Of a DNA stretch of 57,905 bases, positions 1-57,905 are shown one piece after another (the stretch's first letter is position 1; every line of letters begins with the position of its first letter). Source of the stretch: an uncultured Prevotellaceae bacterium (GTDB lineage: Bacteria > Bacteroidota > Bacteroidia > Bacteroidales > Muribaculaceae); NCBI GenBank assembly GCA_900320245.1, contig ONRP01000013.1, positions 1 through 57,905 of the forward strand, given 5' to 3'. The notes under the pieces are model-generated. The model was not told the origin of the DNA. It searched no databases and saw nothing but the letters and a program-made list of their open reading frames with translations. Both the position numbers and the translations under genes were made by a program.

Positions 1-1
1 G

Positions 2-1444
2 GAGGAGCGTGAGGAGAAGGAACCGATGATCAAGCGCTACTACGAGGAAGTGCAGCGCGACGCCGTTCGCCGTTGCATCCTCGACGAGCACATCCGTCTT
101 GACGGCCGCAAGACCGACGAGATCCGTCCCATCCTGTGCGAGCCCGACTACCTGCCTTATCCCCACGGCTCGGCCCTGTTCAAGCGTGGCGAGACCCAGG
201 CATTGGCAACCGTCACCCTGGGCACCAAGGACGATGAGAAACTCATCGACGACGTGCTGCGTCACGAGAACGAGCGTTTCCTGCTGCACTACAACTTCCC
301 CGCCTTCTCGACGGGTGAGGCCCGTGCACCGCGTGGCGTGAGCCGCCGCGAGGTGGGCCACGGCAACCTGGCACACCGCGCCCTCAAGCGCATGATCCCC
401 GAGGACAACCCCTACTGCATCCGCATCGTCAGCGACATCCTGAGCAGTAACGGTTCGTCATCGATGGCTACCGTGTGCGCCGGCTGCATGGCTCTGCTCG
501 ACGCCGGTATCAAGTTGAAGAAGCCCGTTGCCGGTATCGCCATGGGTCTGATTACCGACGAGGGCAACGTGAAGCACGCCGTGCTGAGCGACATCCTGGG
601 TGATGAGGACCACCTGGGCGACATGGACTTCAAGGTGACGGGTACCGTCGACGGTATCACCGCCACTCAGATGGATATCAAGTGCGACGGTCTGCCTTAC
701 GAGATTCTCGAGCAGGCTCTGCGCCAGGCCAAGGAAGGCCGTCTCCACATCCTGAACCTCATCAACGAGGCCATTCCCGCACCCCGCGAGGACTACAAGC
801 CCCACGTGCCCCGCATCGTCACCATGGTTATCGACAAGGAATTCATTGGTGCTGTTATCGGCAAGGGTGGCGAGGTTATCCAAGGTCTGCAGGAAGAGAC
901 GGGTACCACCATCAGCATCGAGGAGGTTGACGGCAAGGGAATCGTCGAGATCGCTGCTGCCAACAAGGAGAGTATCGAGGCTGCCGTTGAGCGCATCAAG
1001 GCCATCACCGCAGTTCCCGAGGAGGGTCAGATCTACACCGGTAAGGTGGTCAGCATCCTCGAGTTCGGCGCCTTCGTTGAGTTCATGGCTGGCCGTGACG
1101 GTCTGCTGCACATCAGCGAGATCAGTTGGGACCGCCTCGAGAACATGGAGGCCAGCGGCCTGCACGAGGGCGACGAGGTCACTGTCAAACTCATCGAGAT
1201 TGACAAGAAGACCGGCAAGTTCCGCCTGTCGATGCGCGCCCTGCAGGACAAGCCCGAGGGTTATGACGAGCGTCGCCAGGGTGGCGGCCCCCGTGGTCCC
1301 CGTGGCAATGGCAATGGTAACGGTGGCAATCGTGGTCCCCGCCCCAACGGTGGCAATCGCCCCATGGGTGGTGGCAATAACCGCGGTCCCCGTCCCAACG
1401 GCCCCCGTCGTCCCCGCCGTGACGAACGCCGCGACGACGAGTAA
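2..1444 (+). CDS. pnp: Polyribonucleotide nucleotidyltransferase (PNPase), 5' partial
   Basis: Phosphorolytic 3'-5' exoribonuclease of RNA decay, acting in the cytoplasm. The frame is open from the left edge ([17 protein letters not shown]...), so the true start and the first RNase PH domain lie outside the window; about 480 residues of a family usually 700-750 aa are present. Visible in order, numbering from the Met at position 26: a second RNase PH core (about 20-250, [24 protein letters not shown]), a KH domain (about 265-330) whose loop reads IGKGGE rather than the common GPGG, an S1 domain (about 335-405, [15 protein letters not shown]) and an Arg/Gly/Asn-rich tail from about 415 to the end. 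The RG-rich tail is probably an RNA- or partner-binding extension. A strong hairpin follows at 1476-1503. Confidence 0.97.
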
Positions 1445-1475
1445 TCCCGCGACAACACATCTGTCAACAATAGCA

Positions 1476-1510
1476 AGTGCCGGGGCTACACAGCCCCGGC
1501 ACTCGTTTTC
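1476..1510 (+). terminator. Intrinsic terminator after pnp
   Basis: A perfect 12-bp GC-rich stem pairs 1476-1487 with 1492-1503 around a 4-nt ACAC loop. It is followed by CGTTTTC, so the U-tract is short but present. It lies 31 bp after the pnp stop codon. Confidence 0.8.
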
Positions 1511-1527
1511 ATCCCTTCAAATAAAAA

Positions 1528-1984
1528 ACAAGAAATACAAGAAGTACTAGGGCATCCGCACTCCTGGTATTAAAGACAACTTGGACAACTCATACAACTT
1601 CTTTATAACAACTGAATAATCTGAAGGTGTTGATAATCAGATATTTCAGGATATTCAGTTGTCTTATTGAGTTTCCGTCTGCCGTCCGCCGTTCTTTAAA
1701 AGACAAGAAAAACAAGAAGTACTAGGGCATCCGCACTCTTGGCATTAAAGACAACTTGGACAACTCTTACAACTTTTGTATAACAACTGAATAATCTGAA
1801 GGTGCTGATAATCAGACACTTCAGAATAGCCAGTTGTCTTATTGGGTTACCGTCTGCCATCAGTCGTTCTTTAAAAGACAAGGAAAACTAGAATACTGGC
1901 CATGCGGTGCATAGCGAAGGTTAAAAAACAACAGTTACAACATGATTGAGAACAGTTGTAACCGTTGTTTAAGTTGTCTTTAAT
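1528..1984. repeat. 175-bp tandem palindromic repeat, two full copies plus a diverged third
   Basis: Copy 1 (1528-1702) and copy 2 (1703-1877) align base for base at a period of 175 with about 90% identity. A third, shorter and diverged copy runs from 1878 to about 1984. Each begins with ACAAGAAA-type sequence and holds self-complementary arms. In copies 1-2 ACAACTGAATA and CTGAA face TTCAG and an ATTCAGTTGT arm; in copy 3 GTTACAAC pairs with GTTGTAAC. Related single copies occur near 24602 and 35881. The gap 1445-2027 shows no credible gene. This looks like a REP- or MITE-like intergenic element. Confidence 0.75.
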
Positions 1985-2000
1985 CTCAAGAGCGCGGGTG

Positions 2001-2030
2001 CCCTCTAAACTGCGAGCGCAGCGAGCATTA
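2001..2030 (-). repeat. Dispersed copy of the TTTAGAG/GCTCGC repeat
   Basis: On the minus strand this reads CTAATGCTCGCTGCGCTCGC followed by AGTTTAGAGG. The same motif is in the 61-bp tandem array at 4264-4404 and near 32407 and 54380. It overlaps the stop codon of the minus-strand lipoprotein gene, so that gene ends inside the repeat. Confidence 0.6.
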
Positions 2031-2555
2031 GTCGTCCATGCCCAGGAACTTGCCTGACTGGTCAAAGTTCAGTTCCATTCCGTTGGAGAGTTCAATCTCA
2101 TACAGGTTGTACTTCTTGTGGACTTTGACGATGGGCGTGTTCTGATAGTTGTTTTTCACGTGCGTGGCGATAGCCTGCGGGATGAAGGCTGCGGGAACGC
2201 TCGGATTACGGCATTCTATCGATTCCCACTGGTTGTTGGTGTCAAAGTCGACCTCGGTGCCGTCGTTCAGATGGACGTCATATTCCACACCGCCATGATC
2301 GTTGTCGGGCTCCACGCCGACAATCGTGGCATTGGGGAAATACTGCTTGATAAAGGTGTTGATGGCCTCGGGCACGGCCTGGGTCGTGGCAGCGGGGGCT
2401 GCAGGTTGGGCCTGGGCATCGGCGGGAGGGGTTTGTGCCGGCTGCTGCTGAGCCGTGGGCGCGGGAACTTGCTGTTGCATTTGCTGGTTGTCGTTGTTGC
2501 CCGTGCATGCAAACAGGCCAATGGCCAATAAAATAATGTAACTAAACTTTTTCAT
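2028..2555 (-). CDS. PepSY-like lipoprotein (PF11396-type)
   Basis: Predicted exported lipoprotein of 175 aa, function unknown. The N-terminus (MKKFSYIILLAIGLFAC) is a signal peptide with a lipobox ending at Cys17. Residues about 20-60 are a Gln/Pro/Ala-rich linker. Two PepSY-like repeats follow: INTFIKQYFPNATIVG...YDVHLNDGTEVDFD and IATHVKNNYQNTPIVK...YEIELSNGMELNFD, ending in GMDD. The Bacteroidetes PepSY-like family (formerly DUF2874) has this double repeat. Two paralogues lie at 3827 and 4486, and a DUF3667 gene is divided from this one by 180 bp. A TAATTTTG box upstream on the minus strand is a possible promoter. Confidence 0.85.
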   Translation of the reverse strand: MKKFSYIILLAIGLFACTGNNDNQQMQQQVPAPTAQQQPAQTPPADAQAQPAAPAATTQAVPEAINTFIKQYFPNATIVGVEPDNDHGGVEYDVHLNDGTEVDFDTNNQWESIECRNPSVPAAFIPQAIATHVKNNYQNTPIVKVHKKYNLYEIELSNGMELNFDQSGKFLGMDD

Positions 2556-2581
2556 TTGTTCTGATATTATTGTTAGTGCGA

Positions 2582-2611
2582 CAAAATTACAACAATTCTC
2601 GGAACCACAAA
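2582..2611 (-). promoter_or_regulatory. Bacteroidetes-type promoter for the PepSY-like lipoprotein
   Basis: On the minus strand TTTG (2611-2608) and TAATTTTG (2589-2582) are 18 bp apart, one short of the usual 19-21. The gene starts 26 bp downstream at 2555. Confidence 0.5.
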
Positions 2612-2735
2612 GGGTTTATCAGAAGTTTGCTTCATGATAATTCTTAGAATCAATAGGTGACAGCATCCACCTGCGATGTGCGGACCGACATACTTGATTT
2701 GAGAAATCACGACGGTGATACTATTGAACAGTTCC

Positions 2736-3587
2736 TTATAAGATATATTCGGTATAATACCCGACGATGTCCAGCGCTTCGATAATCGAGTCTATCATCG
2801 TGGGGAAGAACAACCAGATCAATAGCATAAAGGAAAGAATGATGCAGATTGAAACCAAACCTTGGCGCCACAGGGTGCCCCATATCCCATAACCGAACAA
2901 TTGCTTATAACTGATGAAATAATAGGCCATAATAATCAAGTCGTAAACAGCAGTGCTGAATAAGGATTGGGTGAAGTCAAGCGGTATTGTCAGCAATGAC
3001 ACCACGATGGTGAGCGTTTGCAGGAGCACTTGGATGAAGAAGCCCTCGGGGATCGTGTGGTGAGAGTTGCGTGGCGAGTTCCTGAAGATGACCCATGTGG
3101 GGACAATGGCAAGAGCCGACATGACCAGCATGGCCAGACCGTAGTGTTCCCTTATCCACAACTTATACCCCGTGATTCCCTGTTCCTCCAACGGCAGGCT
3201 CAACACTTCGGGGAAAAACCAATAGTAGATATTAGCATAGATAAAAGTGATGATAAACAGCATCTTGACAGGCGGAAAACACAACTGCCGCTTGCCACTG
3301 ATGTAGTCACCAATGAAATAGCCCGGGCGACATAAGAGTTGCCAGATTGAGAAAGGCATCGTTCGCGAGCCCAACCCCCAGACGTCCATCACACCCTTGG
3401 CGACATTGCTCCACGTCATGCGCCAGCGCCCCGCCTTCTGGGAACAGCGTGGGCAATAGTTCCCCTGATAGCGGTGCCCGCAGCATTGGCATTGATGCTG
3501 CTCTTCGCTCAAGGGACGGAACGCGGGAGTGCGCCGTGCCCAGCGCCTGTAGCGCTCAAAGGGTCTTTTCAGTTGTTGGAGATTCAT
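2736..3587 (-). CDS. DUF3667 zinc-ribbon membrane protein
   Basis: Predicted cytoplasmic zinc ribbon joined to a multi-pass membrane region, 283 aa, function unknown. The start at 3587 (MNLQQLKRPFERYRRW) matches the N-termini of the paralogues at 5006 and 5946. An upstream in-frame start at 3647 would lie before the likely promoter. The ribbon reads CQCCGH...NYCPRCSQ, and the family signature RPGYFIGDYISGKRQ...FPPVKML follows at about residues 95-120. Several hydrophobic helices come after it. It is the most diverged of three DUF3667 copies here. It faces away from the plus-strand PepSY-like/DUF3667 genes. Confidence 0.85.
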   Translation of the reverse strand: MNLQQLKRPFERYRRWARRTPAFRPLSEEQHQCQCCGHRYQGNYCPRCSQKAGRWRMTWSNVAKGVMDVWGLGSRTMPFSIWQLLCRPGYFIGDYISGKRQLCFPPVKMLFIITFIYANIYYWFFPEVLSLPLEEQGITGYKLWIREHYGLAMLVMSALAIVPTWVIFRNSPRNSHHTIPEGFFIQVLLQTLTIVVSLLTIPLDFTQSLFSTAVYDLIIMAYYFISYKQLFGYGIWGTLWRQGLVSICIILSFMLLIWLFFPTMIDSIIEALDIVGYYTEYIL

Positions 3588-3617
3588 AGGATGAATATCT
3601 TGTACTTGAAGTAAGTG

Positions 3618-3647
3618 CAAAATTACGCAAAAACCTTTATCAAACAA
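3618..3647 (-). promoter_or_regulatory. Bacteroidetes-type promoter for DUF3667 gene
   Basis: On the minus strand TTG (3647-3645), 19 bp, then TAATTTTG (3625-3618). It lies 31 bp before the start at 3587 and rules out the longer reading frame. Confidence 0.6.
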
Positions 3648-3768
3648 CCCCTAACCCCTCAAAAACTTACAATTAAGTAGCGATTATCCTGACACGGGAG
3701 TTCTGCAGCCCCTGACGAGCGTTCACGGCGCCCCGATATGGGAATACAGCACTATTTTCGTGAGATTC

Positions 3769-3800
3769 TTGTTTTGTTATCAATAAAAAGTGTATTTTTG
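3769..3800 (+). promoter_or_regulatory. Bacteroidetes-type promoter for PepSY-like gene at 3827
   Basis: TTG (3769-3771), 21 bp, TATTTTTG (3793-3800). The start codon is 26 bp downstream. Confidence 0.5.
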
Positions 3801-3826
3801 CAGAAATTTTTAAACTTTGAAGAAAG

Positions 3827-4261
3827 ATGAAGAGTTATATTCTGACAGGCATTTTCGCCTTAGTATTGTTGATGACGTCCTGCTCTGACAGGCCGGTTGC
3901 GCCTGCCGAGTTGCCTGCTCCCATCACCGCGTTCATCCAGCAGAACTTCCCCAATCAGGCCATCACGTTTGCCCAGAAGGACCTTGAAATCACGGGTTGG
4001 CAATATGACGTGGTGCTTGCCGATGGCACGCAGATTGAGTTTGACACCGACCAGATGTGGGACAAAATCCAGTGCCCGATGACGAACCCCGTTCCCGCGG
4101 TATTGATTCCCGCACCCATCATGTCCTACCTCCAGGGCAATTTCCCCGGGGTTATGATTCAGAAGATTGACAAGGATAGTTTCGGATATGAGGTTGAACT
4201 GGCCAACGGACTTGAACTCAAGTTCAACCAGGCTGGTGCCTTGATGGAAATGGACGATTAG
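3827..4261 (+). CDS. PepSY-like lipoprotein (PF11396-type)
   Basis: Predicted exported lipoprotein of 144 aa, function unknown. The signal peptide ends in a lipobox (LLMTSC, Cys about 19). Two PepSY-like repeats follow with little linker: ITAFIQQNFPNQAITF...VVLADGTQIEFDTDQ and IMSYLQGNFPGVMIQK...VELANGLELKFNQ. It is a paralogue of the proteins at 2028 and 4486 but lacks the Gln/Pro-rich linker of the former. The gene is transcribed away from the DUF3667 gene at 2736. Confidence 0.85.
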   Translation: MKSYILTGIFALVLLMTSCSDRPVAPAELPAPITAFIQQNFPNQAITFAQKDLEITGWQYDVVLADGTQIEFDTDQMWDKIQCPMTNPVPAVLIPAPIMSYLQGNFPGVMIQKIDKDSFGYEVELANGLELKFNQAGALMEMDD

Positions 4262-4263
4262 TT

Positions 4264-4420
4264 ATGCTCGCGTTGCTCGCAGGTTAAAGGTTAAAGGTTA
4301 GAGGTTAGAGAGGCATCCGCGCTAATGCTCGCGTTGCTCGCAGTTTAGAGTTTAGAGGTTAGAGTTTAGAGAGGCATCCGCGCTAATGCTTGCCGCGCTC
4401 GCAGTTTAGAGATTCTTACC
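4264..4420. repeat. 61-bp tandem repeat, three units
   Basis: The core ATGCTCGCGTTGCTCGCAG starts at 4264, 4325 and (slightly changed) 4386, an exact 61-bp period. Between cores are TTTAGAG/GGTTAGAG runs and GAGGCATCCGCGCTA. The array fills most of the gap between two PepSY-like genes. Related single copies are at 2001-2030 (inverted), 32407-32470 and 54378-54460. Confidence 0.85.
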
Positions 4421-4485
4421 CGGGGCCAAAGATTAGAGAGAATAATTAGAAACTAAAAAATAATCACCTTTTATAGAACTGAAAA

Positions 4486-4926
4486 ATGAAGAATTTAAAG
4501 TATTTACTGTTGATGGCTATGGTCATGACCATGAGCCTGACGATGAGTGCCGATGACGACGACCGCGTAATTACTTTTGACCAGTTGCCGCAGGTTGCAC
4601 AGGCGTTTCACAAGGCGCATTTTGCTGCTAAGGTTCCCTTGTTGGTGACCGCCGACTGGGACGATTACACCATCAGGTATGAGAGTGGTGAGAAAATAGA
4701 GTTTGACAGGAATGGAGAGTGGAAGGAGATCGAGTGCTACAACACCAAGGTCCCCACTGGCGCTATCCCTGAGCAGATCAGCAACTACCTCACTCAGAAC
4801 TATCCTGGCAAGACTGTCGTTAAAATTGAGCGCCACCGCAGCATCTATGAGGTGAAACTCAATAATGGCTTGGAGGTTGAGTTCAACCGCAATTTCCAGT
4901 TCATCGGCGTGGACTACGACGACTAA
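4486..4926 (+). CDS. PepSY-like secreted/periplasmic protein
   Basis: Predicted exported protein of 146 aa, function unknown. The signal peptide (MKNLKYLLLMAMVMTMSLTMSA) has no lipobox cysteine, so unlike its two paralogues it is probably released by signal peptidase I. An acidic DDDD patch follows. Two PepSY-like repeats are visible: VAQAFHKAHFAAKVPLL...YESGEKIEFDRN and ISNYLTQNYPGKTVVK...VKLNNGLEVEFNRN. The tail is acidic (GVDYDD). A terminator-like hairpin at 4951 separates it from the DUF3667 pair downstream. Confidence 0.83.
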   Translation: MKNLKYLLLMAMVMTMSLTMSADDDDRVITFDQLPQVAQAFHKAHFAAKVPLLVTADWDDYTIRYESGEKIEFDRNGEWKEIECYNTKVPTGAIPEQISNYLTQNYPGKTVVKIERHRSIYEVKLNNGLEVEFNRNFQFIGVDYDD

Positions 4927-4950
4927 TCTCGTTACAGTAACAATCACACG

Positions 4951-4994
4951 GGGAGGGAATGGCATGACCGAATAGTGGCATTACCTCCCTTTTT
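4951..4994 (+). terminator. Terminator-like hairpin between PepSY-like and DUF3667 genes
   Basis: An imperfect 14-bp stem (4951-4964 with 4976-4989, two mismatches) is followed at once by TTTTTAT. It ends only about 12 bp before the GTG start at 5006. It may act as a terminator with partial readthrough or as an attenuator. Confidence 0.65.
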
Positions 4995-5005
4995 ATCAAG
5001 CAAGA

Positions 5006-5884
5006 GTGGATATCAAAGCAGCATATCGGCGTTTCAGGCAATGGCAACTCGACCCGTTTGAGTACAAGGCCAAAAGTCCGTCATCGCACCGTTGCAGCAA
5101 CTGCGGCACCGAGTTCGTGGGCAACTTCTGTCCCATCTGCTCGCAGCGTGAGGGCATGGGTCCCATCACGTGGAGCAGTGTGTTTAGGAGCATCGGCGAG
5201 GTGTGGGGACTGCACAACCGTTCGCTGGTCTACTCGCTGGTGCAACTGTTCCTGCGTCCGGGTTACTTCATCGGTGACTACATCAGCGGCAAGCGGCAGG
5301 TGAGTTTCCCGCCCGTCAAGATGCTGGCGCTCGTCGCCCTGCTTGGGGTGTTGGTCGACTATCTTATCGGCTCTCCCATCACCGGCGTGTTCAACAACGA
5401 CTTCGATTTTGCGGGCGACAAGATGCTGTTCATCGACAACGCCTTCGAGTGGATGAACCTGCACCCCGATGTGATGTCGCTGATCTTGCTGTGCTATCTG
5501 GTCCTGCCCAACTACTTCATCTTCCGCTATGCGCCGCGCAACACGCGCCACACCCTGCCGCAGGGCTTCTTCATCCAGGTGTTCACGGCGATAGCGTTTC
5601 TGGTCATCAACATATTCTATGACCTCACCTCACTGATTTGGGTTGCGTATGTGCTGGGAAATCTATGGCAATTCTTTGCTTATAAGCAACTCTTCGGCTA
5701 CGGCTATTGGGGTACCCTGTGGCGCATGGTTGCAACACTGGTCTGTGCCCACCTGCTGGCGCTGTTGATGTTGGGCATCGACTTCAGCATCCACATGATA
5801 AAGGCTGGAGAGTCTGATTTTGTCGATGGGTTTAAACTCTTTATAAAACTGCTTAACAGGATGTTGACTAACTCCGATGTATAG
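5006..5884 (+). CDS. DUF3667 zinc-ribbon membrane protein, GTG start
   Basis: Predicted zinc-ribbon and multi-pass membrane protein of 292 aa, function unknown. GTG is chosen as start because the encoded VDIKAAYRRFRQWQ lines up with MDIRKTYNRFKRWQ of the next gene. The ribbon reads CSNCGTEFVGNFCPICSQ, and the signature RPGYFIGDYISGKRQVSFPPVKML is at about residues 84-107. The C-terminal half has hydrophobic helices and the conserved RYAPRNTRHTLPQGFFIQVF and YKQLFGYGYWGTLWR motifs. It is highly similar to the protein at 5946 over most of its length, so the pair is a recent tandem duplication. Confidence 0.85.
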   Translation: MDIKAAYRRFRQWQLDPFEYKAKSPSSHRCSNCGTEFVGNFCPICSQREGMGPITWSSVFRSIGEVWGLHNRSLVYSLVQLFLRPGYFIGDYISGKRQVSFPPVKMLALVALLGVLVDYLIGSPITGVFNNDFDFAGDKMLFIDNAFEWMNLHPDVMSLILLCYLVLPNYFIFRYAPRNTRHTLPQGFFIQVFTAIAFLVINIFYDLTSLIWVAYVLGNLWQFFAYKQLFGYGYWGTLWRMVATLVCAHLLALLMLGIDFSIHMIKAGESDFVDGFKLFIKLLNRMLTNSDV

Positions 5885-5945
5885 ATAATCATCAAAAACG
5901 GTTTTTGCTTCATCAGGGACATGATGAGTTAGACTTTGGCCGACA

Positions 5946-6971
5946 ATGGATATCAGGAAAACATACAATCGCTTCAAGCGTTGGCAACTGAAACCGCATG
6001 ATCACGAGTTCAGTTCCCACGACACGCAGCATTGCAGCAACTGCGACCATGACTTTGTGGGCAACTACTGCCCCTACTGCTCACAGAAGTCGGGCCTGGG
6101 ACCCATCACGTGGCGCAGCGTGCTGAAGAGCATCGGCGAGGTGTGGGGCATGCACAACCGCTCGTTGCTCTACTCGGTGGTGCAACTGTTCCTGCGTCCG
6201 GGCTACTTCATCAGCGACTACATCAGCGGTAGGCGTCAGGTGAGTTTCCCGCCTGTCAAGATGCTGGCCATCATCGCCGTGCTTGGTGTGATTGTCGACT
6301 TCCTGACGGGTGCCATCCACGGTATGGTGCACATGGCGCATAACGACAGGCTGGGCTACATCAATGACGTGTTCGAGTGGCTTAATGTCCACTTCAACGG
6401 CGCCTTCCCGCCGCCCAGCGATTACCTCAACGATGTGTTCATGTGGCTCAATACCCACCCTGACCTTCTGTCGCTGATACTGTTGTCGTTCCTGATTATC
6501 CCCAACTATTTCATCTTCCGTTTTGCACCGCGCAACACGTTTCACACCCTGCCTCAGGGTTTCTTTGTCCAGGTGTTCAGTTCGGCCGTGTTCATGATAT
6601 TGAACATGTTATACGATATCACCGCACTGGGTTGGCTCGTGGTGCTGTTTGGAGCCGTCATGGTTTTCATGACCTACAGGCAGTTGTTCGGCTACAGTGT
6701 GTGGGGCACCCTGTGGCGCGTGATAGCGGCCTTTGTGTGTGCTTTTACCTTACTGTCGGCCCTGCTGAACACCAATTATGCCATTCACCTGTTGCGTGAG
6801 CAGCAGGGCGACATGGCACGGGTCTTTTTCCTCAACATTCCCATCGTCCTCGTTGTACTTATCATCATCTTGGGCATCTGCTACACCATCAGCCGGATGG
6901 ACTGGCGCAAGCGGACAAAACGCACCGCAGCGGCCGCCGAGGCCGCCGACGAATCTGAGGCCGGCAATTGA
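5946..6971 (+). CDS. DUF3667 zinc-ribbon membrane protein with internal duplication
   Basis: Third DUF3667 copy, 341 aa, function unknown. It has the ribbon CSNCDHDFVGNYCPYCSQ, the signature RPGYFISDYISGRRQVSFPPVKML, FAPRNTFHTLPQGFF and YRQLFGYSVWGTLWR. It is longer than its neighbour for two reasons. A 22-residue in-frame duplication gives YINDVFEWLNVH (138-149) and YLNDVFMWLNTH (160-171), and there is a charged, Ala-rich C-terminal tail (KRTKRTAAAAEAADESE). It lies 61 bp after the preceding DUF3667 gene and probably shares its transcript. Confidence 0.85.
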   Translation: MDIRKTYNRFKRWQLKPHDHEFSSHDTQHCSNCDHDFVGNYCPYCSQKSGLGPITWRSVLKSIGEVWGMHNRSLLYSVVQLFLRPGYFISDYISGRRQVSFPPVKMLAIIAVLGVIVDFLTGAIHGMVHMAHNDRLGYINDVFEWLNVHFNGAFPPPSDYLNDVFMWLNTHPDLLSLILLSFLIIPNYFIFRFAPRNTFHTLPQGFFVQVFSSAVFMILNMLYDITALGWLVVLFGAVMVFMTYRQLFGYSVWGTLWRVIAAFVCAFTLLSALLNTNYAIHLLREQQGDMARVFFLNIPIVLVVLIIILGICYTISRMDWRKRTKRTAAAAEAADESEAGN

Positions 6972-6981
6972 TATCAATCCC

Positions 6982-9543
6982 TTATTTGTTGTTCTGCAGC
7001 ATTTCGTCGATTGAGACGAACGAATAGCCGCGGCGCTTGAGTTCCTTGATGAGGGCGGGCAGGCGGTCGTAGAATTTTTCTGTACGTCGCTCGTCGGTGC
7101 CGAAGTGTATCATCAACAGGTGGCCGTTGAGCGTCTTTTCCCGCTCACAGCGCATGATGCGGTCCCACAGCCAGCGGTTGTCGCGGTAGGGGTTGCTGCC
7201 GGTGATGCCGGGGTAGGTGTAGTCGTTGCTGCTGGCGGTGCCGGGCGAGAAGTTGACGAGTTGCACGCCCATCTCGCGTGCCCATGCGGATATGGTGGCA
7301 TTGTGCCACTCGTAGGGCGGAATCATGTAGGGTGCCTGTTGCGGCGTGATGCCGAATTGGGCGAGTTTGGCATAGCCCTTGACAAGGTCGTCGCGGAATA
7401 CCTGCTTGCTGACCAGCAGTGAGTCACGCTTCTCCCAGTCGCAGTAAAGCAGGTGACCGTAACTGTGGCTGCCCACGTAGTGGCCGTCGGCAATGAGCCG
7501 TTGCACCACGTCGGGATACATGTCAAAGAAGCGCCCCGTGAAGAAGAAGGCCCCCTTGATGCCGTTTTTCTTGAGTGTCGTGATGATGCGGTCGGCGCCG
7601 TCGGCCCGGTCGTCGGCGGTGAAGACGAGGCAGATCTGCTTCTTGGTAGCATCGCCGCGCACGATGGCGCCCTCGTCCCACAGGAAGTCGCCGCTGGTGC
7701 CGTGGCCCTCGGTCTCGTAGAACGAGAAGGGGAACGTAAGCGCCGCGGTGCCGTCCATAGTGGGCTCGTTGGTGCTGTAGTCGTGGGTGTTGTCGTGATA
7801 TACCACGTCGCCGGGCTGGAACAGGTCGTAGGTGTTGCCCTCGATGTTGAGCATGTCATCGGCCAGGTTCACGCCCTTGAGGCTGTTGAAGATGGTGGCA
7901 TAGACGGGACCGTCGACCAGTCCGCCCGTGGGCATCCCGACGCGTTCCATCACATAGTTGCTGTGGGGCGCATGGGGATAGGTGCCGCCGCGGGGCAGTT
8001 CCACAATCATGCTCGTGCCCCAGGGGTTGCAGCCCAGCAGCCAGTCGCGCAAGGCCGCTTCCATCTCCATGAACTGGCGGTCGCCCGTCATCTGGCGGTA
8101 GAGGATGCACTGGGTGAGCATCGCCGTGGTCAGGTTGTTGCTGCACCAGATTCCGGGCACGCCCCACATGAAGGGGTTGCCCGTCTGCTCGGCACGCTGT
8201 TGCACACGCTCGATGCCCGCACGGATGTTGCGGACAAACTCGGCCTGCAGCCGTCGGTTGCCATCGGCTTGCTGGGCCACGCGGATGTGTCCCATGTTCA
8301 TGAAAGGGTACCACTGGTAGTGGCGTGCGCTGTCGGCGCCCATCCACGGCGTGACGGGTTCACGGCGGCCGTATTCCACCGCCTGGGCGAGATAACTGCT
8401 GTCGCCCGTCATGCGGTAGAGTTCCACGGCCCCCAGTTCCATATCGTCGACCCAGTTGTCCTCCTCGTAGATGTAGGGCGAGACGACGCTTACCGTCTGG
8501 GCATTGCCGGGCTTGTCGACGCCCACCTGATAGGCATCGGCGGCCTTGGCGCGGATGCGGGCGGCGAACTCAGGGTAGTAAGGCTCCAGGACCTCGGCCC
8601 CCAGGGCGAAGTCGCTGGCGAACTTGCCTGCCGTGCTGGCGGCGCCCATCGTGGCGTTCATGAACTTGCCGCGCTGCTGCGGCTTGCCGTCGATGTAGTA
8701 GACGGGCCGCCCGTTGTTGGGTCCCCAGCCATAGTCGGCAGGGTCGTCCTTGGGCAGTTTCATGCCGATATGGTCGCGGTCGTCGGCAATCTGGTTGTAT
8801 AATTCGCCTTTTGACGGGTTCATCTTGTCGAGCCAGGTGAGACCCCAGTAGATTTCGTCGATGATGTCGGGGATGCCGTTGGCGCCCTCGAGGCCGTTAG
8901 CCTGATAGTGGTCGCCGAAGGCCGACGGGCACTGCTGCCAGGCCAGCATCATCTGGTAGATGGCATTGGCGCTTGTGGTGGTGTATTGCAGCAGGTCGGC
9001 CGCATCGTGCCAGCCGCCCGTGACGTCGATGCGCTGTCCCTCCTTGTCGGGGTGGTAGCGCACATAGGCGTCCTTGGTGTGGCAACTGTCGCGCTGGAAC
9101 GGGTTGTAGCCGCAGCGCTGCTGCCGCATGTAGTTCAGCACAAAGTCGGCTGTGCCGTCCCACACCCGGTCGTTGATGGGGAACACCGGCGACTCAATGC
9201 CGCAAGCCACGATTCGGAAGGCCCCCTCGCCGTGGAATCCGCTGAAGTCCAGGCGGCAAGTCGCCGCCATCTGTCCCCAGGATCCCATATCGCGGGTCGC
9301 GGTCGAGCGGTAGACGGTCTCTTGGGTGTAGGCATCCACCAGCACGAATTCAGTGACTTGCACCTTGTCCTGGCTCATGAGGACAGCCACCTTGGTGGCG
9401 TCGGGCAGGTATCCCAACTGGTTGACGCGTATCCACCCTGCGGCATGCAGGTGCTGCAGGCCGGCCAGCAACAAGGCAGCAGCCAGGGCTGCCAGCAGCC
9501 GGCGGTTGATGGATATCGGTTGTTTTTGTGTCTTGAACGTCAT
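6982..9543 (-). CDS. Secreted GH9 glycoside hydrolase fused to a CE4/NodB polysaccharide deacetylase
   Basis: Two-enzyme secreted protein of 853 aa, expected to act on a beta-linked glycan outside the cytoplasm. An N-terminal signal peptide (to about residue 35) is followed by an Ig-like CelD_N domain (about 37-122), then a GH9 (alpha/alpha)6 domain (about 130-612). The GH9 domain has the catalytic Asp motif GGWHDAAD (Asp180/183) and the acid Glu593 in NEPTMDG. The NodB domain (about 635-848) has FTADD (Asp644/645), GSHSYGH (His693/697), PPYEW and LLMIHFG (His813), so its metal-site residues appear intact. Motif 1 has Ala for the usual Phe, and motif 3 has Ile for the usual Arg. GH9 members include cellulases and exo-glucosaminidases; the fused deacetylase favours an acetylated amino-sugar or acetylated glucan substrate, which is inference. 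Confidence 0.88.
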   Translation of the reverse strand: MTFKTQKQPISINRRLLAALAAALLLAGLQHLHAAGWIRVNQLGYLPDATKVAVLMSQDKVQVTEFVLVDAYTQETVYRSTATRDMGSWGQMAATCRLDFSGFHGEGAFRIVACGIESPVFPINDRVWDGTADFVLNYMRQQRCGYNPFQRDSCHTKDAYVRYHPDKEGQRIDVTGGWHDAADLLQYTTTSANAIYQMMLAWQQCPSAFGDHYQANGLEGANGIPDIIDEIYWGLTWLDKMNPSKGELYNQIADDRDHIGMKLPKDDPADYGWGPNNGRPVYYIDGKPQQRGKFMNATMGAASTAGKFASDFALGAEVLEPYYPEFAARIRAKAADAYQVGVDKPGNAQTVSVVSPYIYEEDNWVDDMELGAVELYRMTGDSSYLAQAVEYGRREPVTPWMGADSARHYQWYPFMNMGHIRVAQQADGNRRLQAEFVRNIRAGIERVQQRAEQTGNPFMWGVPGIWCSNNLTTAMLTQCILYRQMTGDRQFMEMEAALRDWLLGCNPWGTSMIVELPRGGTYPHAPHSNYVMERVGMPTGGLVDGPVYATIFNSLKGVNLADDMLNIEGNTYDLFQPGDVVYHDNTHDYSTNEPTMDGTAALTFPFSFYETEGHGTSGDFLWDEGAIVRGDATKKQICLVFTADDRADGADRIITTLKKNGIKGAFFFTGRFFDMYPDVVQRLIADGHYVGSHSYGHLLYCDWEKRDSLLVSKQVFRDDLVKGYAKLAQFGITPQQAPYMIPPYEWHNATISAWAREMGVQLVNFSPGTASSNDYTYPGITGSNPYRDNRWLWDRIMRCEREKTLNGHLLMIHFGTDERRTEKFYDRLPALIKELKRRGYSFVSIDEMLQNNK

Positions 9544-9581
9544 TGTCGTGATTGTTTTCGCAAGGTTCTAATCTATAGTGA

Positions 9582-9589
9582 CAAAGATA
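9582..9589 (-). promoter_or_regulatory. Possible -7 box for GH9-CE4 gene
   Basis: TATCTTTG on the minus strand, 38 bp before the start at 9543. No clear TTTG is found at the expected -33 position, so only half the promoter is recognisable. Confidence 0.4.
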
Positions 9590-9672
9590 GTAAAAAAACC
9601 GTTTCGCTACATCGTTGATTGATAGGATGTGGTGAAATATGGAAATATTTCTATATTTTTTGTTGATAACTA

Positions 9673-9703
9673 TTGCAAAGTCGGATAATTGTGTCTACCT
9701 TTG
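9673..9703 (+). promoter_or_regulatory. Bacteroidetes-type promoter for dockerin protein at 9850
   Basis: TTG (9673-9675), 20 bp, TACCTTTG (9696-9703). It would give a leader of about 140 nt. The leader holds a 7-bp stem CTGGTGC (9725-9731) / GCACCAG (9748-9754) of unknown role. Nothing else is recognised in the gap 9544-9849. Confidence 0.6.
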
Positions 9704-9849
9704 TCGCAGTTTGAAGCGATATGTCTGGTGCTTTATGGGCTTTTATCGCACCAGTCGCGTTATGATGGATGCCATGCACGTGAAGCACGCGCTTGGTGTC
9801 TTTAGTATACGCTGCATTAAATGAGGAATAGTGTTTAACCTGAGAAAAA

Positions 9850-11145
9850 ATGAAAAAATTAACCTGTTTACTGAGCACTCTGTTGCTGGCTCTGGTTTGT
9901 ATGGCTCAATACACCGGACCAGGTTTTTATCGTGTACACAACGTGAACACGGACAGTTACATCTGCATCAAGGGAACCCACTTTGAGAAAACCACGGGTC
10001 CCGATGCCTTCTGGCCTTGTGCCCTGATGCAAAAGGATTCGGCCCAGGTCAATGACCCCGGCTCGATCATCTACATCCCCGACACCATCCAGGTGGGCCT
10101 GTACAGCCAGGGTGTGGACACCTACACGCTGACCCATCTGCTGCTTGACGTGCATCCCGCCCCCGTGATGCAGAACGGCTTGCCGACCTATGTGGCCTAC
10201 ACCGAGTATGAGCCCGATCCCATCGGCAATCCGGGCAAGATGTTCCCGTGCTACTTCCGCGACAAGGGCTTCGGCATGACCGCCGGCAGCAGCCCCCGAC
10301 GTGCCGAGTCGCACTGGTGGATTGAGCCGGTGAACGAGGGTTCGATGGATACTTCCTACTTTGCCGTGAAGCCCGCGAGTGACCTGATGGTGGATGCTGA
10401 TGGTTACTACTGGACCTCGCTGTGCTGCGACTTCCCCGTGCTGATTCCTGTCGAGGGCGGCGTCGAGGGAGCGTATACCGTCACCCAGGTGAACGGCGAT
10501 GAAGAGGGACAGTACATAGCCGTACCCGAGAAGGTCTATGACCGCGGCGAAATCGTGCCCGCTGCCACTCCCGTGCTGCTGCGCTGCACCTCGCCCTATA
10601 TGAGCGAGAACAAACTGTTGCCCGTGGGCGACATCGCCAACCACCGCGACATGCCCATCGCCAGCGACCTGTTGATGGGTAACTACTTCAGCGTCTTCCA
10701 GAACCATTGCTCAGCGACCGACATCACCGCAATGACCGACTATATCCCCGAACAGGCCACCCTGGCAACAGGCCATGACCTGGCTCTGGGTATCGACGAG
10801 CAGGGACGCTTGGGATTCTTTGCCCAGGAGGAAGGCTCCTATATGGTCGCCAACACGGCATGGCTCAACACTGCCGGCTTGGAATTGCCCGAGGACGTGA
10901 CGGCTGTGCTGCTGGGCGAAGTGAAAGTGGACGATGTCGAAGAAGTTGTCCAGGGCGACATCGATGGCGATGGATTCGTCAATATTGACGACGTGACGAT
11001 GATGATCGACTACTTGCTGGGTAGAGAGCCCAACGACGAGGAAAAATCTGACGATGTCAACTTCAAGCGCTTCGACGTGAACAACGATGATGCGGTCAAT
11101 ATCGATGACCTGACCATGCTCATCGACATCGTGCTCGGAAAATAA
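9850..11145 (+). CDS. Secreted protein with C-terminal dockerin-like module
   Basis: Exported protein of 431 aa, function not recognised. The signal peptide (MKKLTCLLSTLLLALVCMAQ) has no clear lipobox. The body begins with YTGPGFYRVHNVNTDSYICIKG, which resembles the ricin/fascin-like or RICIN-type openings seen in Bacteroidales surface proteins, but I cannot assign a family. Residues about 375-431 form a dockerin-like pair of calcium-binding repeats: GDIDGDGFVNIDDVTMMIDYLLG and DVNNDDAVNIDDLTMLIDIVLG. In Bacteroidales such modules usually have no known cohesin partner. A leader of about 140 nt precedes the gene. Confidence 0.8.
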   Translation: MKKLTCLLSTLLLALVCMAQYTGPGFYRVHNVNTDSYICIKGTHFEKTTGPDAFWPCALMQKDSAQVNDPGSIIYIPDTIQVGLYSQGVDTYTLTHLLLDVHPAPVMQNGLPTYVAYTEYEPDPIGNPGKMFPCYFRDKGFGMTAGSSPRRAESHWWIEPVNEGSMDTSYFAVKPASDLMVDADGYYWTSLCCDFPVLIPVEGGVEGAYTVTQVNGDEEGQYIAVPEKVYDRGEIVPAATPVLLRCTSPYMSENKLLPVGDIANHRDMPIASDLLMGNYFSVFQNHCSATDITAMTDYIPEQATLATGHDLALGIDEQGRLGFFAQEEGSYMVANTAWLNTAGLELPEDVTAVLLGEVKVDDVEEVVQGDIDGDGFVNIDDVTMMIDYLLGREPNDEEKSDDVNFKRFDVNNDDAVNIDDLTMLIDIVLGK

Positions 11146-11173
11146 CAACTCAGTAACAGGTATACTGATAGCA

Positions 11174-11209
11174 ATGCCCCCGCGGTTCCCGATTGAACTG
11201 CGGGGGCAT
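11174..11209. terminator. Convergent hairpin between dockerin gene and chrA
   Basis: Arms 11174-11188 and 11195-11209 pair over 15 positions with one mismatch (ATGCCCCCGC / GCGGGGGCAT plus GTTC / GAAC). It sits between two convergent genes and probably ends both transcripts, although the T-tracts are weak. Confidence 0.6.
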
Positions 11210-11240
11210 CGTGTGTCTTGCGGCCACGCATGCGCTTGCG

Positions 11241-11783
11241 TCAGAATACCAGCAGGCCGGTGATGCCGGCGAGGATGATGACCAGGATGGGGTGGACGCG
11301 CGTGAAGTAGACGATACAGAACGACGCGGCACAGATGGCGATGGTGATCAGGCGCTCGCTCACCTCATAGCCGAAATTCTCGCTGTTCATCAGCAGCAGG
11401 GCGGCCGATGCGATAAGTCCGACAACAACCGGGCGCAGTCCCATAAAGGCACCCTTGATGAACGGGCTCTGGCGATGGCGCTCGATGTAGTGGGCGGCAA
11501 TCAGGGTGAGGATGAACGGCGGCAGCACGACGGTGAGGGTGGTCACCAGCGAGCCGAGCACGCTGCCCGTGACGACATAGCCGATGTAGGTGGCGCTGTT
11601 GATGCCGATAGGGCCAGGCGTCATCTGCGAGATGGCGACGATGTCGGTGAACATCTGGCTGGAAATCCATCCCGAGTCCACCACCTCGCGCTGGATGAGC
11701 GAGAGCATCGCGTAACCCCCGCCAAAGCCGAACAGGCCGATTTTCAGGTAGGCCCAGATGAGTTTCAGGTATTCGTTAAGCAT
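11241..11783 (-). CDS. chrA: Chromate transporter family protein, half-size (second of pair)
   Basis: Integral membrane protein of 180 aa with one ChrA domain. Short-chain CHR proteins work as pairs of half-size subunits that together match one full-length ChrA. The family motif GLFGFGGGYAMLSLIQREVV is near the N-terminus, followed by MTPGPIGINSATYIGY and several hydrophobic helices. Its start overlaps the end of the preceding chrA by 8 bp (11776-11783), so the two are translationally coupled. The substrate in vivo is uncertain: chromate efflux is the family role, but gut anaerobes may use it for another anion. Confidence 0.88.
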   Translation of the reverse strand: MLNEYLKLIWAYLKIGLFGFGGGYAMLSLIQREVVDSGWISSQMFTDIVAISQMTPGPIGINSATYIGYVVTGSVLGSLVTTLTVVLPPFILTLIAAHYIERHRQSPFIKGAFMGLRPVVVGLIASAALLLMNSENFGYEVSERLITIAICAASFCIVYFTRVHPILVIILAGITGLLVF

Positions 11784-12363
11784 CGTTGGGCTCCTTTCCG
11801 CTCTTTCCGTTCAACAACGTGTGCATATAATAGATGTATCCCCCGATGGCCCCCAGCACGATATAGACGATGGGGTTGGAGATGTAAGGAATCTTGCTGT
11901 AGATGAGCAGGGCCACGGCCACGGGGATGATGACGGTCTTCCAGTTGATGCCGGCACTGCGGGCCGTGGTGAGAACCGGTGCGATGATAAGGGCGACCAC
12001 AGCGGGGCGGATACCCTTGAAGATGCGTGCTACCACGGCATTGTTCTTGATAGTGTCGGGGGTGAGGAAGATGGCGATGGCCAGAATCATCAGGAACGAC
12101 GGCAGGATGGTGCCGATGGCGGCGCAGATGCTCCCCTTGAGCCCCCGCAGCCTGTCACCGATGACCACGCTGATGTTCACCGCCAGGATGCCCGGCATGG
12201 ACTGGGCCACGGCAAGCAGGTCCAGGAACTCGGCCTCCTCGATCCACTTGTGCTTCTCGACGATTTCGCGCTGGATGATGCTGATCATCGCCCAGCCGCC
12301 GCCAAAGGTGAAGGCACCGATTTTGGCAAAGGTGAGAAACAGTTGCAGGTACAGGTTGTTCAT
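11776..12363 (-). CDS. chrA: Chromate transporter family protein, half-size (first of pair)
   Basis: Integral membrane protein of 195 aa, partner of the next chrA. It carries the family motif GAFTFGGGWAMISIIQREIV and AQSMPGILAVNISVVIG, where the sister has MTPGPIGINSATYIGY. The sequences differ enough that this is an old duplication rather than a recent split of one gene. It starts 22 bp after the DUF4296 stop, so the pair may be read from the ileS-lspA transcript. Confidence 0.88.
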   Translation of the reverse strand: MNNLYLQLFLTFAKIGAFTFGGGWAMISIIQREIVEKHKWIEEAEFLDLLAVAQSMPGILAVNISVVIGDRLRGLKGSICAAIGTILPSFLMILAIAIFLTPDTIKNNAVVARIFKGIRPAVVALIIAPVLTTARSAGINWKTVIIPVAVALLIYSKIPYISNPIVYIVLGAIGGYIYYMHTLLNGKSGKEPNDA

Positions 12364-12385
12364 GGGGCGGGCTGGGGAAGAGGGC

Positions 12386-13282
12386 TTACTTGCCGGGCTG
12401 GCGTTCCAGCAGGCGCTGCGCTCTGATAAAGCCGTAGTTACTCTTGTTCAGGTGGGTGCGGATGAGCATCAGGCTGTCGACGTAGGCCGCCTGGCCGCGC
12501 TTCATGTCGTAACCCACGTAGCCATACACGCGTCGCACCTGTCGGGCCGTGTCGCTCTGCACGTCGATGATGACCCAGCCGTCGCTGTTGGTGCTGCGGG
12601 TAATCTGGGAGGTGCCGCCGTCGGTGTAATCCACGTTCAGGCTCACCTTGAAGTCATTGCCTCCTCTCACGAGTTTGTAGGCCAGTTGGTAGCGGTCGCC
12701 GGGCTGCTTGGCGGCATCGGGCTGCACGTCAAAGGTGAGGAAACCGCGTTGGGCGCCCTGGGTGAGCGTGTAGTGGCGGCGTCCTTGCCACAGGTCGGTG
12801 CTGTCGCTATTGGCGTCGCTGGTGATTTTGCCGTAATTCTTTGTCCGCGAATTTTTGGCGTCACCGGGAGTAATCTGGTGGGTGGGGGCACCGTCGACAC
12901 CGCGGGGACCTTCGGTCAGGTCACCGGGCATGGAATTGCCGCCGGACTTGATTTTCTCGTAGCGCTTGTTGAGTTTAAGGATTGCCTTGTCGTAGGCCTT
13001 GGTGTAGTCCTCCATGTTGTGGGCATACCACACCAGCGAGGAGTCGTAATCCTGTTGGGTGATGCCGTGTTTCTTGAACACCGACTGCTTCATGACCATC
13101 TTGGCCGAGTCGGTGGGGAAGTCCTCGTGATGGTGGTCGATGTAGGCCTCGGCGAGTTGCATATCCACAATCAGGTCGGCCATATCGTCGACGCTCAACA
13201 CGCCGCCTGGCGTCTTGTCACAGGCCAGCAGCGACAGGGCCACGGCCAGCAGCAGCGTTATGTGGAGCGATATACGGCGCAT
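12386..13282 (-). CDS. DUF4296 lipoprotein, extended
   Basis: Predicted lipoprotein of 298 aa, function unknown. The signal peptide ends in a lipobox (LSLLAC, Cys21). The DUF4296 region (about 25-115) has LSVDDMADLIVDMQLAEAYI and a conserved YDSSLVWYAHNMEDYTKAYDKA. This family is conserved next to lspA in Bacteroidetes, as here (29 bp from lspA). The C-terminal half (about 150-298) is rich in aromatic and charged beta-strand-like sequence and is longer than in a minimal DUF4296 protein. Its neighbour processes lipoproteins, which suits an envelope role, but that is inference. Confidence 0.82.
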   Translation of the reverse strand: MRRISLHITLLLAVALSLLACDKTPGGVLSVDDMADLIVDMQLAEAYIDHHHEDFPTDSAKMVMKQSVFKKHGITQQDYDSSLVWYAHNMEDYTKAYDKAILKLNKRYEKIKSGGNSMPGDLTEGPRGVDGAPTHQITPGDAKNSRTKNYGKITSDANSDSTDLWQGRRHYTLTQGAQRGFLTFDVQPDAAKQPGDRYQLAYKLVRGGNDFKVSLNVDYTDGGTSQITRSTNSDGWVIIDVQSDTARQVRRVYGYVGYDMKRGQAAYVDSLMLIRTHLNKSNYGFIRAQRLLERQPGK

Positions 13283-13311
13283 CTTTTCTTAGTGGTGGGG
13301 ATTCAACTGGG

Positions 13312-13983
13312 TCACTCTTGCGGTGTCTCGTCGGTCTCAGGCTTGTCGGCAGTCTTGGCCTCGTTGTCGTCGCCTGTCTTGCCGTCGGCCAGATAGCGTG
13401 CATAGAACAGGATGAGCAGAATGACACTCACGCTGAGGGCAGCATCGGCGACATTGAATACGGGCTGGAAGAAAACGAAGTGGTCTCCGCCGATCCAGGG
13501 CATCCACTGCGGCCAGTTCCACTCACACAGGGGGAAGTAAAACATGTCCACGACGCGTCCGTTGAACAGCGTGCCGTAGCCGCCGTCGGGCGGGAACATC
13601 TGTGCCACTTGGGGCGGTGCGGGCGCGTTGAATATCAGGCCGTAGGCGATGCAGTCGATGACGTTGCCCAGCGCTCCTGCGGTAATCAGCGCGATGCACA
13701 CGACATAACCCCTGGGAATGTCGCTGCGGTTGCGCAGACGCCACAGGTAGTAGATAAAGGCAATCGAGGCAACGATACGGAACAGGGTGAGCAGCAGTTT
13801 GCTGCCCAGTTCCATACCGAAGGCCATGCCGTTGTTCTCGACGAACAATAGCCTGAACCATGATGTCACCTGCACCTCCTCATGAATGTAGAAGTGGGTC
13901 TTGACCCAAATCTTCACGGCTTGGTCGATGACAATAACCAGCGCAATGATGAGCGCTGCAAGTTTGCCGTTGGAGATTTTCAT
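13312..13983 (-). CDS. lspA: Lipoprotein signal peptidase (signal peptidase II)
   Basis: Inner-membrane aspartyl protease that cleaves prolipoprotein signal peptides after lipid addition. The 223-aa protein has four hydrophobic helices, the N-terminal DQAVKIWVK motif, VENNGMAFG, and the two catalytic Asp motifs GALGNVIDCI and FNVADAAL. The stretch between the two Asp motifs is long, with a Pro/Trp-rich loop (APAPPQVAQMFPPDGG, CEWNWPQWMPW) that is usual for Bacteroidetes LspA but absent from the shorter E. coli enzyme. The C-terminal tail is charged. It sits 18 bp after the DksA-like gene. Confidence 0.96.
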   Translation of the reverse strand: MKISNGKLAALIIALVIVIDQAVKIWVKTHFYIHEEVQVTSWFRLLFVENNGMAFGMELGSKLLLTLFRIVASIAFIYYLWRLRNRSDIPRGYVVCIALITAGALGNVIDCIAYGLIFNAPAPPQVAQMFPPDGGYGTLFNGRVVDMFYFPLCEWNWPQWMPWIGGDHFVFFQPVFNVADAALSVSVILLILFYARYLADGKTGDDNEAKTADKPETDETPQE

Positions 13984-14001
13984 CTGAAGGACTCTCTGGC
14001 G

Positions 14002-14388
14002 TCAGGATTTCTTCTTGTTGCGCGCTTCAATCTCCTTGCCCTCGATGGACAGGGTGGCGTGAGGCACGGCGTGCAGGCGCTCCTTGGGGATGAGTTTGCC
14101 CGTGATGCGGCACACGCCGTAGGTCTTGTTCTCGATGCGCACCAGCGCAGCCTGCAACTTGCGGATGAAGTCCAGTTGGCGCTCAGCCTGCTGGCTCGAT
14201 ACCTCCTTCTGCAGCGTCGAGGCACCCTCCTCCATCATCTTGAAGGTGGGATTGGACTCGTCCACCATGATGGTGTCCTTCAAGCGTTTGTAGTTCTCTT
14301 GTGCCTGATCGATTTTGGCAAGGATAAGTTCCTTGAACTCTTGCAGTTCCTCGTCGCTGTATCTTGTCTTTTCTTGTTTGTTGGCCAT
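14002..14388 (-). CDS. TraR/DksA-family protein
   Basis: Small cytoplasmic protein of 128 aa of the DksA/TraR type, which bind the RNA polymerase secondary channel. The start is MANKQEKTRYSDEELQEF at 14388, not an upstream in-frame codon at 14427. An N-terminal coiled-coil (about 10-85) precedes YGVCRITGKLIPKERLHAVPHA. The zinc-finger region keeps only one of the four usual cysteines, so the finger is probably metal-free. The gene order ileS / dksA-like / lspA is conserved in Bacteroidetes. It lies 35 bp after ileS. Confidence 0.9.
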   Translation of the reverse strand: MANKQEKTRYSDEELQEFKELILAKIDQAQENYKRLKDTIMVDESNPTFKMMEEGASTLQKEVSSQQAERQLDFIRKLQAALVRIENKTYGVCRITGKLIPKERLHAVPHATLSIEGKEIEARNKKKS

Positions 14389-14423
14389 TATGATAAGTTT
14401 TAGGTTGATATTGTCATAATAAG

Positions 14424-17400
14424 TCACACTTTCTCGACCTTGACGGGCAGCGTCCAGCCGTCCATGTCCAGTTCATCGGCTTCGCCGGGCACGACAGGCG
14501 CCACTTTGATGCTGGTAGCCAGCACCTGGCGGGCGATGTAGTCGCTGTAGGCGTTGACGGCAGCGTCGGTGCGCTCGTCGGGAGCGATGGTGACGTTGAT
14601 GCGGTCGGTGATGTCAAACTTCTTGCTCTTGCGCAGGTTCTGGATGCGGTTCACCAGTTCGCGGGCGATGCCTTCCTGCAGCAGTTCCTCGGTCACGGTG
14701 ATGTCAAGGGCCACGGTGAGGTTGCCGTCGTTGGCGACGAGCCAGCCGGGGATGTCCTCGCTGATGATTTCCACATCGCCGAGTTCCACGGTTGCCATCT
14801 GTCCGTCAACGTCGATGTCCAGTTTGCCGTCTTTCTCAAATTGGGCAATCTCGGGCTGCGACAAGCCGGTAATCTTAGCGGCCAGCGCCTTCATGATTTT
14901 GCCGTATTTCGGGCCGAGTTTCTTGAAGTCGGGTTTAACGCGCTTGACAAGGATGCCGGCGTCGTTGCCCACCAACTTGATTTCCTTCACGTTGACCTCA
15001 CTGCGGATGAGGTCGGCCACGGCCTCGATGTCCTCGCGCTGGCTCTCGTCGAGCACGGGCACCATGATGGCCTGGAGCGGCTGGCGCACCTTGAGGTTCT
15101 GCTTGCGGCGCAGCGAGTGCACCATCGAGGTGATATCCTGGGCGGCCTGCATGCGTTTCTCGAGTTGCTTGTCGATGACAGCCTCGTCACACTTGGGGAA
15201 GGCGGCGAGATGTACCGAGTCGGTGCTGTGCGTCAGGTCGCGGTACAGGCGGTCGCTGTAGAACGGGGCTACGGGAGCCATGAGCAGGGCCACGGTGGTG
15301 AGGCACTGATGCAGCGTCTGGTAGGCGGCCAGTTTGTCGCGGGTGAGTTCCTTGCCCTCCCTGAAGCGGGCGCGGTTCAAGCGCACGTACCAGTTGCTCA
15401 GGTGGTCGTTGACAAAGGTGCTGATGGCGCGTGTGGCCTTGGTGGGCTCGTAGTCCTCCAGGTCGGCCTGCACCTGTGCGATGAGCGAGTTGAGCAGCGA
15501 GATGATCCAGCGGTCAATCTCGGGACGCTCGGCCAGGGGCACCTGCGGAGCCTCGAGGTCGAAGCCGTCCACGTTGGCATACAGGGCAAAGAACGAATAG
15601 GTGTTGTAGAGGGTGCCGAAGAACTTGCGGGCTACCTCGATTACACCGGCCTCGTCAAACTTGAGGTTGTCCCAGGGCGACGAGTTGCTGATCATGTACC
15701 AGCGCAAGGGGTCGCTGCCGTAGGCCTCGATAGCCTTGAACGGGTCGACGGCGTTGCCCAGGCGCTTGCTCATCTTGGCGCCCACCTTGTCGAGCACCAG
15801 ACCGTTGCTGATGACGTTCTTGTAGGCCACGCTGTCAAACACCATCGTGGCGATGGCGTGCAGCGTGAAGAACCAGCCGCGAGTCTGGTCCACACCCTCG
15901 GCAATGAAGTCGGCAGGGAAGAAACCGTTGTTGTCCACAGCCTCCTTGTTCTCGAACGGGTAGTGCAACTGTGCATAGGGCATGGCGCCGCTGTCGAACC
16001 ACACGTCGATGAGGTCCAGTTCGCGTTTCATGGGTTTGCCCGAGTCGCTCACCAGCATGATGTCGTCGACGTAGGGGCGGTGGATGTCAATCTTATTGTA
16101 GTTCTCCTCGCTGTAGTCGCCGGGAACGAAGCCCTTGTCCTTGTAGGGATTGCTCTTCATCACGCCGGCGGCCACGGCCTTCTCGATTTCGTTGTAGAGT
16201 TCCTCGATGCTGCCGATGCACTTCTCCTCGCCGTCCTCGTTGCGCCAGATGGGCAGCGGGGTGCCCCAGTAGCGGCTGCGGCTCAGGTTCCAGTCGTTGA
16301 GGTTCTCCAGCCACTTGCCAAAACGGCCGGTACCCGTGTGCTCGGGTTTCCAGTTGATGGTGTGGTTGAGTTCAATCATGCGGTCGCGGCAGGCAGTGTC
16401 GCGGATGAACCAACTGTCGAGCGGGTAGTAGAGCACGGGCTTGTCGGTGCGCCAGCAGTGGGGATAGTTGTGGGTGTGCTTCTCCATCTTGAAGGCGGTG
16501 CCTTCCTGCTTCATGCGGATGCAGATGTAGATGTTCAGGTCCTCGGCCTTGGCGGCGGCGACTTCGTCAAACTTGCCGCCCACGGTGTACTGCGGGTCGT
16601 AGGCGTTCTTCACCCAACGACCGGCGTACTCGCTGTAGAGGTCCACATTCACGAAGTTCTTGACGAATTCCTCGTCCAGGTCCTCGATGGTGTAGTATTT
16701 ACCCGTGAGGTCCACCATGGGGCGGGTCTCCATCTTCTTGTTGATCATGTACAGGGCGGGGATGCCGGCGGCCTTGGCCACGCGGGCATCGTCGGCACCG
16801 AAGGTGGGTGCGATGTGCACGATGCCGGTACCGTCCTCGGTGGTCACGTAGTCACCGGGGATGACACGGAAGCCGTTGTCGTTGCCCACGACCTTGCCGT
16901 CCACCTTGTCCACGGGCTTCACCCAGGGGAACAGTTGGGCATAGCGCAACTCGAGCAGGTCTTGACCCTTGAACGAGGCGATGACCTTCCAGGGCACCAC
17001 CTTGTCGCCGGCATTGTACTCCAGCGGCTGGTCCTTGCCGTCGGCCTTGAAGTAGGCATCGACGCGGGCCTCGGCCAGCAGGTAGATGGCGGGCTTGCCG
17101 CTGTAGGGGTTGAAACTCTCGACAGCGACATAGTCAATCTTGTTGCCCACACACAGGGCGGTGTTGCTCGGCAGGGTCCACGGGGTGGTCGTCCATGCCA
17201 GCACATAGGTGTCGTTGAAGCCCTCGTCGGCGGCCTCGCGGATTTTCTTGATGACGGGATGCTCGTCGCCGCTCAACACGGTGAACTGGGCGGTGACCGT
17301 CTGGTCCTTCACGTCGCGGTAGCAACCCGGCAGGTTCAACTCGTGGCTGCTCAGGCCGGTGCCGGCAGCGGGCGAGTAGGGCTGGATGGTGTAGCCCTTG

Positions 17401-17921
17401 TAGAGCAGACCCTTGTTGTAGAGTTGCTTCAACAGCCACCACAGGCTCTCGATGTAACTGTTCTTGTAGGTGATGTAGGGGTGCTTCATGTCCACCCAGT
17501 AGCCCATGCGGTGGGTCAGGTCTTCCCACTCGCGGGTGTATTTCATCACCTCCTTGCGGCAGGTGGCGTTATAGTCGTCGACCGAGATTTTCTTGCCGAT
17601 ATCCTCCTTGGTGATGCCCAAGGCCTTTTCCACGCCCAGTTCCACGGGCAGGCCGTGGGTGTCCCAACCGGCCTTGCGGGGCACCTGGTAGCCCTGCATC
17701 GTCTTGTAGCGGCAGAAGATGTCCTTGATGGTCCTGGCCATCACGTGGTGGATGCCGGGCATGCCGTTGGCGCTGGGGGGACCTTCATAAAACACATAGG
17801 TGGGCGCACCTTCACGCTCGCTGATGCTGCGGCCGAAGACGTCCTCCTTGTCCCACTGCTGCAGGACTTCCTTGTTGATGTCGGAGAGGTTAAAACCGTT
17901 ATGTTCGTTAAATCTTTTCAT
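14424..17921 (-). CDS. ileS: Isoleucyl-tRNA synthetase
   Basis: Class I aminoacyl-tRNA synthetase that charges tRNA-Ile, 1165 aa. The HIGH-type motif is PGIHHVMA at about residues 55-62 and the KMSKS motif is KMSKRLGN. Between them lies the editing (CP1) domain with TTPWTLPSNTALCV and EDGTGIVHIAPTFG. An anticodon-binding region and a C-terminal beta-rich extension (about 940-1165) follow. I see no C-terminal Cys4 zinc cluster, and the length suits the eukaryote-like IleRS type common in Bacteroidetes. It is the first gene of a minus-strand run toward lspA. Confidence 0.97.
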   Translation of the reverse strand: MKRFNEHNGFNLSDINKEVLQQWDKEDVFGRSISEREGAPTYVFYEGPPSANGMPGIHHVMARTIKDIFCRYKTMQGYQVPRKAGWDTHGLPVELGVEKALGITKEDIGKKISVDDYNATCRKEVMKYTREWEDLTHRMGYWVDMKHPYITYKNSYIESLWWLLKQLYNKGLLYKGYTIQPYSPAAGTGLSSHELNLPGCYRDVKDQTVTAQFTVLSGDEHPVIKKIREAADEGFNDTYVLAWTTTPWTLPSNTALCVGNKIDYVAVESFNPYSGKPAIYLLAEARVDAYFKADGKDQPLEYNAGDKVVPWKVIASFKGQDLLELRYAQLFPWVKPVDKVDGKVVGNDNGFRVIPGDYVTTEDGTGIVHIAPTFGADDARVAKAAGIPALYMINKKMETRPMVDLTGKYYTIEDLDEEFVKNFVNVDLYSEYAGRWVKNAYDPQYTVGGKFDEVAAAKAEDLNIYICIRMKQEGTAFKMEKHTHNYPHCWRTDKPVLYYPLDSWFIRDTACRDRMIELNHTINWKPEHTGTGRFGKWLENLNDWNLSRSRYWGTPLPIWRNEDGEEKCIGSIEELYNEIEKAVAAGVMKSNPYKDKGFVPGDYSEENYNKIDIHRPYVDDIMLVSDSGKPMKRELDLIDVWFDSGAMPYAQLHYPFENKEAVDNNGFFPADFIAEGVDQTRGWFFTLHAIATMVFDSVAYKNVISNGLVLDKVGAKMSKRLGNAVDPFKAIEAYGSDPLRWYMISNSSPWDNLKFDEAGVIEVARKFFGTLYNTYSFFALYANVDGFDLEAPQVPLAERPEIDRWIISLLNSLIAQVQADLEDYEPTKATRAISTFVNDHLSNWYVRLNRARFREGKELTRDKLAAYQTLHQCLTTVALLMAPVAPFYSDRLYRDLTHSTDSVHLAAFPKCDEAVIDKQLEKRMQAAQDITSMVHSLRRKQNLKVRQPLQAIMVPVLDESQREDIEAVADLIRSEVNVKEIKLVGNDAGILVKRVKPDFKKLGPKYGKIMKALAAKITGLSQPEIAQFEKDGKLDIDVDGQMATVELGDVEIISEDIPGWLVANDGNLTVALDITVTEELLQEGIARELVNRIQNLRKSKKFDITDRINVTIAPDERTDAAVNAYSDYIARQVLATSIKVAPVVPGEADELDMDGWTLPVKVEKV

Positions 17922-17955
17922 CTTTTTTAATAATGTAATCGTTCAAATTTGGGTG

Positions 17956-17986
17956 CAAAGGTAGTTAAAGCCTTGCACAGAACAAA
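17956..17986 (-). promoter_or_regulatory. Bacteroidetes-type promoter for ileS
   Basis: On the minus strand TTTG (17986-17983), 19 bp, TACCTTTG (17963-17956), a full consensus match, 35 bp before the ileS start. Confidence 0.8.
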
Positions 17987-18044
17987 AAGTTTTTATTCTT
18001 TTTTTATAATTATTATCCAGGCACCTGTGAAATGGTCAAATAAA

Positions 18045-18076
18045 TTTGCCATTACGCCGTGGTTGCACTACCTTTG
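18045..18076 (+). promoter_or_regulatory. Bacteroidetes-type promoter for Xaa-Pro aminopeptidase
   Basis: TTTG (18045-18048), 20 bp, TACCTTTG (18069-18076), a full consensus match, 47 bp before the start. It is divergent from the ileS promoter in the same 202-bp gap. Confidence 0.8.
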
Positions 18077-18123
18077 CGGTTTAGAAATATGCAATCTAAC
18101 GACAAAAAACTGATCATAACATT

Positions 18124-19908
18124 ATGAGTAAAGAGACTTTTCCGCACCTTGAGGCACTGCGCGAGGAGATGCGCCGTGTGAATGTCGATGCCGTCATCAT
18201 TCCCGGCACCGACCCGCACCAGAGTGAATACATCTGTGACCACTGGAAATTCCGCGACTGGATCAGTGGTTTCACCGGCAGCAACGGCACGGCCGTCGTT
18301 ACCCTCGACAAGGCAGCCCTGTGGACCGATTCGCGCTATTTCCTGCAGGCCGGCATCGAGTTGGAGGACAGCGGTTTTGTGATGATGAAAGAGAACATGG
18401 GCAACGACCCCACCATCCACGAGTGGCTGAGCGAGGTGCTCGAGGAGGATTCGGTCATCGCCATCGACGGACGCCTGTACAGCGCCCTCGAAGCCAACCA
18501 ACTGGAGCGTTTCTGCGGCGAGAACGGATTCATGTTCGTCACCGAGTTCTACCCTGCCGACAGGATATGGACCGACCGTCCGGCACGTCCTTCCGGCCCG
18601 GCCTATGTCCATGACGTGCAGTATGCCGGCGAGGAGGCTGCCGACAAGATTGAACGCCTGCTCAAGGTCCTCGACGATAACGAGGCCACCGCTATGCTGG
18701 TAACGGCCCTCGACGACATCGCTTGGCTGCTGAACCTGCGCGGCAGTGACGTGGATTTCACGCCGGTAGTGACGGCGTTTGCCTATATCTCGCATGATAC
18801 CAGGGTCCTGTTCATCGACCAGGACAAGGTGACCGACGAGGTGAGCGCCCACCTCAAGGCCTGTGACGTGAAGGTGCGCGACTATGATGATATACAGCAC
18901 TTCCTGGAGCGCGTGAGCGACCACGAGGTGGTGCTCGTCGACCCGAACCGCGTGAGCGATACGCTGTCGGCTGCACTGCCTTGCCAGAAGGTCTATTTCC
19001 GCTCGCCCATCACCGACCTCAAGAGCATCAAGAACGAGGTGCAGATCGAGGGCTTCCGCCATGCCATGGAGCGTGACGGCGCCGCCCTGGTGCGCCTGTT
19101 CATGTGGATTGAGCAGATGGCTCCCACGGGCTCAATCAACGAGGTGGACGTGTGGAACAAGGGCAAGGAACTGCGCGCCCGCGGCGACCTGTACCGTGAG
19201 GACAGTTTCGGCATGATCTGCGGCTACAAGGAGCATGGCGCCATCGTCCACTACGAGGCTACCGACGAGAGCGCTTCGACGCTGCACGGCGAGGGCATCC
19301 TGCTCGTCGACAGCGGCGGCCAGTACCTGGACGGCACCACCGATATCACCCGCACCATCACCCTGGGCAATCCCACTGCACAGGAGAAGCATGACTTCAC
19401 CCTTGTGCTCAAGGGTCACCTGGCCCTGCAGCGCGCCAAGTTCCCCGTGGGCACCACCGGTTGTCAACTCGACGTGTTGGCACGTCTGCCGCTGTGGCAA
19501 GAGGCTATGACCTACGGCCACGGCACCGGCCACGGAGTGGGGCACTTCCTCTGCTGCCATGAGGGTCCGCAGAGCGTCCGCACCAACCTGGTCGACGTGA
19601 AACTGATGCCCGGCATGATTACCAGCAACGAGCCTGGACTGTACAAGACCGGCGAGTACGGCATCCGCACCGAGAACCTGTTGCTCGTTGTCGAGGCCGA
19701 CAAGACCGAGGAATTCGGCAACTTCCTCACCTTTGAGCCGCTGACGCTCTACCCCTATGACCTGGAACTCATCGACCGCTCGATGCTCACCGGCGAGGAG
19801 GTAGCGCAGATCAACGACTACCACCGCATGGTGCGTGAGCGCATCACCTCGCTGCTCAACGCCGACGAGGCCGCCTGGCTGGCTGCCAAGACCCGTGAGA
19901 TTAATTAG
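18124..19908 (+). CDS. Xaa-Pro aminopeptidase (M24B, aminopeptidase P family)
   Basis: Cytoplasmic metallopeptidase of 594 aa that removes an N-terminal residue preceding proline. Two creatinase-N-like domains (about 1-300; DPHQSEYICDHWKFRDWISGFTGSNG near the start) precede the pita-bread M24 domain (about 305-560). Metal ligands are visible in DSGGQYLDGTTDITRTI (Asp pair), GHGTGHGVGHFL (His), TSNEPGLY (Glu) and IRTENLL (Glu). The length and three-domain form match the long APP type of Bacteroidetes rather than the 440-aa E. coli PepP. No signal peptide is seen. Confidence 0.93.
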   Translation: MSKETFPHLEALREEMRRVNVDAVIIPGTDPHQSEYICDHWKFRDWISGFTGSNGTAVVTLDKAALWTDSRYFLQAGIELEDSGFVMMKENMGNDPTIHEWLSEVLEEDSVIAIDGRLYSALEANQLERFCGENGFMFVTEFYPADRIWTDRPARPSGPAYVHDVQYAGEEAADKIERLLKVLDDNEATAMLVTALDDIAWLLNLRGSDVDFTPVVTAFAYISHDTRVLFIDQDKVTDEVSAHLKACDVKVRDYDDIQHFLERVSDHEVVLVDPNRVSDTLSAALPCQKVYFRSPITDLKSIKNEVQIEGFRHAMERDGAALVRLFMWIEQMAPTGSINEVDVWNKGKELRARGDLYREDSFGMICGYKEHGAIVHYEATDESASTLHGEGILLVDSGGQYLDGTTDITRTITLGNPTAQEKHDFTLVLKGHLALQRAKFPVGTTGCQLDVLARLPLWQEAMTYGHGTGHGVGHFLCCHEGPQSVRTNLVDVKLMPGMITSNEPGLYKTGEYGIRTENLLLVVEADKTEEFGNFLTFEPLTLYPYDLELIDRSMLTGEEVAQINDYHRMVRERITSLLNADEAAWLAAKTREIN

Positions 19909-19959
19909 GAGTTAGGAATTAGAAATTAGGAGTTTTCCTCCTCTACATTATCATAACTT

Positions 19960-20001
19960 GAAACTAAGGACTAGGGACTAGAAACTAAGGACTAGGGACT
20001 A
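19960..20001. repeat. 21-bp tandem repeat, two exact copies
   Basis: GAAACTAAGGACTAGGGACT plus A is repeated exactly at 19960-19980 and 19981-20001, with a degraded third start (GAAACAAAAAACTAA). It is next to TTAGGAGTTAGGAATTAG-type sequence (19910-19935). It lies just before the gamma-carbonic anhydrase-like gene. Confidence 0.8.
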
Positions 20002-20020
20002 GAAACAAAAAACTAAAACA

Positions 20021-20536
20021 ATGGCTATCATCAAGAAAGTGAGGGGCTTCGAGCCCAAAATCGGAGATAATTGCTTCCTGGCCGACAATGCCGTCGTTGT
20101 GGGCGACGTGACCATGGGACGTGACTGCAGCATCTGGTTCAACGCAGTGCTGCGCGGCGACGTGAACACCATCACCATCGGCAACCGCGTCAACATCCAG
20201 GACAACAGCGTGATACACACCCTCTATGAGAAATCGGTCACCGAAATCGGCAACGACGTGTCCATCGGCCACAACGTGGTTGTCCACGGTGCCAAAATCG
20301 GTGACATGGCCCTCATCGGCATGGGCAGTGTCATCCTGGACCACGCCGAGATAGGCGAGGGTGCCATCATCGCTGCCGGCAGCGTTGTGCTGGGCGGTAC
20401 CAAGGTGGGTCCCCACGAGTTGTGGGCAGGTTCGCCGGCGAAGTTCAAGAAGATGGTTGACCCCAAGCAGGCCAGCGAAATCAACGTGAAAATCGCCAAG
20501 AACTACCTGATGTACTCTACCTGGTACGAGGATTAG
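20021..20536 (+). CDS. Gamma-carbonic anhydrase-like hexapeptide protein (YrdA/PaaY type)
   Basis: Left-handed beta-helix protein of 171 aa, probably a trimer with zinc at subunit interfaces. Hexapeptide repeats run through most of the chain (VVGDVTMGRDCSIWFNAVLRGD, IGNRVNIQDNSVIHT). The expected zinc-ligand histidines are in NSVIHT and in IGHNVVVHGAKIG. Family members bind metal, and some hydrate CO2, but activity cannot be read from sequence. The gene is preceded by a 21-bp tandem repeat. No promoter of the consensus form is obvious, so it may be read through from the upstream aminopeptidase gene. Confidence 0.9.
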   Translation: MAIIKKVRGFEPKIGDNCFLADNAVVVGDVTMGRDCSIWFNAVLRGDVNTITIGNRVNIQDNSVIHTLYEKSVTEIGNDVSIGHNVVVHGAKIGDMALIGMGSVILDHAEIGEGAIIAAGSVVLGGTKVGPHELWAGSPAKFKKMVDPKQASEINVKIAKNYLMYSTWYED

Positions 20537-20584
20537 TCTTTTGTTCGCTGTAAGGCCGGAGGACAGGATTGACCAGAATTCAAG

Positions 20585-22513
20585 ATGAAGAAGTATTATT
20601 TGATGACCGTATTGGCTCTCGTGCTGGCTGTGTTGCCGGCACGGGCAGCCATCTATATGGTGGGCAACACGCCCTTCGGTGACTGGAATCCGGGCCGTGG
20701 TGTCGAGATGACCGACCAGGGCAACGGCGTCTACACGTTCACCGTCAACGTGGGCGGCACCGTGTGGTTTGTGTTTGCCGACGGGCAGGACAGCGATTGG
20801 AGCGTCTTCAACTCCACCTATCGTTACGGCCCCGCTGGCGGCACCGAGGAGGTCGCCGTCGGTGAGACCCACACGACCCAGAAGAGTAACAACAACCACT
20901 CCTATAAGTTCACGGGCCAGGGCAAGGACTACACCTTCACGTTCAACCTGAACAACCTCACATTCTCGATTGCCGAGTATCAGGAGCCGGTGATGCCCGA
21001 CCCGTTCGGTTTTGAGGTGGGAGATGTCAATGCCGACGGCGAAATCACCGTTGCCGATGTCAGTGCGCTGATCAACATCCTGCTGGGTGGCTTTGCCAAC
21101 TATGACACGCGGCAGCGCGCCGACGTCGACTATGACCTGGAGACGAGCATCGGCGACGTGACCACCCTGATTGCCTACCTGCTGGGTGGTTCATTCCCCG
21201 AGCATGTCAAGGAGGGCTACGACTATGTGTGGGACCGTGGCGCCATGCCCGAGGTACACCTCAGCGTGAGCCTGAGCGAGTGGAACAGGCTGCTGGCACT
21301 CTATGACGCCAATGCCTACACCACCCAGTACGTCATGGCCACCTTGTCGTTTGTCAAGGACGGTGAGACCACCGTCGTCGACAGCGTGGGCCTGCGCATC
21401 AAGGGCAACACCTCGCGCCGCCGCCCCGAGGGCCGGTGGGGCGAGACCCATCAGCGCGACAACACCGACTGGCACCATGCGCACTTCGGTGTGAACCTGC
21501 GCAAATATGTCGACGACGATGACCACACCATCCAGGGCGTGCGCAAACTGCACCTCAAGTGGTTCAAGGACGACCCGATGTGTGTGCGGGAGATATTCTG
21601 CTACGAACTGTTCAAGCGCGCCGGCGTGTGGACCGCCGTGCGTAACGACTATTGCCGCATGTGGCTGCATGTCGAGGGCGACAGCCAGGAGGCCTACTAT
21701 GGCGTGTATGAACTGATGGAACCCATCGACAAGCGTTACCTCAAGGACCGCAAAAACCGCTTCGGCGCCAGCAACGGCTACCTGTGGAAGTGCCGCAACG
21801 GGGCAGCGGGCCTCAACAACCCTAATGGCGACATCTGGTATGACGACGACAGCGATGACCGCCATGCCTACACGCTCGAGACACAGACCGAGGAGTTTGA
21901 CAGCGCACGCGTGCAGTTGGTGGACTTCATGAACAAAATCACCAACCTCAACGACAGTGAGTTCTACGTCTGGATTCAGCAGGTGACCGATATCGACCTG
22001 TTGCTCAAGACCTATGCTGTCAATGTCGCTGTGGGCATGTGGGATGACTATTGGAACAATGCCAACAACTACTACCTTTACTTCAACGGCACCCATCTGA
22101 CGGGTTACAAGTTCTACTTCATTCCGTTCGACTACGACAACACGCTCGGCACCAGCCTCGGGTGCGGCAACCAGAGTGATGCTGGCCGCCAGGATCCCCT
22201 GCATTGGGGTGTCGACAACAACCGGCTCATCGCCAGGATACTGAAGTATGACGACTTCAAGGCCAAGTATGTGGCCTGCTTGAAGGAACTGGTGAAGCCG
22301 GGTATGGCCCTGATGGACCGTGCGTCAGCCCAGGCGCGCATCCGTTCGTGGCAGGCGCTCATCGGGCCTTATGTCGACAACGACACGGGCGAGGACACTT
22401 TTCTCGAGGACAAGCCTGCCCCGTGGGGCAACCACAGCGAGTACAACCTGCTGAAGAACAACAACGACAACTTCTTCAACGCCAAGGCCGCCTCGATCAA
22501 CGCCCTGCCGTAG
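20585..22513 (+). CDS. Secreted CotH-kinase family protein with internal dockerin-like module
   Basis: Exported protein of 642 aa. A signal peptide (about 1-22, MKKYYLMTVLALVLAVLPARA) is followed by a beta-rich domain (about 23-133) with WFVFADGQDSDW, reminiscent of a starch-binding/CBM-like fold. A dockerin-like pair is at about 146-202 (GDVNADGEITVADVSALINILLGG). A CotH domain (about 215-610) has RIKGNTS, YGVYELMEPIDKRYLKDR and FIPFDYDNTLGTS. CotH proteins are atypical kinases, first known from Bacillus spores. In Bacteroidales they are usually secreted with no known substrate. The dockerin-like module is between domains rather than at the C-terminus. Confidence 0.9.
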   Translation: MKKYYLMTVLALVLAVLPARAAIYMVGNTPFGDWNPGRGVEMTDQGNGVYTFTVNVGGTVWFVFADGQDSDWSVFNSTYRYGPAGGTEEVAVGETHTTQKSNNNHSYKFTGQGKDYTFTFNLNNLTFSIAEYQEPVMPDPFGFEVGDVNADGEITVADVSALINILLGGFANYDTRQRADVDYDLETSIGDVTTLIAYLLGGSFPEHVKEGYDYVWDRGAMPEVHLSVSLSEWNRLLALYDANAYTTQYVMATLSFVKDGETTVVDSVGLRIKGNTSRRRPEGRWGETHQRDNTDWHHAHFGVNLRKYVDDDDHTIQGVRKLHLKWFKDDPMCVREIFCYELFKRAGVWTAVRNDYCRMWLHVEGDSQEAYYGVYELMEPIDKRYLKDRKNRFGASNGYLWKCRNGAAGLNNPNGDIWYDDDSDDRHAYTLETQTEEFDSARVQLVDFMNKITNLNDSEFYVWIQQVTDIDLLLKTYAVNVAVGMWDDYWNNANNYYLYFNGTHLTGYKFYFIPFDYDNTLGTSLGCGNQSDAGRQDPLHWGVDNNRLIARILKYDDFKAKYVACLKELVKPGMALMDRASAQARIRSWQALIGPYVDNDTGEDTFLEDKPAPWGNHSEYNLLKNNNDNFFNAKAASINALP

Positions 22514-22530
22514 CCGCATCGCCTGCCGGC

Positions 22531-22572
22531 AAAAAAATCACTGCCCCCGCTGTTCAGTTCAGCGGGGGCAGT
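22531..22572. terminator. Convergent terminator between CotH gene and dnaX
   Basis: A perfect 13-bp stem (22540-22552 with 22560-22572) has a 7-nt loop. Read on the minus strand it is followed by GATTTTTTT, so it is a textbook terminator for dnaX. It probably also stops plus-strand transcription. Confidence 0.85.
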
Positions 22573-22593
22573 TGCTATGTTGTCGGTTTACGT

Positions 22594-24372
22594 TCAAGCG
22601 AGGCCCAGGTCGAAGTCTTTGATGAAGTGGGTGAAGTTGGGGTTGTGCTGTTTGATTTGCTCAACGACTTCGCGCGGTGACAGAATCTTTGGCGTGTCGA
22701 TGGGAACTTCGCTCACCTTCACGTCGAGCATGAGGCTGTCATTCTTCACGGCATCACACAGGAACTTCATCAGTTCCGTCTTGTGCTCCTCGACGTTTTT
22801 CTGCTCGGTGGGACTGCCCACGGTCATGACGTAGTGCACATCGCTGTCGCCGCGTTTGGGCTGTGAATAGGACATCGTGGTCACCAGTGCCCTCTCCTGC
22901 GGGTGCGCGTTGATGTAGCCGTTCCAGGCCTCCATCAACTGTTCGCCAGTGAACGGCTCGTTGCGGAGCGTGGCGGCTACGGCTGCAGGCGCCGGCGCAG
23001 CAACGGTGGGGTTGGGGACGTTGACCATGATGCGCGGGGCATTACCTGCGGCACGGGGCGCCGGGCGTGGTGCCGGGGCTGCAGGCCGTGTGGCAGCGGG
23101 GTGGGGTGCTGCGGGCGGTGGCGCGGATTGCGCGGATTGCGTGGCCTGAGGGGCCGCGGCCTGCGGCTGACTCGCCTGCGGCTGTGATGCCTGGGACGGG
23201 GTAGCCGGGCGGGGCTGTGCAGCGGGTTGAGCGGCTATCTTCTGGATGGGCGGCTGGGCTGCCTGTTGGGGCTGTGGCGTTACCAGTTGGCACAACTTGA
23301 TGAGCGTCAGTTCCACCAGCAACTGCTTGCTGCTGGCATTGCGGTAATTCAGGTCACAGGTGTTGCACAGGTCCAAAGCGCGGTAATAGAATGCCGGCGA
23401 CAGTTTGGCGCTCTGCTGGCCGTAGCGTTGAGCCACCTCGTCGTTCATCTCAAGCAGTTTGCGCGTCTGGGGGGTGCTGGCGACCATCAGGTCGCGCATG
23501 TGCTGTGCCAGACCGTTGATGAAGAATTGCGAGTCAAAGCCCTTGTCGCGTATCTCCTTGTAAATCAGCAAAGCCTCGTTGACATTGCCGCCCAGGAAGG
23601 TATCCACGAGCCTGAAGTAGTAGTCGTAGTCGAGGACGTTCAGGTTCTCGAGCGCGCTCTGATAGGTGATGTGGCCCTGGGTCGAGGCGGCTACCTGGTC
23701 AAAGATGGACAGGGCATCGCGCATGGCGCCATCGGCCTTCTGGGCGATGACGTTGAGGGCGGCGGGCTCGGCCTCGATGCTCTCCTGCTCGCAGACGTAC
23801 TGCAACTGCTGCACGATGTCGGGCACGGTGATGCGCGCGAAGTCATAAATCTGGCAGCGCGACAGGATGGTGGGGATGACTTTCTGCTTCTCGGTGGTGG
23901 CAGGGTCGTAGATGGCATACTCGGGCGGTTCCTCAAGGGTCTTGAGGAAGGCATTGAAGGCCGCCTGTGACAGCATGTGCACCTCGTCGATGATGAAGAC
24001 GCGGTAGCGTCCCGTTTGCGGCGGAATGCGCACCTGCTCGGTCAGGTCGCGGATGTTGTCCACGCTGTTGTTGGACGCGGCATCCAACTCGTTGATGTTG
24101 TAGGAGCGCTGTTCGTTGAAGGCTTTGCACGAGGTGCACTCGTTGCAAGCCTCGCCCTCGGGTGTGGGATGCTCACAGTTGATGGTCTTGGCAAAGATGC
24201 GGGCGCACGTCGTCTTGCCCACACCGCGTGGGCCGCAGAACAGGTAGGCGTGCGCCAGCCTTCCGCTGGCGATAGCCGTCTTCAGGGTGTGGGTCAATGA
24301 CTGTTGCCCCACCACGCTGCGAAACGTCGAGGGTCTGTACTTACGCGCCGAAACGATATACTTGTCACTCAT
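22594..24372 (-). CDS. dnaX: DNA polymerase III subunits gamma/tau
   Basis: Clamp-loader ATPase of the replisome, 592 aa. The N-terminal AAA+ domain has the Walker A GPRGVGKTTCARIF (about 48-61), a zinc-binding Cys cluster (CEHPTPEGEACNECTSC), DEVHMLS and the SRC sensor motif (LSRCQIYDF). Clamp-loader domains II and III follow to about 370. A low-complexity Gln/Pro/Ala linker (about 375-465) then leads to a C-terminal tau-like domain (about 480-592). No programmed-frameshift site was searched for in detail. The promoter lies within an 80-bp tandem duplication upstream. Confidence 0.95.
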   Translation of the reverse strand: MSDKYIVSARKYRPSTFRSVVGQQSLTHTLKTAIASGRLAHAYLFCGPRGVGKTTCARIFAKTINCEHPTPEGEACNECTSCKAFNEQRSYNINELDAASNNSVDNIRDLTEQVRIPPQTGRYRVFIIDEVHMLSQAAFNAFLKTLEEPPEYAIYDPATTEKQKVIPTILSRCQIYDFARITVPDIVQQLQYVCEQESIEAEPAALNVIAQKADGAMRDALSIFDQVAASTQGHITYQSALENLNVLDYDYYFRLVDTFLGGNVNEALLIYKEIRDKGFDSQFFINGLAQHMRDLMVASTPQTRKLLEMNDEVAQRYGQQSAKLSPAFYYRALDLCNTCDLNYRNASSKQLLVELTLIKLCQLVTPQPQQAAQPPIQKIAAQPAAQPRPATPSQASQPQASQPQAAAPQATQSAQSAPPPAAPHPAATRPAAPAPRPAPRAAGNAPRIMVNVPNPTVAAPAPAAVAATLRNEPFTGEQLMEAWNGYINAHPQERALVTTMSYSQPKRGDSDVHYVMTVGSPTEQKNVEEHKTELMKFLCDAVKNDSLMLDVKVSEVPIDTPKILSPREVVEQIKQHNPNFTHFIKDFDLGLA

Positions 24373-24404
24373 CAGATTACAAAATAGTCGGTTTGTCTAT
24401 CCTG

Positions 24405-24435
24405 CAAAGATAGTGCAAACCGAGCGGAGAACAAA
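24405..24435 (-). promoter_or_regulatory. Bacteroidetes-type promoter for dnaX
   Basis: On the minus strand TTTG (24435-24432), 19 bp, TATCTTTG (24412-24405), 33 bp before the dnaX start. The -33 element is inside the first copy of the 80-bp repeat and the -7 box straddles its edge. Confidence 0.75.
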
Positions 24436-24577
24436 ACGAAAAACAAAGTTTTTTGTTTTTTATCCCGAGGTGCCGCCTATCTTCGCCGCAGGCAGAGTAG
24501 TGCAAACCGAGCGGAGAACAAAACGAAAAACAAAGTTTTTTGTTTTTTATCCCGAGGTGCCGCCTATCTTCGCCGCA
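24411..24577. repeat. 80-bp perfect tandem duplication upstream of dnaX
   Basis: Positions 24411-24490 and 24498-24577 are identical over 80 bp, separated by 7 bp (period 87, divisible by 3). The unit contains AAACAAAGTTTTTTGTTT and TATCCCGAGGTGCCGCC. The sequence before copy 1 completes a TATCTTTG box on the minus strand, but the matching place before copy 2 reads GCAGAGTA, so only copy 1 forms a full promoter. Both strands are open through the repeat but encode no recognisable protein. Confidence 0.9.
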
Positions 24578-24601
24578 CTCCTGGAAAAATTTAAATGGAA
24601 A

Positions 24602-24717
24602 ACAAGAAATACAATGAGTACAAATGTGCATCCGTTTCCTGTCAATAAAAAAACAACTCGAACAACTCTTACAACAGCATTAAAGTCAAGTCGTTAAAGT
24701 TGTTTGAGTTGTCTTTA
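24602..24717. repeat. Single copy of the ACAAGAAA palindromic repeat family
   Basis: It begins ACAAGAAATACAATGAG, contains GTGCATCCG, and has imperfect inverted arms: ACAACTCGAACAACT against AGTTGTTTGAGTTGT. It is related to the copies at 1528-1984 and 35881-35997. With the 80-bp duplication it fills the gap 24373-24784, in which I see no gene. Confidence 0.7.
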
Positions 24718-24784
24718 AATCTAGATTCGTCAAATTCGCGTAATCCGTAGTTTTTGTAATGAATAGCGTGTGGCGATGTGGTGG

Positions 24785-25102
24785 TTAGACGTCGGCGGCG
24801 TGCAGGATGGACGTGATGGCCTGCCACAGGACGGTGAGGGTCACCACGGCCATGGCGGCGTTGTACAGGATGTCGCGCACGGTGACGGCTCCCCAGTCCT
24901 GGCCACGCAGCATCACCAGCCAGCCGATGGCACACACGACCAAAGCGATGACATAGACTATCGTCATCGCCCACGAGCCACGCGCCTGTTTCTCCGGCAG
25001 TTTGTTGAGCACACGACGGGTGAACCAGGGGTTCTCGCCCGGGTCATGTGCGCCCTGCTTGAGTATTTGGGCCAGTTTCTTGTCTTCTTCGTTGGTATTC
25101 AT
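24785..25102 (-). CDS. Small membrane protein of the sigma-factor operon
   Basis: Predicted inner-membrane protein of 105 aa, not recognised as a named family. A charged N-terminal part (about 1-42, with NPWFTRRVLNKLPEK) is followed by two hydrophobic helices (about 44-65 and 78-100). It starts 14 bp after the ECF sigma gene and is the last gene of the operon. Its position suggests regulation of the sigma factor, for example as an unusual anti-sigma, but it has no ASD or zinc-binding anti-sigma motif. That role is inference. Confidence 0.75.
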   Translation of the reverse strand: MNTNEEDKKLAQILKQGAHDPGENPWFTRRVLNKLPEKQARGSWAMTIVYVIALVVCAIGWLVMLRGQDWGAVTVRDILYNAAMAVVTLTVLWQAITSILHAADV

Positions 25103-25116
25103 ATCTTGGTAACGGT

Positions 25117-25647
25117 TTAATTGTCGATAAATTGTTTCATTTTGCCCTTGGCACGATATATCAGGGACTTCACCGACCCTTCGGGCATCTGCAGGATCTT
25201 GGCCACCTGCTTGAGGGGTTGGTCCTCGATGTAGAACAGGGTGACGGCGGCGCGCTCGTTCTCACCCAGGCGGCTCAACGCTTCCTGCACGGTCATCGTG
25301 GCATCGATGGCGTCGCCGGCGGCCGTGCTCGCCTCTCCCATGGCCGCGATGTCCTCGACGTGCTCCTCGTGGTGGCGGCGTGTGTGGTTGTAGAACTCGT
25401 TGTAGGCAATGCGGTACAGCCAGGTGCCGAAAGACGAAAGCCCCTTGAAACTGCGAATGCCCACATAGGCTTTGATGAACGTATCCTGCGCCAGGTCGTC
25501 GGTCAGCATCTCGTCGCCCGTGGTCAGGTTCAGCAGGAACCGGCGCACGCGCGGCTGGTAGGCCTCAACGAGCCTGCCGAATGCGTCCCGGTTGTCGGCC
25601 AGGGCGCATTGCGACAGCAGTCTTATTTCATCAAGTTTGGAAAGCAT
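25117..25647 (-). CDS. ECF-type RNA polymerase sigma factor
   Basis: Sigma-70 family, group IV, 176 aa, directs RNA polymerase to a small regulon. The ATG at 25647 (MLSKLDEIRLLSQCALADNRDAF) is preferred to a TTG two codons upstream. Region 2 (about 20-90) shows AYQPRVRRFLLNL, LAQDTFIKAYVGIRSFKG and FGTWLYRIAYNEFYNHTRR. Region 4 (about 120-170) shows ALSRLGENERAAVTLFYIEDQPLKQVAKILQ and GSVKSLIYRAKGKMK. It lies between a DUF6249 membrane protein gene (21-bp gap) and a small membrane protein gene (14-bp gap). Confidence 0.94.
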   Translation of the reverse strand: MLSKLDEIRLLSQCALADNRDAFGRLVEAYQPRVRRFLLNLTTGDEMLTDDLAQDTFIKAYVGIRSFKGLSSFGTWLYRIAYNEFYNHTRRHHEEHVEDIAAMGEASTAAGDAIDATMTVQEALSRLGENERAAVTLFYIEDQPLKQVAKILQMPEGSVKSLIYRAKGKMKQFIDN

Positions 25648-25668
25648 GGTCAAGCCATTGCAATGGTA

Positions 25669-26577
25669 TCAATCGTTGGATGAATTATTCTCGTTGAAGA
25701 CGGGCGGCACGGGAGTTCCCATGGTGGCCTCGGTGGGGGTGTTCCCTTGCACTGGAGCCTGGGACTGCTTCTCTTGGGCCCTGCGGAAAGCCTCCTGAAG
25801 CGACTTCTGCTCGTTGTAGAGGATAAAGCCCTTGCAGATGCCTACTAACATCAGTGCCAGGCCAACGGGCCAGAAGGGGTTCTCAAGGTCTATGCAGAGG
25901 CCGAAGAGGGAGAATGCCAAACCCCAAGCGAGCCATTTCACTGCAGGCATCAGGGCACGCCAGTTGACCATACCGGTCACCACGGGAGCGGGCGTGCCGG
26001 GGAGCGGCGTGCCGACGGTGGCTCGGTTGCCGGGATGGTTCATGGACGGTTGGTTCATGGGCGGCATCGGCATGACGGGCTGCTGCACATAGATGGCACT
26101 GCGCTTGGCGTCGCTGAGCGGGAGGTGCTCAATCGGGTAGTTGTTCTCGATGGCACGCTCGATGACGCGGTACCTGTTGCGGCGGTTCAGGAAGCGGAAG
26201 AACATCACCAGCAGCACAAGGAGCAGCAGGCCAATTATCGAAGCGCAGGCAATCACTTGGGAAGTTACAGCCCACTGGCCGCTGATGACCTTGATGTCCT
26301 CGGGGGTGAGGTCGCCTCGATGACTTCCGATCTCAATCGTCGTGCCGTTGCCAGCGGTGAGGGTGTCGTCGAGCGTACGGTTGATCTTGTCGCGCATCTT
26401 CTGCACGGGCAGTCCGCTCACGGCTGCCGATTGGTCGCTGTCGTTGACGACAAGCGTGTCACCGGTTAACTCTACACTGGGCTTGTTCTCGGCCGGAGCA
26501 GCCTTGCCGGTGGGACCTGCGGTGGCGACGAACGCCATCATCAGCGTCATTGCGAGTGTTAAAATCGTCTTTCTCAT
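25669..26577 (-). CDS. DUF6249-type membrane protein, first gene of the sigma operon
   Basis: Membrane protein of 302 aa, function unknown. The start is MRKTILTLAMTLMMAFVATAG at 26577; a longer frame from 26643 would add an unlikely polar leader before the signal sequence. A periplasmic part (about 22-100) is followed by a helix (about 113-135), then RFLNRRNRYRVIERAIENNYPIEHLP, typical of DUF6249. A Pro/Met/Asn-rich cytoplasmic stretch (MPMPPMNQPSMNHPGN) and two further helices (about 215-265) follow. The close spacing to the ECF sigma gene suggests it senses or transmits the signal, which is inference. Confidence 0.8.
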   Translation of the reverse strand: MRKTILTLAMTLMMAFVATAGPTGKAAPAENKPSVELTGDTLVVNDSDQSAAVSGLPVQKMRDKINRTLDDTLTAGNGTTIEIGSHRGDLTPEDIKVISGQWAVTSQVIACASIIGLLLLVLLVMFFRFLNRRNRYRVIERAIENNYPIEHLPLSDAKRSAIYVQQPVMPMPPMNQPSMNHPGNRATVGTPLPGTPAPVVTGMVNWRALMPAVKWLAWGLAFSLFGLCIDLENPFWPVGLALMLVGICKGFILYNEQKSLQEAFRRAQEKQSQAPVQGNTPTEATMGTPVPPVFNENNSSND

Positions 26578-26708
26578 TTTTTCTATCAGTTTTAAATTGT
26601 CATTATCTGTTGGTTGTGATTGGGCTTTAAAAGCCGTTTTCATGCATTAGACGCAACAGGGTGTCCAAAAAGTTGCACAAAGATGAGAAATTTTTCGAAA
26701 AAATGCGC

Positions 26709-26716
26709 TAACTTTG
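26709..26716 (+). promoter_or_regulatory. Possible -7 box for GHL10 gene
   Basis: TAACTTTG is 43 bp before the start at 26760. No TTTG is seen at the expected -33 spacing, so confidence is low. Confidence 0.35.
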
Positions 26717-26759
26717 TGGCTATTAACCGAAAATAATTTCCAAACATTTAATACACTCG

Positions 26760-29429
26760 ATGATGAAACGGATTTTTTTATCGCTTTTAGCCATAATCCT
26801 TGCCGCTTCGGTAACGATGGGTGCCCAGGAGGCCCGCAAGCGTGAGATGCGTGCAGCGTGGGTTGCCACCGTCTGGGCCATCGACTGGCCGTCGACAATG
26901 AATAATGTTGCGGCCCAGAAGGCCGAAATCAACGCCTATCTCGACAACCTGAAGGCGCAGAACTTCAATGCCATCTTCTTTCAGGTGCGCTCGATGTGTG
27001 ATGCGATGTACCAGTCGAGTTACGAGCCCTGGTCGAGTTACCTGACCGGAACCCGTGGCAAGAATCCGGGCTACGACCCGCTGCAGTATGTCGTCCAGGA
27101 GTGCCATGCCCGCGGCATCCAGTGCCACGCGTGGGTCAATCCCTATCGCTGGAGTACGGGCACCAACTGGAATACGCCCCAGGACCAGGAACTCAAGAAC
27201 TCGGGCATGCTGCTCGCCTACACCAACAGCAGCGGCACGACGACCATCCTCAATCCCGGCCTGCCCGAGACGCGTCAGCGCATTGTCAACGTCATCCGTG
27301 ATATCATCACCAACTATGATGTGGACGGCATCGTGTTTGACGACTACTTCTATCCCAACGGCATTCCCACCAACAGCAGTGCCGGCGACTACAACCTGTG
27401 GAATGATTCCGGCGTGGACATGACCCTTGCCGACTGGCGCCGCAACAACGTCAACATGATGGTGCGCGACGTCTATAACATGATTCAGGACACCAAGCCC
27501 GAGGTGCGCTTCGGCATCAGCCCCGCCGGCGTTGCGGGCACGGCCAGCACATCGGCTGCTCAGCATGGCGTGACCCCGTGTCCCAAAGGCAGCGACTGGC
27601 AATATAACGGCATCTTCAGTGACCCGTTGGCATGGCTGGAGCAGGGCACCGTCGACTACATCTCGCCGCAGATTTACTGGCAAACTAATCACCCGACCAA
27701 CCCCTTCGGCCCTCTCACCGACTGGTGGAGTTACATCGCCAAGCACTACGGTCGCCATCACTATGCGAGCCACAGCATCTCGTTCCTCGCCACACAGAGC
27801 AACACCACAAGCGACTGGGCCGAAATCACCCAGCAGATCAATTATTCGCGCGAGTATACCGAGGACAATGCACCTGGAGCCGTGCTGTACAGCGCCAAAA
27901 ACATCAACGGCAACAACAACGGTGTCGCTGGACTGGGCAACTATCTGCTCGCCAACGCGTTCCAGCATCCTGCCATGATTCCCGCTGTGACCTGGAAAGC
28001 CGCTCCTGATTACAGTGCACCGTCCAACCTGGCCAGGGAGGGCAATACCCTGGCGTGGACGGCCCAGCAAGGCACATTGGTGAAGTATTCAGTGTATGCC
28101 GTGCCCAACGACATCACCATCGAGGACGCCGCGAGCACGGCATTTGACGGCATCAGGAGCGACTACCTGTTGGGCATCTCCTACAAGCCCGAATTTGCCC
28201 TGCCCAGTGGCTACCAGGAGGGCTATTGGTATGCCGTGTGTGTCGTCGACGGCTACGGCAACGAGAGTGCTCCCGCCTGCCTGAGCGAGGGCGGCAACCC
28301 GGAAGACCCCGAGCAGCCCACCCAGGTCACCTACAGCATTGAGAAAGTGTGGGAAATCAACGACATCTCCTTCCTCAGTATGCCCGACACGCGGCAGGGC
28401 TTCGGCATGAACGGCCGCTTCTACATCAACGACAAGGTGGCAGCCACCATCTATGAGGTGGACAGCAACGGCTTGACGGGCAGGACCTTCACGGGAGGTA
28501 CCAACTGCGGCATCTCGCGCGACGAGGCCGGCAATCTAGTGGTGAGCAACGCCCGTTTCTCCTACCCATGGACCAGCAATCCCGAAATCAAGGTCATCGA
28601 CCCCGCCACCGGCGCTGCCGTGACCTACACGTTGCCCACGAGTGTCATCAACTTCGGGCGCAGCGACAACATCGGCTTTGCCCGTGGCAACATGCTTGAC
28701 GACGGCGAACTCTACGTCGTGGGCGCGAACAGCGGCACCTCGATCAGCCGCATCGCCATCGCCGGCGGCGCGCTCGACACCGACAACACCTATCTGGCCA
28801 ACTGCGACGGCGTGGAAACCAGCAACACCACCGTGCTCAACTATTACAACGACCTGGCGGGAGAGCCGGCAGTGCTCTATATCACCCGCAATAAGGTGCC
28901 CGTCAAGATGGCCTTCGATGGCGACGACTTCGTCGGGACGACCTTCTCCCTGCCCGGCAAGGGGGCCTGCAACGGTGCCTTCCCCTTCGTCTGGGACGGC
29001 AAGGAACTCGTGGTGTATCCCACGCTGGACAACTACCGCGACGGCTTTGCTGTGGCCGAGATGAACGCTGCCGAGCCGCTGGTCAACGTTCCCCAGACCG
29101 CCACGACCGATGCCAACAGCCACACCAACAACTGCCTCAATGCCGAGGTCGTTGATGCCCGCCATGTCACCATCTACCAGTACTACCCCGGTGGACACAT
29201 CACCGTGTGGCGCCTGACCAAGCACGGCGGCATCAAGAGGGGTGATGCCAACGGCGACGGGAATGTGGATATCAACGATGTCACCGTCCTCATCGGCTTC
29301 ATCTTGAGCGGCGAGGGCGAGGGCATCAACCATGACAATGCCGACTGCGACCTCGTGCCCGGCATCGACATCAACGACGTCACCGCCCTGATTGGCTACA
29401 TCCTCACCGGTGCCTGGAGCGACGAGTGA
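26760..29429 (+). CDS. Secreted GHL10-family glycoside hydrolase with C-terminal dockerin-like module
   Basis: Exported protein of 889 aa. A signal peptide (about 1-22) is followed by a GHL10 (YngK-type, PF02638) TIM-barrel domain (about 28-390) beginning REMRAAWVATVWAIDWPS, with AQNFNAIFFQVRSM, CHAWVNPYRW, DVDGIVFDDYFYP and VRFGISPAGV. A fibronectin-III-like stretch (about 420-510) and a beta-propeller-like region (about 525-820) follow. The end (about 824-889) is a dockerin-like pair: GDANGDGNVDINDVTVLIGFIL and a second repeat with GIDINDVTALIGYIL. GHL10 proteins are linked to peptidoglycan or polysaccharide hydrolysis, but the substrate here is unknown. Confidence 0.9.
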   Translation: MMKRIFLSLLAIILAASVTMGAQEARKREMRAAWVATVWAIDWPSTMNNVAAQKAEINAYLDNLKAQNFNAIFFQVRSMCDAMYQSSYEPWSSYLTGTRGKNPGYDPLQYVVQECHARGIQCHAWVNPYRWSTGTNWNTPQDQELKNSGMLLAYTNSSGTTTILNPGLPETRQRIVNVIRDIITNYDVDGIVFDDYFYPNGIPTNSSAGDYNLWNDSGVDMTLADWRRNNVNMMVRDVYNMIQDTKPEVRFGISPAGVAGTASTSAAQHGVTPCPKGSDWQYNGIFSDPLAWLEQGTVDYISPQIYWQTNHPTNPFGPLTDWWSYIAKHYGRHHYASHSISFLATQSNTTSDWAEITQQINYSREYTEDNAPGAVLYSAKNINGNNNGVAGLGNYLLANAFQHPAMIPAVTWKAAPDYSAPSNLAREGNTLAWTAQQGTLVKYSVYAVPNDITIEDAASTAFDGIRSDYLLGISYKPEFALPSGYQEGYWYAVCVVDGYGNESAPACLSEGGNPEDPEQPTQVTYSIEKVWEINDISFLSMPDTRQGFGMNGRFYINDKVAATIYEVDSNGLTGRTFTGGTNCGISRDEAGNLVVSNARFSYPWTSNPEIKVIDPATGAAVTYTLPTSVINFGRSDNIGFARGNMLDDGELYVVGANSGTSISRIAIAGGALDTDNTYLANCDGVETSNTTVLNYYNDLAGEPAVLYITRNKVPVKMAFDGDDFVGTTFSLPGKGACNGAFPFVWDGKELVVYPTLDNYRDGFAVAEMNAAEPLVNVPQTATTDANSHTNNCLNAEVVDARHVTIYQYYPGGHITVWRLTKHGGIKRGDANGDGNVDINDVTVLIGFILSGEGEGINHDNADCDLVPGIDINDVTALIGYILTGAWSDE

Positions 29430-29447
29430 CCAGGCGCGGGAACCGCT

Positions 29448-29516
29448 ACAGCGGCCTTGCCGGTTGGATGTACGAGCCACAGGCTCGCAATACACCGACT
29501 GGCAAGGCCGCTGTTT
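29448..29516 (+). terminator. Long branched terminator hairpin after GHL10 gene
   Basis: A perfect 14-bp stem (29448-29461 with 29501-29514) encloses a second small hairpin (CGAGCC 29473-29478 / GGCTCG 29482-29487). It ends in TTTT. The two-storey form is less usual than a simple terminator. Confidence 0.7.
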
Positions 29517-29604
29517 TGGGCAGATTGGTGAAAAAGTTGGCACGCAATTTGCAGAATTCTGGCTGCGCCTCAACGATGCCCAAACGAACAAAAATCGGAT
29601 TTTT

Positions 29605-29636
29605 TTTGGCATTGTGTAAGGCATGCACTAATTTTG
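29605..29636 (+). promoter_or_regulatory. Bacteroidetes-type promoter for panC-panD
   Basis: TTTG (29605-29608), 20 bp, TAATTTTG (29629-29636), 32 bp before the panC start. Confidence 0.75.
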
Positions 29637-29668
29637 CAGTTTGAATTTACATCTTATAATTAAGAAGA

Positions 29669-30517
29669 ATGAAGATTATCAGCAAGGTCAATGAGTTGCG
29701 CGAGGCCGTTGAGGCTTTTCGCCAGGCAGGTAAGTCAGTAGGTCTGGTGCCCACGATGGGCGCCCTGCACGAGGGTCACAAATCGCTCGTTGAGCGGGCC
29801 CGTCGGGAGAACGACGCCGTTGTGGTGAGTTGCTTCTTGAACCCCACGCAGTTCAACAACAAGGAGGACTTGCGCACCTATCCCCGCACCGCCGAGCGCG
29901 ATGCCGCGTTGCTCGAGGCTTGTGGTGTGGACGTGGCATTCATGCCCACCGTCGAGGAGATCTATCCTGAACCCGATACCCGCGTGTTTGACCTCGGCCC
30001 CGTCCAGCAGGTGATGGAGGGCGCCATGCGTCCCGGCCACTTCAACGGCGTGTGCCAGATTGTGAGCAAACTCTTCTCGTGGGTACAGCCCGACCGAGCC
30101 TACTTCGGTGAGAAGGACTTCCAGCAGATTGCGGTCATCCGTGCGATGATCAAGCAACTGGGCTTTGATATCGACATCGTGCAGTGCCCCTGCGTGCGCG
30201 AGGACGACGGCCTGGCCAAGAGCAGCCGCAACGTGCGCCTCACCCCCGAGGTGCGCAAAGTGGCTCCCCAGATTTATGCCACCCTCAAGCGCAGCGTTGA
30301 GTTCGCCAAGGACCACAGCGTCGAGCAGACCCACGACTGGGTAGTGGCCACCATCAACGCATGGCCCGAGATGGATACCGAGTATTTCTCGATTTGCGAC
30401 GGCATCACGCTGCAACCCGTTACCGATTGGGACGAGAGCGACTACATCGTGGGCTGCATCACCGTCTACTGCGGCGACGTGCGCGAGATTGACAACATCA
30501 CCTATAAGAGGCTTTAG
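29669..30517 (+). CDS. panC: Pantothenate synthetase
   Basis: ATP-dependent ligation of pantoate and beta-alanine to pantothenate, the precursor of coenzyme A; cytoplasmic, 282 aa. The nucleotide-binding motif is [13 protein letters not shown] (about 28-40), followed by [40 protein letters not shown] and the KMSKS-like [12 protein letters not shown]. All the expected core motifs are present and the length is normal. panD follows after 70 bp, so the two enzymes that make and use beta-alanine are probably co-transcribed. Confidence 0.97.
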
Positions 30518-30587
30518 GCATCAGGTGTTAGGCGATAGTAATCGTACTTAAAACTTACAACTACAAACTTTCAACAGAGAAGAAGAT

Positions 30588-30950
30588 ATGTACATCCAGG
30601 TCATGAAATCCAAGATTCACCGTGTCACGGTGACCGATGCCAACCTCAACTATATCGGTAGCATCACCATCGACCAGGACCTCATGGATGCCGCGGGCAT
30701 CATCGAGGGCGAGCGCGTCTACATCGTCGACGTGAACAACGGCGAGCGGCTGGACACCTACACCATCGCCGGTGAGCGCGGCAGTGGCACCATCTGCCTG
30801 AACGGTGCTGCAGCCCGCAAGGTCGAGGTGGGCGACATCGTTATCATTATGGCTTATGCCATCGTCACCCCCGAGGAGGGACGTGAGTTCAAACCCCAGG
30901 TGGTGTTCCCCGACACGGCGACCAACCGCCTCATCAAGAAAAAGAAATAA
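30588..30950 (+). CDS. panD: Aspartate 1-decarboxylase proenzyme
   Basis: Makes beta-alanine from aspartate for pantothenate synthesis; a pyruvoyl enzyme of 120 aa. The self-cleavage site is YIGSIT with Gly24-Ser25, the same numbering as in E. coli, so Ser25 becomes the pyruvoyl group. Other family signatures are [33 protein letters not shown] and [13 protein letters not shown]. The C-terminus is Lys-rich. It pairs with panC upstream. Confidence 0.97.
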
Positions 30951-30960
30951 TAACTTATCG

Positions 30961-30991
30961 TTGACATCCCCGCAGTGACCGGGGATGTCAA
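30961..30991 (+). terminator. Hairpin between panD and ffh
   Basis: Arms 30961-30972 and 30980-30991 form a perfect 12-bp stem (TTGACATCCCCG) with a 7-nt loop. No T-tract follows, so it may be a processing or stability hairpin rather than a true terminator. Confidence 0.5.
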
Positions 30992-31022
30992 TTCAGCAAA
31001 TATAAAAAACCTCAATCACAAT

Positions 31023-32372
31023 ATGTTTGAAAATTTATCTGAGAAACTCGAACGGTCATTCAAGGTCCTGAAAGGACAAGGCCGCATCACCGAGATCAAT
31101 GTAGCATCAACCCTGAAGGAAGTGCGCCGAGCCCTTGTCGACGCCGACGTTAGTTATCCCGTCGCCAAGAAGTTTGTCGATGACGTCAAGGCTAAGGCTA
31201 TGGGCCAAAACGTCATCAACTCGGTCAATCCCAGCCAGTTGATGGTGAAAATCGTGCACGACGAACTGGCTGCCCTGATGGGCGGTGAGGAGGCCACCTT
31301 CAGCATCGAGGGCAATCCTGCCGTCATCCTGATGTCGGGTCTGCAGGGTTCCGGTAAGACCACCTTCACCGGAAAACTCGCCAACCGCCTCAAGAACGGC
31401 AAAGAGAAACGTAAACCGCTGCTCGTGGCTTGTGACGTCTACCGTCCCGCCGCTATCGAGCAGTTGAAGACCATCGCCGAGCAAATCGAGGTGCCCGTCT
31501 ACAGCGAGCCCGAGAGCAAGGACCCCGTGGCCATCGCACAGCATGCCATCGAGCATGCCAAGCAGAATGGCTACGACCTGGTGATTGTCGATACCGCCGG
31601 CCGCCTCGCCGTCGACGAGGCGATGATGGTCGAGATCAAGGCCATCAAGGATGCCATCCACCCCAACGAGACCCTGTTCGTGGTTGACTCGATGACAGGT
31701 CAGGATGCCGTGAACACCGCCAAGGCCTTCAACGACCGCCTTGATTTTGACGGCGTCGTGCTCACCAAACTCGACGGTGACACCCGTGGTGGTGCCGCCC
31801 TGTCGATCCGTGCCGTTGTCGACAAGCCCATCAAGTTTGTGGGTATCGGCGAGAAGATGACCGACCTGGACCCCTTCCGTCCCGCCGGTATGGCCGACCG
31901 TATCCTGGGCATGGGTGATATCGTGTCGTTTGTCGACCGCATGCAGCAGCAGTATGACGAGGCCGAGGCCGAGAAACTCGAGCGCAAAATCAAGCAGAAC
32001 AAGTTTGACTTTGACGACTTCATCAAGCAGATCAAGCAAATCAAGAAGATGGGTAACCTCAAGAGCCTGGCATCGATGATTCCCGGCGTGGGCAAGGCCA
32101 TCAAGGACATTGATATCCCCGACGACGCGTTCAAGGGTGTGGAAGCCATCATCGGCTCGATGACCCCCGAGGAGCGTTCCAATCCCGACATCATCGACGC
32201 CAGCCGCCGCAAGCGCATTGCTAAGGGTAGCGGCACCAGTGTCGAGGAGGTGAACCGCCTGTTGAAGCAGTTCATGCAGATGCGCAAGGTCATGCACCAG
32301 GTATCGACCAATCCTATGCAGATGATGCGCGCTGCCAAGGCCAACGCCAAGGCTGCCAAGAGGGGAAGGTAA
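31023..32372 (+). CDS. ffh: Signal recognition particle protein Ffh
   Basis: GTPase of the signal recognition particle that delivers nascent membrane proteins to FtsY, 449 aa. ATG at 31023 (MFENLSEKLERSFKVLKGQG) is the family start; an in-frame GTG at 30975 would lie inside the upstream hairpin. The NG domain has GLQGSGKTTFTGKLA, CDVYRPAAIEQL, DTAGRLAVDE and TKLDGDTRGGAALS. The M domain (about 325-449) is methionine-rich at the end (KQFMQMRKVMHQ, NPMQMMRAAK). A 15-bp terminator follows. Confidence 0.97.
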   Translation: MFENLSEKLERSFKVLKGQGRITEINVASTLKEVRRALVDADVSYPVAKKFVDDVKAKAMGQNVINSVNPSQLMVKIVHDELAALMGGEEATFSIEGNPAVILMSGLQGSGKTTFTGKLANRLKNGKEKRKPLLVACDVYRPAAIEQLKTIAEQIEVPVYSEPESKDPVAIAQHAIEHAKQNGYDLVIVDTAGRLAVDEAMMVEIKAIKDAIHPNETLFVVDSMTGQDAVNTAKAFNDRLDFDGVVLTKLDGDTRGGAALSIRAVVDKPIKFVGIGEKMTDLDPFRPAGMADRILGMGDIVSFVDRMQQQYDEAEAEKLERKIKQNKFDFDDFIKQIKQIKKMGNLKSLASMIPGVGKAIKDIDIPDDAFKGVEAIIGSMTPEERSNPDIIDASRRKRIAKGSGTSVEEVNRLLKQFMQMRKVMHQVSTNPMQMMRAAKANAKAAKRGR

Positions 32373-32373
32373 A

Positions 32374-32407
32374 TTCAAATGAGCAAACGGCTGTTTGCTC
32401 ATTTGAA
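32374..32407 (+). terminator. Terminator after ffh
   Basis: A perfect 15-bp stem (32374-32388 with 32393-32407) has a GGCT loop, right after the ffh stop. The following sequence is only moderately T-rich (GTTTAGAGTTTAG). Confidence 0.7.
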
Positions 32408-32470
32408 GTTTAGAGTTTAGCGTTTAGAGAGGCATCCGCATTGGTGCTCGCTTTGCTCGCATTTTAGAGA
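32407..32470. repeat. Dispersed copy of the TTTAGAG/GCTCGC repeat
   Basis: GTTTAGAGTTTAGCGTTTAG, GAGGCATCCGCATTGGTGCT and CGCTTTGCTCGCATTTTAGA match one unit of the 61-bp array at 4264-4404 in order and spacing. Confidence 0.7.
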
Positions 32471-32502
32471 GGGTTTCTCTCGACTAAAGATTATATACAG
32501 GA

Positions 32503-33564
32503 ATGAAGATTCTCTCCATATTACTGCTCTCGGTCGTGCAGTTGCTTCAGAGCAACAACACGGTCAACTTGACCTTTGTGGGCGATGCGATGCAGCATGC
32601 GCCCCAGATCACGGCTGCCCAGCAGGCCGACGGCACCTACGACTACAGCCCGTGTTTTCAGTACCTCAAGGACGATATCGCGTGGGCCGACCTTGCCGTG
32701 GTCAATCTCGAATGCCCGTTGGGAGGCAGCCCCTATACGGGCTATCCGTGTTTCAGCGCCCCCGACAGTTATGCGCGGCAGTTGCGCGATGTGGGCTTTG
32801 ACCTGTTCCTGACTGCCAACAACCACTGTCTGGACCGGCGGGACAAGGGACTGGTGCGCACGTGCGAGATGCTCGACTCGATGCAGATCCCGCACATCGG
32901 CACCTATCGCGACCAGCAGGAGCGCGCCAAGCGCATCCCCTATATCGTGAATATCAACGGCATAAAAATCGCCTTCCTGAACTACACCTACGGCACCAAC
33001 GGCATTCCCATCCAGGGTAATGTCGTCGTCGATTTTCTGGACCGGCAACTCATTGCTTCTGATATCGCGCTGGCGCGGGAACGCGGTGCACAGGCCATCT
33101 GCGTGAACCTGCATTGGGGCATCGAGTATGTGCTCCAGCCCATCGAGGAGCAGAAGACCCTTGGCGACTGGCTCGTCTCCCAGGGTGTTGACCTGATTAT
33201 CGGCGGCCATCCCCATGTGGTGGAGCCGATGGAGGTGCGCTATAGCAAGGAGTATGACAAGGATGTGCTGCTTGTCTATAGCATGGGTAACTTCATCAGC
33301 AACATGAGCACTATCGACTGCGTTGGCGGAGCCATGGTCAAGGTGTCGTTGAGGATGGAAAACGGCCATCCGGTCATCGACCATCCGCGCTACAAACTCT
33401 TCTATGTCCAAAAGCCTGCTGCCCACGGCGAGAACTATGTGCTCATCCCCGAGTCACGACCCGACCTGCTGCGTGCCGATTGTCGCGGCGAGTTTGACCG
33501 CTTCATGAAGCGCACCCACGACCTGGTGACGTCACACAACGAGTCGGTGCCCAACGAGCGCTGA
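32503..33564 (+). CDS. CapA-family metallophosphatase-like protein
   Basis: CapA/PgsA-like protein of 353 aa, related to poly-gamma-glutamate capsule proteins with a metallophosphoesterase fold. A short hydrophobic N-terminus (MKILSILLLSVVQLLQ) may be a signal peptide. Motifs include TFVGDAMQH (metal Asp), DLAVVNLECPLGG, LTANNHCLDR (Asn-His), CVNLHWGIEY and GGHPHVVEPME. No CapB/CapC partners are nearby, so capsule synthesis is not implied. Many stand-alone homologues exist in Bacteroidetes with unknown substrate. The next gene is an MscS channel 81 bp downstream. Confidence 0.88.
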   Translation: MKILSILLLSVVQLLQSNNTVNLTFVGDAMQHAPQITAAQQADGTYDYSPCFQYLKDDIAWADLAVVNLECPLGGSPYTGYPCFSAPDSYARQLRDVGFDLFLTANNHCLDRRDKGLVRTCEMLDSMQIPHIGTYRDQQERAKRIPYIVNINGIKIAFLNYTYGTNGIPIQGNVVVDFLDRQLIASDIALARERGAQAICVNLHWGIEYVLQPIEEQKTLGDWLVSQGVDLIIGGHPHVVEPMEVRYSKEYDKDVLLVYSMGNFISNMSTIDCVGGAMVKVSLRMENGHPVIDHPRYKLFYVQKPAAHGENYVLIPESRPDLLRADCRGEFDRFMKRTHDLVTSHNESVPNER

Positions 33565-33645
33565 CCTTCCCGACGGCAGCCCATGTCCCCAAAGATGGGC
33601 AACGGGCAGCACGATGACCGAAATTTTTTTCAGCAAACAGATTAG

Positions 33646-34797
33646 ATGATGATTACGTCCAATGTTCCCATACCCACTCCTGACGGAGGCTCGGCCGACA
33701 AAATCCAGCAAGTGACCGATGTCGTCTCGTCGCACGTCGACTCGCTGGCCAGCCGTTTGAATCCCGACTCGTTAGCGGCGATAACGCCGGGCAAAGTCGT
33801 GGACCACTTCAGGTATCTTGACGTGGGGAGCCTGGTCACCTCGCTGTCCAGCCAACTGGTGTCGCTGGGTTTGCGCATCCTGGCCGCCGTCGTGGTCTTC
33901 TACCTGGGCAAGTTCATCATCAATAAGATTTATAATGTGGCGCGTGCCGTGATGGTGCGCAAGAACTTTGAGCGTTCGCTCACGTCGTTCCTGCTGTCGC
34001 TGATACGTTTCACGCTGATGTTCCTGCTCATCATCACCGTGATTGGCGTGTTGGGCATCGAGACGAGTTCGTTTATCGCCATCTTTGCCAGTGCCGGTGT
34101 GGCCATCGGTATGGCTTTGAGCGGCACGCTGCAGAATTTTGCCGGCGGAGTGCTCATCTTGCTGCTCAAGCCTTACAAGGTGGGCGATTACATTGAGTTC
34201 GGCGAGTTCAAGGGCACGGTGCGTGAAATCCAGATTTTCAACACCGTCATCAATACCTACAACAACGACCGTATCGTCATCCCCAACGGCGGCTTGGCGA
34301 CCGGTTCGCTCAAGAACGTCAGCGCCGAGCCCTATCACCGCGTGGAGTGGCGTGTGGGCATCAGTTACGGCGACGACGTGGACACCGCCCGCAAGGTGGC
34401 CCTCGACATTCTGCTGGCCGATGAGCGCATCGTGAACACCGAGGCCGACGTCAAGGAAACCGTCGAGCAACCCCAGCATGCCGTTGAGCAACAGCCGACG
34501 GCCGAACACAAGCCGTGGTGGTGGCGCCTGTTCCACTGGCACCGCCGTCGTGTGGAACAGTGGCACGAGGAGCAAGAGTCAAAACTCGAGGCGCTGATTC
34601 CCAAGCCCAACTACAGGCCGGTGGTCGCTGTTGAGGGCCTCGACGACAGCCAGGTGACCCTCGTCGTCAGAGCCTGGACCGAAATCGCCAACTATTGGAA
34701 TGTGCTGTATGACGTGAATGAGCAGATCTACAAGCAGTTCCCGCAGCACGGCCTCCACTTCCCGTTCCCGCAGATGGACGTACACGTTAACAGTTAA
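33646..34797 (+). CDS. MscS-family mechanosensitive channel with a C-domain insertion
   Basis: Inner-membrane channel of 383 aa that protects cells from hypo-osmotic shock. Transmembrane helices are at about 66-92, 112-136 and 141-172. The pore helix has AIFASAGVAIGMALSGTLQNFAGG, and the beta domain has PYKVGDYIEFGEFKGTVREIQIFNT and VIPNGGLATGSLKN. The cytoplasmic alpha/beta part is interrupted at about residues 264-322 by a Glu/Gln-rich and then Trp/His/Arg-rich segment (KPWWWRLFHWHRRRVEQW), after which the fold resumes. E. coli MscS has 286 aa, and the insertion and N-terminal extension explain most of the difference. Confidence 0.92.
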   Translation: MMITSNVPIPTPDGGSADKIQQVTDVVSSHVDSLASRLNPDSLAAITPGKVVDHFRYLDVGSLVTSLSSQLVSLGLRILAAVVVFYLGKFIINKIYNVARAVMVRKNFERSLTSFLLSLIRFTLMFLLIITVIGVLGIETSSFIAIFASAGVAIGMALSGTLQNFAGGVLILLLKPYKVGDYIEFGEFKGTVREIQIFNTVINTYNNDRIVIPNGGLATGSLKNVSAEPYHRVEWRVGISYGDDVDTARKVALDILLADERIVNTEADVKETVEQPQHAVEQQPTAEHKPWWWRLFHWHRRRVEQWHEEQESKLEALIPKPNYRPVVAVEGLDDSQVTLVVRAWTEIANYWNVLYDVNEQIYKQFPQHGLHFPFPQMDVHVNS

Positions 34798-34804
34798 CAG
34801 ATGA

Positions 34805-34832
34805 GAGATAAGAGATAAGAGATAAGAGATAA
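34805..34832. repeat. 7-bp tandem repeat (GAGATAA) x4
   Basis: Four GAGATAA units lie in tandem just after the MscS stop. No other feature is seen in the gap of about 70 bp. Confidence 0.85.
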
Positions 34833-34867
34833 GGGATGGGGCATCTCTAAACACTAATATTTAAACT

Positions 34868-35845
34868 GTGAGCATTGCGAGCATATTTGTTTTGAAGAAT
34901 TCCAGTTTGTTTCGTTTCTTGAGTGTGGCGCGGTCATTGTTTGTCGTGATGGCCGTGGTGCTGACGTGGCAGCAGGGTGGGGCACAGGTGGTGAACTCCA
35001 TCGGTGACGAGAACATGAAGGTACCCCAGGGCCTGAAGCCGCAAGAGAAGAAGGCCGTGTCGCCCTACATCGTTGACCTGGACACCGAGACACCCTATTT
35101 CCAGTATGTCGACTCGGCACAGAACTGCATCTACAGCCACGACTGGTCCGAGGCTGAGCAATGGCTGCTCAAGGCCATTAAAGCCGAGCCCGATAACCCC
35201 AACAACTCGCTGCTGCTGAGCAATATCGCCACGCTGCAGCGCTATCAGGGTCGCCTGTCCGATGCCGTGAAGAACTACACTCTCGCCCTGGACATGACGC
35301 CCCATGCCGTGACGCTGCTGCTCAACCGTGCTGCCCTCTATGTCGAGATGGACAGCGTGCAGCGGGCCATCGACGACTATGAGCGCGTGTGCGAACTTGA
35401 CATGTATGACACCGAGGCGCGTTATTCGCTGGGCGTACTTGCCATGGAGCGGGGCGACAACAAGCGGGCCGAGGACCTGTTCAACGAGATCAAACGCATC
35501 AACCCCAACTCGGGCCTCTACTGCGAGGGTATGGGGCTGCTGCACAAGCGCAATGGCAATTATGCCCGCGCTGCCGAGTTGTTCACCCAGGTCATTAAGG
35601 TGCAGCCCAATGTGCAACTGCTGGGCAACCGGGCCGACTGCTACCTGATACTCAAGCGCCTGAACGATGCCGAAGATGACATCCGCACCGCCCTGGAGAT
35701 GGCCCCCGACGACCCCTACCTGTACGTGCTGCGTGCCAAACTGAACAAACTCCGTTTTCAGCGCGAAGATATGGACCGCGACATCGACACCGCCGTTTCC
35801 CTGGGTCTGAGCCGTGAATACATCAACCAATCCCTCAACGAGTAG
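34868..35845 (+). CDS. TPR-repeat exported protein
   Basis: Tetratricopeptide protein of up to 325 aa, probably periplasmic. The N-terminus has a signal-like stretch (FRFLSVARSLFVVMAVVLTW, cleavage near GGAQ). At least five TPR units run from about residue 75 to 315 (for example SEAEQWLLKAIKAEPDNPNN, RLSDAVKNYTLALDMTPHAV, QRAIDDYERVCELDMYD). The start is uncertain. The GTG at 34868 lies in sequence resembling the intergenic GCGAGC repeat, so TTG at 34892 or ATG at 34949 are alternatives; the last would cut the signal sequence short. TPR proteins are scaffolds, and the partner here is unknown. Confidence 0.85.
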   Translation: MSIASIFVLKNSSLFRFLSVARSLFVVMAVVLTWQQGGAQVVNSIGDENMKVPQGLKPQEKKAVSPYIVDLDTETPYFQYVDSAQNCIYSHDWSEAEQWLLKAIKAEPDNPNNSLLLSNIATLQRYQGRLSDAVKNYTLALDMTPHAVTLLLNRAALYVEMDSVQRAIDDYERVCELDMYDTEARYSLGVLAMERGDNKRAEDLFNEIKRINPNSGLYCEGMGLLHKRNGNYARAAELFTQVIKVQPNVQLLGNRADCYLILKRLNDAEDDIRTALEMAPDDPYLYVLRAKLNKLRFQREDMDRDIDTAVSLGLSREYINQSLNE

Positions 35846-35880
35846 GACAACACCACCAAAGACAACGTACTAAAAGGAAA

Positions 35881-35997
35881 ACAAGAAGCACAACAAGTGC
35901 AAGCCATGCGGTGTGAAGCCGTAGTTAAAGACAACTCAAACAACTCGAACAACTTAGAAATAATAAAGTTGTAAAAGTTGTTTGAGTTGTCTTTAAT
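35881..35997. repeat. Palindromic repeat with perfect 21-bp arms
   Basis: A member of the ACAAGAAA family (starts ACAAGAAGCACAACAAG). Arms 35925-35945 and 35976-35996 are perfect inverted repeats of 21 bp (TTAAAGACAACTCAAACAAC plus T). Inner 7-bp arms ACAACTT / AAGTTGT add to the stem. It is the best-preserved copy in the window. The rest of the gap 35846-36245 holds the SatD promoter and palindromes. Confidence 0.85.
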
Positions 35998-36089
35998 CAC
36001 AGCAATGCGGATGCCATAGCACTTGTTGTATTAGTTTTAGCCATATTTGCCGTTGGGGGTGTTGTTGATGTGAAATAATTGTTGATTTA

Positions 36090-36121
36090 TTTGTGGGGTA
36101 ACCATTCTTTGACTATCTTTG
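36090..36121 (+). promoter_or_regulatory. Bacteroidetes-type promoter for SatD/DUF3307 operon
   Basis: TTTG (36090-36093), 20 bp, TATCTTTG (36114-36121), a full consensus match. Transcription would start near 36128, giving a leader of about 118 nt that contains the three palindromes. Confidence 0.8.
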
Positions 36122-36133
36122 CATTCCGTAAAG

Positions 36134-36211
36134 AGTAAGTCCTGACGCTTACTATGGCCAAAAGTAAGCCATGGCGCTTACTCGAGGCGGAAGTAAGCCG
36201 TTACGCTTACT
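36134..36211. promoter_or_regulatory. Three 20-bp palindromes at exact 29-bp spacing
   Basis: AGTAAGTCCTGACGCTTACT (36134-36153), AGTAAGCCATGGCGCTTACT (36163-36182) and AGTAAGCCGTTACGCTTACT (36192-36211). Each has 7-bp inverted arms (AGTAAGC/GCTTACT, one wobble in the first) around 6 variable bases. Start-to-start distance is 29 bp both times, and the 9-bp spacers are unrelated. They lie between the likely transcription start and the SatD start codon. They could be operator sites for a dimeric regulator or three small hairpins in the leader RNA. Confidence 0.85.
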
Positions 36212-36245
36212 ATTGGTAGTGTGCCACAATAATAAAACGTTTTGT

Positions 36246-36914
36246 ATGATAATGAAGAAATATGCTGCAATATCGGCTGACATTGTCGCTTCGACCTCAT
36301 TGTCCCGCGAGGCCTTGATCAGGCTGACGGGAGGGCTGAAAGCCTTGCTTGACCGTGCTGCCCGTGACTATCAGGGATTCTGGGGGCGCCTGGTCAAGGG
36401 CGACACCATCGAGTGTGTGATGGCCCGTCCTGGCGATGCCCTTCGTGTTGCGCTGCTGCTCAAGTCTTATATCAAGTCGTTCGCGCCGACCGACGGCATT
36501 GCCGATGCCAAGTTCAAGCAGTTCGGCCTGCGCCTGGCGATAGGCGTGGGCGAGATGCGCATCATTGACAAGTCGCTCGACATGATGGATGGCGAGGCCA
36601 TCTACCTGTCGGGCCGCGCCCTGTCTGATATGCGTGACAAGACGAGCGACAGTTTCCAGATTGTCATGGCCGATGATGTGAGCCATGGAGCCTTGGCGGT
36701 CGTCTTGTCGCTGCTCAACCAGTTGATTAACAGGGCGACTCGTCGTCAGTGCGAAACCCTGTACATCAGGTTGCTCAGCAAGGACGATGCCGAGACGGCC
36801 AAGAAGATGGGCATTTCGCGCCCTGGCGTGAACCAGAATCTGCGTAATATGGGTTGGGATGCCATCGAGCGCTCCTTGAAGTATTTTGAACAACTTAACT
36901 TTGAAGGAGAATGA
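36246..36914 (+). CDS. SatD-family protein
   Basis: SatD-like protein of 222 aa, probably cytoplasmic, biochemical role unknown. SatD was named from the acid-tolerance locus of Streptococcus mutans. The start is ATG at 36246 (MIMKKYAAISADIVAST), or the second ATG at 36252. An in-frame ATG at 36171 lies inside the palindrome array and is rejected. The N-terminal part (about 1-150) has YAAISADIVAST, RLVKGDTIECVM and RLAIGVGEM, resembling the nucleotidyl-cyclase-like fold noted for this family, which is tentative. The C-terminus (about 180-222) is helix-turn-helix-like: DDAETAKKMGISRPGVNQNLR. The stop overlaps the next start by 4 bp. Confidence 0.85.
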   Translation: MIMKKYAAISADIVASTSLSREALIRLTGGLKALLDRAARDYQGFWGRLVKGDTIECVMARPGDALRVALLLKSYIKSFAPTDGIADAKFKQFGLRLAIGVGEMRIIDKSLDMMDGEAIYLSGRALSDMRDKTSDSFQIVMADDVSHGALAVVLSLLNQLINRATRRQCETLYIRLLSKDDAETAKKMGISRPGVNQNLRNMGWDAIERSLKYFEQLNFEGE

Positions 36915-37648
36915 GCCAACTGTTCTGGAATCTGCTGCTCGCTCATGTGATAGGCGACTTTTATTGCCAGACGGGGCGTTCCTGCTCCGGCAAGCGGGAG
37001 CAGGGCCTGCTGGGCATCGACCTCTATGTGCATGCGTTCATCATCCTGGTGCTCTCATGGGCAGTGACGTGGTCATGGGCCTTCTGGTGGGGTGCTCTGG
37101 TCATCGGCGTGGTGCATCTGTTCATTGATGCCGGCAAGGCCGCTGTCGAGCGCACGCTCAAGGTGGGCGGTGAACCTATCTACAGGACGCGCTATGCCGT
37201 GTGGCCGTTTGTCGTGGACCAGTTGCTGCACATCGCGCTGATTGCCGTGGTGGCATGGTGGTGGCAGCGCTATAACGATTGGAGCCAGTTGGAATGGGTC
37301 AATGACGGCTGGCTGATGATGGCCATGGCACTGCTGTTGTGCTGGAAGCCGGCCAACCTGTTGACGAAGCACATCCTGCGTTACTGCCAGGTGAAAATAC
37401 TGCAGGACCAACCCGAACAGACCACCTTCAAGAGCGGTGCCCTCATCGGCACGCTCGAGCGCTGGCTGATTGTGTTCTTCATGTTCCTGCAGCAGTACGA
37501 AGCCATCGGATTCCTGGTCGCCGCCAAGTCGATTCTGCGCTTCAGCGAGACCAAGGAGAGCGAGAAATCAGAGTATGTGCTGGCGGGCACGCTGGTGAGC
37601 ATCGCCATTGCCGTTGCATGCGGCATTCTGGTGCTTGCCACCCGATAA
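36911..37648 (+). CDS. DUF3307 membrane protein, partner of SatD
   Basis: Multi-pass membrane protein of 245 aa, function unknown. It starts with the ATGA overlap with SatD, so the two are translationally coupled. The family signature LLLAHVIGDFYCQTGRSC...KREQGLLGIDLYVHAFII is at the N-terminus, followed by VVHLFIDAGKAAVE, and about five to six hydrophobic helices are visible. DUF3307 proteins are commonly encoded next to SatD. The pair may form a membrane sensor with a DNA-binding or nucleotide-binding partner, but that is inference. Confidence 0.87.
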   Translation: MSQLFWNLLLAHVIGDFYCQTGRSCSGKREQGLLGIDLYVHAFIILVLSWAVTWSWAFWWGALVIGVVHLFIDAGKAAVERTLKVGGEPIYRTRYAVWPFVVDQLLHIALIAVVAWWWQRYNDWSQLEWVNDGWLMMAMALLLCWKPANLLTKHILRYCQVKILQDQPEQTTFKSGALIGTLERWLIVFFMFLQQYEAIGFLVAAKSILRFSETKESEKSEYVLAGTLVSIAIAVACGILVLATR

Positions 37649-37691
37649 CACGATATGAATTAGGACTATTGTTTTAGAATGATTAGACGTG

Positions 37692-39098
37692 ATGAGTAAG
37701 AAAAAAGATATTCCTGTAATTGAGAATTTTGAGATAACGGGCGTGGCGGCCGAGGGCAAGAGCCTGGGACGCTGGAACGACCTGGTGGTGTTTGTTCCCT
37801 TTGGCGCTCCCGGCGATGTGATTGACCTGAAAATCGACCGCAAGAAGCACAGTTATGCCGAGGGGCACATCGAGCGCCTGGTCAAGCCAAGTCCGCTGCG
37901 CGTCGAGCCGATGTGCGAGCACTTCGGGCTGTGCGGCGGCTGCAAGTGGCAACACCTGCCCTATGAGTACCAGTTGCAGTGCAAGCAGCAGCAGGTGGTC
38001 GACGCTATGGAGCGCATCGCCAAGGTGCCCATTCCCGCCATCAACCCCATTCTAGGCTCGGCGACGACGACACATTACCGCAACAAACTGGAATTCACCT
38101 TCTCCAACAAGTGCTGGCTCACCCGCGAGCAATTGGACAGCGGCGTTGAGTTCCCCGACCGCAACGCCGCGGGCTTCCACATCCCCGGCGCCTTTGACAA
38201 GGTGCTCGACATCAAGCGCTGCTGGCTGCAGGACGACATCAGCAACGAGATGCGCCTGTTCATCCGTGGCCTCTGCGTCGAAAAGGGCTACTCCTTCTAT
38301 GACATCCGCGGGCAGCAGGGCTTCATCCGCATGACCATGACGCGCACCGCCTCGACGGGCGAGATCATGGAGGTCATCGTCTTCGGCGAGGACAACCAGG
38401 CCGCCATCGACGACGTGATGAGCGCCGTGCGTGACCGTTTCCCTCAGATTACCTCGCTGCTCTATGTCGTCAACCTCAAGGTCAACGACTCGCTGGCCGA
38501 CCAGGAATTCATCACCTTCAGCGGCCGCGACTACATCGAGGAGGAGATGGAAGGTCTGAAATTCCGTGTGGGTCCCAAGTCGTTCTACCAGACCAACTCG
38601 CGCCAGGCCTACGAACTCTACAAGGTGGCGCGCCGCATGGCCGCTCTCACCGGCGGCGAACTGGTCTATGACCTGTACACCGGCACGGGCACTATCGCCA
38701 ACTTCGTGGCCCGCCAGGCCCGCCAGGTCATCGGCATCGAATATGTCCCCGAGGCCATCGAGGACGCCAAGTTGAACTCCCGCGTCAATGGCATCGAGAA
38801 CACCCTGTTCTATGCCGGCGACATGAAGGACGTACTCACCGACGACTTCATTGCCGAGCACGGTCGCCCCGAGGTCATGATTATCGACCCGCCCCGCGCC
38901 GGCATGCACGAGGACGTTGTCAAGGTCATCCTCAACGCCGAGCCGCAGCGCCTCGTCTATGTGAGTTGCAACCCCGCTACCCAGGCGCGCGACATCGCCC
39001 TGCTCGACAAGAAATACCGCGTCGTGGAAATCCAGCCCGTCGACATGTTCCCCCACACCCACCACGTCGAGAACGTCACCCTGCTGGAGAAAAAATAA
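37692..39098 (+). CDS. rlmD: 23S rRNA (uracil-5-)-methyltransferase RlmD-type
   Basis: S-adenosylmethionine-dependent RNA m5U methyltransferase of the RumA/TrmA class, 468 aa. The ATG at 37692 is chosen over an adjacent in-frame GTG. An N-terminal TRAM domain (about 8-66) is followed by an iron-sulfur cysteine cluster (CEHFGLCGGCKW, about 76-87). The C-terminal methyltransferase domain has SFYQTN, YDLYTGTGTIANFVA, DPPRAGMHEDV and the catalytic Cys in VYVSCNPAT. RlmD and RlmCD differ in the uracil they modify, and this cannot be settled here. A terminator follows at 39127. Confidence 0.93.
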   Translation: MSKKKDIPVIENFEITGVAAEGKSLGRWNDLVVFVPFGAPGDVIDLKIDRKKHSYAEGHIERLVKPSPLRVEPMCEHFGLCGGCKWQHLPYEYQLQCKQQQVVDAMERIAKVPIPAINPILGSATTTHYRNKLEFTFSNKCWLTREQLDSGVEFPDRNAAGFHIPGAFDKVLDIKRCWLQDDISNEMRLFIRGLCVEKGYSFYDIRGQQGFIRMTMTRTASTGEIMEVIVFGEDNQAAIDDVMSAVRDRFPQITSLLYVVNLKVNDSLADQEFITFSGRDYIEEEMEGLKFRVGPKSFYQTNSRQAYELYKVARRMAALTGGELVYDLYTGTGTIANFVARQARQVIGIEYVPEAIEDAKLNSRVNGIENTLFYAGDMKDVLTDDFIAEHGRPEVMIIDPPRAGMHEDVVKVILNAEPQRLVYVSCNPATQARDIALLDKKYRVVEIQPVDMFPHTHHVENVTLLEKK

Positions 39099-39126
39099 GG
39101 GCAACTGCTATATCATAAAAAAATAT

Positions 39127-39168
39127 GGGTGCAGCACCTTTTGTCGTGCCGCACCCTTATTGTATTTT
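39127..39168 (+). terminator. Terminator after rlmD
   Basis: An 11-bp stem (39127-39137 with 39146-39156, one mismatch) of GGGTGCAGCAC / GTGCCGCACCC, then TTATTGTATTTTTG. Confidence 0.75.
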
Positions 39169-39185
39169 TGGGGGACTGTTCATCA

Positions 39186-39251
39186 TCAACCCTGAATCAG
39201 GTTAATGATTGCCGTTGCAACCAGTGTTACGAAAGCAAAAATGGTGTACAT
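39186..39251 (-). CDS. Possible 21-aa hydrophobic small protein
   Basis: An ATG frame on the minus strand encodes MYTIFAFVTLVATAIINLIQ plus G, then TGA. Almost the whole chain is a single hydrophobic helix. It sits in an otherwise empty 314-bp gap between rlmD and the ABC transporter. Upstream sequence is AT-rich with no clear promoter. A GATATTTG near 39326 on the minus strand is one base from consensus. The evidence is only composition and context, so it may not be translated. Confidence 0.35.
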   Translation of the reverse strand: MYTIFAFVTLVATAIINLIQG

Positions 39252-39412
39252 AACTGTTACTGTTTTAATTGTTAATATTTATTGTCAATACCGACAAATT
39301 TTTACTCTTTTTTACATATCTACTGCAAATATCATGCCGAAATGTGTTTTTTGGGCAGATAATCGCCAGTAGGGTGATTCTTTGTAATACAACCAACTGT
39401 CCTTCAGAGACA

Positions 39413-40087
39413 TCACAGTTCGGTTTTGTCGACGAGGAAGCCGTCAAGCATGTTGATGACCCGGTGGGCGTAGGTCGCGTCGCGCTGGCTGTGTGTCACC
39501 ATGATGACTGTAGTGCCCTCTTCATTGAGTTTGGCTAGGATTTCCATCACCTCCTTGCCGTTCTTACTGTCAAGGTTGCCCGTGGGCTCATCGGCTAGAA
39601 TGAGTCGAGGCTTGCACACCACGGCACGCGCGATGGCCACGCGCTGCTGCTGGCCACTGGACAACTGGTTGGGGAAATGCTTGGCGCGGTGTGAAATGTT
39701 GAGTTTGCGCAGCATTTCAATCACACGTGTTTTGCGATCGTTGGCGGTCAAGCCCATGTACTTCAACGGCAGTTCGACATTCTCTTTAACGGTGAGTTCA
39801 TCAATGAGATTGAAACTCTGGAAAACAAAGCCGATATGGCCTCGGCGACGTGCGGTTCTCTGATTTTCCTTGAGCCCGGCCATCTCCTCGCCGTCAAGCA
39901 GATAATTGCCTTCGCTGGGGTTGTCCAGCAGTCCCAGGATGTTGAGCAGGGTGGTCTTGCCGCATCCTGATGGTCCCATGATGGCAACGAACTCCCCGTC
40001 ATCGACGTCAAGGTTAATGCCAGCCAGGGCCACGGTGTAGCCTTCCTTGTATCGGTATACTTTCTTGATGTCTCTTAGTTGTATCAT
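39413..40087 (-). CDS. ABC transporter ATP-binding protein (MacB/LolD type)
   Basis: Cytoplasmic ATPase of 224 aa that powers the permease encoded just upstream. The start is MIQLRDIKKVYRYKEGYTVAL at 40087; longer frames read back into the permease gene. Motifs: Walker A GPSGCGKTT, Q-loop FVFQSFNLIDELTV, signature LSSGQQQRVAIARA, Walker B LILADEPTGNLDS and His switch MVTHSQRDA. The Asp-Glu-Pro-Thr-Gly-Asn-Leu-Asp form is typical of the lipoprotein/peptide/macrolide exporter subfamily. It starts 32 bp after the permease stop codon. Confidence 0.95.
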   Translation of the reverse strand: MIQLRDIKKVYRYKEGYTVALAGINLDVDDGEFVAIMGPSGCGKTTLLNILGLLDNPSEGNYLLDGEEMAGLKENQRTARRRGHIGFVFQSFNLIDELTVKENVELPLKYMGLTANDRKTRVIEMLRKLNISHRAKHFPNQLSSGQQQRVAIARAVVCKPRLILADEPTGNLDSKNGKEVMEILAKLNEEGTTVIMVTHSQRDATYAHRVINMLDGFLVDKTEL

Positions 40088-40119
40088 ATATCGTTGTTTT
40101 GTTATATTTATTGTTTCTT

Positions 40120-42510
40120 TTATTCGCTCTTGAGGCTGTCGGCTGGATTCTCTCTCGTTGTGAGCCAACTCTGCATGGCGACAATTCCCAGTATGATACC
40201 ACCCACAATCAGTAGGATCAACGGGAATAGCCACCAGTGGATCGTCGTGCGTTCTTCAAAGTATTGATCAAGGGTGAGCCTCCCGATGAAGTAGGCCAGC
40301 GGAGCCGCAACGGCAAAAGCGGTGCCGATGAGCCACCCGTAATGGCGGCACAGCATCCAGATAATCTCGCCCGAAGTCGCACCAGCCACTTTGCGGATGG
40401 CGATTTCCTTGCGTCGATACTCGGTTTCAAACATTGTCAGGCAGAACACGCCGACGATGGTGATGATGATGCACAACAGTGAGATGATCATCATTTGCCT
40501 GATGAAACGGAATTCATAGCGGTAGGTGTATTCAAGTTGGCTGTCAAGGTCTGACACTTGGTCGGGCTGATAATCACCATAATTTGACAGAATAGCCAGC
40601 ATCTGCAGTTTGATGCCTTCTTTGTCGGCCTTGTCATCTACACGCACATTGAGCCAAGCGGCACCCTCATCATAGAGCCAGAAGATGATGGGTTCGTCGC
40701 GCGTGTTAAGCCTGGTGGTGCCGTAGCGGATGTTGTTGCACACGCCGATGAGTGTCGGCTGGCTGCCGTCAGCCGATGGTTTGATTTGTGCCCAATCCCA
40801 TTTCTTGGCTGTAGCCTGGGTGGTGATAAAACATTGTCCGTCAGGGTCATCGGCCTTGAAAGGCCGTCCCTCAACGATATCAATGCCCATCGTTTTCAGG
40901 AAATCGATATCTCCCGTGATTGAAAATGCTTTGACCTCGTGGCCGTCAAACATGCCCATCGTGCTGTTATAGAAATCCTGGGTGCCGATGGCTTGGCTGG
41001 AATAGGCGGCGCTAGTGACTCCGTCGATGTTCAAGACCTGTTCCTTGATCGTTTTGCGCTGCTGTGCGGTAGGGTGGTCCGAGAGACGGACGAACATGAT
41101 ATGCTTGACATCAAAGCCATAATCCGAATTGTGGATGTAGTGGAATTGCAGGTAGACGATGCTGGAATAGATGATGACAAGGAAGGAGACGAACAGTTGC
41201 AACAGCAACAGACACTTGCGGAGTTTGATGCCCTGCGGTGTCAGGCCGAAGGACCCTTTCAGAGCCATTGCGGCTTGGAAAGACGTGACAAAAAAGGCGG
41301 GGTAGAGGCCGGCGATGACACCCACCGCAACGGCCAGTGCAAGCGTGGCTGCCACGATGCCGGGATGGGCCTGCAACGCGATGTTGTTGTCAACGAGTTT
41401 AGCGGTGGCAGGCACTTGGGCGAGCAGTTGGCACACGGCCAATCCCACGATGCATGCCACCACCGAGGTAATCACGCATTCGGCTACCAGAACCGATCTG
41501 AGGGAGCGCCGTGATGCCCCCAGTACCATGCGCGTGTTGATGCCGCGAATGCGCGTTGGGCTCTCGGCAAGCGTGAAGTTCAAGAAGTTGACGGTTGCCA
41601 CGATGATGACCAGCAGGCAGATGATTTCCAGCATCCGCAGCATGGCCAAGATGCCGGTGTCGGTATTGGTGATATTCGAGAAATAGGTGTCTTTCAGGGG
41701 TCTTAACTGAAAGGACACGTGCTCGCTCCAATCCTCTAGTTGTGCGATCTCCTCGTCTTTCTCGCCGTTGGGATACGTCTGCTTCAGGCTGCTGATGACA
41801 GAGTCCCTCAACGAGGCGACAACCTGGCTGCACTCGTCCGGGTCTAGATGCTTTTTGGTCTTGACCAGGCACAGGTAATTCAGGCTTGTGATGTTCTGGG
41901 CTGCCTCGGGCGGGATATGTTGCACCATGCAGTTATTGGGAAGACTGTTATCGGGAAAATCCTGATAAACACCGCGCACCAGGCATGTAGCACCTCCGGC
42001 ATATTTCATCTCCCTGCCTGCAACGTGAGTGGTGCCAAAGTACATTTGCGCTATGCTTGACGAGATGATGACGCCATCCTGGTCATCATCGGTCCATTCG
42101 ATGCTGCCGTCAACGGCGTGGCTTGTAAGGGTGCTGATGGCTGTGTTGCTACCCAGGACGGCAGGGCAGATTAATTTGCCGAAATCATTCTCGAAAATAA
42201 AGGTGCTCCAGTCCCAACTATCGGAGACCATCGATACTGATTCCACTTGAGGCCGTTTCAACAGTTCATCACCGATGGGGTAGGTCATGCTGGTCCCCCA
42301 TTGGAGTTTGGCAAAATCAAAGCCCGTCATCTCGAGGCGGTAGATGCGGTCATAGTCCTCAATACCGCGATTATAAGTGACCTGATAGATGATCTGGGTC
42401 ATCATCAAGTAGAAAGCCGCAAAAGCCACAATCAGCCCTGCCAGGTTGAGGGCTGTCGCTACCTTGAAGCGTCGAGCAATGTGAAAGAGGTTATTGAAGA
42501 TTTCGCCCAT
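40120..42510 (-). CDS. MacB/FtsX-type ABC transporter permease, double length
   Basis: Inner-membrane permease of 796 aa with two MacB_PCD plus FtsX halves. An N-terminal helix (about 15-40, ALNLAGLIVAFAAFYLMM) leads to a periplasmic domain, then three helices near 290-420, an internal helix near 430-460 (LLLLQLFVSFLVIIYSSIVY), a second periplasmic domain and C-terminal helices (about 670-790). The PTRIRGINTRMVLGASRRSL and YRRKEIAIRKVAGATSGEI cytoplasmic motifs mark each FtsX half. Such exporters in Bacteroidetes often have HlyD and TolC partners, but none is in this window. The cargo is unknown. Confidence 0.93.
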   Translation of the reverse strand: MGEIFNNLFHIARRFKVATALNLAGLIVAFAAFYLMMTQIIYQVTYNRGIEDYDRIYRLEMTGFDFAKLQWGTSMTYPIGDELLKRPQVESVSMVSDSWDWSTFIFENDFGKLICPAVLGSNTAISTLTSHAVDGSIEWTDDDQDGVIISSSIAQMYFGTTHVAGREMKYAGGATCLVRGVYQDFPDNSLPNNCMVQHIPPEAAQNITSLNYLCLVKTKKHLDPDECSQVVASLRDSVISSLKQTYPNGEKDEEIAQLEDWSEHVSFQLRPLKDTYFSNITNTDTGILAMLRMLEIICLLVIIVATVNFLNFTLAESPTRIRGINTRMVLGASRRSLRSVLVAECVITSVVACIVGLAVCQLLAQVPATAKLVDNNIALQAHPGIVAATLALAVAVGVIAGLYPAFFVTSFQAAMALKGSFGLTPQGIKLRKCLLLLQLFVSFLVIIYSSIVYLQFHYIHNSDYGFDVKHIMFVRLSDHPTAQQRKTIKEQVLNIDGVTSAAYSSQAIGTQDFYNSTMGMFDGHEVKAFSITGDIDFLKTMGIDIVEGRPFKADDPDGQCFITTQATAKKWDWAQIKPSADGSQPTLIGVCNNIRYGTTRLNTRDEPIIFWLYDEGAAWLNVRVDDKADKEGIKLQMLAILSNYGDYQPDQVSDLDSQLEYTYRYEFRFIRQMMIISLLCIIITIVGVFCLTMFETEYRRKEIAIRKVAGATSGEIIWMLCRHYGWLIGTAFAVAAPLAYFIGRLTLDQYFEERTTIHWWLFPLILLIVGGIILGIVAMQSWLTTRENPADSLKSE

Positions 42511-42652
42511 GTCTTTTTTGTTGGTTTCAAGGGTGAGGCTATGTCTATAACGCAGGAAAAGGAATGATTATTATACTGGAACAGGTTGTTGCCCTTGACC
42601 GTTTTCCACTGACAAGGGCAACCATCCTGTGTGGCATGGAACTGCCGTGGAC

Positions 42653-43222
42653 TTACTTTGCTTCTCCAAATTCAAATGTGGTCTTAGGGATGAATCCGCC
42701 CAGGTAACCGTCCATGTTGATCGTGTTGGAACTTTGACCGGCACCTTCAATCCAGGTCTGGTAGTTGTATTGTGCGTCACTCTCGATGGTAACGCTCAGC
42801 ACCAGGTTGCCGCCGGTATAGACAAAGGGCTTGTCAAAGTGGCAGACAATCTCTTTCTCCCCAGCCGACAGGCTTGCGGTGCCCACTTGGGTCAGCCCGG
42901 TGATGTAGTCCTTGCTGGTAAAGGACGCCTCCGTCGAGATGCCCAGTGATGCTCTGACCTTGCTGCAGTCAATGCCATTGCCATGGGTGCCGTCCATGTA
43001 GTACATCATGGCGTTGATCTGTTGGCCTTTCATACTGCTCAGGGCGCTCTCGGGGTAGATGACCTGGAAACCCTCTCCAGACTTGAAGGTCATCGTCATG
43101 TCCTTGTCGGTGAAGCAGCACCTGTGGCCATTGTCAAACACTGTCAGGCTTTCGGCCTGGGCTACACACACGCTGAATACAGCCATCATCACTACTACTG
43201 AAAAATTGATCATCGTTTTCAT
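42653..43222 (-). CDS. Small secreted protein of unknown function
   Basis: Exported protein of 189 aa, not recognised. A signal peptide (MKTMINFSVVVMMAVFSVCVAQA) precedes a beta-rich body with few helices (for example AEKEIVCHFDKPFVYTGGNLVLSVTIES). The pattern of alternating strands with KGQQINAMMYYMDGTHGNG resembles Bacteroidales cell-surface beta-sandwich domains, without a clear family. It is 142 bp upstream of the ABC permease on the same strand and has its own consensus promoter, so it may be an exporter accessory or an unrelated gene. Confidence 0.75.
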   Translation of the reverse strand: MKTMINFSVVVMMAVFSVCVAQAESLTVFDNGHRCCFTDKDMTMTFKSGEGFQVIYPESALSSMKGQQINAMMYYMDGTHGNGIDCSKVRASLGISTEASFTSKDYITGLTQVGTASLSAGEKEIVCHFDKPFVYTGGNLVLSVTIESDAQYNYQTWIEGAGQSSNTINMDGYLGGFIPKTTFEFGEAK

Positions 43223-43276
43223 AATCGTAAAAATTTAAAAGTTTGTAAATGTTTAGTCGTTGTCTTGAAACTGATG

Positions 43277-43309
43277 CAAAGGTATAGGGCGCTGGAGGGC
43301 TGTGTCAAA
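43277..43309 (-). promoter_or_regulatory. Bacteroidetes-type promoter for small secreted protein (and possibly the ABC operon)
   Basis: On the minus strand TTTG (43309-43306), 21 bp, TACCTTTG (43284-43277), 54 bp before the start at 43222. Confidence 0.7.
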
Positions 43310-43461
43310 CTTTTTTGTTGTCAAATTGGCGTTTGTAAAAATATCATACAGCAGATTGTCTAATTTTTTTACAGTTGGCCTAAAAATCAGGTGTTTTTCG
43401 GCGAGAAACTAAGAAAAACAGCGTGCGCGTTCAGTTGGAAAACATTAATTTTGCTGACGTT

Positions 43462-43989
43462 ATGAAAGATTACGGAACGATATTGGTCATAGATGACAAT
43501 GAGGCGATACTCACGGCATTGAAATATTGCCTGGCGGGCACCTTTGGGCGGGTAAGAACCCTGACGGCTCCTGACCCGGTCATCTCGCTGCTCAATCAGG
43601 AGCAGGTGGATATCATCTTGCTGGACATGAATTTCACCTTGGGTGTGAACAGTGGTCAGGATGGCTTGCTGTGGCTGCAGGCCATCCGCAAGCACCATCC
43701 CGAGATTCCTGTGGTGCTGATCACAGCCTATGCCGACGTGTCGCTGGCGGTACGAGGCCTCAAACGCGGCGCTGCCGACTTCATCACCAAGCCTTGGGAC
43801 AACGATGAGTTGGTGCGCAAGTTGAAGGATGTGCTGGATGCGGCAGGTGAGGTGGCGACGCTCGACGAGGTCGAGGCCGACCACATCCGTCGCGCCATCG
43901 ACCGTTATCACGGCAACTTGTCCAAGGCTGCTGAGGCGTTGGGCATTACTCGCCAGACGTTGTATAACAAGATGAAGAAACTGCAATGA
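43462..43989 (+). CDS. Response regulator: receiver plus Fis-type HTH, no AAA+ domain
   Basis: Transcriptional regulator of 175 aa. The start is taken as MKDYGTILVIDDNE at 43462, where the receiver domain begins; an in-frame GTG at 43423 is possible. The receiver domain has the acidic pair IDDNE, phospho-acceptor LLDMNF, ITAYAD and ITKPWD. A short linker leads to a Fis-type helix-turn-helix (about 128-175, IRRAIDRYHGNLSKAAEALGITRQTLYNKMKK). NtrC-type regulators have a central sigma-54 AAA+ module, which is absent here, so the architecture is like RegA/PrrA/ActR. It overlaps the histidine kinase start by 4 bp. Confidence 0.92.
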   Translation: MKDYGTILVIDDNEAILTALKYCLAGTFGRVRTLTAPDPVISLLNQEQVDIILLDMNFTLGVNSGQDGLLWLQAIRKHHPEIPVVLITAYADVSLAVRGLKRGAADFITKPWDNDELVRKLKDVLDAAGEVATLDEVEADHIRRAIDRYHGNLSKAAEALGITRQTLYNKMKKLQ

Positions 43990-44855
43990 GTATCCAGGCT
44001 GTCATCGGTGTTTTTCTCGCCCTGCTGCTGATATTAGGGTTGTGGCTCTGGCGCCATCAGCGCCTGTTGTCGATGCGTGCCCATCTCATGAGCGAGGCGT
44101 TGAGAAACCGTGATTTCTCATTCAAGTTGCCCACCACCAGCCTCTTGAGTGGTGAGCGGGCTCTACAGGAAACGCTGAATAAGTTAGGCGACACTATCCG
44201 TGAGCAGGTAAATTTGGGAGAGGTGGAATCATGGGAAAAACTGACACGTGTGCTCACCCATGAAATCATGAATGCAACTGCACCTATCGCCAGCATCAGC
44301 CAGTCGATGTTGCACCATCCCGCCGTGAAGGATTCTGAGTTGGAGGAAGGCATCATGGCCATCCACAACACGGTTACCCACCTTAATTCCTTTGTTGACG
44401 GCTATCGCAAGTATTCTGCCTTGCAGAAGCCTGTCCCAGAGTCGGTTAACTTGTCGTCTGCAGTCAAGGATATGGCTTGCCTCTATCCTGATGTGCTCTG
44501 GCAAAACGCCATTAACGAGGACGTCATGGTTAAGACCGACCCCAATCTGCTGAGGCAGATCCTCATCAACATTGTCAAGAATGCCGTAGAGGCCGGCGCC
44601 AAGACGATGGGCTTGGAATGCGAGGCTACGAGGGACGGCAAGGTGTTGCTCTACATCAGCAATGACGGTGAAATGATTCCTGCCGAGGCACGTTCCTCGA
44701 TTTTTGTCCCTTTCTTCACCACCAAGCGCAAGGGCAACGGCATTGGGCTGTCGTTGAGCCGTCGCCTGCTCGCTATCCAGGGCGGCATGATGTCGCTCCT
44801 CGACGAGCCCCGCAGCGGTTTCCACACCACCTTCCTCCTCGAGTTCCCCTGCTGA
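43986..44855 (+). CDS. Short sensor histidine kinase
   Basis: Membrane histidine kinase of 289 aa, cognate of the upstream response regulator (ATGA overlap). One N-terminal helix (about 5-24, VIGVFLALLLILGLWLW) is present with no room for an extracellular sensor domain. The H-box is RVLTHEIMNATAPIAS (about 88-103). The ATPase domain has LINIVKNAVEAGA (N-box), LYISNDGEMIP (G1) and FTTKRKGNGIGLSLSRRLL (G2). The signal is probably sensed within the membrane or through a partner protein, for example the nearby exporter; that is inference. Confidence 0.92.
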   Translation: MSIQAVIGVFLALLLILGLWLWRHQRLLSMRAHLMSEALRNRDFSFKLPTTSLLSGERALQETLNKLGDTIREQVNLGEVESWEKLTRVLTHEIMNATAPIASISQSMLHHPAVKDSELEEGIMAIHNTVTHLNSFVDGYRKYSALQKPVPESVNLSSAVKDMACLYPDVLWQNAINEDVMVKTDPNLLRQILINIVKNAVEAGAKTMGLECEATRDGKVLLYISNDGEMIPAEARSSIFVPFFTTKRKGNGIGLSLSRRLLAIQGGMMSLLDEPRSGFHTTFLLEFPC

Positions 44856-44887
44856 CCGTCCACCCCCATGACAACCTTATGATGAAA

Positions 44888-44959
44888 ACAAGAAATACAA
44901 GAGGAACAAATAATAAATCCGACCATCGGGATGGGTGGTGTATTGTGTCTCTTGTTTTC
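44888..44959. repeat. Fragment of the ACAAGAAA repeat with inverted ends
   Basis: It starts ACAAGAAATACAAGAGG like the other family members and has a 10-bp inverted repeat (GAAAACAAGA near 44884 / TCTTGTTTTC 44950-44959). It lies between the histidine kinase and transglutaminase genes. Confidence 0.5.
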
Positions 44960-45039
44960 TGTTGATTCGTTTAAATTGTCCATGGTGGGGTGTTGATAAC
45001 TATTTGGGGCGGTTGTGTGGCCAATTCAAATAATTGCTG

Positions 45040-45047
45040 TAAATTTG
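45040..45047 (+). promoter_or_regulatory. Possible -7 box for transglutaminase operon
   Basis: TAAATTTG is 26 bp before the start at 45074. The nearest TTG upstream is at an unusual 24-bp spacing, so this is a weak call. Confidence 0.35.
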
Positions 45048-45073
45048 CTCGTTAAAACAAAACAGTAGCAATA

Positions 45074-46495
45074 ATGAAACTCAACCGACGTTTATTTGTA
45101 TTGGCAGTGAGCGCTTTAGTACTTGCTGGCGCTGTTGCTGCACCCGACTGGCAACAGCAGGTGGACCAGTATATCGCCCAGGGCGAGTTTGCCCGCGCCG
45201 AGAAGGTGATGAAATCGCTGCCCAAGAAGGTGCGTCAGGCCGATGCCGTGCGCATCGACTCGCTGATGACCATCATGCAGCGCATCCGCACCGACTTCCG
45301 CATCACCCCCGAGGAGGGCGTGAAAATGATTCGCGAGAAGATGCCTGAGGCCACCGACGCCCAGATCCAGCACTGGAAAGACACCCGTGCCCTGGAGGTG
45401 ATGAACATCGACGGCAAGGAGATGTGGTTCCGCAAGAGCGTGGGCAACCTGTGGCTGCTGGGCAAGGAGTTTGCTGCACAGAATGCCGCCGACAACCACG
45501 AGAGTTTCCTCACCCGCCGCAAGTACTACCTGGAAGCGATGCGCACCCCTGCCGACGCTAACAACGTGCGTGACTGGCGCCACGTGAATATCACGTTCAC
45601 GCTCGACGTCAATGCCGATGCTGTGCCGGCCGGCGAGACGCTGCGCGTGTGGATGCCGTTCCCCTACGAGAACCTGCGCCAGCGCAACATACGCCTCGAG
45701 AGCAGCAACCGTCCCGTGACTTTCAGCGAGGGCAGCCTGCACCACACCGTGTACATGGAAGCGGTGGCCGAGAAGGGCAAGCCGACGCACTTTGAATACA
45801 CGTTCTCCTACGACGTGGGTGAGCGCCATTACAGCCAGCAGGACCTGATTGCCATGCTGGAGCCCTACGATACCAACAGCGAGGTGTACAAGCGCTATAC
45901 CGGCGACGAGCCGCGCCACGTCATCATCACCGACGAGATGCGCGCCCTGGCCCGCAAAATCGTGGGCAACGAGACCAACCCCGTGCTGCAGGCAGCCAAG
46001 ATCTATGAGTGGATCGGCTACAACCTGCCGTGGGCCGGCGCCCGTGAGTACAGCACGCTGGCCAACATTCCGCAGTATGTCCTCGAGAACAATCACGGCG
46101 ACTGCGGCCAGGTGGGACTGCTGTATATCACCCTGGCGCGCTCGTTGGGCATTCCCGCACGCTGGGAGAGCGGCTGGATGCTGCATCCCGACGAAATCAA
46201 TTGGCATGACTGGTGCGAGACCTACTTTGAGGGCATCGGCTGGATTCCTACCGACCCATCATTCGGCCGCAGTGCCGTGGGCACCCCGCTCAACGATTAC
46301 TATGCCACGGGTATAGATGTGTACCGAATGGCGACCAACGAGGGCGTTGGCGACAAGTTGAGTCCCGCCAAGACCTACATCCGCAGCGAGACTGTCGATT
46401 TCCAGCCCGGCGAGGTCGAGTGGCGCAAGGGCAACCTGTTCTATGACAAGTGGGACAGCCATCTGAAAGTAAATTCAATAACACCGATAAAATAA
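45074..46495 (+). CDS. Secreted transglutaminase-like protein
   Basis: Exported protein of 473 aa with a transglutaminase/papain-like core. A signal peptide (about 1-22, MKLNRRLFVLAVSALVLAGAVA) is followed by a helical N-terminal region (about 24-150), a beta-rich middle (about 165-270) and the catalytic domain (about 285-420). The triad is visible in NHGDCGQVGLL (Cys), INWHDWCETYF (His) and WIPTDPSFG (Asp). Bacterial relatives act as peptidases more often than as cross-linkers. Its stop codon overlaps the start of an NlpC/P60 gene (TAATG), and a dipeptide epimerase follows, so peptidoglycan-peptide processing is the likely setting. Confidence 0.9.
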   Translation: MKLNRRLFVLAVSALVLAGAVAAPDWQQQVDQYIAQGEFARAEKVMKSLPKKVRQADAVRIDSLMTIMQRIRTDFRITPEEGVKMIREKMPEATDAQIQHWKDTRALEVMNIDGKEMWFRKSVGNLWLLGKEFAAQNAADNHESFLTRRKYYLEAMRTPADANNVRDWRHVNITFTLDVNADAVPAGETLRVWMPFPYENLRQRNIRLESSNRPVTFSEGSLHHTVYMEAVAEKGKPTHFEYTFSYDVGERHYSQQDLIAMLEPYDTNSEVYKRYTGDEPRHVIITDEMRALARKIVGNETNPVLQAAKIYEWIGYNLPWAGAREYSTLANIPQYVLENNHGDCGQVGLLYITLARSLGIPARWESGWMLHPDEINWHDWCETYFEGIGWIPTDPSFGRSAVGTPLNDYYATGIDVYRMATNEGVGDKLSPAKTYIRSETVDFQPGEVEWRKGNLFYDKWDSHLKVNSITPIK

Positions 46496-47649
46496 TGAGA
46501 ATCAAGTCATTTATCATGGCGCTGCTGCTCGCAGTGACGGGTTTTGCCGCCCTGGCGGTGACTCCCGACGTGGCGCTCGCCGACCTGAAGCAGCGCATCG
46601 CCCCCGATAAGCGTACGGCCGTGTGGGACGTCAAGGCCACCAAGCAGGGCAACCAGTGGGTGCTGACAGGCACCGTGGGCACCCAGACCCAGAAAAAGGC
46701 CATCCAGGCCGCGATGCTCAAGAACGGCTATAGCCGCTACACCGATAAGATTACCGTCCTCGAGGACGGCATCCCCGCATCGCGCAAGTGGGCGCTGGTC
46801 AAACTGAGCATCGCCACGCTGCGCACCGAGCCCAAGCATAGCGCCGAAATCGCTACACAGGGCATCATGGGTGCGCCGGTCAAGGTGCTGCAGAAGTGTG
46901 ACGACTGGTACCGCGTACAGATGGCCGATGACTACATCGCTTATGTGCCCGAGAGTTCGCTCTCGTTTAAGACTGCAGGGCAGATGTCGACGTGGCGCAA
47001 AGCCAAGCGCTACATCGTCACCGCCTATGACTCGCGCTTGGTGACCCAAGCCGGTGGTGACGAGACCGTCAGCGACCTGGTGATGGGCAACATTCTCGAG
47101 TTCAAGGCCGTGTCGGGCAGTTGGATTAAACTGGCCACTCCCGATGGCCGCACAGGCTGGGTTCCGGCTGCCGATGTCGCCGAACTGTCGCAATGGAGCA
47201 AACAGTCCTTCAGCGCCGCGCAGATTGAGAAGACTGCCCGCCGCATGATGGGCTCGAGTTACCTGTGGGGCGGCACGTCGACCAAGGTCACCGACTGCTC
47301 GGGACTGAGCAAAGTGTGCTACCTGAGCAACGGCATCATCCTGCAGCGCGACGCCTCGCAACAGGCGCTCACGGGCAAGATCATGAAGAAGGGCACCGAC
47401 TGGCGCCAGTATGAAACGGGCGACCTGCTGTTCTTCGGCAACGAGAAGACGGGCCGCGTGACCCACGTGGGCATCTATCTGCGCGACGGCAAGTACATCC
47501 ACTGTTCGGGACAGGTCAAAATCAACAGTCTGGACCCCAAGGCCAGTGATTATCCCTACTTGTACTCTCCCTTGAGCGCCAGCCGCATCAAGGGCATGGT
47601 GGGCACCAAGGGCATCGTTGCCCTGAAGAACCACCCGTGGTACTTTTAA
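46495..47649 (+). CDS. SH3 / NlpC/P60 peptidase (gamma-D-Glu-L-diamino acid endopeptidase-like)
   Basis: Exported cysteine peptidase of 384 aa. The start is ATG at 46495, sharing a base with the previous stop. A signal peptide (about 1-22) leads to a small N-terminal domain, two SH3-type domains (about 95-160 and 170-235; LRTEPKHSAEIATQ, VPESSLSF, GRTGWVPAADV) and an NlpC/P60 domain (about 250-375). Catalytic residues are in VTDCSGLSKVCY (Cys) and VTHVGIYL (His), with a further polar residue in YIHCSGQV. The layout matches YkfC-type enzymes that cut murein peptides after D-Glu. The adjacent epimerase acts on the product. Confidence 0.93.
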   Translation: MRIKSFIMALLLAVTGFAALAVTPDVALADLKQRIAPDKRTAVWDVKATKQGNQWVLTGTVGTQTQKKAIQAAMLKNGYSRYTDKITVLEDGIPASRKWALVKLSIATLRTEPKHSAEIATQGIMGAPVKVLQKCDDWYRVQMADDYIAYVPESSLSFKTAGQMSTWRKAKRYIVTAYDSRLVTQAGGDETVSDLVMGNILEFKAVSGSWIKLATPDGRTGWVPAADVAELSQWSKQSFSAAQIEKTARRMMGSSYLWGGTSTKVTDCSGLSKVCYLSNGIILQRDASQQALTGKIMKKGTDWRQYETGDLLFFGNEKTGRVTHVGIYLRDGKYIHCSGQVKINSLDPKASDYPYLYSPLSASRIKGMVGTKGIVALKNHPWYF

Positions 47650-47740
47650 AGTTGGGAGTTAGGAGTTAGGGGTTAGGAGTTTACTAGTCTAGAGCATCTA
47701 GAGTATCTAGAAAATCTAGAGCATCCAGTGAGTAATAACT
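47650..47740. repeat. Degenerate short repeats (GTTAGGAGTTAGG and ATCTAGAG)
   Basis: GTTGGGAGTTAGGAGTTAGG at 47650-47671 is followed by several TCTAGAGCATCTAGAG-type units to about 47727. It is similar in style to the tracts at 19910-20001. Confidence 0.65.
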
Positions 47741-47755
47741 TAAAATTCAATATTT

Positions 47756-48925
47756 ATGGATCGTAGAAAATTTTTAGCAGGAATGGGTCTGACGGCTATC
47801 GCCGCCGCGTCGCCCTTATCAATCGAGGCAGTAGAACGTGTCACCAAGGGGAAACGTCGCCGCCGTGCCGTGCCCAGTGTCAACCAGGTGCCTAAAACCG
47901 GCAAACTGAAACTCTCGTTCTTCCCCTATGAACTTCAGTTGCGCCACGCCTTCAACCTGGCACGTTACAGCCGCACCACCACGCCCGACGTGCAGGTGAC
48001 GCTCGAGTATGAGGGTATCAAGGGCTATGGCGAGGCTTCGATGCCTCCCTACCTGGGCGAGAGCGTTGAGAGCGTGACCACGTTCCTCAACAAACTTGAC
48101 CTGGACCAGTTCAACGACCCCTTCCGCATCGAGGATATCCTGGACTATGTGGACCATGTTGACGAGAACAACCGCGCCGCCAAGGCCAGTATCGATATCG
48201 CCCTGCATGACCTGTTGGGCAAGATCATGGGTCAGCCCTGGTACAAGATCTGGGGCTACAACCCCGATAAGACGCCGGTCACCAGCATGACCATCGGCAT
48301 CGACACCCCCGAGGTAGTGCGCCAGAAGGTCGAGGAGGCCCGTCCCTACAAACTCATTAAGGTGAAGATGGGTCTGGACCGCGACCAGGAGACCATCGAC
48401 ATCATCCGCGAGATGATGCCCGACGTGCCCATCTGCGTGGACTGCAACCAGGGCTGGAACGACAAGGAGCATGCCTTGGAGATGTGCCACTGGCTCAACG
48501 AGCGCAACTGCCTGTTTGTCGAGCAACCGTTCGACAAGACGTGGATTGACGAGACCGCATGGCTGCGCGAGCGTTCGCCGCTGCCCATCATTGCCGACGA
48601 GGCCTTCCAGCGTCTGCCCGACATCGTGAAGTTCAAGGGCGTGTATGACGGCATCAACATCAAGTTGATGAAGAGCACCGGTCTGCACGAGGCTCACAAG
48701 ATGGTGACCCTGGCCCGCGCCCTCGACATGAAGGTGATGATCGGCTGCATGACCGAGACCTCGTGTGCCGTGACTGCCGCCGCCAACCTGTCGCCCGTGG
48801 TCGACTATGCCGACCTGGACGGCAACCTGCTCATCGCCAATGACCGCTTCACGGGTATGACTGTCGAGAACGGCAAGATCACCCTGCACGACCGTCCCGG
48901 CATTGGCATCGAACTGCTCAAGTAA
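47756..48925 (+). CDS. Dipeptide epimerase (L-Ala-D/L-Glu epimerase type), with twin-arginine-like leader
   Basis: Enolase-superfamily enzyme of 389 aa that probably epimerises murein dipeptides such as L-Ala-D-Glu. The leader MDRRKFLAGMGLTAIAAAS has a twin-arginine-like motif, so export through Tat is possible, unlike cytoplasmic YkfB. The catalytic domain shows LIKVKMGLD (KxK-type acid/base), CVDCNQGW (metal Asp), LFVEQPF (metal Glu), IIADEAF (metal Asp) and NIKLMKSTGL (second Lys). It lies 106 bp after the NlpC/P60 gene. The three-gene set fits recycling of peptidoglycan peptides. Confidence 0.92.
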   Translation: MDRRKFLAGMGLTAIAAASPLSIEAVERVTKGKRRRRAVPSVNQVPKTGKLKLSFFPYELQLRHAFNLARYSRTTTPDVQVTLEYEGIKGYGEASMPPYLGESVESVTTFLNKLDLDQFNDPFRIEDILDYVDHVDENNRAAKASIDIALHDLLGKIMGQPWYKIWGYNPDKTPVTSMTIGIDTPEVVRQKVEEARPYKLIKVKMGLDRDQETIDIIREMMPDVPICVDCNQGWNDKEHALEMCHWLNERNCLFVEQPFDKTWIDETAWLRERSPLPIIADEAFQRLPDIVKFKGVYDGINIKLMKSTGLHEAHKMVTLARALDMKVMIGCMTETSCAVTAAANLSPVVDYADLDGNLLIANDRFTGMTVENGKITLHDRPGIGIELLK

Positions 48926-49013
48926 CCCCTATTCACTGACATCACGGATGCGGCACTCGCGAGCCAGATACGAGGGCCGCATCCATTACCAACACCACTC
49001 GATTTAACACTGA

Positions 49014-49790
49014 ATGAACAAACCATACTGGGGACTTTGGACCCTGCTTCTCGTGGCACTGCTTTTCTTCGTCGGCCTATCGTTCTGGACCGACGGCATC
49101 AGTATTGGCGGATTTGAAATCAAGACCGCCCCATTTGCCCAACAGACCTCTGAATACATCAGCGGCAAGGACAGGGCACGCGCCGACAAGGATGCCGACT
49201 CGACAAGTTGGCGTGCCCCGATGGATACCACGGCCAAGAGCATCCTCTTCATCGGCGACTCGATGCTCGAGGGACTGGCACCGCGCCTGGCCGCCTACTG
49301 TGACAAGAACGGGCATACCCTGGTCGAGGTCATCTGGTACAGCAGTTCCACCCTGTGCTGGGGCGAGACGGCGCGATTGACCGAACTCATCAAGGAGCAC
49401 CACCCCGACTACATCTTTGTATGCCTGGGGGCCAACGAACTGTATGTGCCCGACATCAAGTCGGCGCGCAAGCCGTTCCTGAAGAAGATGCTTGCCGAGA
49501 TTGGCGACATCCCCTATGTGTGGATTGGACCGCCCAACTGGGACAAGGATACGGGCATCAACGACATGCTCGCCGAGAACCTGGCCAAGGGCTGTTTCTA
49601 CCTCAGTGCCAACGACGAGTTTGAGCGCAGCCGCGACGGCGCGCATCCCACGCGTGAGTCGGCCCACAAGTGGATGGACCGCGTGGTCAAGTGGATTGGC
49701 GAGTCGGGCGCCCACCCCTTCCGCCTCGATGATCCGGGTCCCGGCATCAGCCGCGCTTCCCGCATTGTAGTTTATCAACCCCCTAAGTAA
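49014..49790 (+). CDS. Membrane-anchored SGNH/GDSL hydrolase-like protein
   Basis: Predicted esterase or acyltransferase of 258 aa. An uncleaved N-terminal helix (about 5-24, YWGLWTLLLVALLFFVGLSFW) anchors it with the catalytic domain outside. Motifs: FIGDSMLEGL (Ser, block I), FVCLGANELYV (Asn, block III) and RDGAHPTRES (Asp-x-x-His, block V). An MBOAT acyltransferase gene starts 3 bp after its stop, as in PatA/PatB, AlgI/AlgJ or AlgX-type O-acetylation pairs. The acceptor polymer is unknown. Confidence 0.9.
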   Translation: MNKPYWGLWTLLLVALLFFVGLSFWTDGISIGGFEIKTAPFAQQTSEYISGKDRARADKDADSTSWRAPMDTTAKSILFIGDSMLEGLAPRLAAYCDKNGHTLVEVIWYSSSTLCWGETARLTELIKEHHPDYIFVCLGANELYVPDIKSARKPFLKKMLAEIGDIPYVWIGPPNWDKDTGINDMLAENLAKGCFYLSANDEFERSRDGAHPTRESAHKWMDRVVKWIGESGAHPFRLDDPGPGISRASRIVVYQPPK

Positions 49791-49793
49791 ACC

Positions 49794-51269
49794 ATGTTGC
49801 CCAATACCATCGATATCACCCATCTGCTGTCACTGTTCTCGTTCGACCGTGACGAGCCGATGCTGTTCACCAGCGGACTGTTCTGGATTCTGTTCCTGGT
49901 GTTCCTGCCGCTGTATGCCGTCATCAAGTCGCGCCGCAAGCAGATGATGCTCTTTGTCATCGCTTTCAGCCTTTATTTCTTCTACAAGTCCAGCGGCTGG
50001 TTCTTCCTGTTGCTCGTTGCCACGTCATTCATCGACTGGTGGGTGGCGCAGTTCATCGACTCCAGCAAGAACCGCACCGAGCGCCGCATTGCGCTCACCG
50101 TGTCGATGGTGCTGTCGCTGAGTGTGCTGCTGTTCTTCAAGTACAGCAACTTCTTCATGACCAACCTGGAGTCGCTCATCGGCGGCAATTTCCAGCCTTT
50201 GGACCTGATTCTGCCGGTCGGCGTGTCGTTCTACACCTTCCGCACCATCAGTTATGTGGTCGACGTCTATAAGGGCAAGATCCAGCCCGTCGACGACTAC
50301 ATCGACTACCTCTTCTTCCTGTCCTATTTCCCCTGTCTGGTGGCTGGCCCCATCGTCAGGGCGCGCGACTTCATGCCGCAGTTGCAGCAGAACAAGCCCG
50401 CCACGCGCGAGATGATCTACGGCGGTCTGTTCCTGGTCATGCTGGGTATCCTGAAGAAGGCCGTCTTTGCCGACTATATCGCCCAATACAACAACATCGC
50501 CTTCGGTAATCCCACGGGTTACACGGGCTTTGAGTTGCTGATGGCGGTGCTGGGCTTCACGATGCAGATCTACTGCGACTTCTCGGGCTACAGCGACATG
50601 GCTATCGGTCTGGGCAGCATCATGGGCTTCAACCTGGGCATCAACTTCGACTATCCTTACCGCTCGCTGAACGTGACCGAGTTCTGGCACCGCTGGCACA
50701 TCACGCTCTCGACCTGGCTGCGCGATTACGTCTACATCCCCCTGGGCGGTAACCGCAAGGGCAAAGTGCGACAGCACTTCAACCTGATGGTGACGATGCT
50801 GCTGGGCGGCTTGTGGCATGGTGCGGCCTGGACGTTTGTCGTCTGGGGTGCGGGCCACGGCATCGCCCTGTGTATCCACAAGATATGTAAGCCCTGGCTC
50901 GACAGGATTGCCAGCACACCGCTCACCCGCTTCATTTCGTGGCTGTTGACGTTCACTTTCGTGACCACCCTGTGGATATTCTTCCGTGCCAACTCGTTCC
51001 ATGCCGCCGGACAGGTCATCAGCGGCATTGTGACCGACTTTGAATGGGCCTATCTGCGTGTCTTCGTGGAGCGCCGCTTCACGTGGTGCCTGATGCTGGC
51101 CATCATCTTCGGCCTGCACTTCGTGCCCCGCCGTGTGTGGGACAAGATGCGCGACTGGTTCGTCAACGTGCATTGGGTAGTGAAACTGCTCCTCTTCATC
51201 GTCCTCATCCAACTGGTCCTCCAGTTCGCCAGCGCCACCGTCCAGCCCTTCCTCTACTCCCAGTTCTAA
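49794..51269 (+). CDS. MBOAT-family O-acyltransferase (AlgI/PatA-like)
   Basis: Multi-pass membrane O-acyltransferase of 491 aa that carries acyl groups across the membrane for transfer to a surface polymer. About ten or more hydrophobic helices are seen. Family motifs include LPVGVSFYTFRTISYVVDVY, FFLSYFPCLVAGPIVRA, TEFWHRWHITLSTWLRDYVY and the conserved His region GGLWHGAAWTFVVWGAGHG. The preceding SGNH gene is 3 bp away, so the two probably form a pair. The location after the peptidoglycan-peptide genes hints at peptidoglycan or exopolysaccharide O-acetylation, which is inference. Confidence 0.95.
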   Translation: MLPNTIDITHLLSLFSFDRDEPMLFTSGLFWILFLVFLPLYAVIKSRRKQMMLFVIAFSLYFFYKSSGWFFLLLVATSFIDWWVAQFIDSSKNRTERRIALTVSMVLSLSVLLFFKYSNFFMTNLESLIGGNFQPLDLILPVGVSFYTFRTISYVVDVYKGKIQPVDDYIDYLFFLSYFPCLVAGPIVRARDFMPQLQQNKPATREMIYGGLFLVMLGILKKAVFADYIAQYNNIAFGNPTGYTGFELLMAVLGFTMQIYCDFSGYSDMAIGLGSIMGFNLGINFDYPYRSLNVTEFWHRWHITLSTWLRDYVYIPLGGNRKGKVRQHFNLMVTMLLGGLWHGAAWTFVVWGAGHGIALCIHKICKPWLDRIASTPLTRFISWLLTFTFVTTLWIFFRANSFHAAGQVISGIVTDFEWAYLRVFVERRFTWCLMLAIIFGLHFVPRRVWDKMRDWFVNVHWVVKLLLFIVLIQLVLQFASATVQPFLYSQF

Positions 51270-51302
51270 AAGAGGTACCGAATTTTTAGATATAAGATGA
51301 AA

Positions 51303-51328
51303 ATTATTCGCAAATTTGCGAATAATTC
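51303..51328. promoter_or_regulatory. 26-bp perfect palindrome, probable HigA operator
   Basis: AATTATTCGCAAA is followed directly by its exact complement TTTGCGAATAATT. It overlaps the TTTG (51316-51319) of the higBA promoter. Antitoxins of this family repress their own operon by binding such sites, so this is the likely operator. Confidence 0.8.
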
Positions 51329-51349
51329 AAAATTTATTTGTACCTTTGC
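51316..51349 (+). promoter_or_regulatory. Promoter of higBA
   Basis: TTTG (51316-51319), 22 bp, TACCTTTG (51342-51349). The spacing is one more than usual. The start codon is 43 bp downstream. Confidence 0.65.
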
Positions 51350-51392
51350 TGCTGAAGTTTAGGTTATTTTCTTTTGAAAATGAACTTGAAAA

Positions 51393-51710
51393 ATGAATAT
51401 TGCATTTGAAACAAAGGCCTTAGAAGAACTTTATACCACAGGAACCACTGCCGACGGCAATTACAAACGCCTGCCCAAGGATGTGGTCAAGCGGTATGTT
51501 AAAGTTGTGAATTATCTCAAGGCTGCAAGGCGCATCGAAGACCTGTTCCTGATTAAATCTTTGCATTACGAAAAAAAGAAAGGGGACTTGAATGGCGTGG
51601 ATGCAGTGTGGATAAATGCTCAGTACCGCCTACTGTTTCACAGTTCTCCCGATGAAACGGGGATTATAGTTAACGCATTGTTGTTTGAAATATCTAAGCA
51701 TTATGAATAA
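51393..51710 (+). CDS. higB: HigB-like toxin (type II, RelE superfamily)
   Basis: Probable ribosome-dependent mRNA interferase of 105 aa. The chain starts MNIAFETKALEELYTTG and has the HigB pattern LPKDVVKRYVKVVNYLKAARRIEDLF, LHYEKKKGDLNGVDAVWINAQYRLLFH and a C-terminal strand VNALLFEISKHYE. Toxin-first gene order is typical of HigBA. The gene overlaps higA by 8 bp. Its codons and base composition are more AT-rich than its neighbours, consistent with horizontal gain. Confidence 0.92.
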   Translation: MNIAFETKALEELYTTGTTADGNYKRLPKDVVKRYVKVVNYLKAARRIEDLFLIKSLHYEKKKGDLNGVDAVWINAQYRLLFHSSPDETGIIVNALLFEISKHYE

Positions 51711-52068
51711 GAAAGAATATACTCCGATTGTTGCAACCCATCCTGGTGAACTGATTCGCGATGAACTCAAAGAGCGAGGCATGACTCAAAAACAACTTGC
51801 TGCAGCGATGGATATTAAGCCATCGGTCCTGAGCGAGACTGTAAACGGTAAACGTTCGATATCTGTTAATATGGCTTTGGCTTTAGAGAGGGTTTTAGGT
51901 ATCCCTGCTGATATTTGGATGAACATGCAGTCGCAGTACGACTTGGATGTTGCCAGTATTGCCGAACGCGAAAACCAGCGTGAAACCATCAAGGTGACTA
52001 TCCCTGTGCGTGATCGAGGTCTGTTGAAAGAGATTGCACGCAAGTTCGGTTGGGCTTGTATGATGTAG
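51703..52068 (+). CDS. higA: HigA-like antitoxin with HTH
   Basis: DNA-binding antitoxin of 121 aa. The ATG at 51703 (MNKKEYTPIVATHPGELIRDEL) overlaps the higB stop; an in-frame TTG at 51685 is less likely. The HTH_3 domain (about 17-75) has MTQKQLAAAMDIKPSVLSETVNGKRSISVNMALALERVLG, followed by ADIWMNMQSQYDLDVA, typical of HigA. The C-terminal segment (about 90-121) should bind the toxin. It is expected to bind the palindrome at 51303-51328. Confidence 0.93.
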   Translation: MNKKEYTPIVATHPGELIRDELKERGMTQKQLAAAMDIKPSVLSETVNGKRSISVNMALALERVLGIPADIWMNMQSQYDLDVASIAERENQRETIKVTIPVRDRGLLKEIARKFGWACMM

Positions 52069-52131
52069 TTTATCAAAACATCTTCAAGCATTCTCAATTC
52101 CCGTTAAATAACTCTAATATCCACCAATGTG

Positions 52132-52163
52132 TTGTGCTGTTGAGGGAAAAATTGTACCTTTGC
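52132..52163 (+). promoter_or_regulatory. Bacteroidetes-type promoter for glyS
   Basis: TTG (52132-52134), 21 bp, TACCTTTG (52156-52163), 55 bp before the start. Confidence 0.75.
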
Positions 52164-52218
52164 AGTTTGATTAATAAGAACATTATCAACCAAAACAATA
52201 TAACTAGACAACTGAACA

Positions 52219-53763
52219 ATGGCAAAACAGGAAGACGTTTTCAAGAAAATCGTGTCGCACGCCAAGGAATATGGCTTTGTGTTCCCCTCGAGTGAAATCT
52301 ATGACGGCCTCGGTGCTGTCTATGATTATGCTCAGAACGGCGTGGAACTGAAAAACAATATCAAGCGCTACTGGTGGGAGGCAATGACCCTGCTGCACGA
52401 GAACATCGTGGGCATCGACAGCGCCATCTTCATGCACCCCACCATCTGGAAGGCTTCGGGCCACGTGGACGCGTTCAACGACCCCTTGATTGACAACCGC
52501 GACAGCAAGAAGCGCTACCGCGCCGACGTGCTCATCGAGGATGAGATTGCCAAGATCGAGGAAAAGATCAACAAGGAATGCGAGAAGGCTGCCAAGCGCT
52601 TCGGTGACAAGTTCGACGAGACGATGTTCCGCCAGACCAATCCCCGCGTGCTCGACAACCAGAAGAAGCGTGACGAACTGCATGCCCGCTACGAGAAGGC
52701 CATGAACGACAACGACCTGGCCGAACTCAAGCAGATTATCGTGGACTACGAGATCGTAGACCCCGTGAGCGGTACCAAGAACTGGACCGACGTGCGTCAG
52801 TTCAACCTCATGTTCAAGACCCAGATGGGCAGCAGCGCCGACTCGACGATGGACGTCTACCTGCGTCCCGAGACCGCACAGGGTATCTTTGTGAACTTCC
52901 TGAACGTGCAGAAGACCGGCCGCATGCGCATCCCCTTCGGCATCGCGCAGATCGGTAAGGCCTTCCGCAACGAGATTGTTGCCCGTCAGTTCATCTTCCG
53001 CATGCGTGAGTTCGAGCAGATGGAGATGCAATTCTTTGTACGTCCCGGCGAGGAGTTGAAGTGGTTCGACTTTTGGCGTGAGACCCGTCTGCGCTGGCAC
53101 AAGGCCCTCGGCCTGGGCGACGAGAAGTACCGCTTCCACGACCACGAGAAACTGGCCCACTATGCCAACGCTGCCACCGACATCGAGTTCAAGATGCCGT
53201 TCGGCTTCAAGGAGGTGGAGGGCATCCACAGCCGCACCGACTTCGACCTGAGCCAGCACGCCAAGTTCTCGGGCAAGAAGATCCAGTACTTCGACGCCGA
53301 GTTGAACGAGAGTTACACCCCCTACGTCATCGAGACCTCGATCGGCGTGGACCGCATGTTCCTCTCGGTGATGTGCTCCAGTTACGAGGAGCAGCAACTC
53401 GAGGGCGGCGACACCCGCGTGGTGCTGCACCTGCCCAAGGCGCTGGCTCCCATCAAGTGCGCCATCCTGCCGCTCGTCCGCAAGGACGGCATGCCCGAGA
53501 AGGCTCACGAGATCATGAATATGCTCAAGTTTGACTTCGCCTGCCACTACGAGGACAAGGACACCGTGGGCAAGCGCTACCGCCGCCAGGATGCCATCGG
53601 CACCCCCTATTGCATCACCGTCGACGGCCAGACCCTCGAGGACAACACCGTCACCCTGCGTGACCGTGACACCATGCAGCAGGAGCGCGTCGCCATCGCC
53701 GACCTGCCCGCCATCCTCGCCCGCGAGTGCAGCCTGAACAATGTCCTGCGCAAACTCATGTAA
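52219..53763 (+). CDS. glyS: Glycyl-tRNA synthetase (alpha2, eukaryote-like)
   Basis: Class II aminoacyl-tRNA synthetase of 514 aa that charges tRNA-Gly as a homodimer. The N-terminus has HAKEYGFVFPSSEIYDGLGAVYDYA. Class II motif 2 is AFRNEIVARQFIFRMREFEQMEMQFF, and motif 3 is ETSIGVDRMFL. TYLRPETAQGIFV-type sequence (YLRPETAQGIFVNFLN) is present. An anticodon-binding domain fills about 400-514. The length matches the single-chain form of Bacteroidetes rather than the alpha2beta2 E. coli enzyme. A FKBP-type gene follows after 13 bp. Confidence 0.97.
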   Translation: MAKQEDVFKKIVSHAKEYGFVFPSSEIYDGLGAVYDYAQNGVELKNNIKRYWWEAMTLLHENIVGIDSAIFMHPTIWKASGHVDAFNDPLIDNRDSKKRYRADVLIEDEIAKIEEKINKECEKAAKRFGDKFDETMFRQTNPRVLDNQKKRDELHARYEKAMNDNDLAELKQIIVDYEIVDPVSGTKNWTDVRQFNLMFKTQMGSSADSTMDVYLRPETAQGIFVNFLNVQKTGRMRIPFGIAQIGKAFRNEIVARQFIFRMREFEQMEMQFFVRPGEELKWFDFWRETRLRWHKALGLGDEKYRFHDHEKLAHYANAATDIEFKMPFGFKEVEGIHSRTDFDLSQHAKFSGKKIQYFDAELNESYTPYVIETSIGVDRMFLSVMCSSYEEQQLEGGDTRVVLHLPKALAPIKCAILPLVRKDGMPEKAHEIMNMLKFDFACHYEDKDTVGKRYRRQDAIGTPYCITVDGQTLEDNTVTLRDRDTMQQERVAIADLPAILARECSLNNVLRKLM

Positions 53764-53776
53764 ATTATCAACGACA

Positions 53777-54313
53777 ATGAAGAAGTTTTTCTATACTGTC
53801 ATCCTGGCTGTCCTGGCCGTCACGATGCTCGACTCGTGTCTGGGCAATAACGTGTATGACGAGTACAAGGACTGGCGCCAGAAGAATGACGAGTGGTTCA
53901 GCCGGCAGGCCGCTTCGGGCCAGTACACCAAGGTCACCGCGCCCTGGGACCCCTCGGCCACGGTGCTGATGCGCTGGCACAACGACCGTAACCTCACCAA
54001 GGACAACCTCATGCCCTTGATCACCTCGACCGTCGACGTGAAGTACTACCTGCGCCTGTATGACGGCACGCCCGTCGATTCATCTTACTACATGACTTCG
54101 CCGGCCGACAGCATCTACCGCTCGATGGTTAACTCTAATGTCGAGGGCTGGATGATTGCGCTCACCAATATGCACGTGGGTGACAGTTGCACGGTGGTCA
54201 TTCCCTACCAGCAGGCCTATGGCTCGACAAAGAGGAGTGAAGTCCTCATTCCCTACAGTTCCCTCGTGTTTGATGTCAAACTGGTCGACATCTACAAGTA
54301 CAAGGCCAACTAA
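53777..54313 (+). CDS. FKBP-type peptidyl-prolyl isomerase lipoprotein
   Basis: Predicted exported prolyl isomerase of 178 aa. The start is MKKFFYTVILAVLAVTMLDSC at 53777; a longer frame would run back into glyS. The lipobox-like LDSC suggests lipid attachment at Cys21. After a helical linker (about 25-80), the FKBP domain (about 90-175) shows YYLRLYDGTPVDSSY, VEGWMIALTNMHVGDSCTVVIPYQQAYG and PYSSLVFDVKLVDIY. It is only 13 bp from glyS and probably shares its transcript. A long hairpin ends the unit. Confidence 0.9.
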   Translation: MKKFFYTVILAVLAVTMLDSCLGNNVYDEYKDWRQKNDEWFSRQAASGQYTKVTAPWDPSATVLMRWHNDRNLTKDNLMPLITSTVDVKYYLRLYDGTPVDSSYYMTSPADSIYRSMVNSNVEGWMIALTNMHVGDSCTVVIPYQQAYGSTKRSEVLIPYSSLVFDVKLVDIYKYKAN

Positions 54314-54320
54314 GTAAGTA

Positions 54321-54378
54321 TTCAGTATACAAGAATCCCCTCAAGACTTGGGCCTTGGGGGAATTCTTGTATACTGAA
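54321..54378 (+). terminator. Long hairpin terminator after FKBP gene
   Basis: Arms 54321-54345 and 54354-54378 pair over 25 positions with few mismatches (TTCAGTATACAAGAAT...). It is unusually long for a terminator and has no T-tract beyond AGTTTAG. Confidence 0.6.
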
Positions 54379-54460
54379 GTTTAGAGTTTAGGGTTTAGAG
54401 GAGCATCCGCTGTCATGCTCGCGTTGCTCGCAGTTTAAAGGTTAAAGTTTAAAGGTTAAA
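54378..54460. repeat. Dispersed copy of the TTTAGAG/GCTCGC repeat
   Basis: GTTTAGAGTTTAGGGTTTAG, GAGCATCCGC and ATGCTCGCGTTGCTCGCAG occur in the same order as in the 61-bp array at 4264, followed by GTTTAAAGGTTAAAG runs. Confidence 0.75.
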
Positions 54461-54463
54461 GAT

Positions 54464-54507
54464 GGCTGCCGCATTCCTTTGCTGGAGTGCGGCAGCCTTT
54501 CAGTTTT
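54464..54507. terminator. Second hairpin in the FKBP/CYTH gap
   Basis: A 14-bp stem with one mismatch (54464-54477 with 54484-54497; GGCTGCCGCATTCC / GGAGTGCGGCAGCC) is followed by TTTCAGTTTT. It may serve the plus-strand unit; the minus-strand CYTH gene also ends near it. Confidence 0.65.
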
Positions 54508-54585
54508 ACCCGTTAAATCCGCTAAATCCGCAGGCAGTCATTCCTGGGGTGCTTGCTGCGGTCGCGGTTTAGGGGTTGTTCTTCT

Positions 54586-55683
54586 CTACCTCAGCGACAA
54601 CTGGTAGTTGTAGTACTTCTCGTTGCCGGTGATGTCCTCGACCACCTCGATGAAGGGCGGGATTTCCACCTCGTCGCCCTCTTTGATGCCTTCCACCTCC
54701 AGGATCTGCATGCCCAGTTTGGGTTCGATGTAGGTGTCCAGTTCGAAGTAGTGGTTCTTCCACACGAAGCACTTGCGCATCTTGCTGATGGGCTTGCGGT
54801 TGGGGTCGGCAATCTGCAGCAGGTCGACATACTGCTGGGCCGTGATGCGGCGCTCGGTCTCGATCTGCTTGTTGCTGCTGACGGTCTTCTTGATGGTCTG
54901 GAAGTAGACGTAACTGCCCTGCCAGCCGCGTTTGCGCACGCGCATCTCGGTGCCGGGCTCGCTCAGCAGGTAGGTCTGCGTGATTTCGCTCTCGATGTAG
55001 TCGGGAATCTCGCCAGTGACCTTGACGATGTACTTGCGCTCCTGCTCGATGGGGCTGGGAACGCCGAGCACGGTAGAAATTTCGTTGAGCACCTGACGCA
55101 ACTTGTCGTCAAAGTCGGTCTGGTTGCCGATGACGCGCAGGTGGGGATGTCCCGTCCATGCGCTCAGCACCTTGCGGTCCAGTTCGCGCGCCAGTTCCAC
55201 GTCCTCGCTGCGGAACTTGTTGTTCTCGTTGGTGTAGAACTGCTCGGCGCCGGCGGCAGCGGTCACCATGTGCAGGATGGCCTCGTAGCGGGCGTCACGC
55301 AGTTTCACGGTGTTGGTGCCCATCTCCTCGGTCAGCGCCTCCCAAATCTCGGGCGAGACGTATGCGCTGATGTCCATCGTGCCGCGGTCGCACACGATGA
55401 GCACGGGCTTGTTGCACTGCTCCGCCATCTTGGCGAAGTGGTCCTCGAGCGCCAACTGGATGTTGAGCGTCGATTTCTCGGCCTCAAAGAACAGGGCCTT
55501 GTTTTGCGTCAGGTAGTTGATGCCGGCGCTGCTGAACATCGTGGGCACCTCGGGGATGGCGAACACCTGGAAGCCCAGGCCGCTGAAGTGCTCGATAATC
55601 CTGGCCATCGCCGTCGTCTTGCCGGCGCAGGGGCCACCGGTCAACACAATCTTAGTGATTTTATTGGTGATCTTATCAGTCAT
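54586..55683 (-). CDS. AAA ATPase-CYTH fusion, TTD14-like
   Basis: Two-domain cytoplasmic protein of 365 aa, function unknown in bacteria. The start is MTDKITNKITKIVLTGG at 55683; an in-frame start at 55749 lies before the promoter. An AAA_28-type P-loop domain (about 10-185) has GGPCAGKTTAMARI (Walker A) and VLIVCDRGTMD (Walker B-like). The C-terminal CYTH domain (about 195-355) begins with the diagnostic EQERKYIV (ExExK-like) and contains EITQTYLL, EMRVRKRG, ETERRITAQQY and YFELDTYIEPKLGMQILEVE. The same order occurs in the insect protein TTD14, which binds GTP and phosphoinositide. CYTH enzymes hydrolyse or bind triphosphates. Confidence 0.88.
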   Translation of the reverse strand: MTDKITNKITKIVLTGGPCAGKTTAMARIIEHFSGLGFQVFAIPEVPTMFSSAGINYLTQNKALFFEAEKSTLNIQLALEDHFAKMAEQCNKPVLIVCDRGTMDISAYVSPEIWEALTEEMGTNTVKLRDARYEAILHMVTAAAGAEQFYTNENNKFRSEDVELARELDRKVLSAWTGHPHLRVIGNQTDFDDKLRQVLNEISTVLGVPSPIEQERKYIVKVTGEIPDYIESEITQTYLLSEPGTEMRVRKRGWQGSYVYFQTIKKTVSSNKQIETERRITAQQYVDLLQIADPNRKPISKMRKCFVWKNHYFELDTYIEPKLGMQILEVEGIKEGDEVEIPPFIEVVEDITGNEKYYNYQLSLR

Positions 55684-55720
55684 TTGGTTAATGATAATTC
55701 CGGTTTCACAAAAAGAAAGC

Positions 55721-55751
55721 CAAAGATACACACAATCTTCCACCCCCACAA
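55721..55751 (-). promoter_or_regulatory. Bacteroidetes-type promoter for AAA-CYTH gene
   Basis: On the minus strand TTG (55751-55749), 20 bp, TATCTTTG (55728-55721), 37 bp before the start at 55683. Confidence 0.7.
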
Positions 55752-55856
55752 CCTTTCCATCCTAAAAGATGTGAAAAGCCATGCGAAACCGCCAGCATGT
55801 TACTGCCAAGAGCAAATTCCGCAAAAGACATCAAAAAACGATGTTCTTTTTCCCTT

Positions 55857-57905
55857 CTAGTTCTGTGTTGCTCGCACGGCACGCACAGCGTATCCGAAGT
55901 AGCGGTTGTAAACATTACAGTTACGAACCCCTTCGGCAATGCGAAGCCGATAAGCACAGTCGGGATGGATATCATAGAGGTCGCGAGACCAATAATGACC
56001 TTCAAAATAACTATAGTAAAGTGAACTGTTGTAGCGATAGCCCGTAGCAGGCAAGAATAACTCGTTTCCGTTCGGACCGATGACTCGATACCCGTTTATC
56101 CCGTTTCTCGTCGTCCACTCCCAAGAGCACTTGTTGATCAATTCTTTGATTTGAACCATGGTCGGCATTCTCCATGACGAACCCCAGTTTACATAGGCGG
56201 CATCGTCTTCTGTATCCAACTCAATCTTGTTATCAACCGGACCGTAACCGCTGTTTGTGTTGTACTTTGTGATATGTAACTTCGAGTTCTCGTCATAATA
56301 CCCCCACTTATTGGTGTTCCAGTTATAGTCATCCTTGGGCTCAGTCTCGCCCCAGGCGAAATAGTCACCGTAATCTTCGGGGTTGTTGGCACCGATGTTC
56401 ATCGTGGCCCATAGCGTGCCGCTGGGAAGGCCCAAGTCAACGTACTCGTGTCCGTCTGCAACATCAACATCAGGGTTAAGTACAAGACGCAATCCTGTGC
56501 TACCATCCTTTTCCCATGGGTAAGCGTAGTTCCTATACGACACGCGGCAGTAATCTGCTTTATAGTGCCAATAGCCACCACGGAGTACACGTTCAGAGCC
56601 CGCATCAGGACCAATGGGGTTCGTCTGAGCATTACTGCTGTAATCACCAAACCAGTCATGACACCACTCATTAACGTTGCCGCTCATATCATATATGCCC
56701 AACTCATTAGGAGCCTTAGTGGCGACAATCTGTGGACCATAGTTCTCTGCATCGCTAGACTGTGCGGGAATATTGTTTAAGTACCATGCCACCTCGTCGA
56801 TGTTATTGCTGCCGGCATACCTATAGCCTTGGCTCTTATTGCCGCCGCGTGCGGCATACTCCCATTCGGCTTCGGTAGGCAAACGGAAAGTCTTGCCTGT
56901 CAACTGATTTAATTTGGTGATAAACTCCTGACAATCATTCCATGTAACCATCTCCACAGGTTTGTTATTGCCCTTGTTATAACTTGGGTTGTTGCCCATC
57001 ACGGCTTCCCATAGCGCCTGGGTGACCTCGGTTTCACCAATGCTATAACTCGACAATGTAACCTGATGGGTAGGATACTCCCAATCAAGGGCATAACTGC
57101 CCTGCTCGGGGGTTGCGCCCATCATGAACGTGCCTCCCTCAACTTTAACCATGTTGAATGACACGCCATTCACGGTAATGGTCTCGATTTCTGTAGGGTT
57201 CGGTGCAGAACCGCCCAGGATGATGTCAATAATTGCGTTGACATCGGCGATGTTGATCTCACCGTCACCATTCACATCGCCGCTTGGCTCGGATGCGTCG
57301 GTCAGAATGATGTCGGTGACGGCATTGATGTCGGCGATATTGATTTCGCCATCGCCATTCACGTCACCAGGAAGCATTTCTGGATCTATAGGCTGGATAT
57401 TGACGAATTTTTCCCAAACGGGTGCATTGCGATAGAGTTCTACAGCATTGGCGGGAACATACAAGGTTGCACTCTCGTAGTGGGGGCTGTCAAAGCATTC
57501 CTCATAGTACATCGCTGGTGGTGTCGTCAAGGGACAAGTGATGGTTGTCAATGCCGAGCACATCGAGAAGGCGTGTTTTTCAATGACAACCGTAGGGGTA
57601 AGAAGATTGACACAGGTCAGGCTCGTACACAGGTAGAAGGCACAATCCTTGATGGTGGTGATGGATTCAGGAATGGTGATGCTCGTCAATCCCTGGCAGT
57701 AATTGAACGCATAATAGTCAATTGTCGTGACAGGGTAGGTCACGTCCTGATAAGTCACGGTGCTGGGAATAACCACGTCACCATGGTAATCACTCAGGTG
57801 CATGCCACTTGCATAGCGCTGGAAAGTGACACAGGCTACGTCGCCTTCAATCTTATAGTAGATACCATCCACCTCAAACTCATAGTTGTCGTAGTCGTAC
57901 GGGGG
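55857..57905 (-). CDS. Modular secreted protein: LRR, dockerin-like, FGE-sulfatase-type and FISUMP domains, 5' partial
   Basis: The frame is open to the right edge (PPYDYDNYEFEVDGIYYKIEG...), so the N-terminus, including any signal peptide, is outside. About 680 residues are present. In order, counting from the V at 57872: a BspA-type leucine-rich region (about 30-155; TSITIPESITTIKDCAFYLC), a dockerin-like pair (about 168-221; GDVNGDGEINIADINAVTDI, then a near copy), an FGE-sulfatase/SUMF1-type domain (about 235-475; GGTFMMG, LPTEAEWEYAARGG, MSGNVNEWCHDWFG, RVLRGGYW) and a FISUMP domain (about 482-671; VDLGLPSGTLWATMNIG, WRMPTMVQIKEL). The SUMF1 end (GSTGLRLVL) lacks the catalytic Cys of true formylglycine enzymes, so it is probably a binding or structural module. 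Confidence 0.9.
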   Translation of the reverse strand, partial: PPYDYDNYEFEVDGIYYKIEGDVACVTFQRYASGMHLSDYHGDVVIPSTVTYQDVTYPVTTIDYYAFNYCQGLTSITIPESITTIKDCAFYLCTSLTCVNLLTPTVVIEKHAFSMCSALTTITCPLTTPPAMYYEECFDSPHYESATLYVPANAVELYRNAPVWEKFVNIQPIDPEMLPGDVNGDGEINIADINAVTDIILTDASEPSGDVNGDGEINIADVNAIIDIILGGSAPNPTEIETITVNGVSFNMVKVEGGTFMMGATPEQGSYALDWEYPTHQVTLSSYSIGETEVTQALWEAVMGNNPSYNKGNNKPVEMVTWNDCQEFITKLNQLTGKTFRLPTEAEWEYAARGGNKSQGYRYAGSNNIDEVAWYLNNIPAQSSDAENYGPQIVATKAPNELGIYDMSGNVNEWCHDWFGDYSSNAQTNPIGPDAGSERVLRGGYWHYKADYCRVSYRNYAYPWEKDGSTGLRLVLNPDVDVADGHEYVDLGLPSGTLWATMNIGANNPEDYGDYFAWGETEPKDDYNWNTNKWGYYDENSKLHITKYNTNSGYGPVDNKIELDTEDDAAYVNWGSSWRMPTMVQIKELINKCSWEWTTRNGINGYRVIGPNGNELFLPATGYRYNSSLYYSYFEGHYWSRDLYDIHPDCAYRLRIAEGVRNCNVYNRYFGYAVRAVRATQN

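Follow-up and report, generated by a model that had tools for sequence, protein, structure and literature searches.

A fixed-spacing array of tandem palindromes as the predicted operator of SatD–DUF3307 operons

The operon and its palindromes

The question raised by this locus is what three evenly spaced palindromes do ahead of a two-gene operon encoding a SatD-like and a DUF3307 protein, and which protein reads them. The locus lies in a stretch of 57,905 nucleotides from an uncultured Prevotellaceae bacterium (contig ONRP01000013.1), which was analysed as a whole and is hereafter called the window. Its features are as follows:

36090..36093, + strand: -33 promoter element TTTG, Bacteroidota type (from sequence)
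36114..36121, + strand: -7 promoter element TATCTTTG (from sequence), identical in the relative L067
36134..36153, + strand: dyad 1, AGTAAGT-cctgac-GCTTACT (from sequence), 6 of 7 arm pairs, the seventh being T·G
36163..36182, + strand: dyad 2, AGTAAGC-catggc-GCTTACT (from sequence), 7 of 7 arm pairs
36192..36211, + strand: dyad 3, AGTAAGC-cgttac-GCTTACT (from sequence), 7 of 7 arm pairs
36252..36914, + strand: satD-like gene (ATG at 36252, stop ending at 36914), cyclase-like N-terminal domain and C-terminal helix-turn-helix (HTH)
36911..37648, + strand: gene for a DUF3307-domain membrane protein (Pfam), overlapping satD by 4 bp
37436..37612, + strand: C-terminal part of the DUF3307 protein (IGxxER..AAKSxxRF..EYxLxGTxxS), where conservation is highest

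The sequence-only reading had reported three 20-bp palindromes with 7-bp arms and an exact 29-bp period; size, period and the starts at 36134, 36163 and 36192 are confirmed, and the 7-bp arms hold for dyads 2 and 3 and not strictly for dyad 1 (6/7 pairs). The promoter previously placed ahead of them is likewise recognisable, since the elements at 36090–36093 and 36114–36121 agree with the presumed Bacteroidota -33/-7 consensus; the first dyad starts 12 bp past the -7 element. The best dyad pair scores 28, whereas 5000 dinucleotide shuffles of a 300-bp leader stretch give no more than 22 (0/5000 reach 24), and symmetric sites are thus found beyond chance at the operon's own promoter. In the 3.02-Mb genome the exact AGTAAG-N8-CTTACT pattern is limited to these three sites, and allowing one mismatch in the 6-N8-6 pattern adds two further places. 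Because the exact pattern is confined to the satD leader in its own genome, we rejected the possibility that it represents the site of a global regulator.

Further information comes from the Muribaculaceae MAG Tb.RUG.166 (L067), the SatD-like protein of which is 97% identical to that of the window. From promoter to start codon the two loci differ by seven changes, the promoter itself being identical: four changes affect the centres of dyads, one a spacer, one the sequence just past dyad 3 and one an arm, the last rendering dyad 1 perfect (7/7 pairs). This distribution fits selection on the arms, in numbers that are small. The earlier proposal of such selection, as opposed to a fresh duplication, is in keeping with the window dyads, which keep their arms while centres and spacers differ, and with the pattern in L067.

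The assignment of the second protein to DUF3307 is secure (PF11750, 77.2 bits vs a cut-off of 23, residues 4–120), as is the 4-bp overlap described before (satD stop ending at 36914, DUF3307 ATG at 36911). The name SatD, instead, is valid at the level of the family and not for the window protein itself: the latter has no Pfam SatD match at E ≤ 1 and does not reach the curated cut-off of PF16264, which is matched at E ≤ 0.01 by 20 of its 71 aligned relatives, so that we consider it a distant branch of the superfamily. At positions 3–105 the family profile matches 3mr7, the structure of an adenylate/guanylate cyclase (E 1.4e-4); weaker matches towards the C terminus are to the HTH of sigma-28 (E 0.004) and that of GerE (E 0.016), in agreement with the C-terminal HTH that had been noticed in SatD and which spans residues 181–198 or thereabouts of the window protein. 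Five residues (D10, G50, D51, G114 and G121) are invariant in 71/71 relatives, with D10 and D51 lying at positions that presumably resemble those of the metal ligands of class III cyclases. These cyclases carry a V-N-x-A-x-R motif with a transition-state Asn. By the correspondence that we drew by eye, this Asn is not kept in the SatD family, residue 118 being Tyr in 39/71 and otherwise mixed. SatD may thus resemble class III cyclases in the fold profile of its N-terminal part and in two invariant aspartates, but differs from them in the HTH fused at its C terminus and in the lack of conservation at residue 118. One SatD-like protein (L007, 1501–2982; 494 aa) has a long C-terminal extension that by eye is TPR-like at first.

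Neither window protein has a PADLOC match at E ≤ 0.1, so that membership of a known defence family was discarded; the relative L012 gives only weak Cas7c matches (E 0.013 and above). PADLOC was also run on 85 of 140 flanking proteins, for which the best 25 of 152 families comprise type I specificity subunits, PbeA-like (3) and mads-like (2) proteins. A satD–DUF3307 pair on a Sphingomonas insulae plasmid (L179, 2250–3639) lies beside a gene annotated as Pycsar system effector family and also neighbours one annotated as E2 domain-associated cysteine-rich protein. A viral association was discarded too: the viral contigs and phage records searched contain no relative of satD, and DUF3307 has no match in the phage records at E ≤ 0.001. 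In the literature searched, as far as the accessible text goes, DUF3307 appears only as an annotation, for one gene of a Ralstonia phage (PMC8504454).

Array geometry among satD-like loci

A set of 144 satD-like input sequences, including repeated copies of the same place, was reduced to 142 that gave a start and 141 that had at least 200 bp upstream, from which removal of near-duplicates left 103 non-redundant loci. Arrays were defined as tandem 7-N6-7 dyads with a score of at least 22 and a spacing of 28–30 or 56–60 bp within the 300 bp upstream. Such arrays precede 81/103 satD-like genes, as compared with 5/1152 other 300-bp segments of the same loci, and a tandem dyad pair within 300 bp upstream is significant at p ≤ 0.05 in 89/103 (100 shuffles each). 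The spacing in these 89 loci is 29 bp in 61, 28 bp in nine, 57–59 bp in 12 and different in seven. Three dyads are the commonest array size (53/90 loci), with none extracted in 13.

Three of the five control matches are arrays at the satD/DUF3307 junction (L037, L054 and L057), and in L037 and L057 the 3' end of satD extends into the first dyad; in all three loci satD closely follows another gene. The fourth is a second, two-dyad array after the DUF3307 gene of L119 (3862–3910), with arms like those of the upstream array and ahead of a gene resembling, by eye, methionyl-tRNA formyltransferase; the fifth, within the satD gene of L009, looks like chance. No upstream array at a score of at least 22 was found in 18/103 loci, including the three with junction arrays and three without a DUF3307-like gene (L017, L028 and L041), which leaves twelve unaccounted for.

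Outside the order, arrays are present at p ≤ 0.05 in 14 of 29 curated PF16264 loci, nine of them at exactly 29 bp, a count that overstates independence because L174, L175, L177 and L178 are among near-identical loci; the remaining 15/29 have no array at this level (the set originally had 30 loci, L165 being dropped for want of a start). The spacing recurs in 8/12 plasmid records examined, including two near-duplicate pairs: it is 28 bp in Vibrio, Pseudoalteromonas, Sphingomonas and Agrobacterium and 29 bp in three haloarchaea, with no array in the records from Salinivibrio, Sphingomonas insulae, Segatella and Fusobacterium. These 12 derive from 15 matches, as H10, H12 and H13, all from Agrobacterium and equal to H11 in identity and score, were left out. 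A DNA search of plasmids with L149 as query gave no match. Two haloarchaeal plasmid records carry an annotated SatD family gene followed by an annotated DUF3307.

The check originally suggested, namely a search for AGTAAG-N8-CTTACT upstream of satD in relatives, consequently has a divided outcome: the geometry recurs (81/103 loci) and the AGTAAG lettering is local, being limited to the window genome, its 97%-identical relative, in part L008 and two loci devoid of satD (L202 and L203). Arms across loci include the types AGTAAG, AACAAG, TATAAG, TATCGG, TATAACC, TATAGCC, TATCTA, AACAACC and GTTGAT. On the strength of these comparisons, the conserved feature is the geometry of the array, not its lettering. 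A neutral tandem duplication or a functionless mobile repeat might account for the likeness of arms among copies within one locus, but scarcely deserves credence: arms are kept where centres and spacers differ, no other exact copies are present in the window's own genome and identical spacing with unrelated arms across phyla is impossible to obtain from one repeat. Instead, the same spacing with differing lettering in bacteria and archaea suggests a widespread gene switch that would be read by the protein of the first gene.

Arm sequences, the SatD helix and the DUF3307 partner

If SatD reads the array, the arms would be expected to vary with its recognition helix. They do sort with it as a tendency: helices with VNQHS go with AAGY, VNQRS or INQRK with AAGG, VSGRW or VSGRY with ATCGTT, VRNVL with CAAYC and VNSRA with ATCTA. 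The relation is not one-to-one, for VNQHS or INQHS occurs also with ATCGG (L033, L058 and L116), TAGG (L051) and AAGA (L039). In 83 of 85 arrays (two proteins were too short), arm distance correlates with HTH distance at 0.50 and with N-domain distance at 0.44. When the N domain is controlled for, the HTH retains a partial correlation of 0.28; when the HTH is controlled for, the N domain retains one of 0.05. For a few loci, L018, L042, L144 and L148 among them, the arm register is off by a few bases, which contributes noise. The operator sequence is found to vary with the regulator's helix by permutation also, with a p of 0.001 that is only indicative because permutation ignores phylogeny.

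We then asked which nearest partner, that by helix or that by N domain, has the closer arms when partners are restricted by N-domain distance. Over the same 83 loci, the helix wins by 44 vs 17 at N-domain distances of at least 0.45 and by 52 vs 25 at 0.55 or more, an advantage that shrinks to 44 vs 32 at 0.62 or more. The arms thus appear to follow the recognition helix of SatD better than the rest of the protein. That a regulator other than SatD reads the arrays would be compatible with the moderate partial correlation (0.28) and with the arrays of L202, L203, L185 and L196, at which satD was not found. We judge this very improbable, given that the arms hardly vary with the N domain once the HTH is accounted for, and that a single alternative regulator is unlikely for a spacing found beside a gene pair common to bacteria and archaea.

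The gene following satD is DUF3307-like in 90/103 loci and in 25/29 curated loci; with a wider look and broken genes allowed, these values rise to 96/103 (adding L007, L035, L050, L054, L057 and L065) and 27/29 (adding L160 and L171). The partner of L007 lies about 380 bases past its satD-like gene. Seven of the 103 are without partner: three end with their contig (L067, L122 and L123), three have a different next gene and no array (L017, L028 and L041), and the last, L008, has array and satD with no DUF3307-like gene even in the longer 5.65-kb stretch L084. Since the partner is present in 96/103 and 27/29 loci, the array usually goes with a membrane-protein gene, L008 being the exception. Together with the junction arrays of L037, L054 and L057, which point to this gene as the target, the comparison makes the membrane-protein gene look to be the usual target of the array. 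Conservation of the partner peaks at G180, E183, K206 and R210 (113/115), outside the part to which the Pfam model aligns (residues 4–120 of the window protein). The short partners of L207–L209 align with the C-terminal half of the profile alone (from position 122, 126 or 128 to 230 of 236).

Regulation, decay and significance of the operon

The position of the array relative to the promoter bears on whether it works as DNA or as RNA. A promoter of the form TTG-N17–22-TAnnTTTG lies within reach of 50 of 85 arrays and is absent from the other 35. Among these 50 loci, some of which are close relatives, the array lies upstream of the -7 element in 30, contains it in nine, abuts the promoter in six, has candidates on both sides in one and sits in the leader in four, the window included; its place in the L006 group is immediately downstream of the -7 element.

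The alternative first put forward, three RNA hairpins in the leader that control translation or termination of the operon, is consequently disfavoured, because 30/50 arrays would not be transcribed from their promoter. We consider it quite improbable, although the window array does lie downstream of the presumed start site and its leader has a more stable computed fold than shuffled sequences (-37.5 kcal/mol, z -2.5). The best fold pairs the arms of dyad 1 with those of dyad 3 and does not form three hairpins, the arms track a DNA-binding helix and, on the + strand, the dyads are free of Rfam matches up to E 1. Among mismatches within the dyads, G·T is somewhat more frequent than A·C (77 vs 52; loci 34 vs 20), a comparison that gave no clear separation of RNA from DNA. 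A DNA operator, as deduced from these positions, would explain every array placement, which an RNA leader does not.

Membership of an RNA family was also discarded, all Rfam matches being below gathering scores: one weak match, to SECIS_4 (E 0.24), lies on the opposite strand and extends as far as dyad 1, and the remaining ones fall on a separate hairpin at 35916–36013. There, between the TPR gene and the satD promoter, lies an inverted repeat (35918–36003) with 38-nt arms, 84% complementarity and a 10-nt loop; the corresponding stretch of L067 reads differently.

Our main reading, to which we assign a probability of roughly 0.84, is that dimers of a SatD-type regulator with cyclase fold and HTH occupy the array cooperatively and thereby govern the operon, the membrane-protein gene being the usual target. 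Each dyad would bind one SatD dimer via the C-terminal HTH, and neighbouring dimers would bind cooperatively, their protein–protein contacts setting the 28–29-bp step. Such a step corresponds to 2.7–2.8 helical turns at 10.5 bp per turn and neighbouring dimers would therefore be rotated around the helix; its being fixed suggests that they touch each other. The N-terminal cyclase-like domain would dimerise and may sense a nucleotide or metal ligand. The window array begins just after the promoter, which suggests repression: its occupancy would block transcription and keep both satD and the membrane protein repressed until a signal releases SatD. Activation or occlusion of the -33 element is possible at other loci, where the position of the promoter varies.

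That SatD uses the same operator chiefly to activate the DUF3307 gene is a serious though unlikely alternative. The 30/50 arrays upstream of the -7 element and those directly before the DUF3307 gene in L037, L054 and L057 speak for it; against it are the arrays of the window and L067, placed between promoter and gene, and that of the L006 group. Moreover, satD of Streptococcus pyogenes, present in 178/249 genomes, is reported as the one accessory gene whose essentiality score falls in the top quarter (PMC11323703), which would make more sense if SatD repressed a harmful partner. With regard to the sequence-only reading, its SatD-read operator is strongly supported by comparison, considering the fixed spacing, the helix-following arms and the position tied to the operon. 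Its model of autoregulation survives as a predicted SatD operator, corrected in that AGTAAG is local and that the membrane-protein gene is the likely usual target.

Matches of satD-like type occur in 21/101 genomes of the genus and, at E ≤ 0.001, in 59/295 of the order, where 47 of the matched places score more than 100 bits; this seems to be an accessory operon that is often lost, although some genomes are incomplete and its absence from them is less than certain. In L035, L050, L057, L065 and L160 the satD frame is open and the partner is shortened or split, in all of these except L057 appearing as two open frames or lacking its middle. At the place between the TPR and RlmD genes, two genomes of the same genus have no satD: G385 (L203, 1500–1808) retains two dyads, a degenerate third and a 67-aa ORF keeping only the C-terminal end of DUF3307, and G363 (L202, 1500–1550) retains two dyads alone. 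In another genus, G083 (L185, 1298–1800) has an array followed by a DUF3307 tail, between what by eye are two copies of the start of a gene like that of a type I restriction R subunit. Finally, G156 (L196, 1500–1545), in which satD was not found, has two TATAAGC-N6-ACTTATA dyads (29 bp, 6/7 pairs each) between genes that by eye are antiporter-like and galE-like, neither of which turned up in the stretches around satD in G254, a member of the same genus.

Searching by motif first gave 17 places in 13/295 genomes of the order, as compared with three places for the reversed control. Eight of the 13 genomes have adjacent satD, one a DUF3307 tail and one the array alone (L196), and the matches L184, L191 and L192 look like chance. 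Within the genus, motif matches occur in 4/101 genomes: G000 and G338 with satD, G385 with the DUF3307 tail and G363 with the array alone.

The literature searched, as far as its text was accessible, offers no molecular mechanism or operator for satD/DUF3307 and no match for a SatD with operator and DNA-binding function. SatD, named from the sat operon of Streptococcus mutans (as cited in PMC11323703), has been described by acid tolerance (PMC10326533); the accessible parts of these papers deal with acid tolerance and with essentiality and mention neither an operator nor binding to DNA. A known parallel is found in autoregulated operons with palindromic operators such as the Xre-RES toxin–antitoxin system, in which an operon-encoded DNA-binding protein also goes with a palindromic repeat at its own promoter and a secondary binding site has been suggested (PMC12204516). 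SatD differs from it in having a tandem array of 28–29 bp with diversifying arms and a cyclase-like domain in place of the antitoxin, the toxicity of the membrane partner being only putative. Indirect hints of such toxicity may be seen in the S. pyogenes essentiality (PMC11323703), in the broken or shortened partner genes of L035, L050, L057, L065 and L160 and in the DUF3307 tails of L185 and L203.

We tentatively propose, as a possibility that we hold at clearly less than even odds, that SatD–DUF3307 is a horizontally spread module common to both domains, in which a cyclase-fold sensor-repressor would restrain a potentially harmful membrane effector via a cooperative array of fixed geometry, rewritten along with the recognition helix. 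The effector would break first in decay, because loss of SatD alone would be deleterious if the proposal is true, leaving the array behind; helix and arms would form a readable code. The many natural protein–site pairs provide material for reading a recognition code, and the fixed geometry of the operator gives ready-made probes for each locus. That such an array stands ahead of the pair in Bacteroidota, in Pseudomonadota and in haloarchaea makes it probable that SatD-type proteins are regulators that bind DNA. The operator may also bear on the essentiality of satD in S. pyogenes, which a repressor of a harmful partner would explain.
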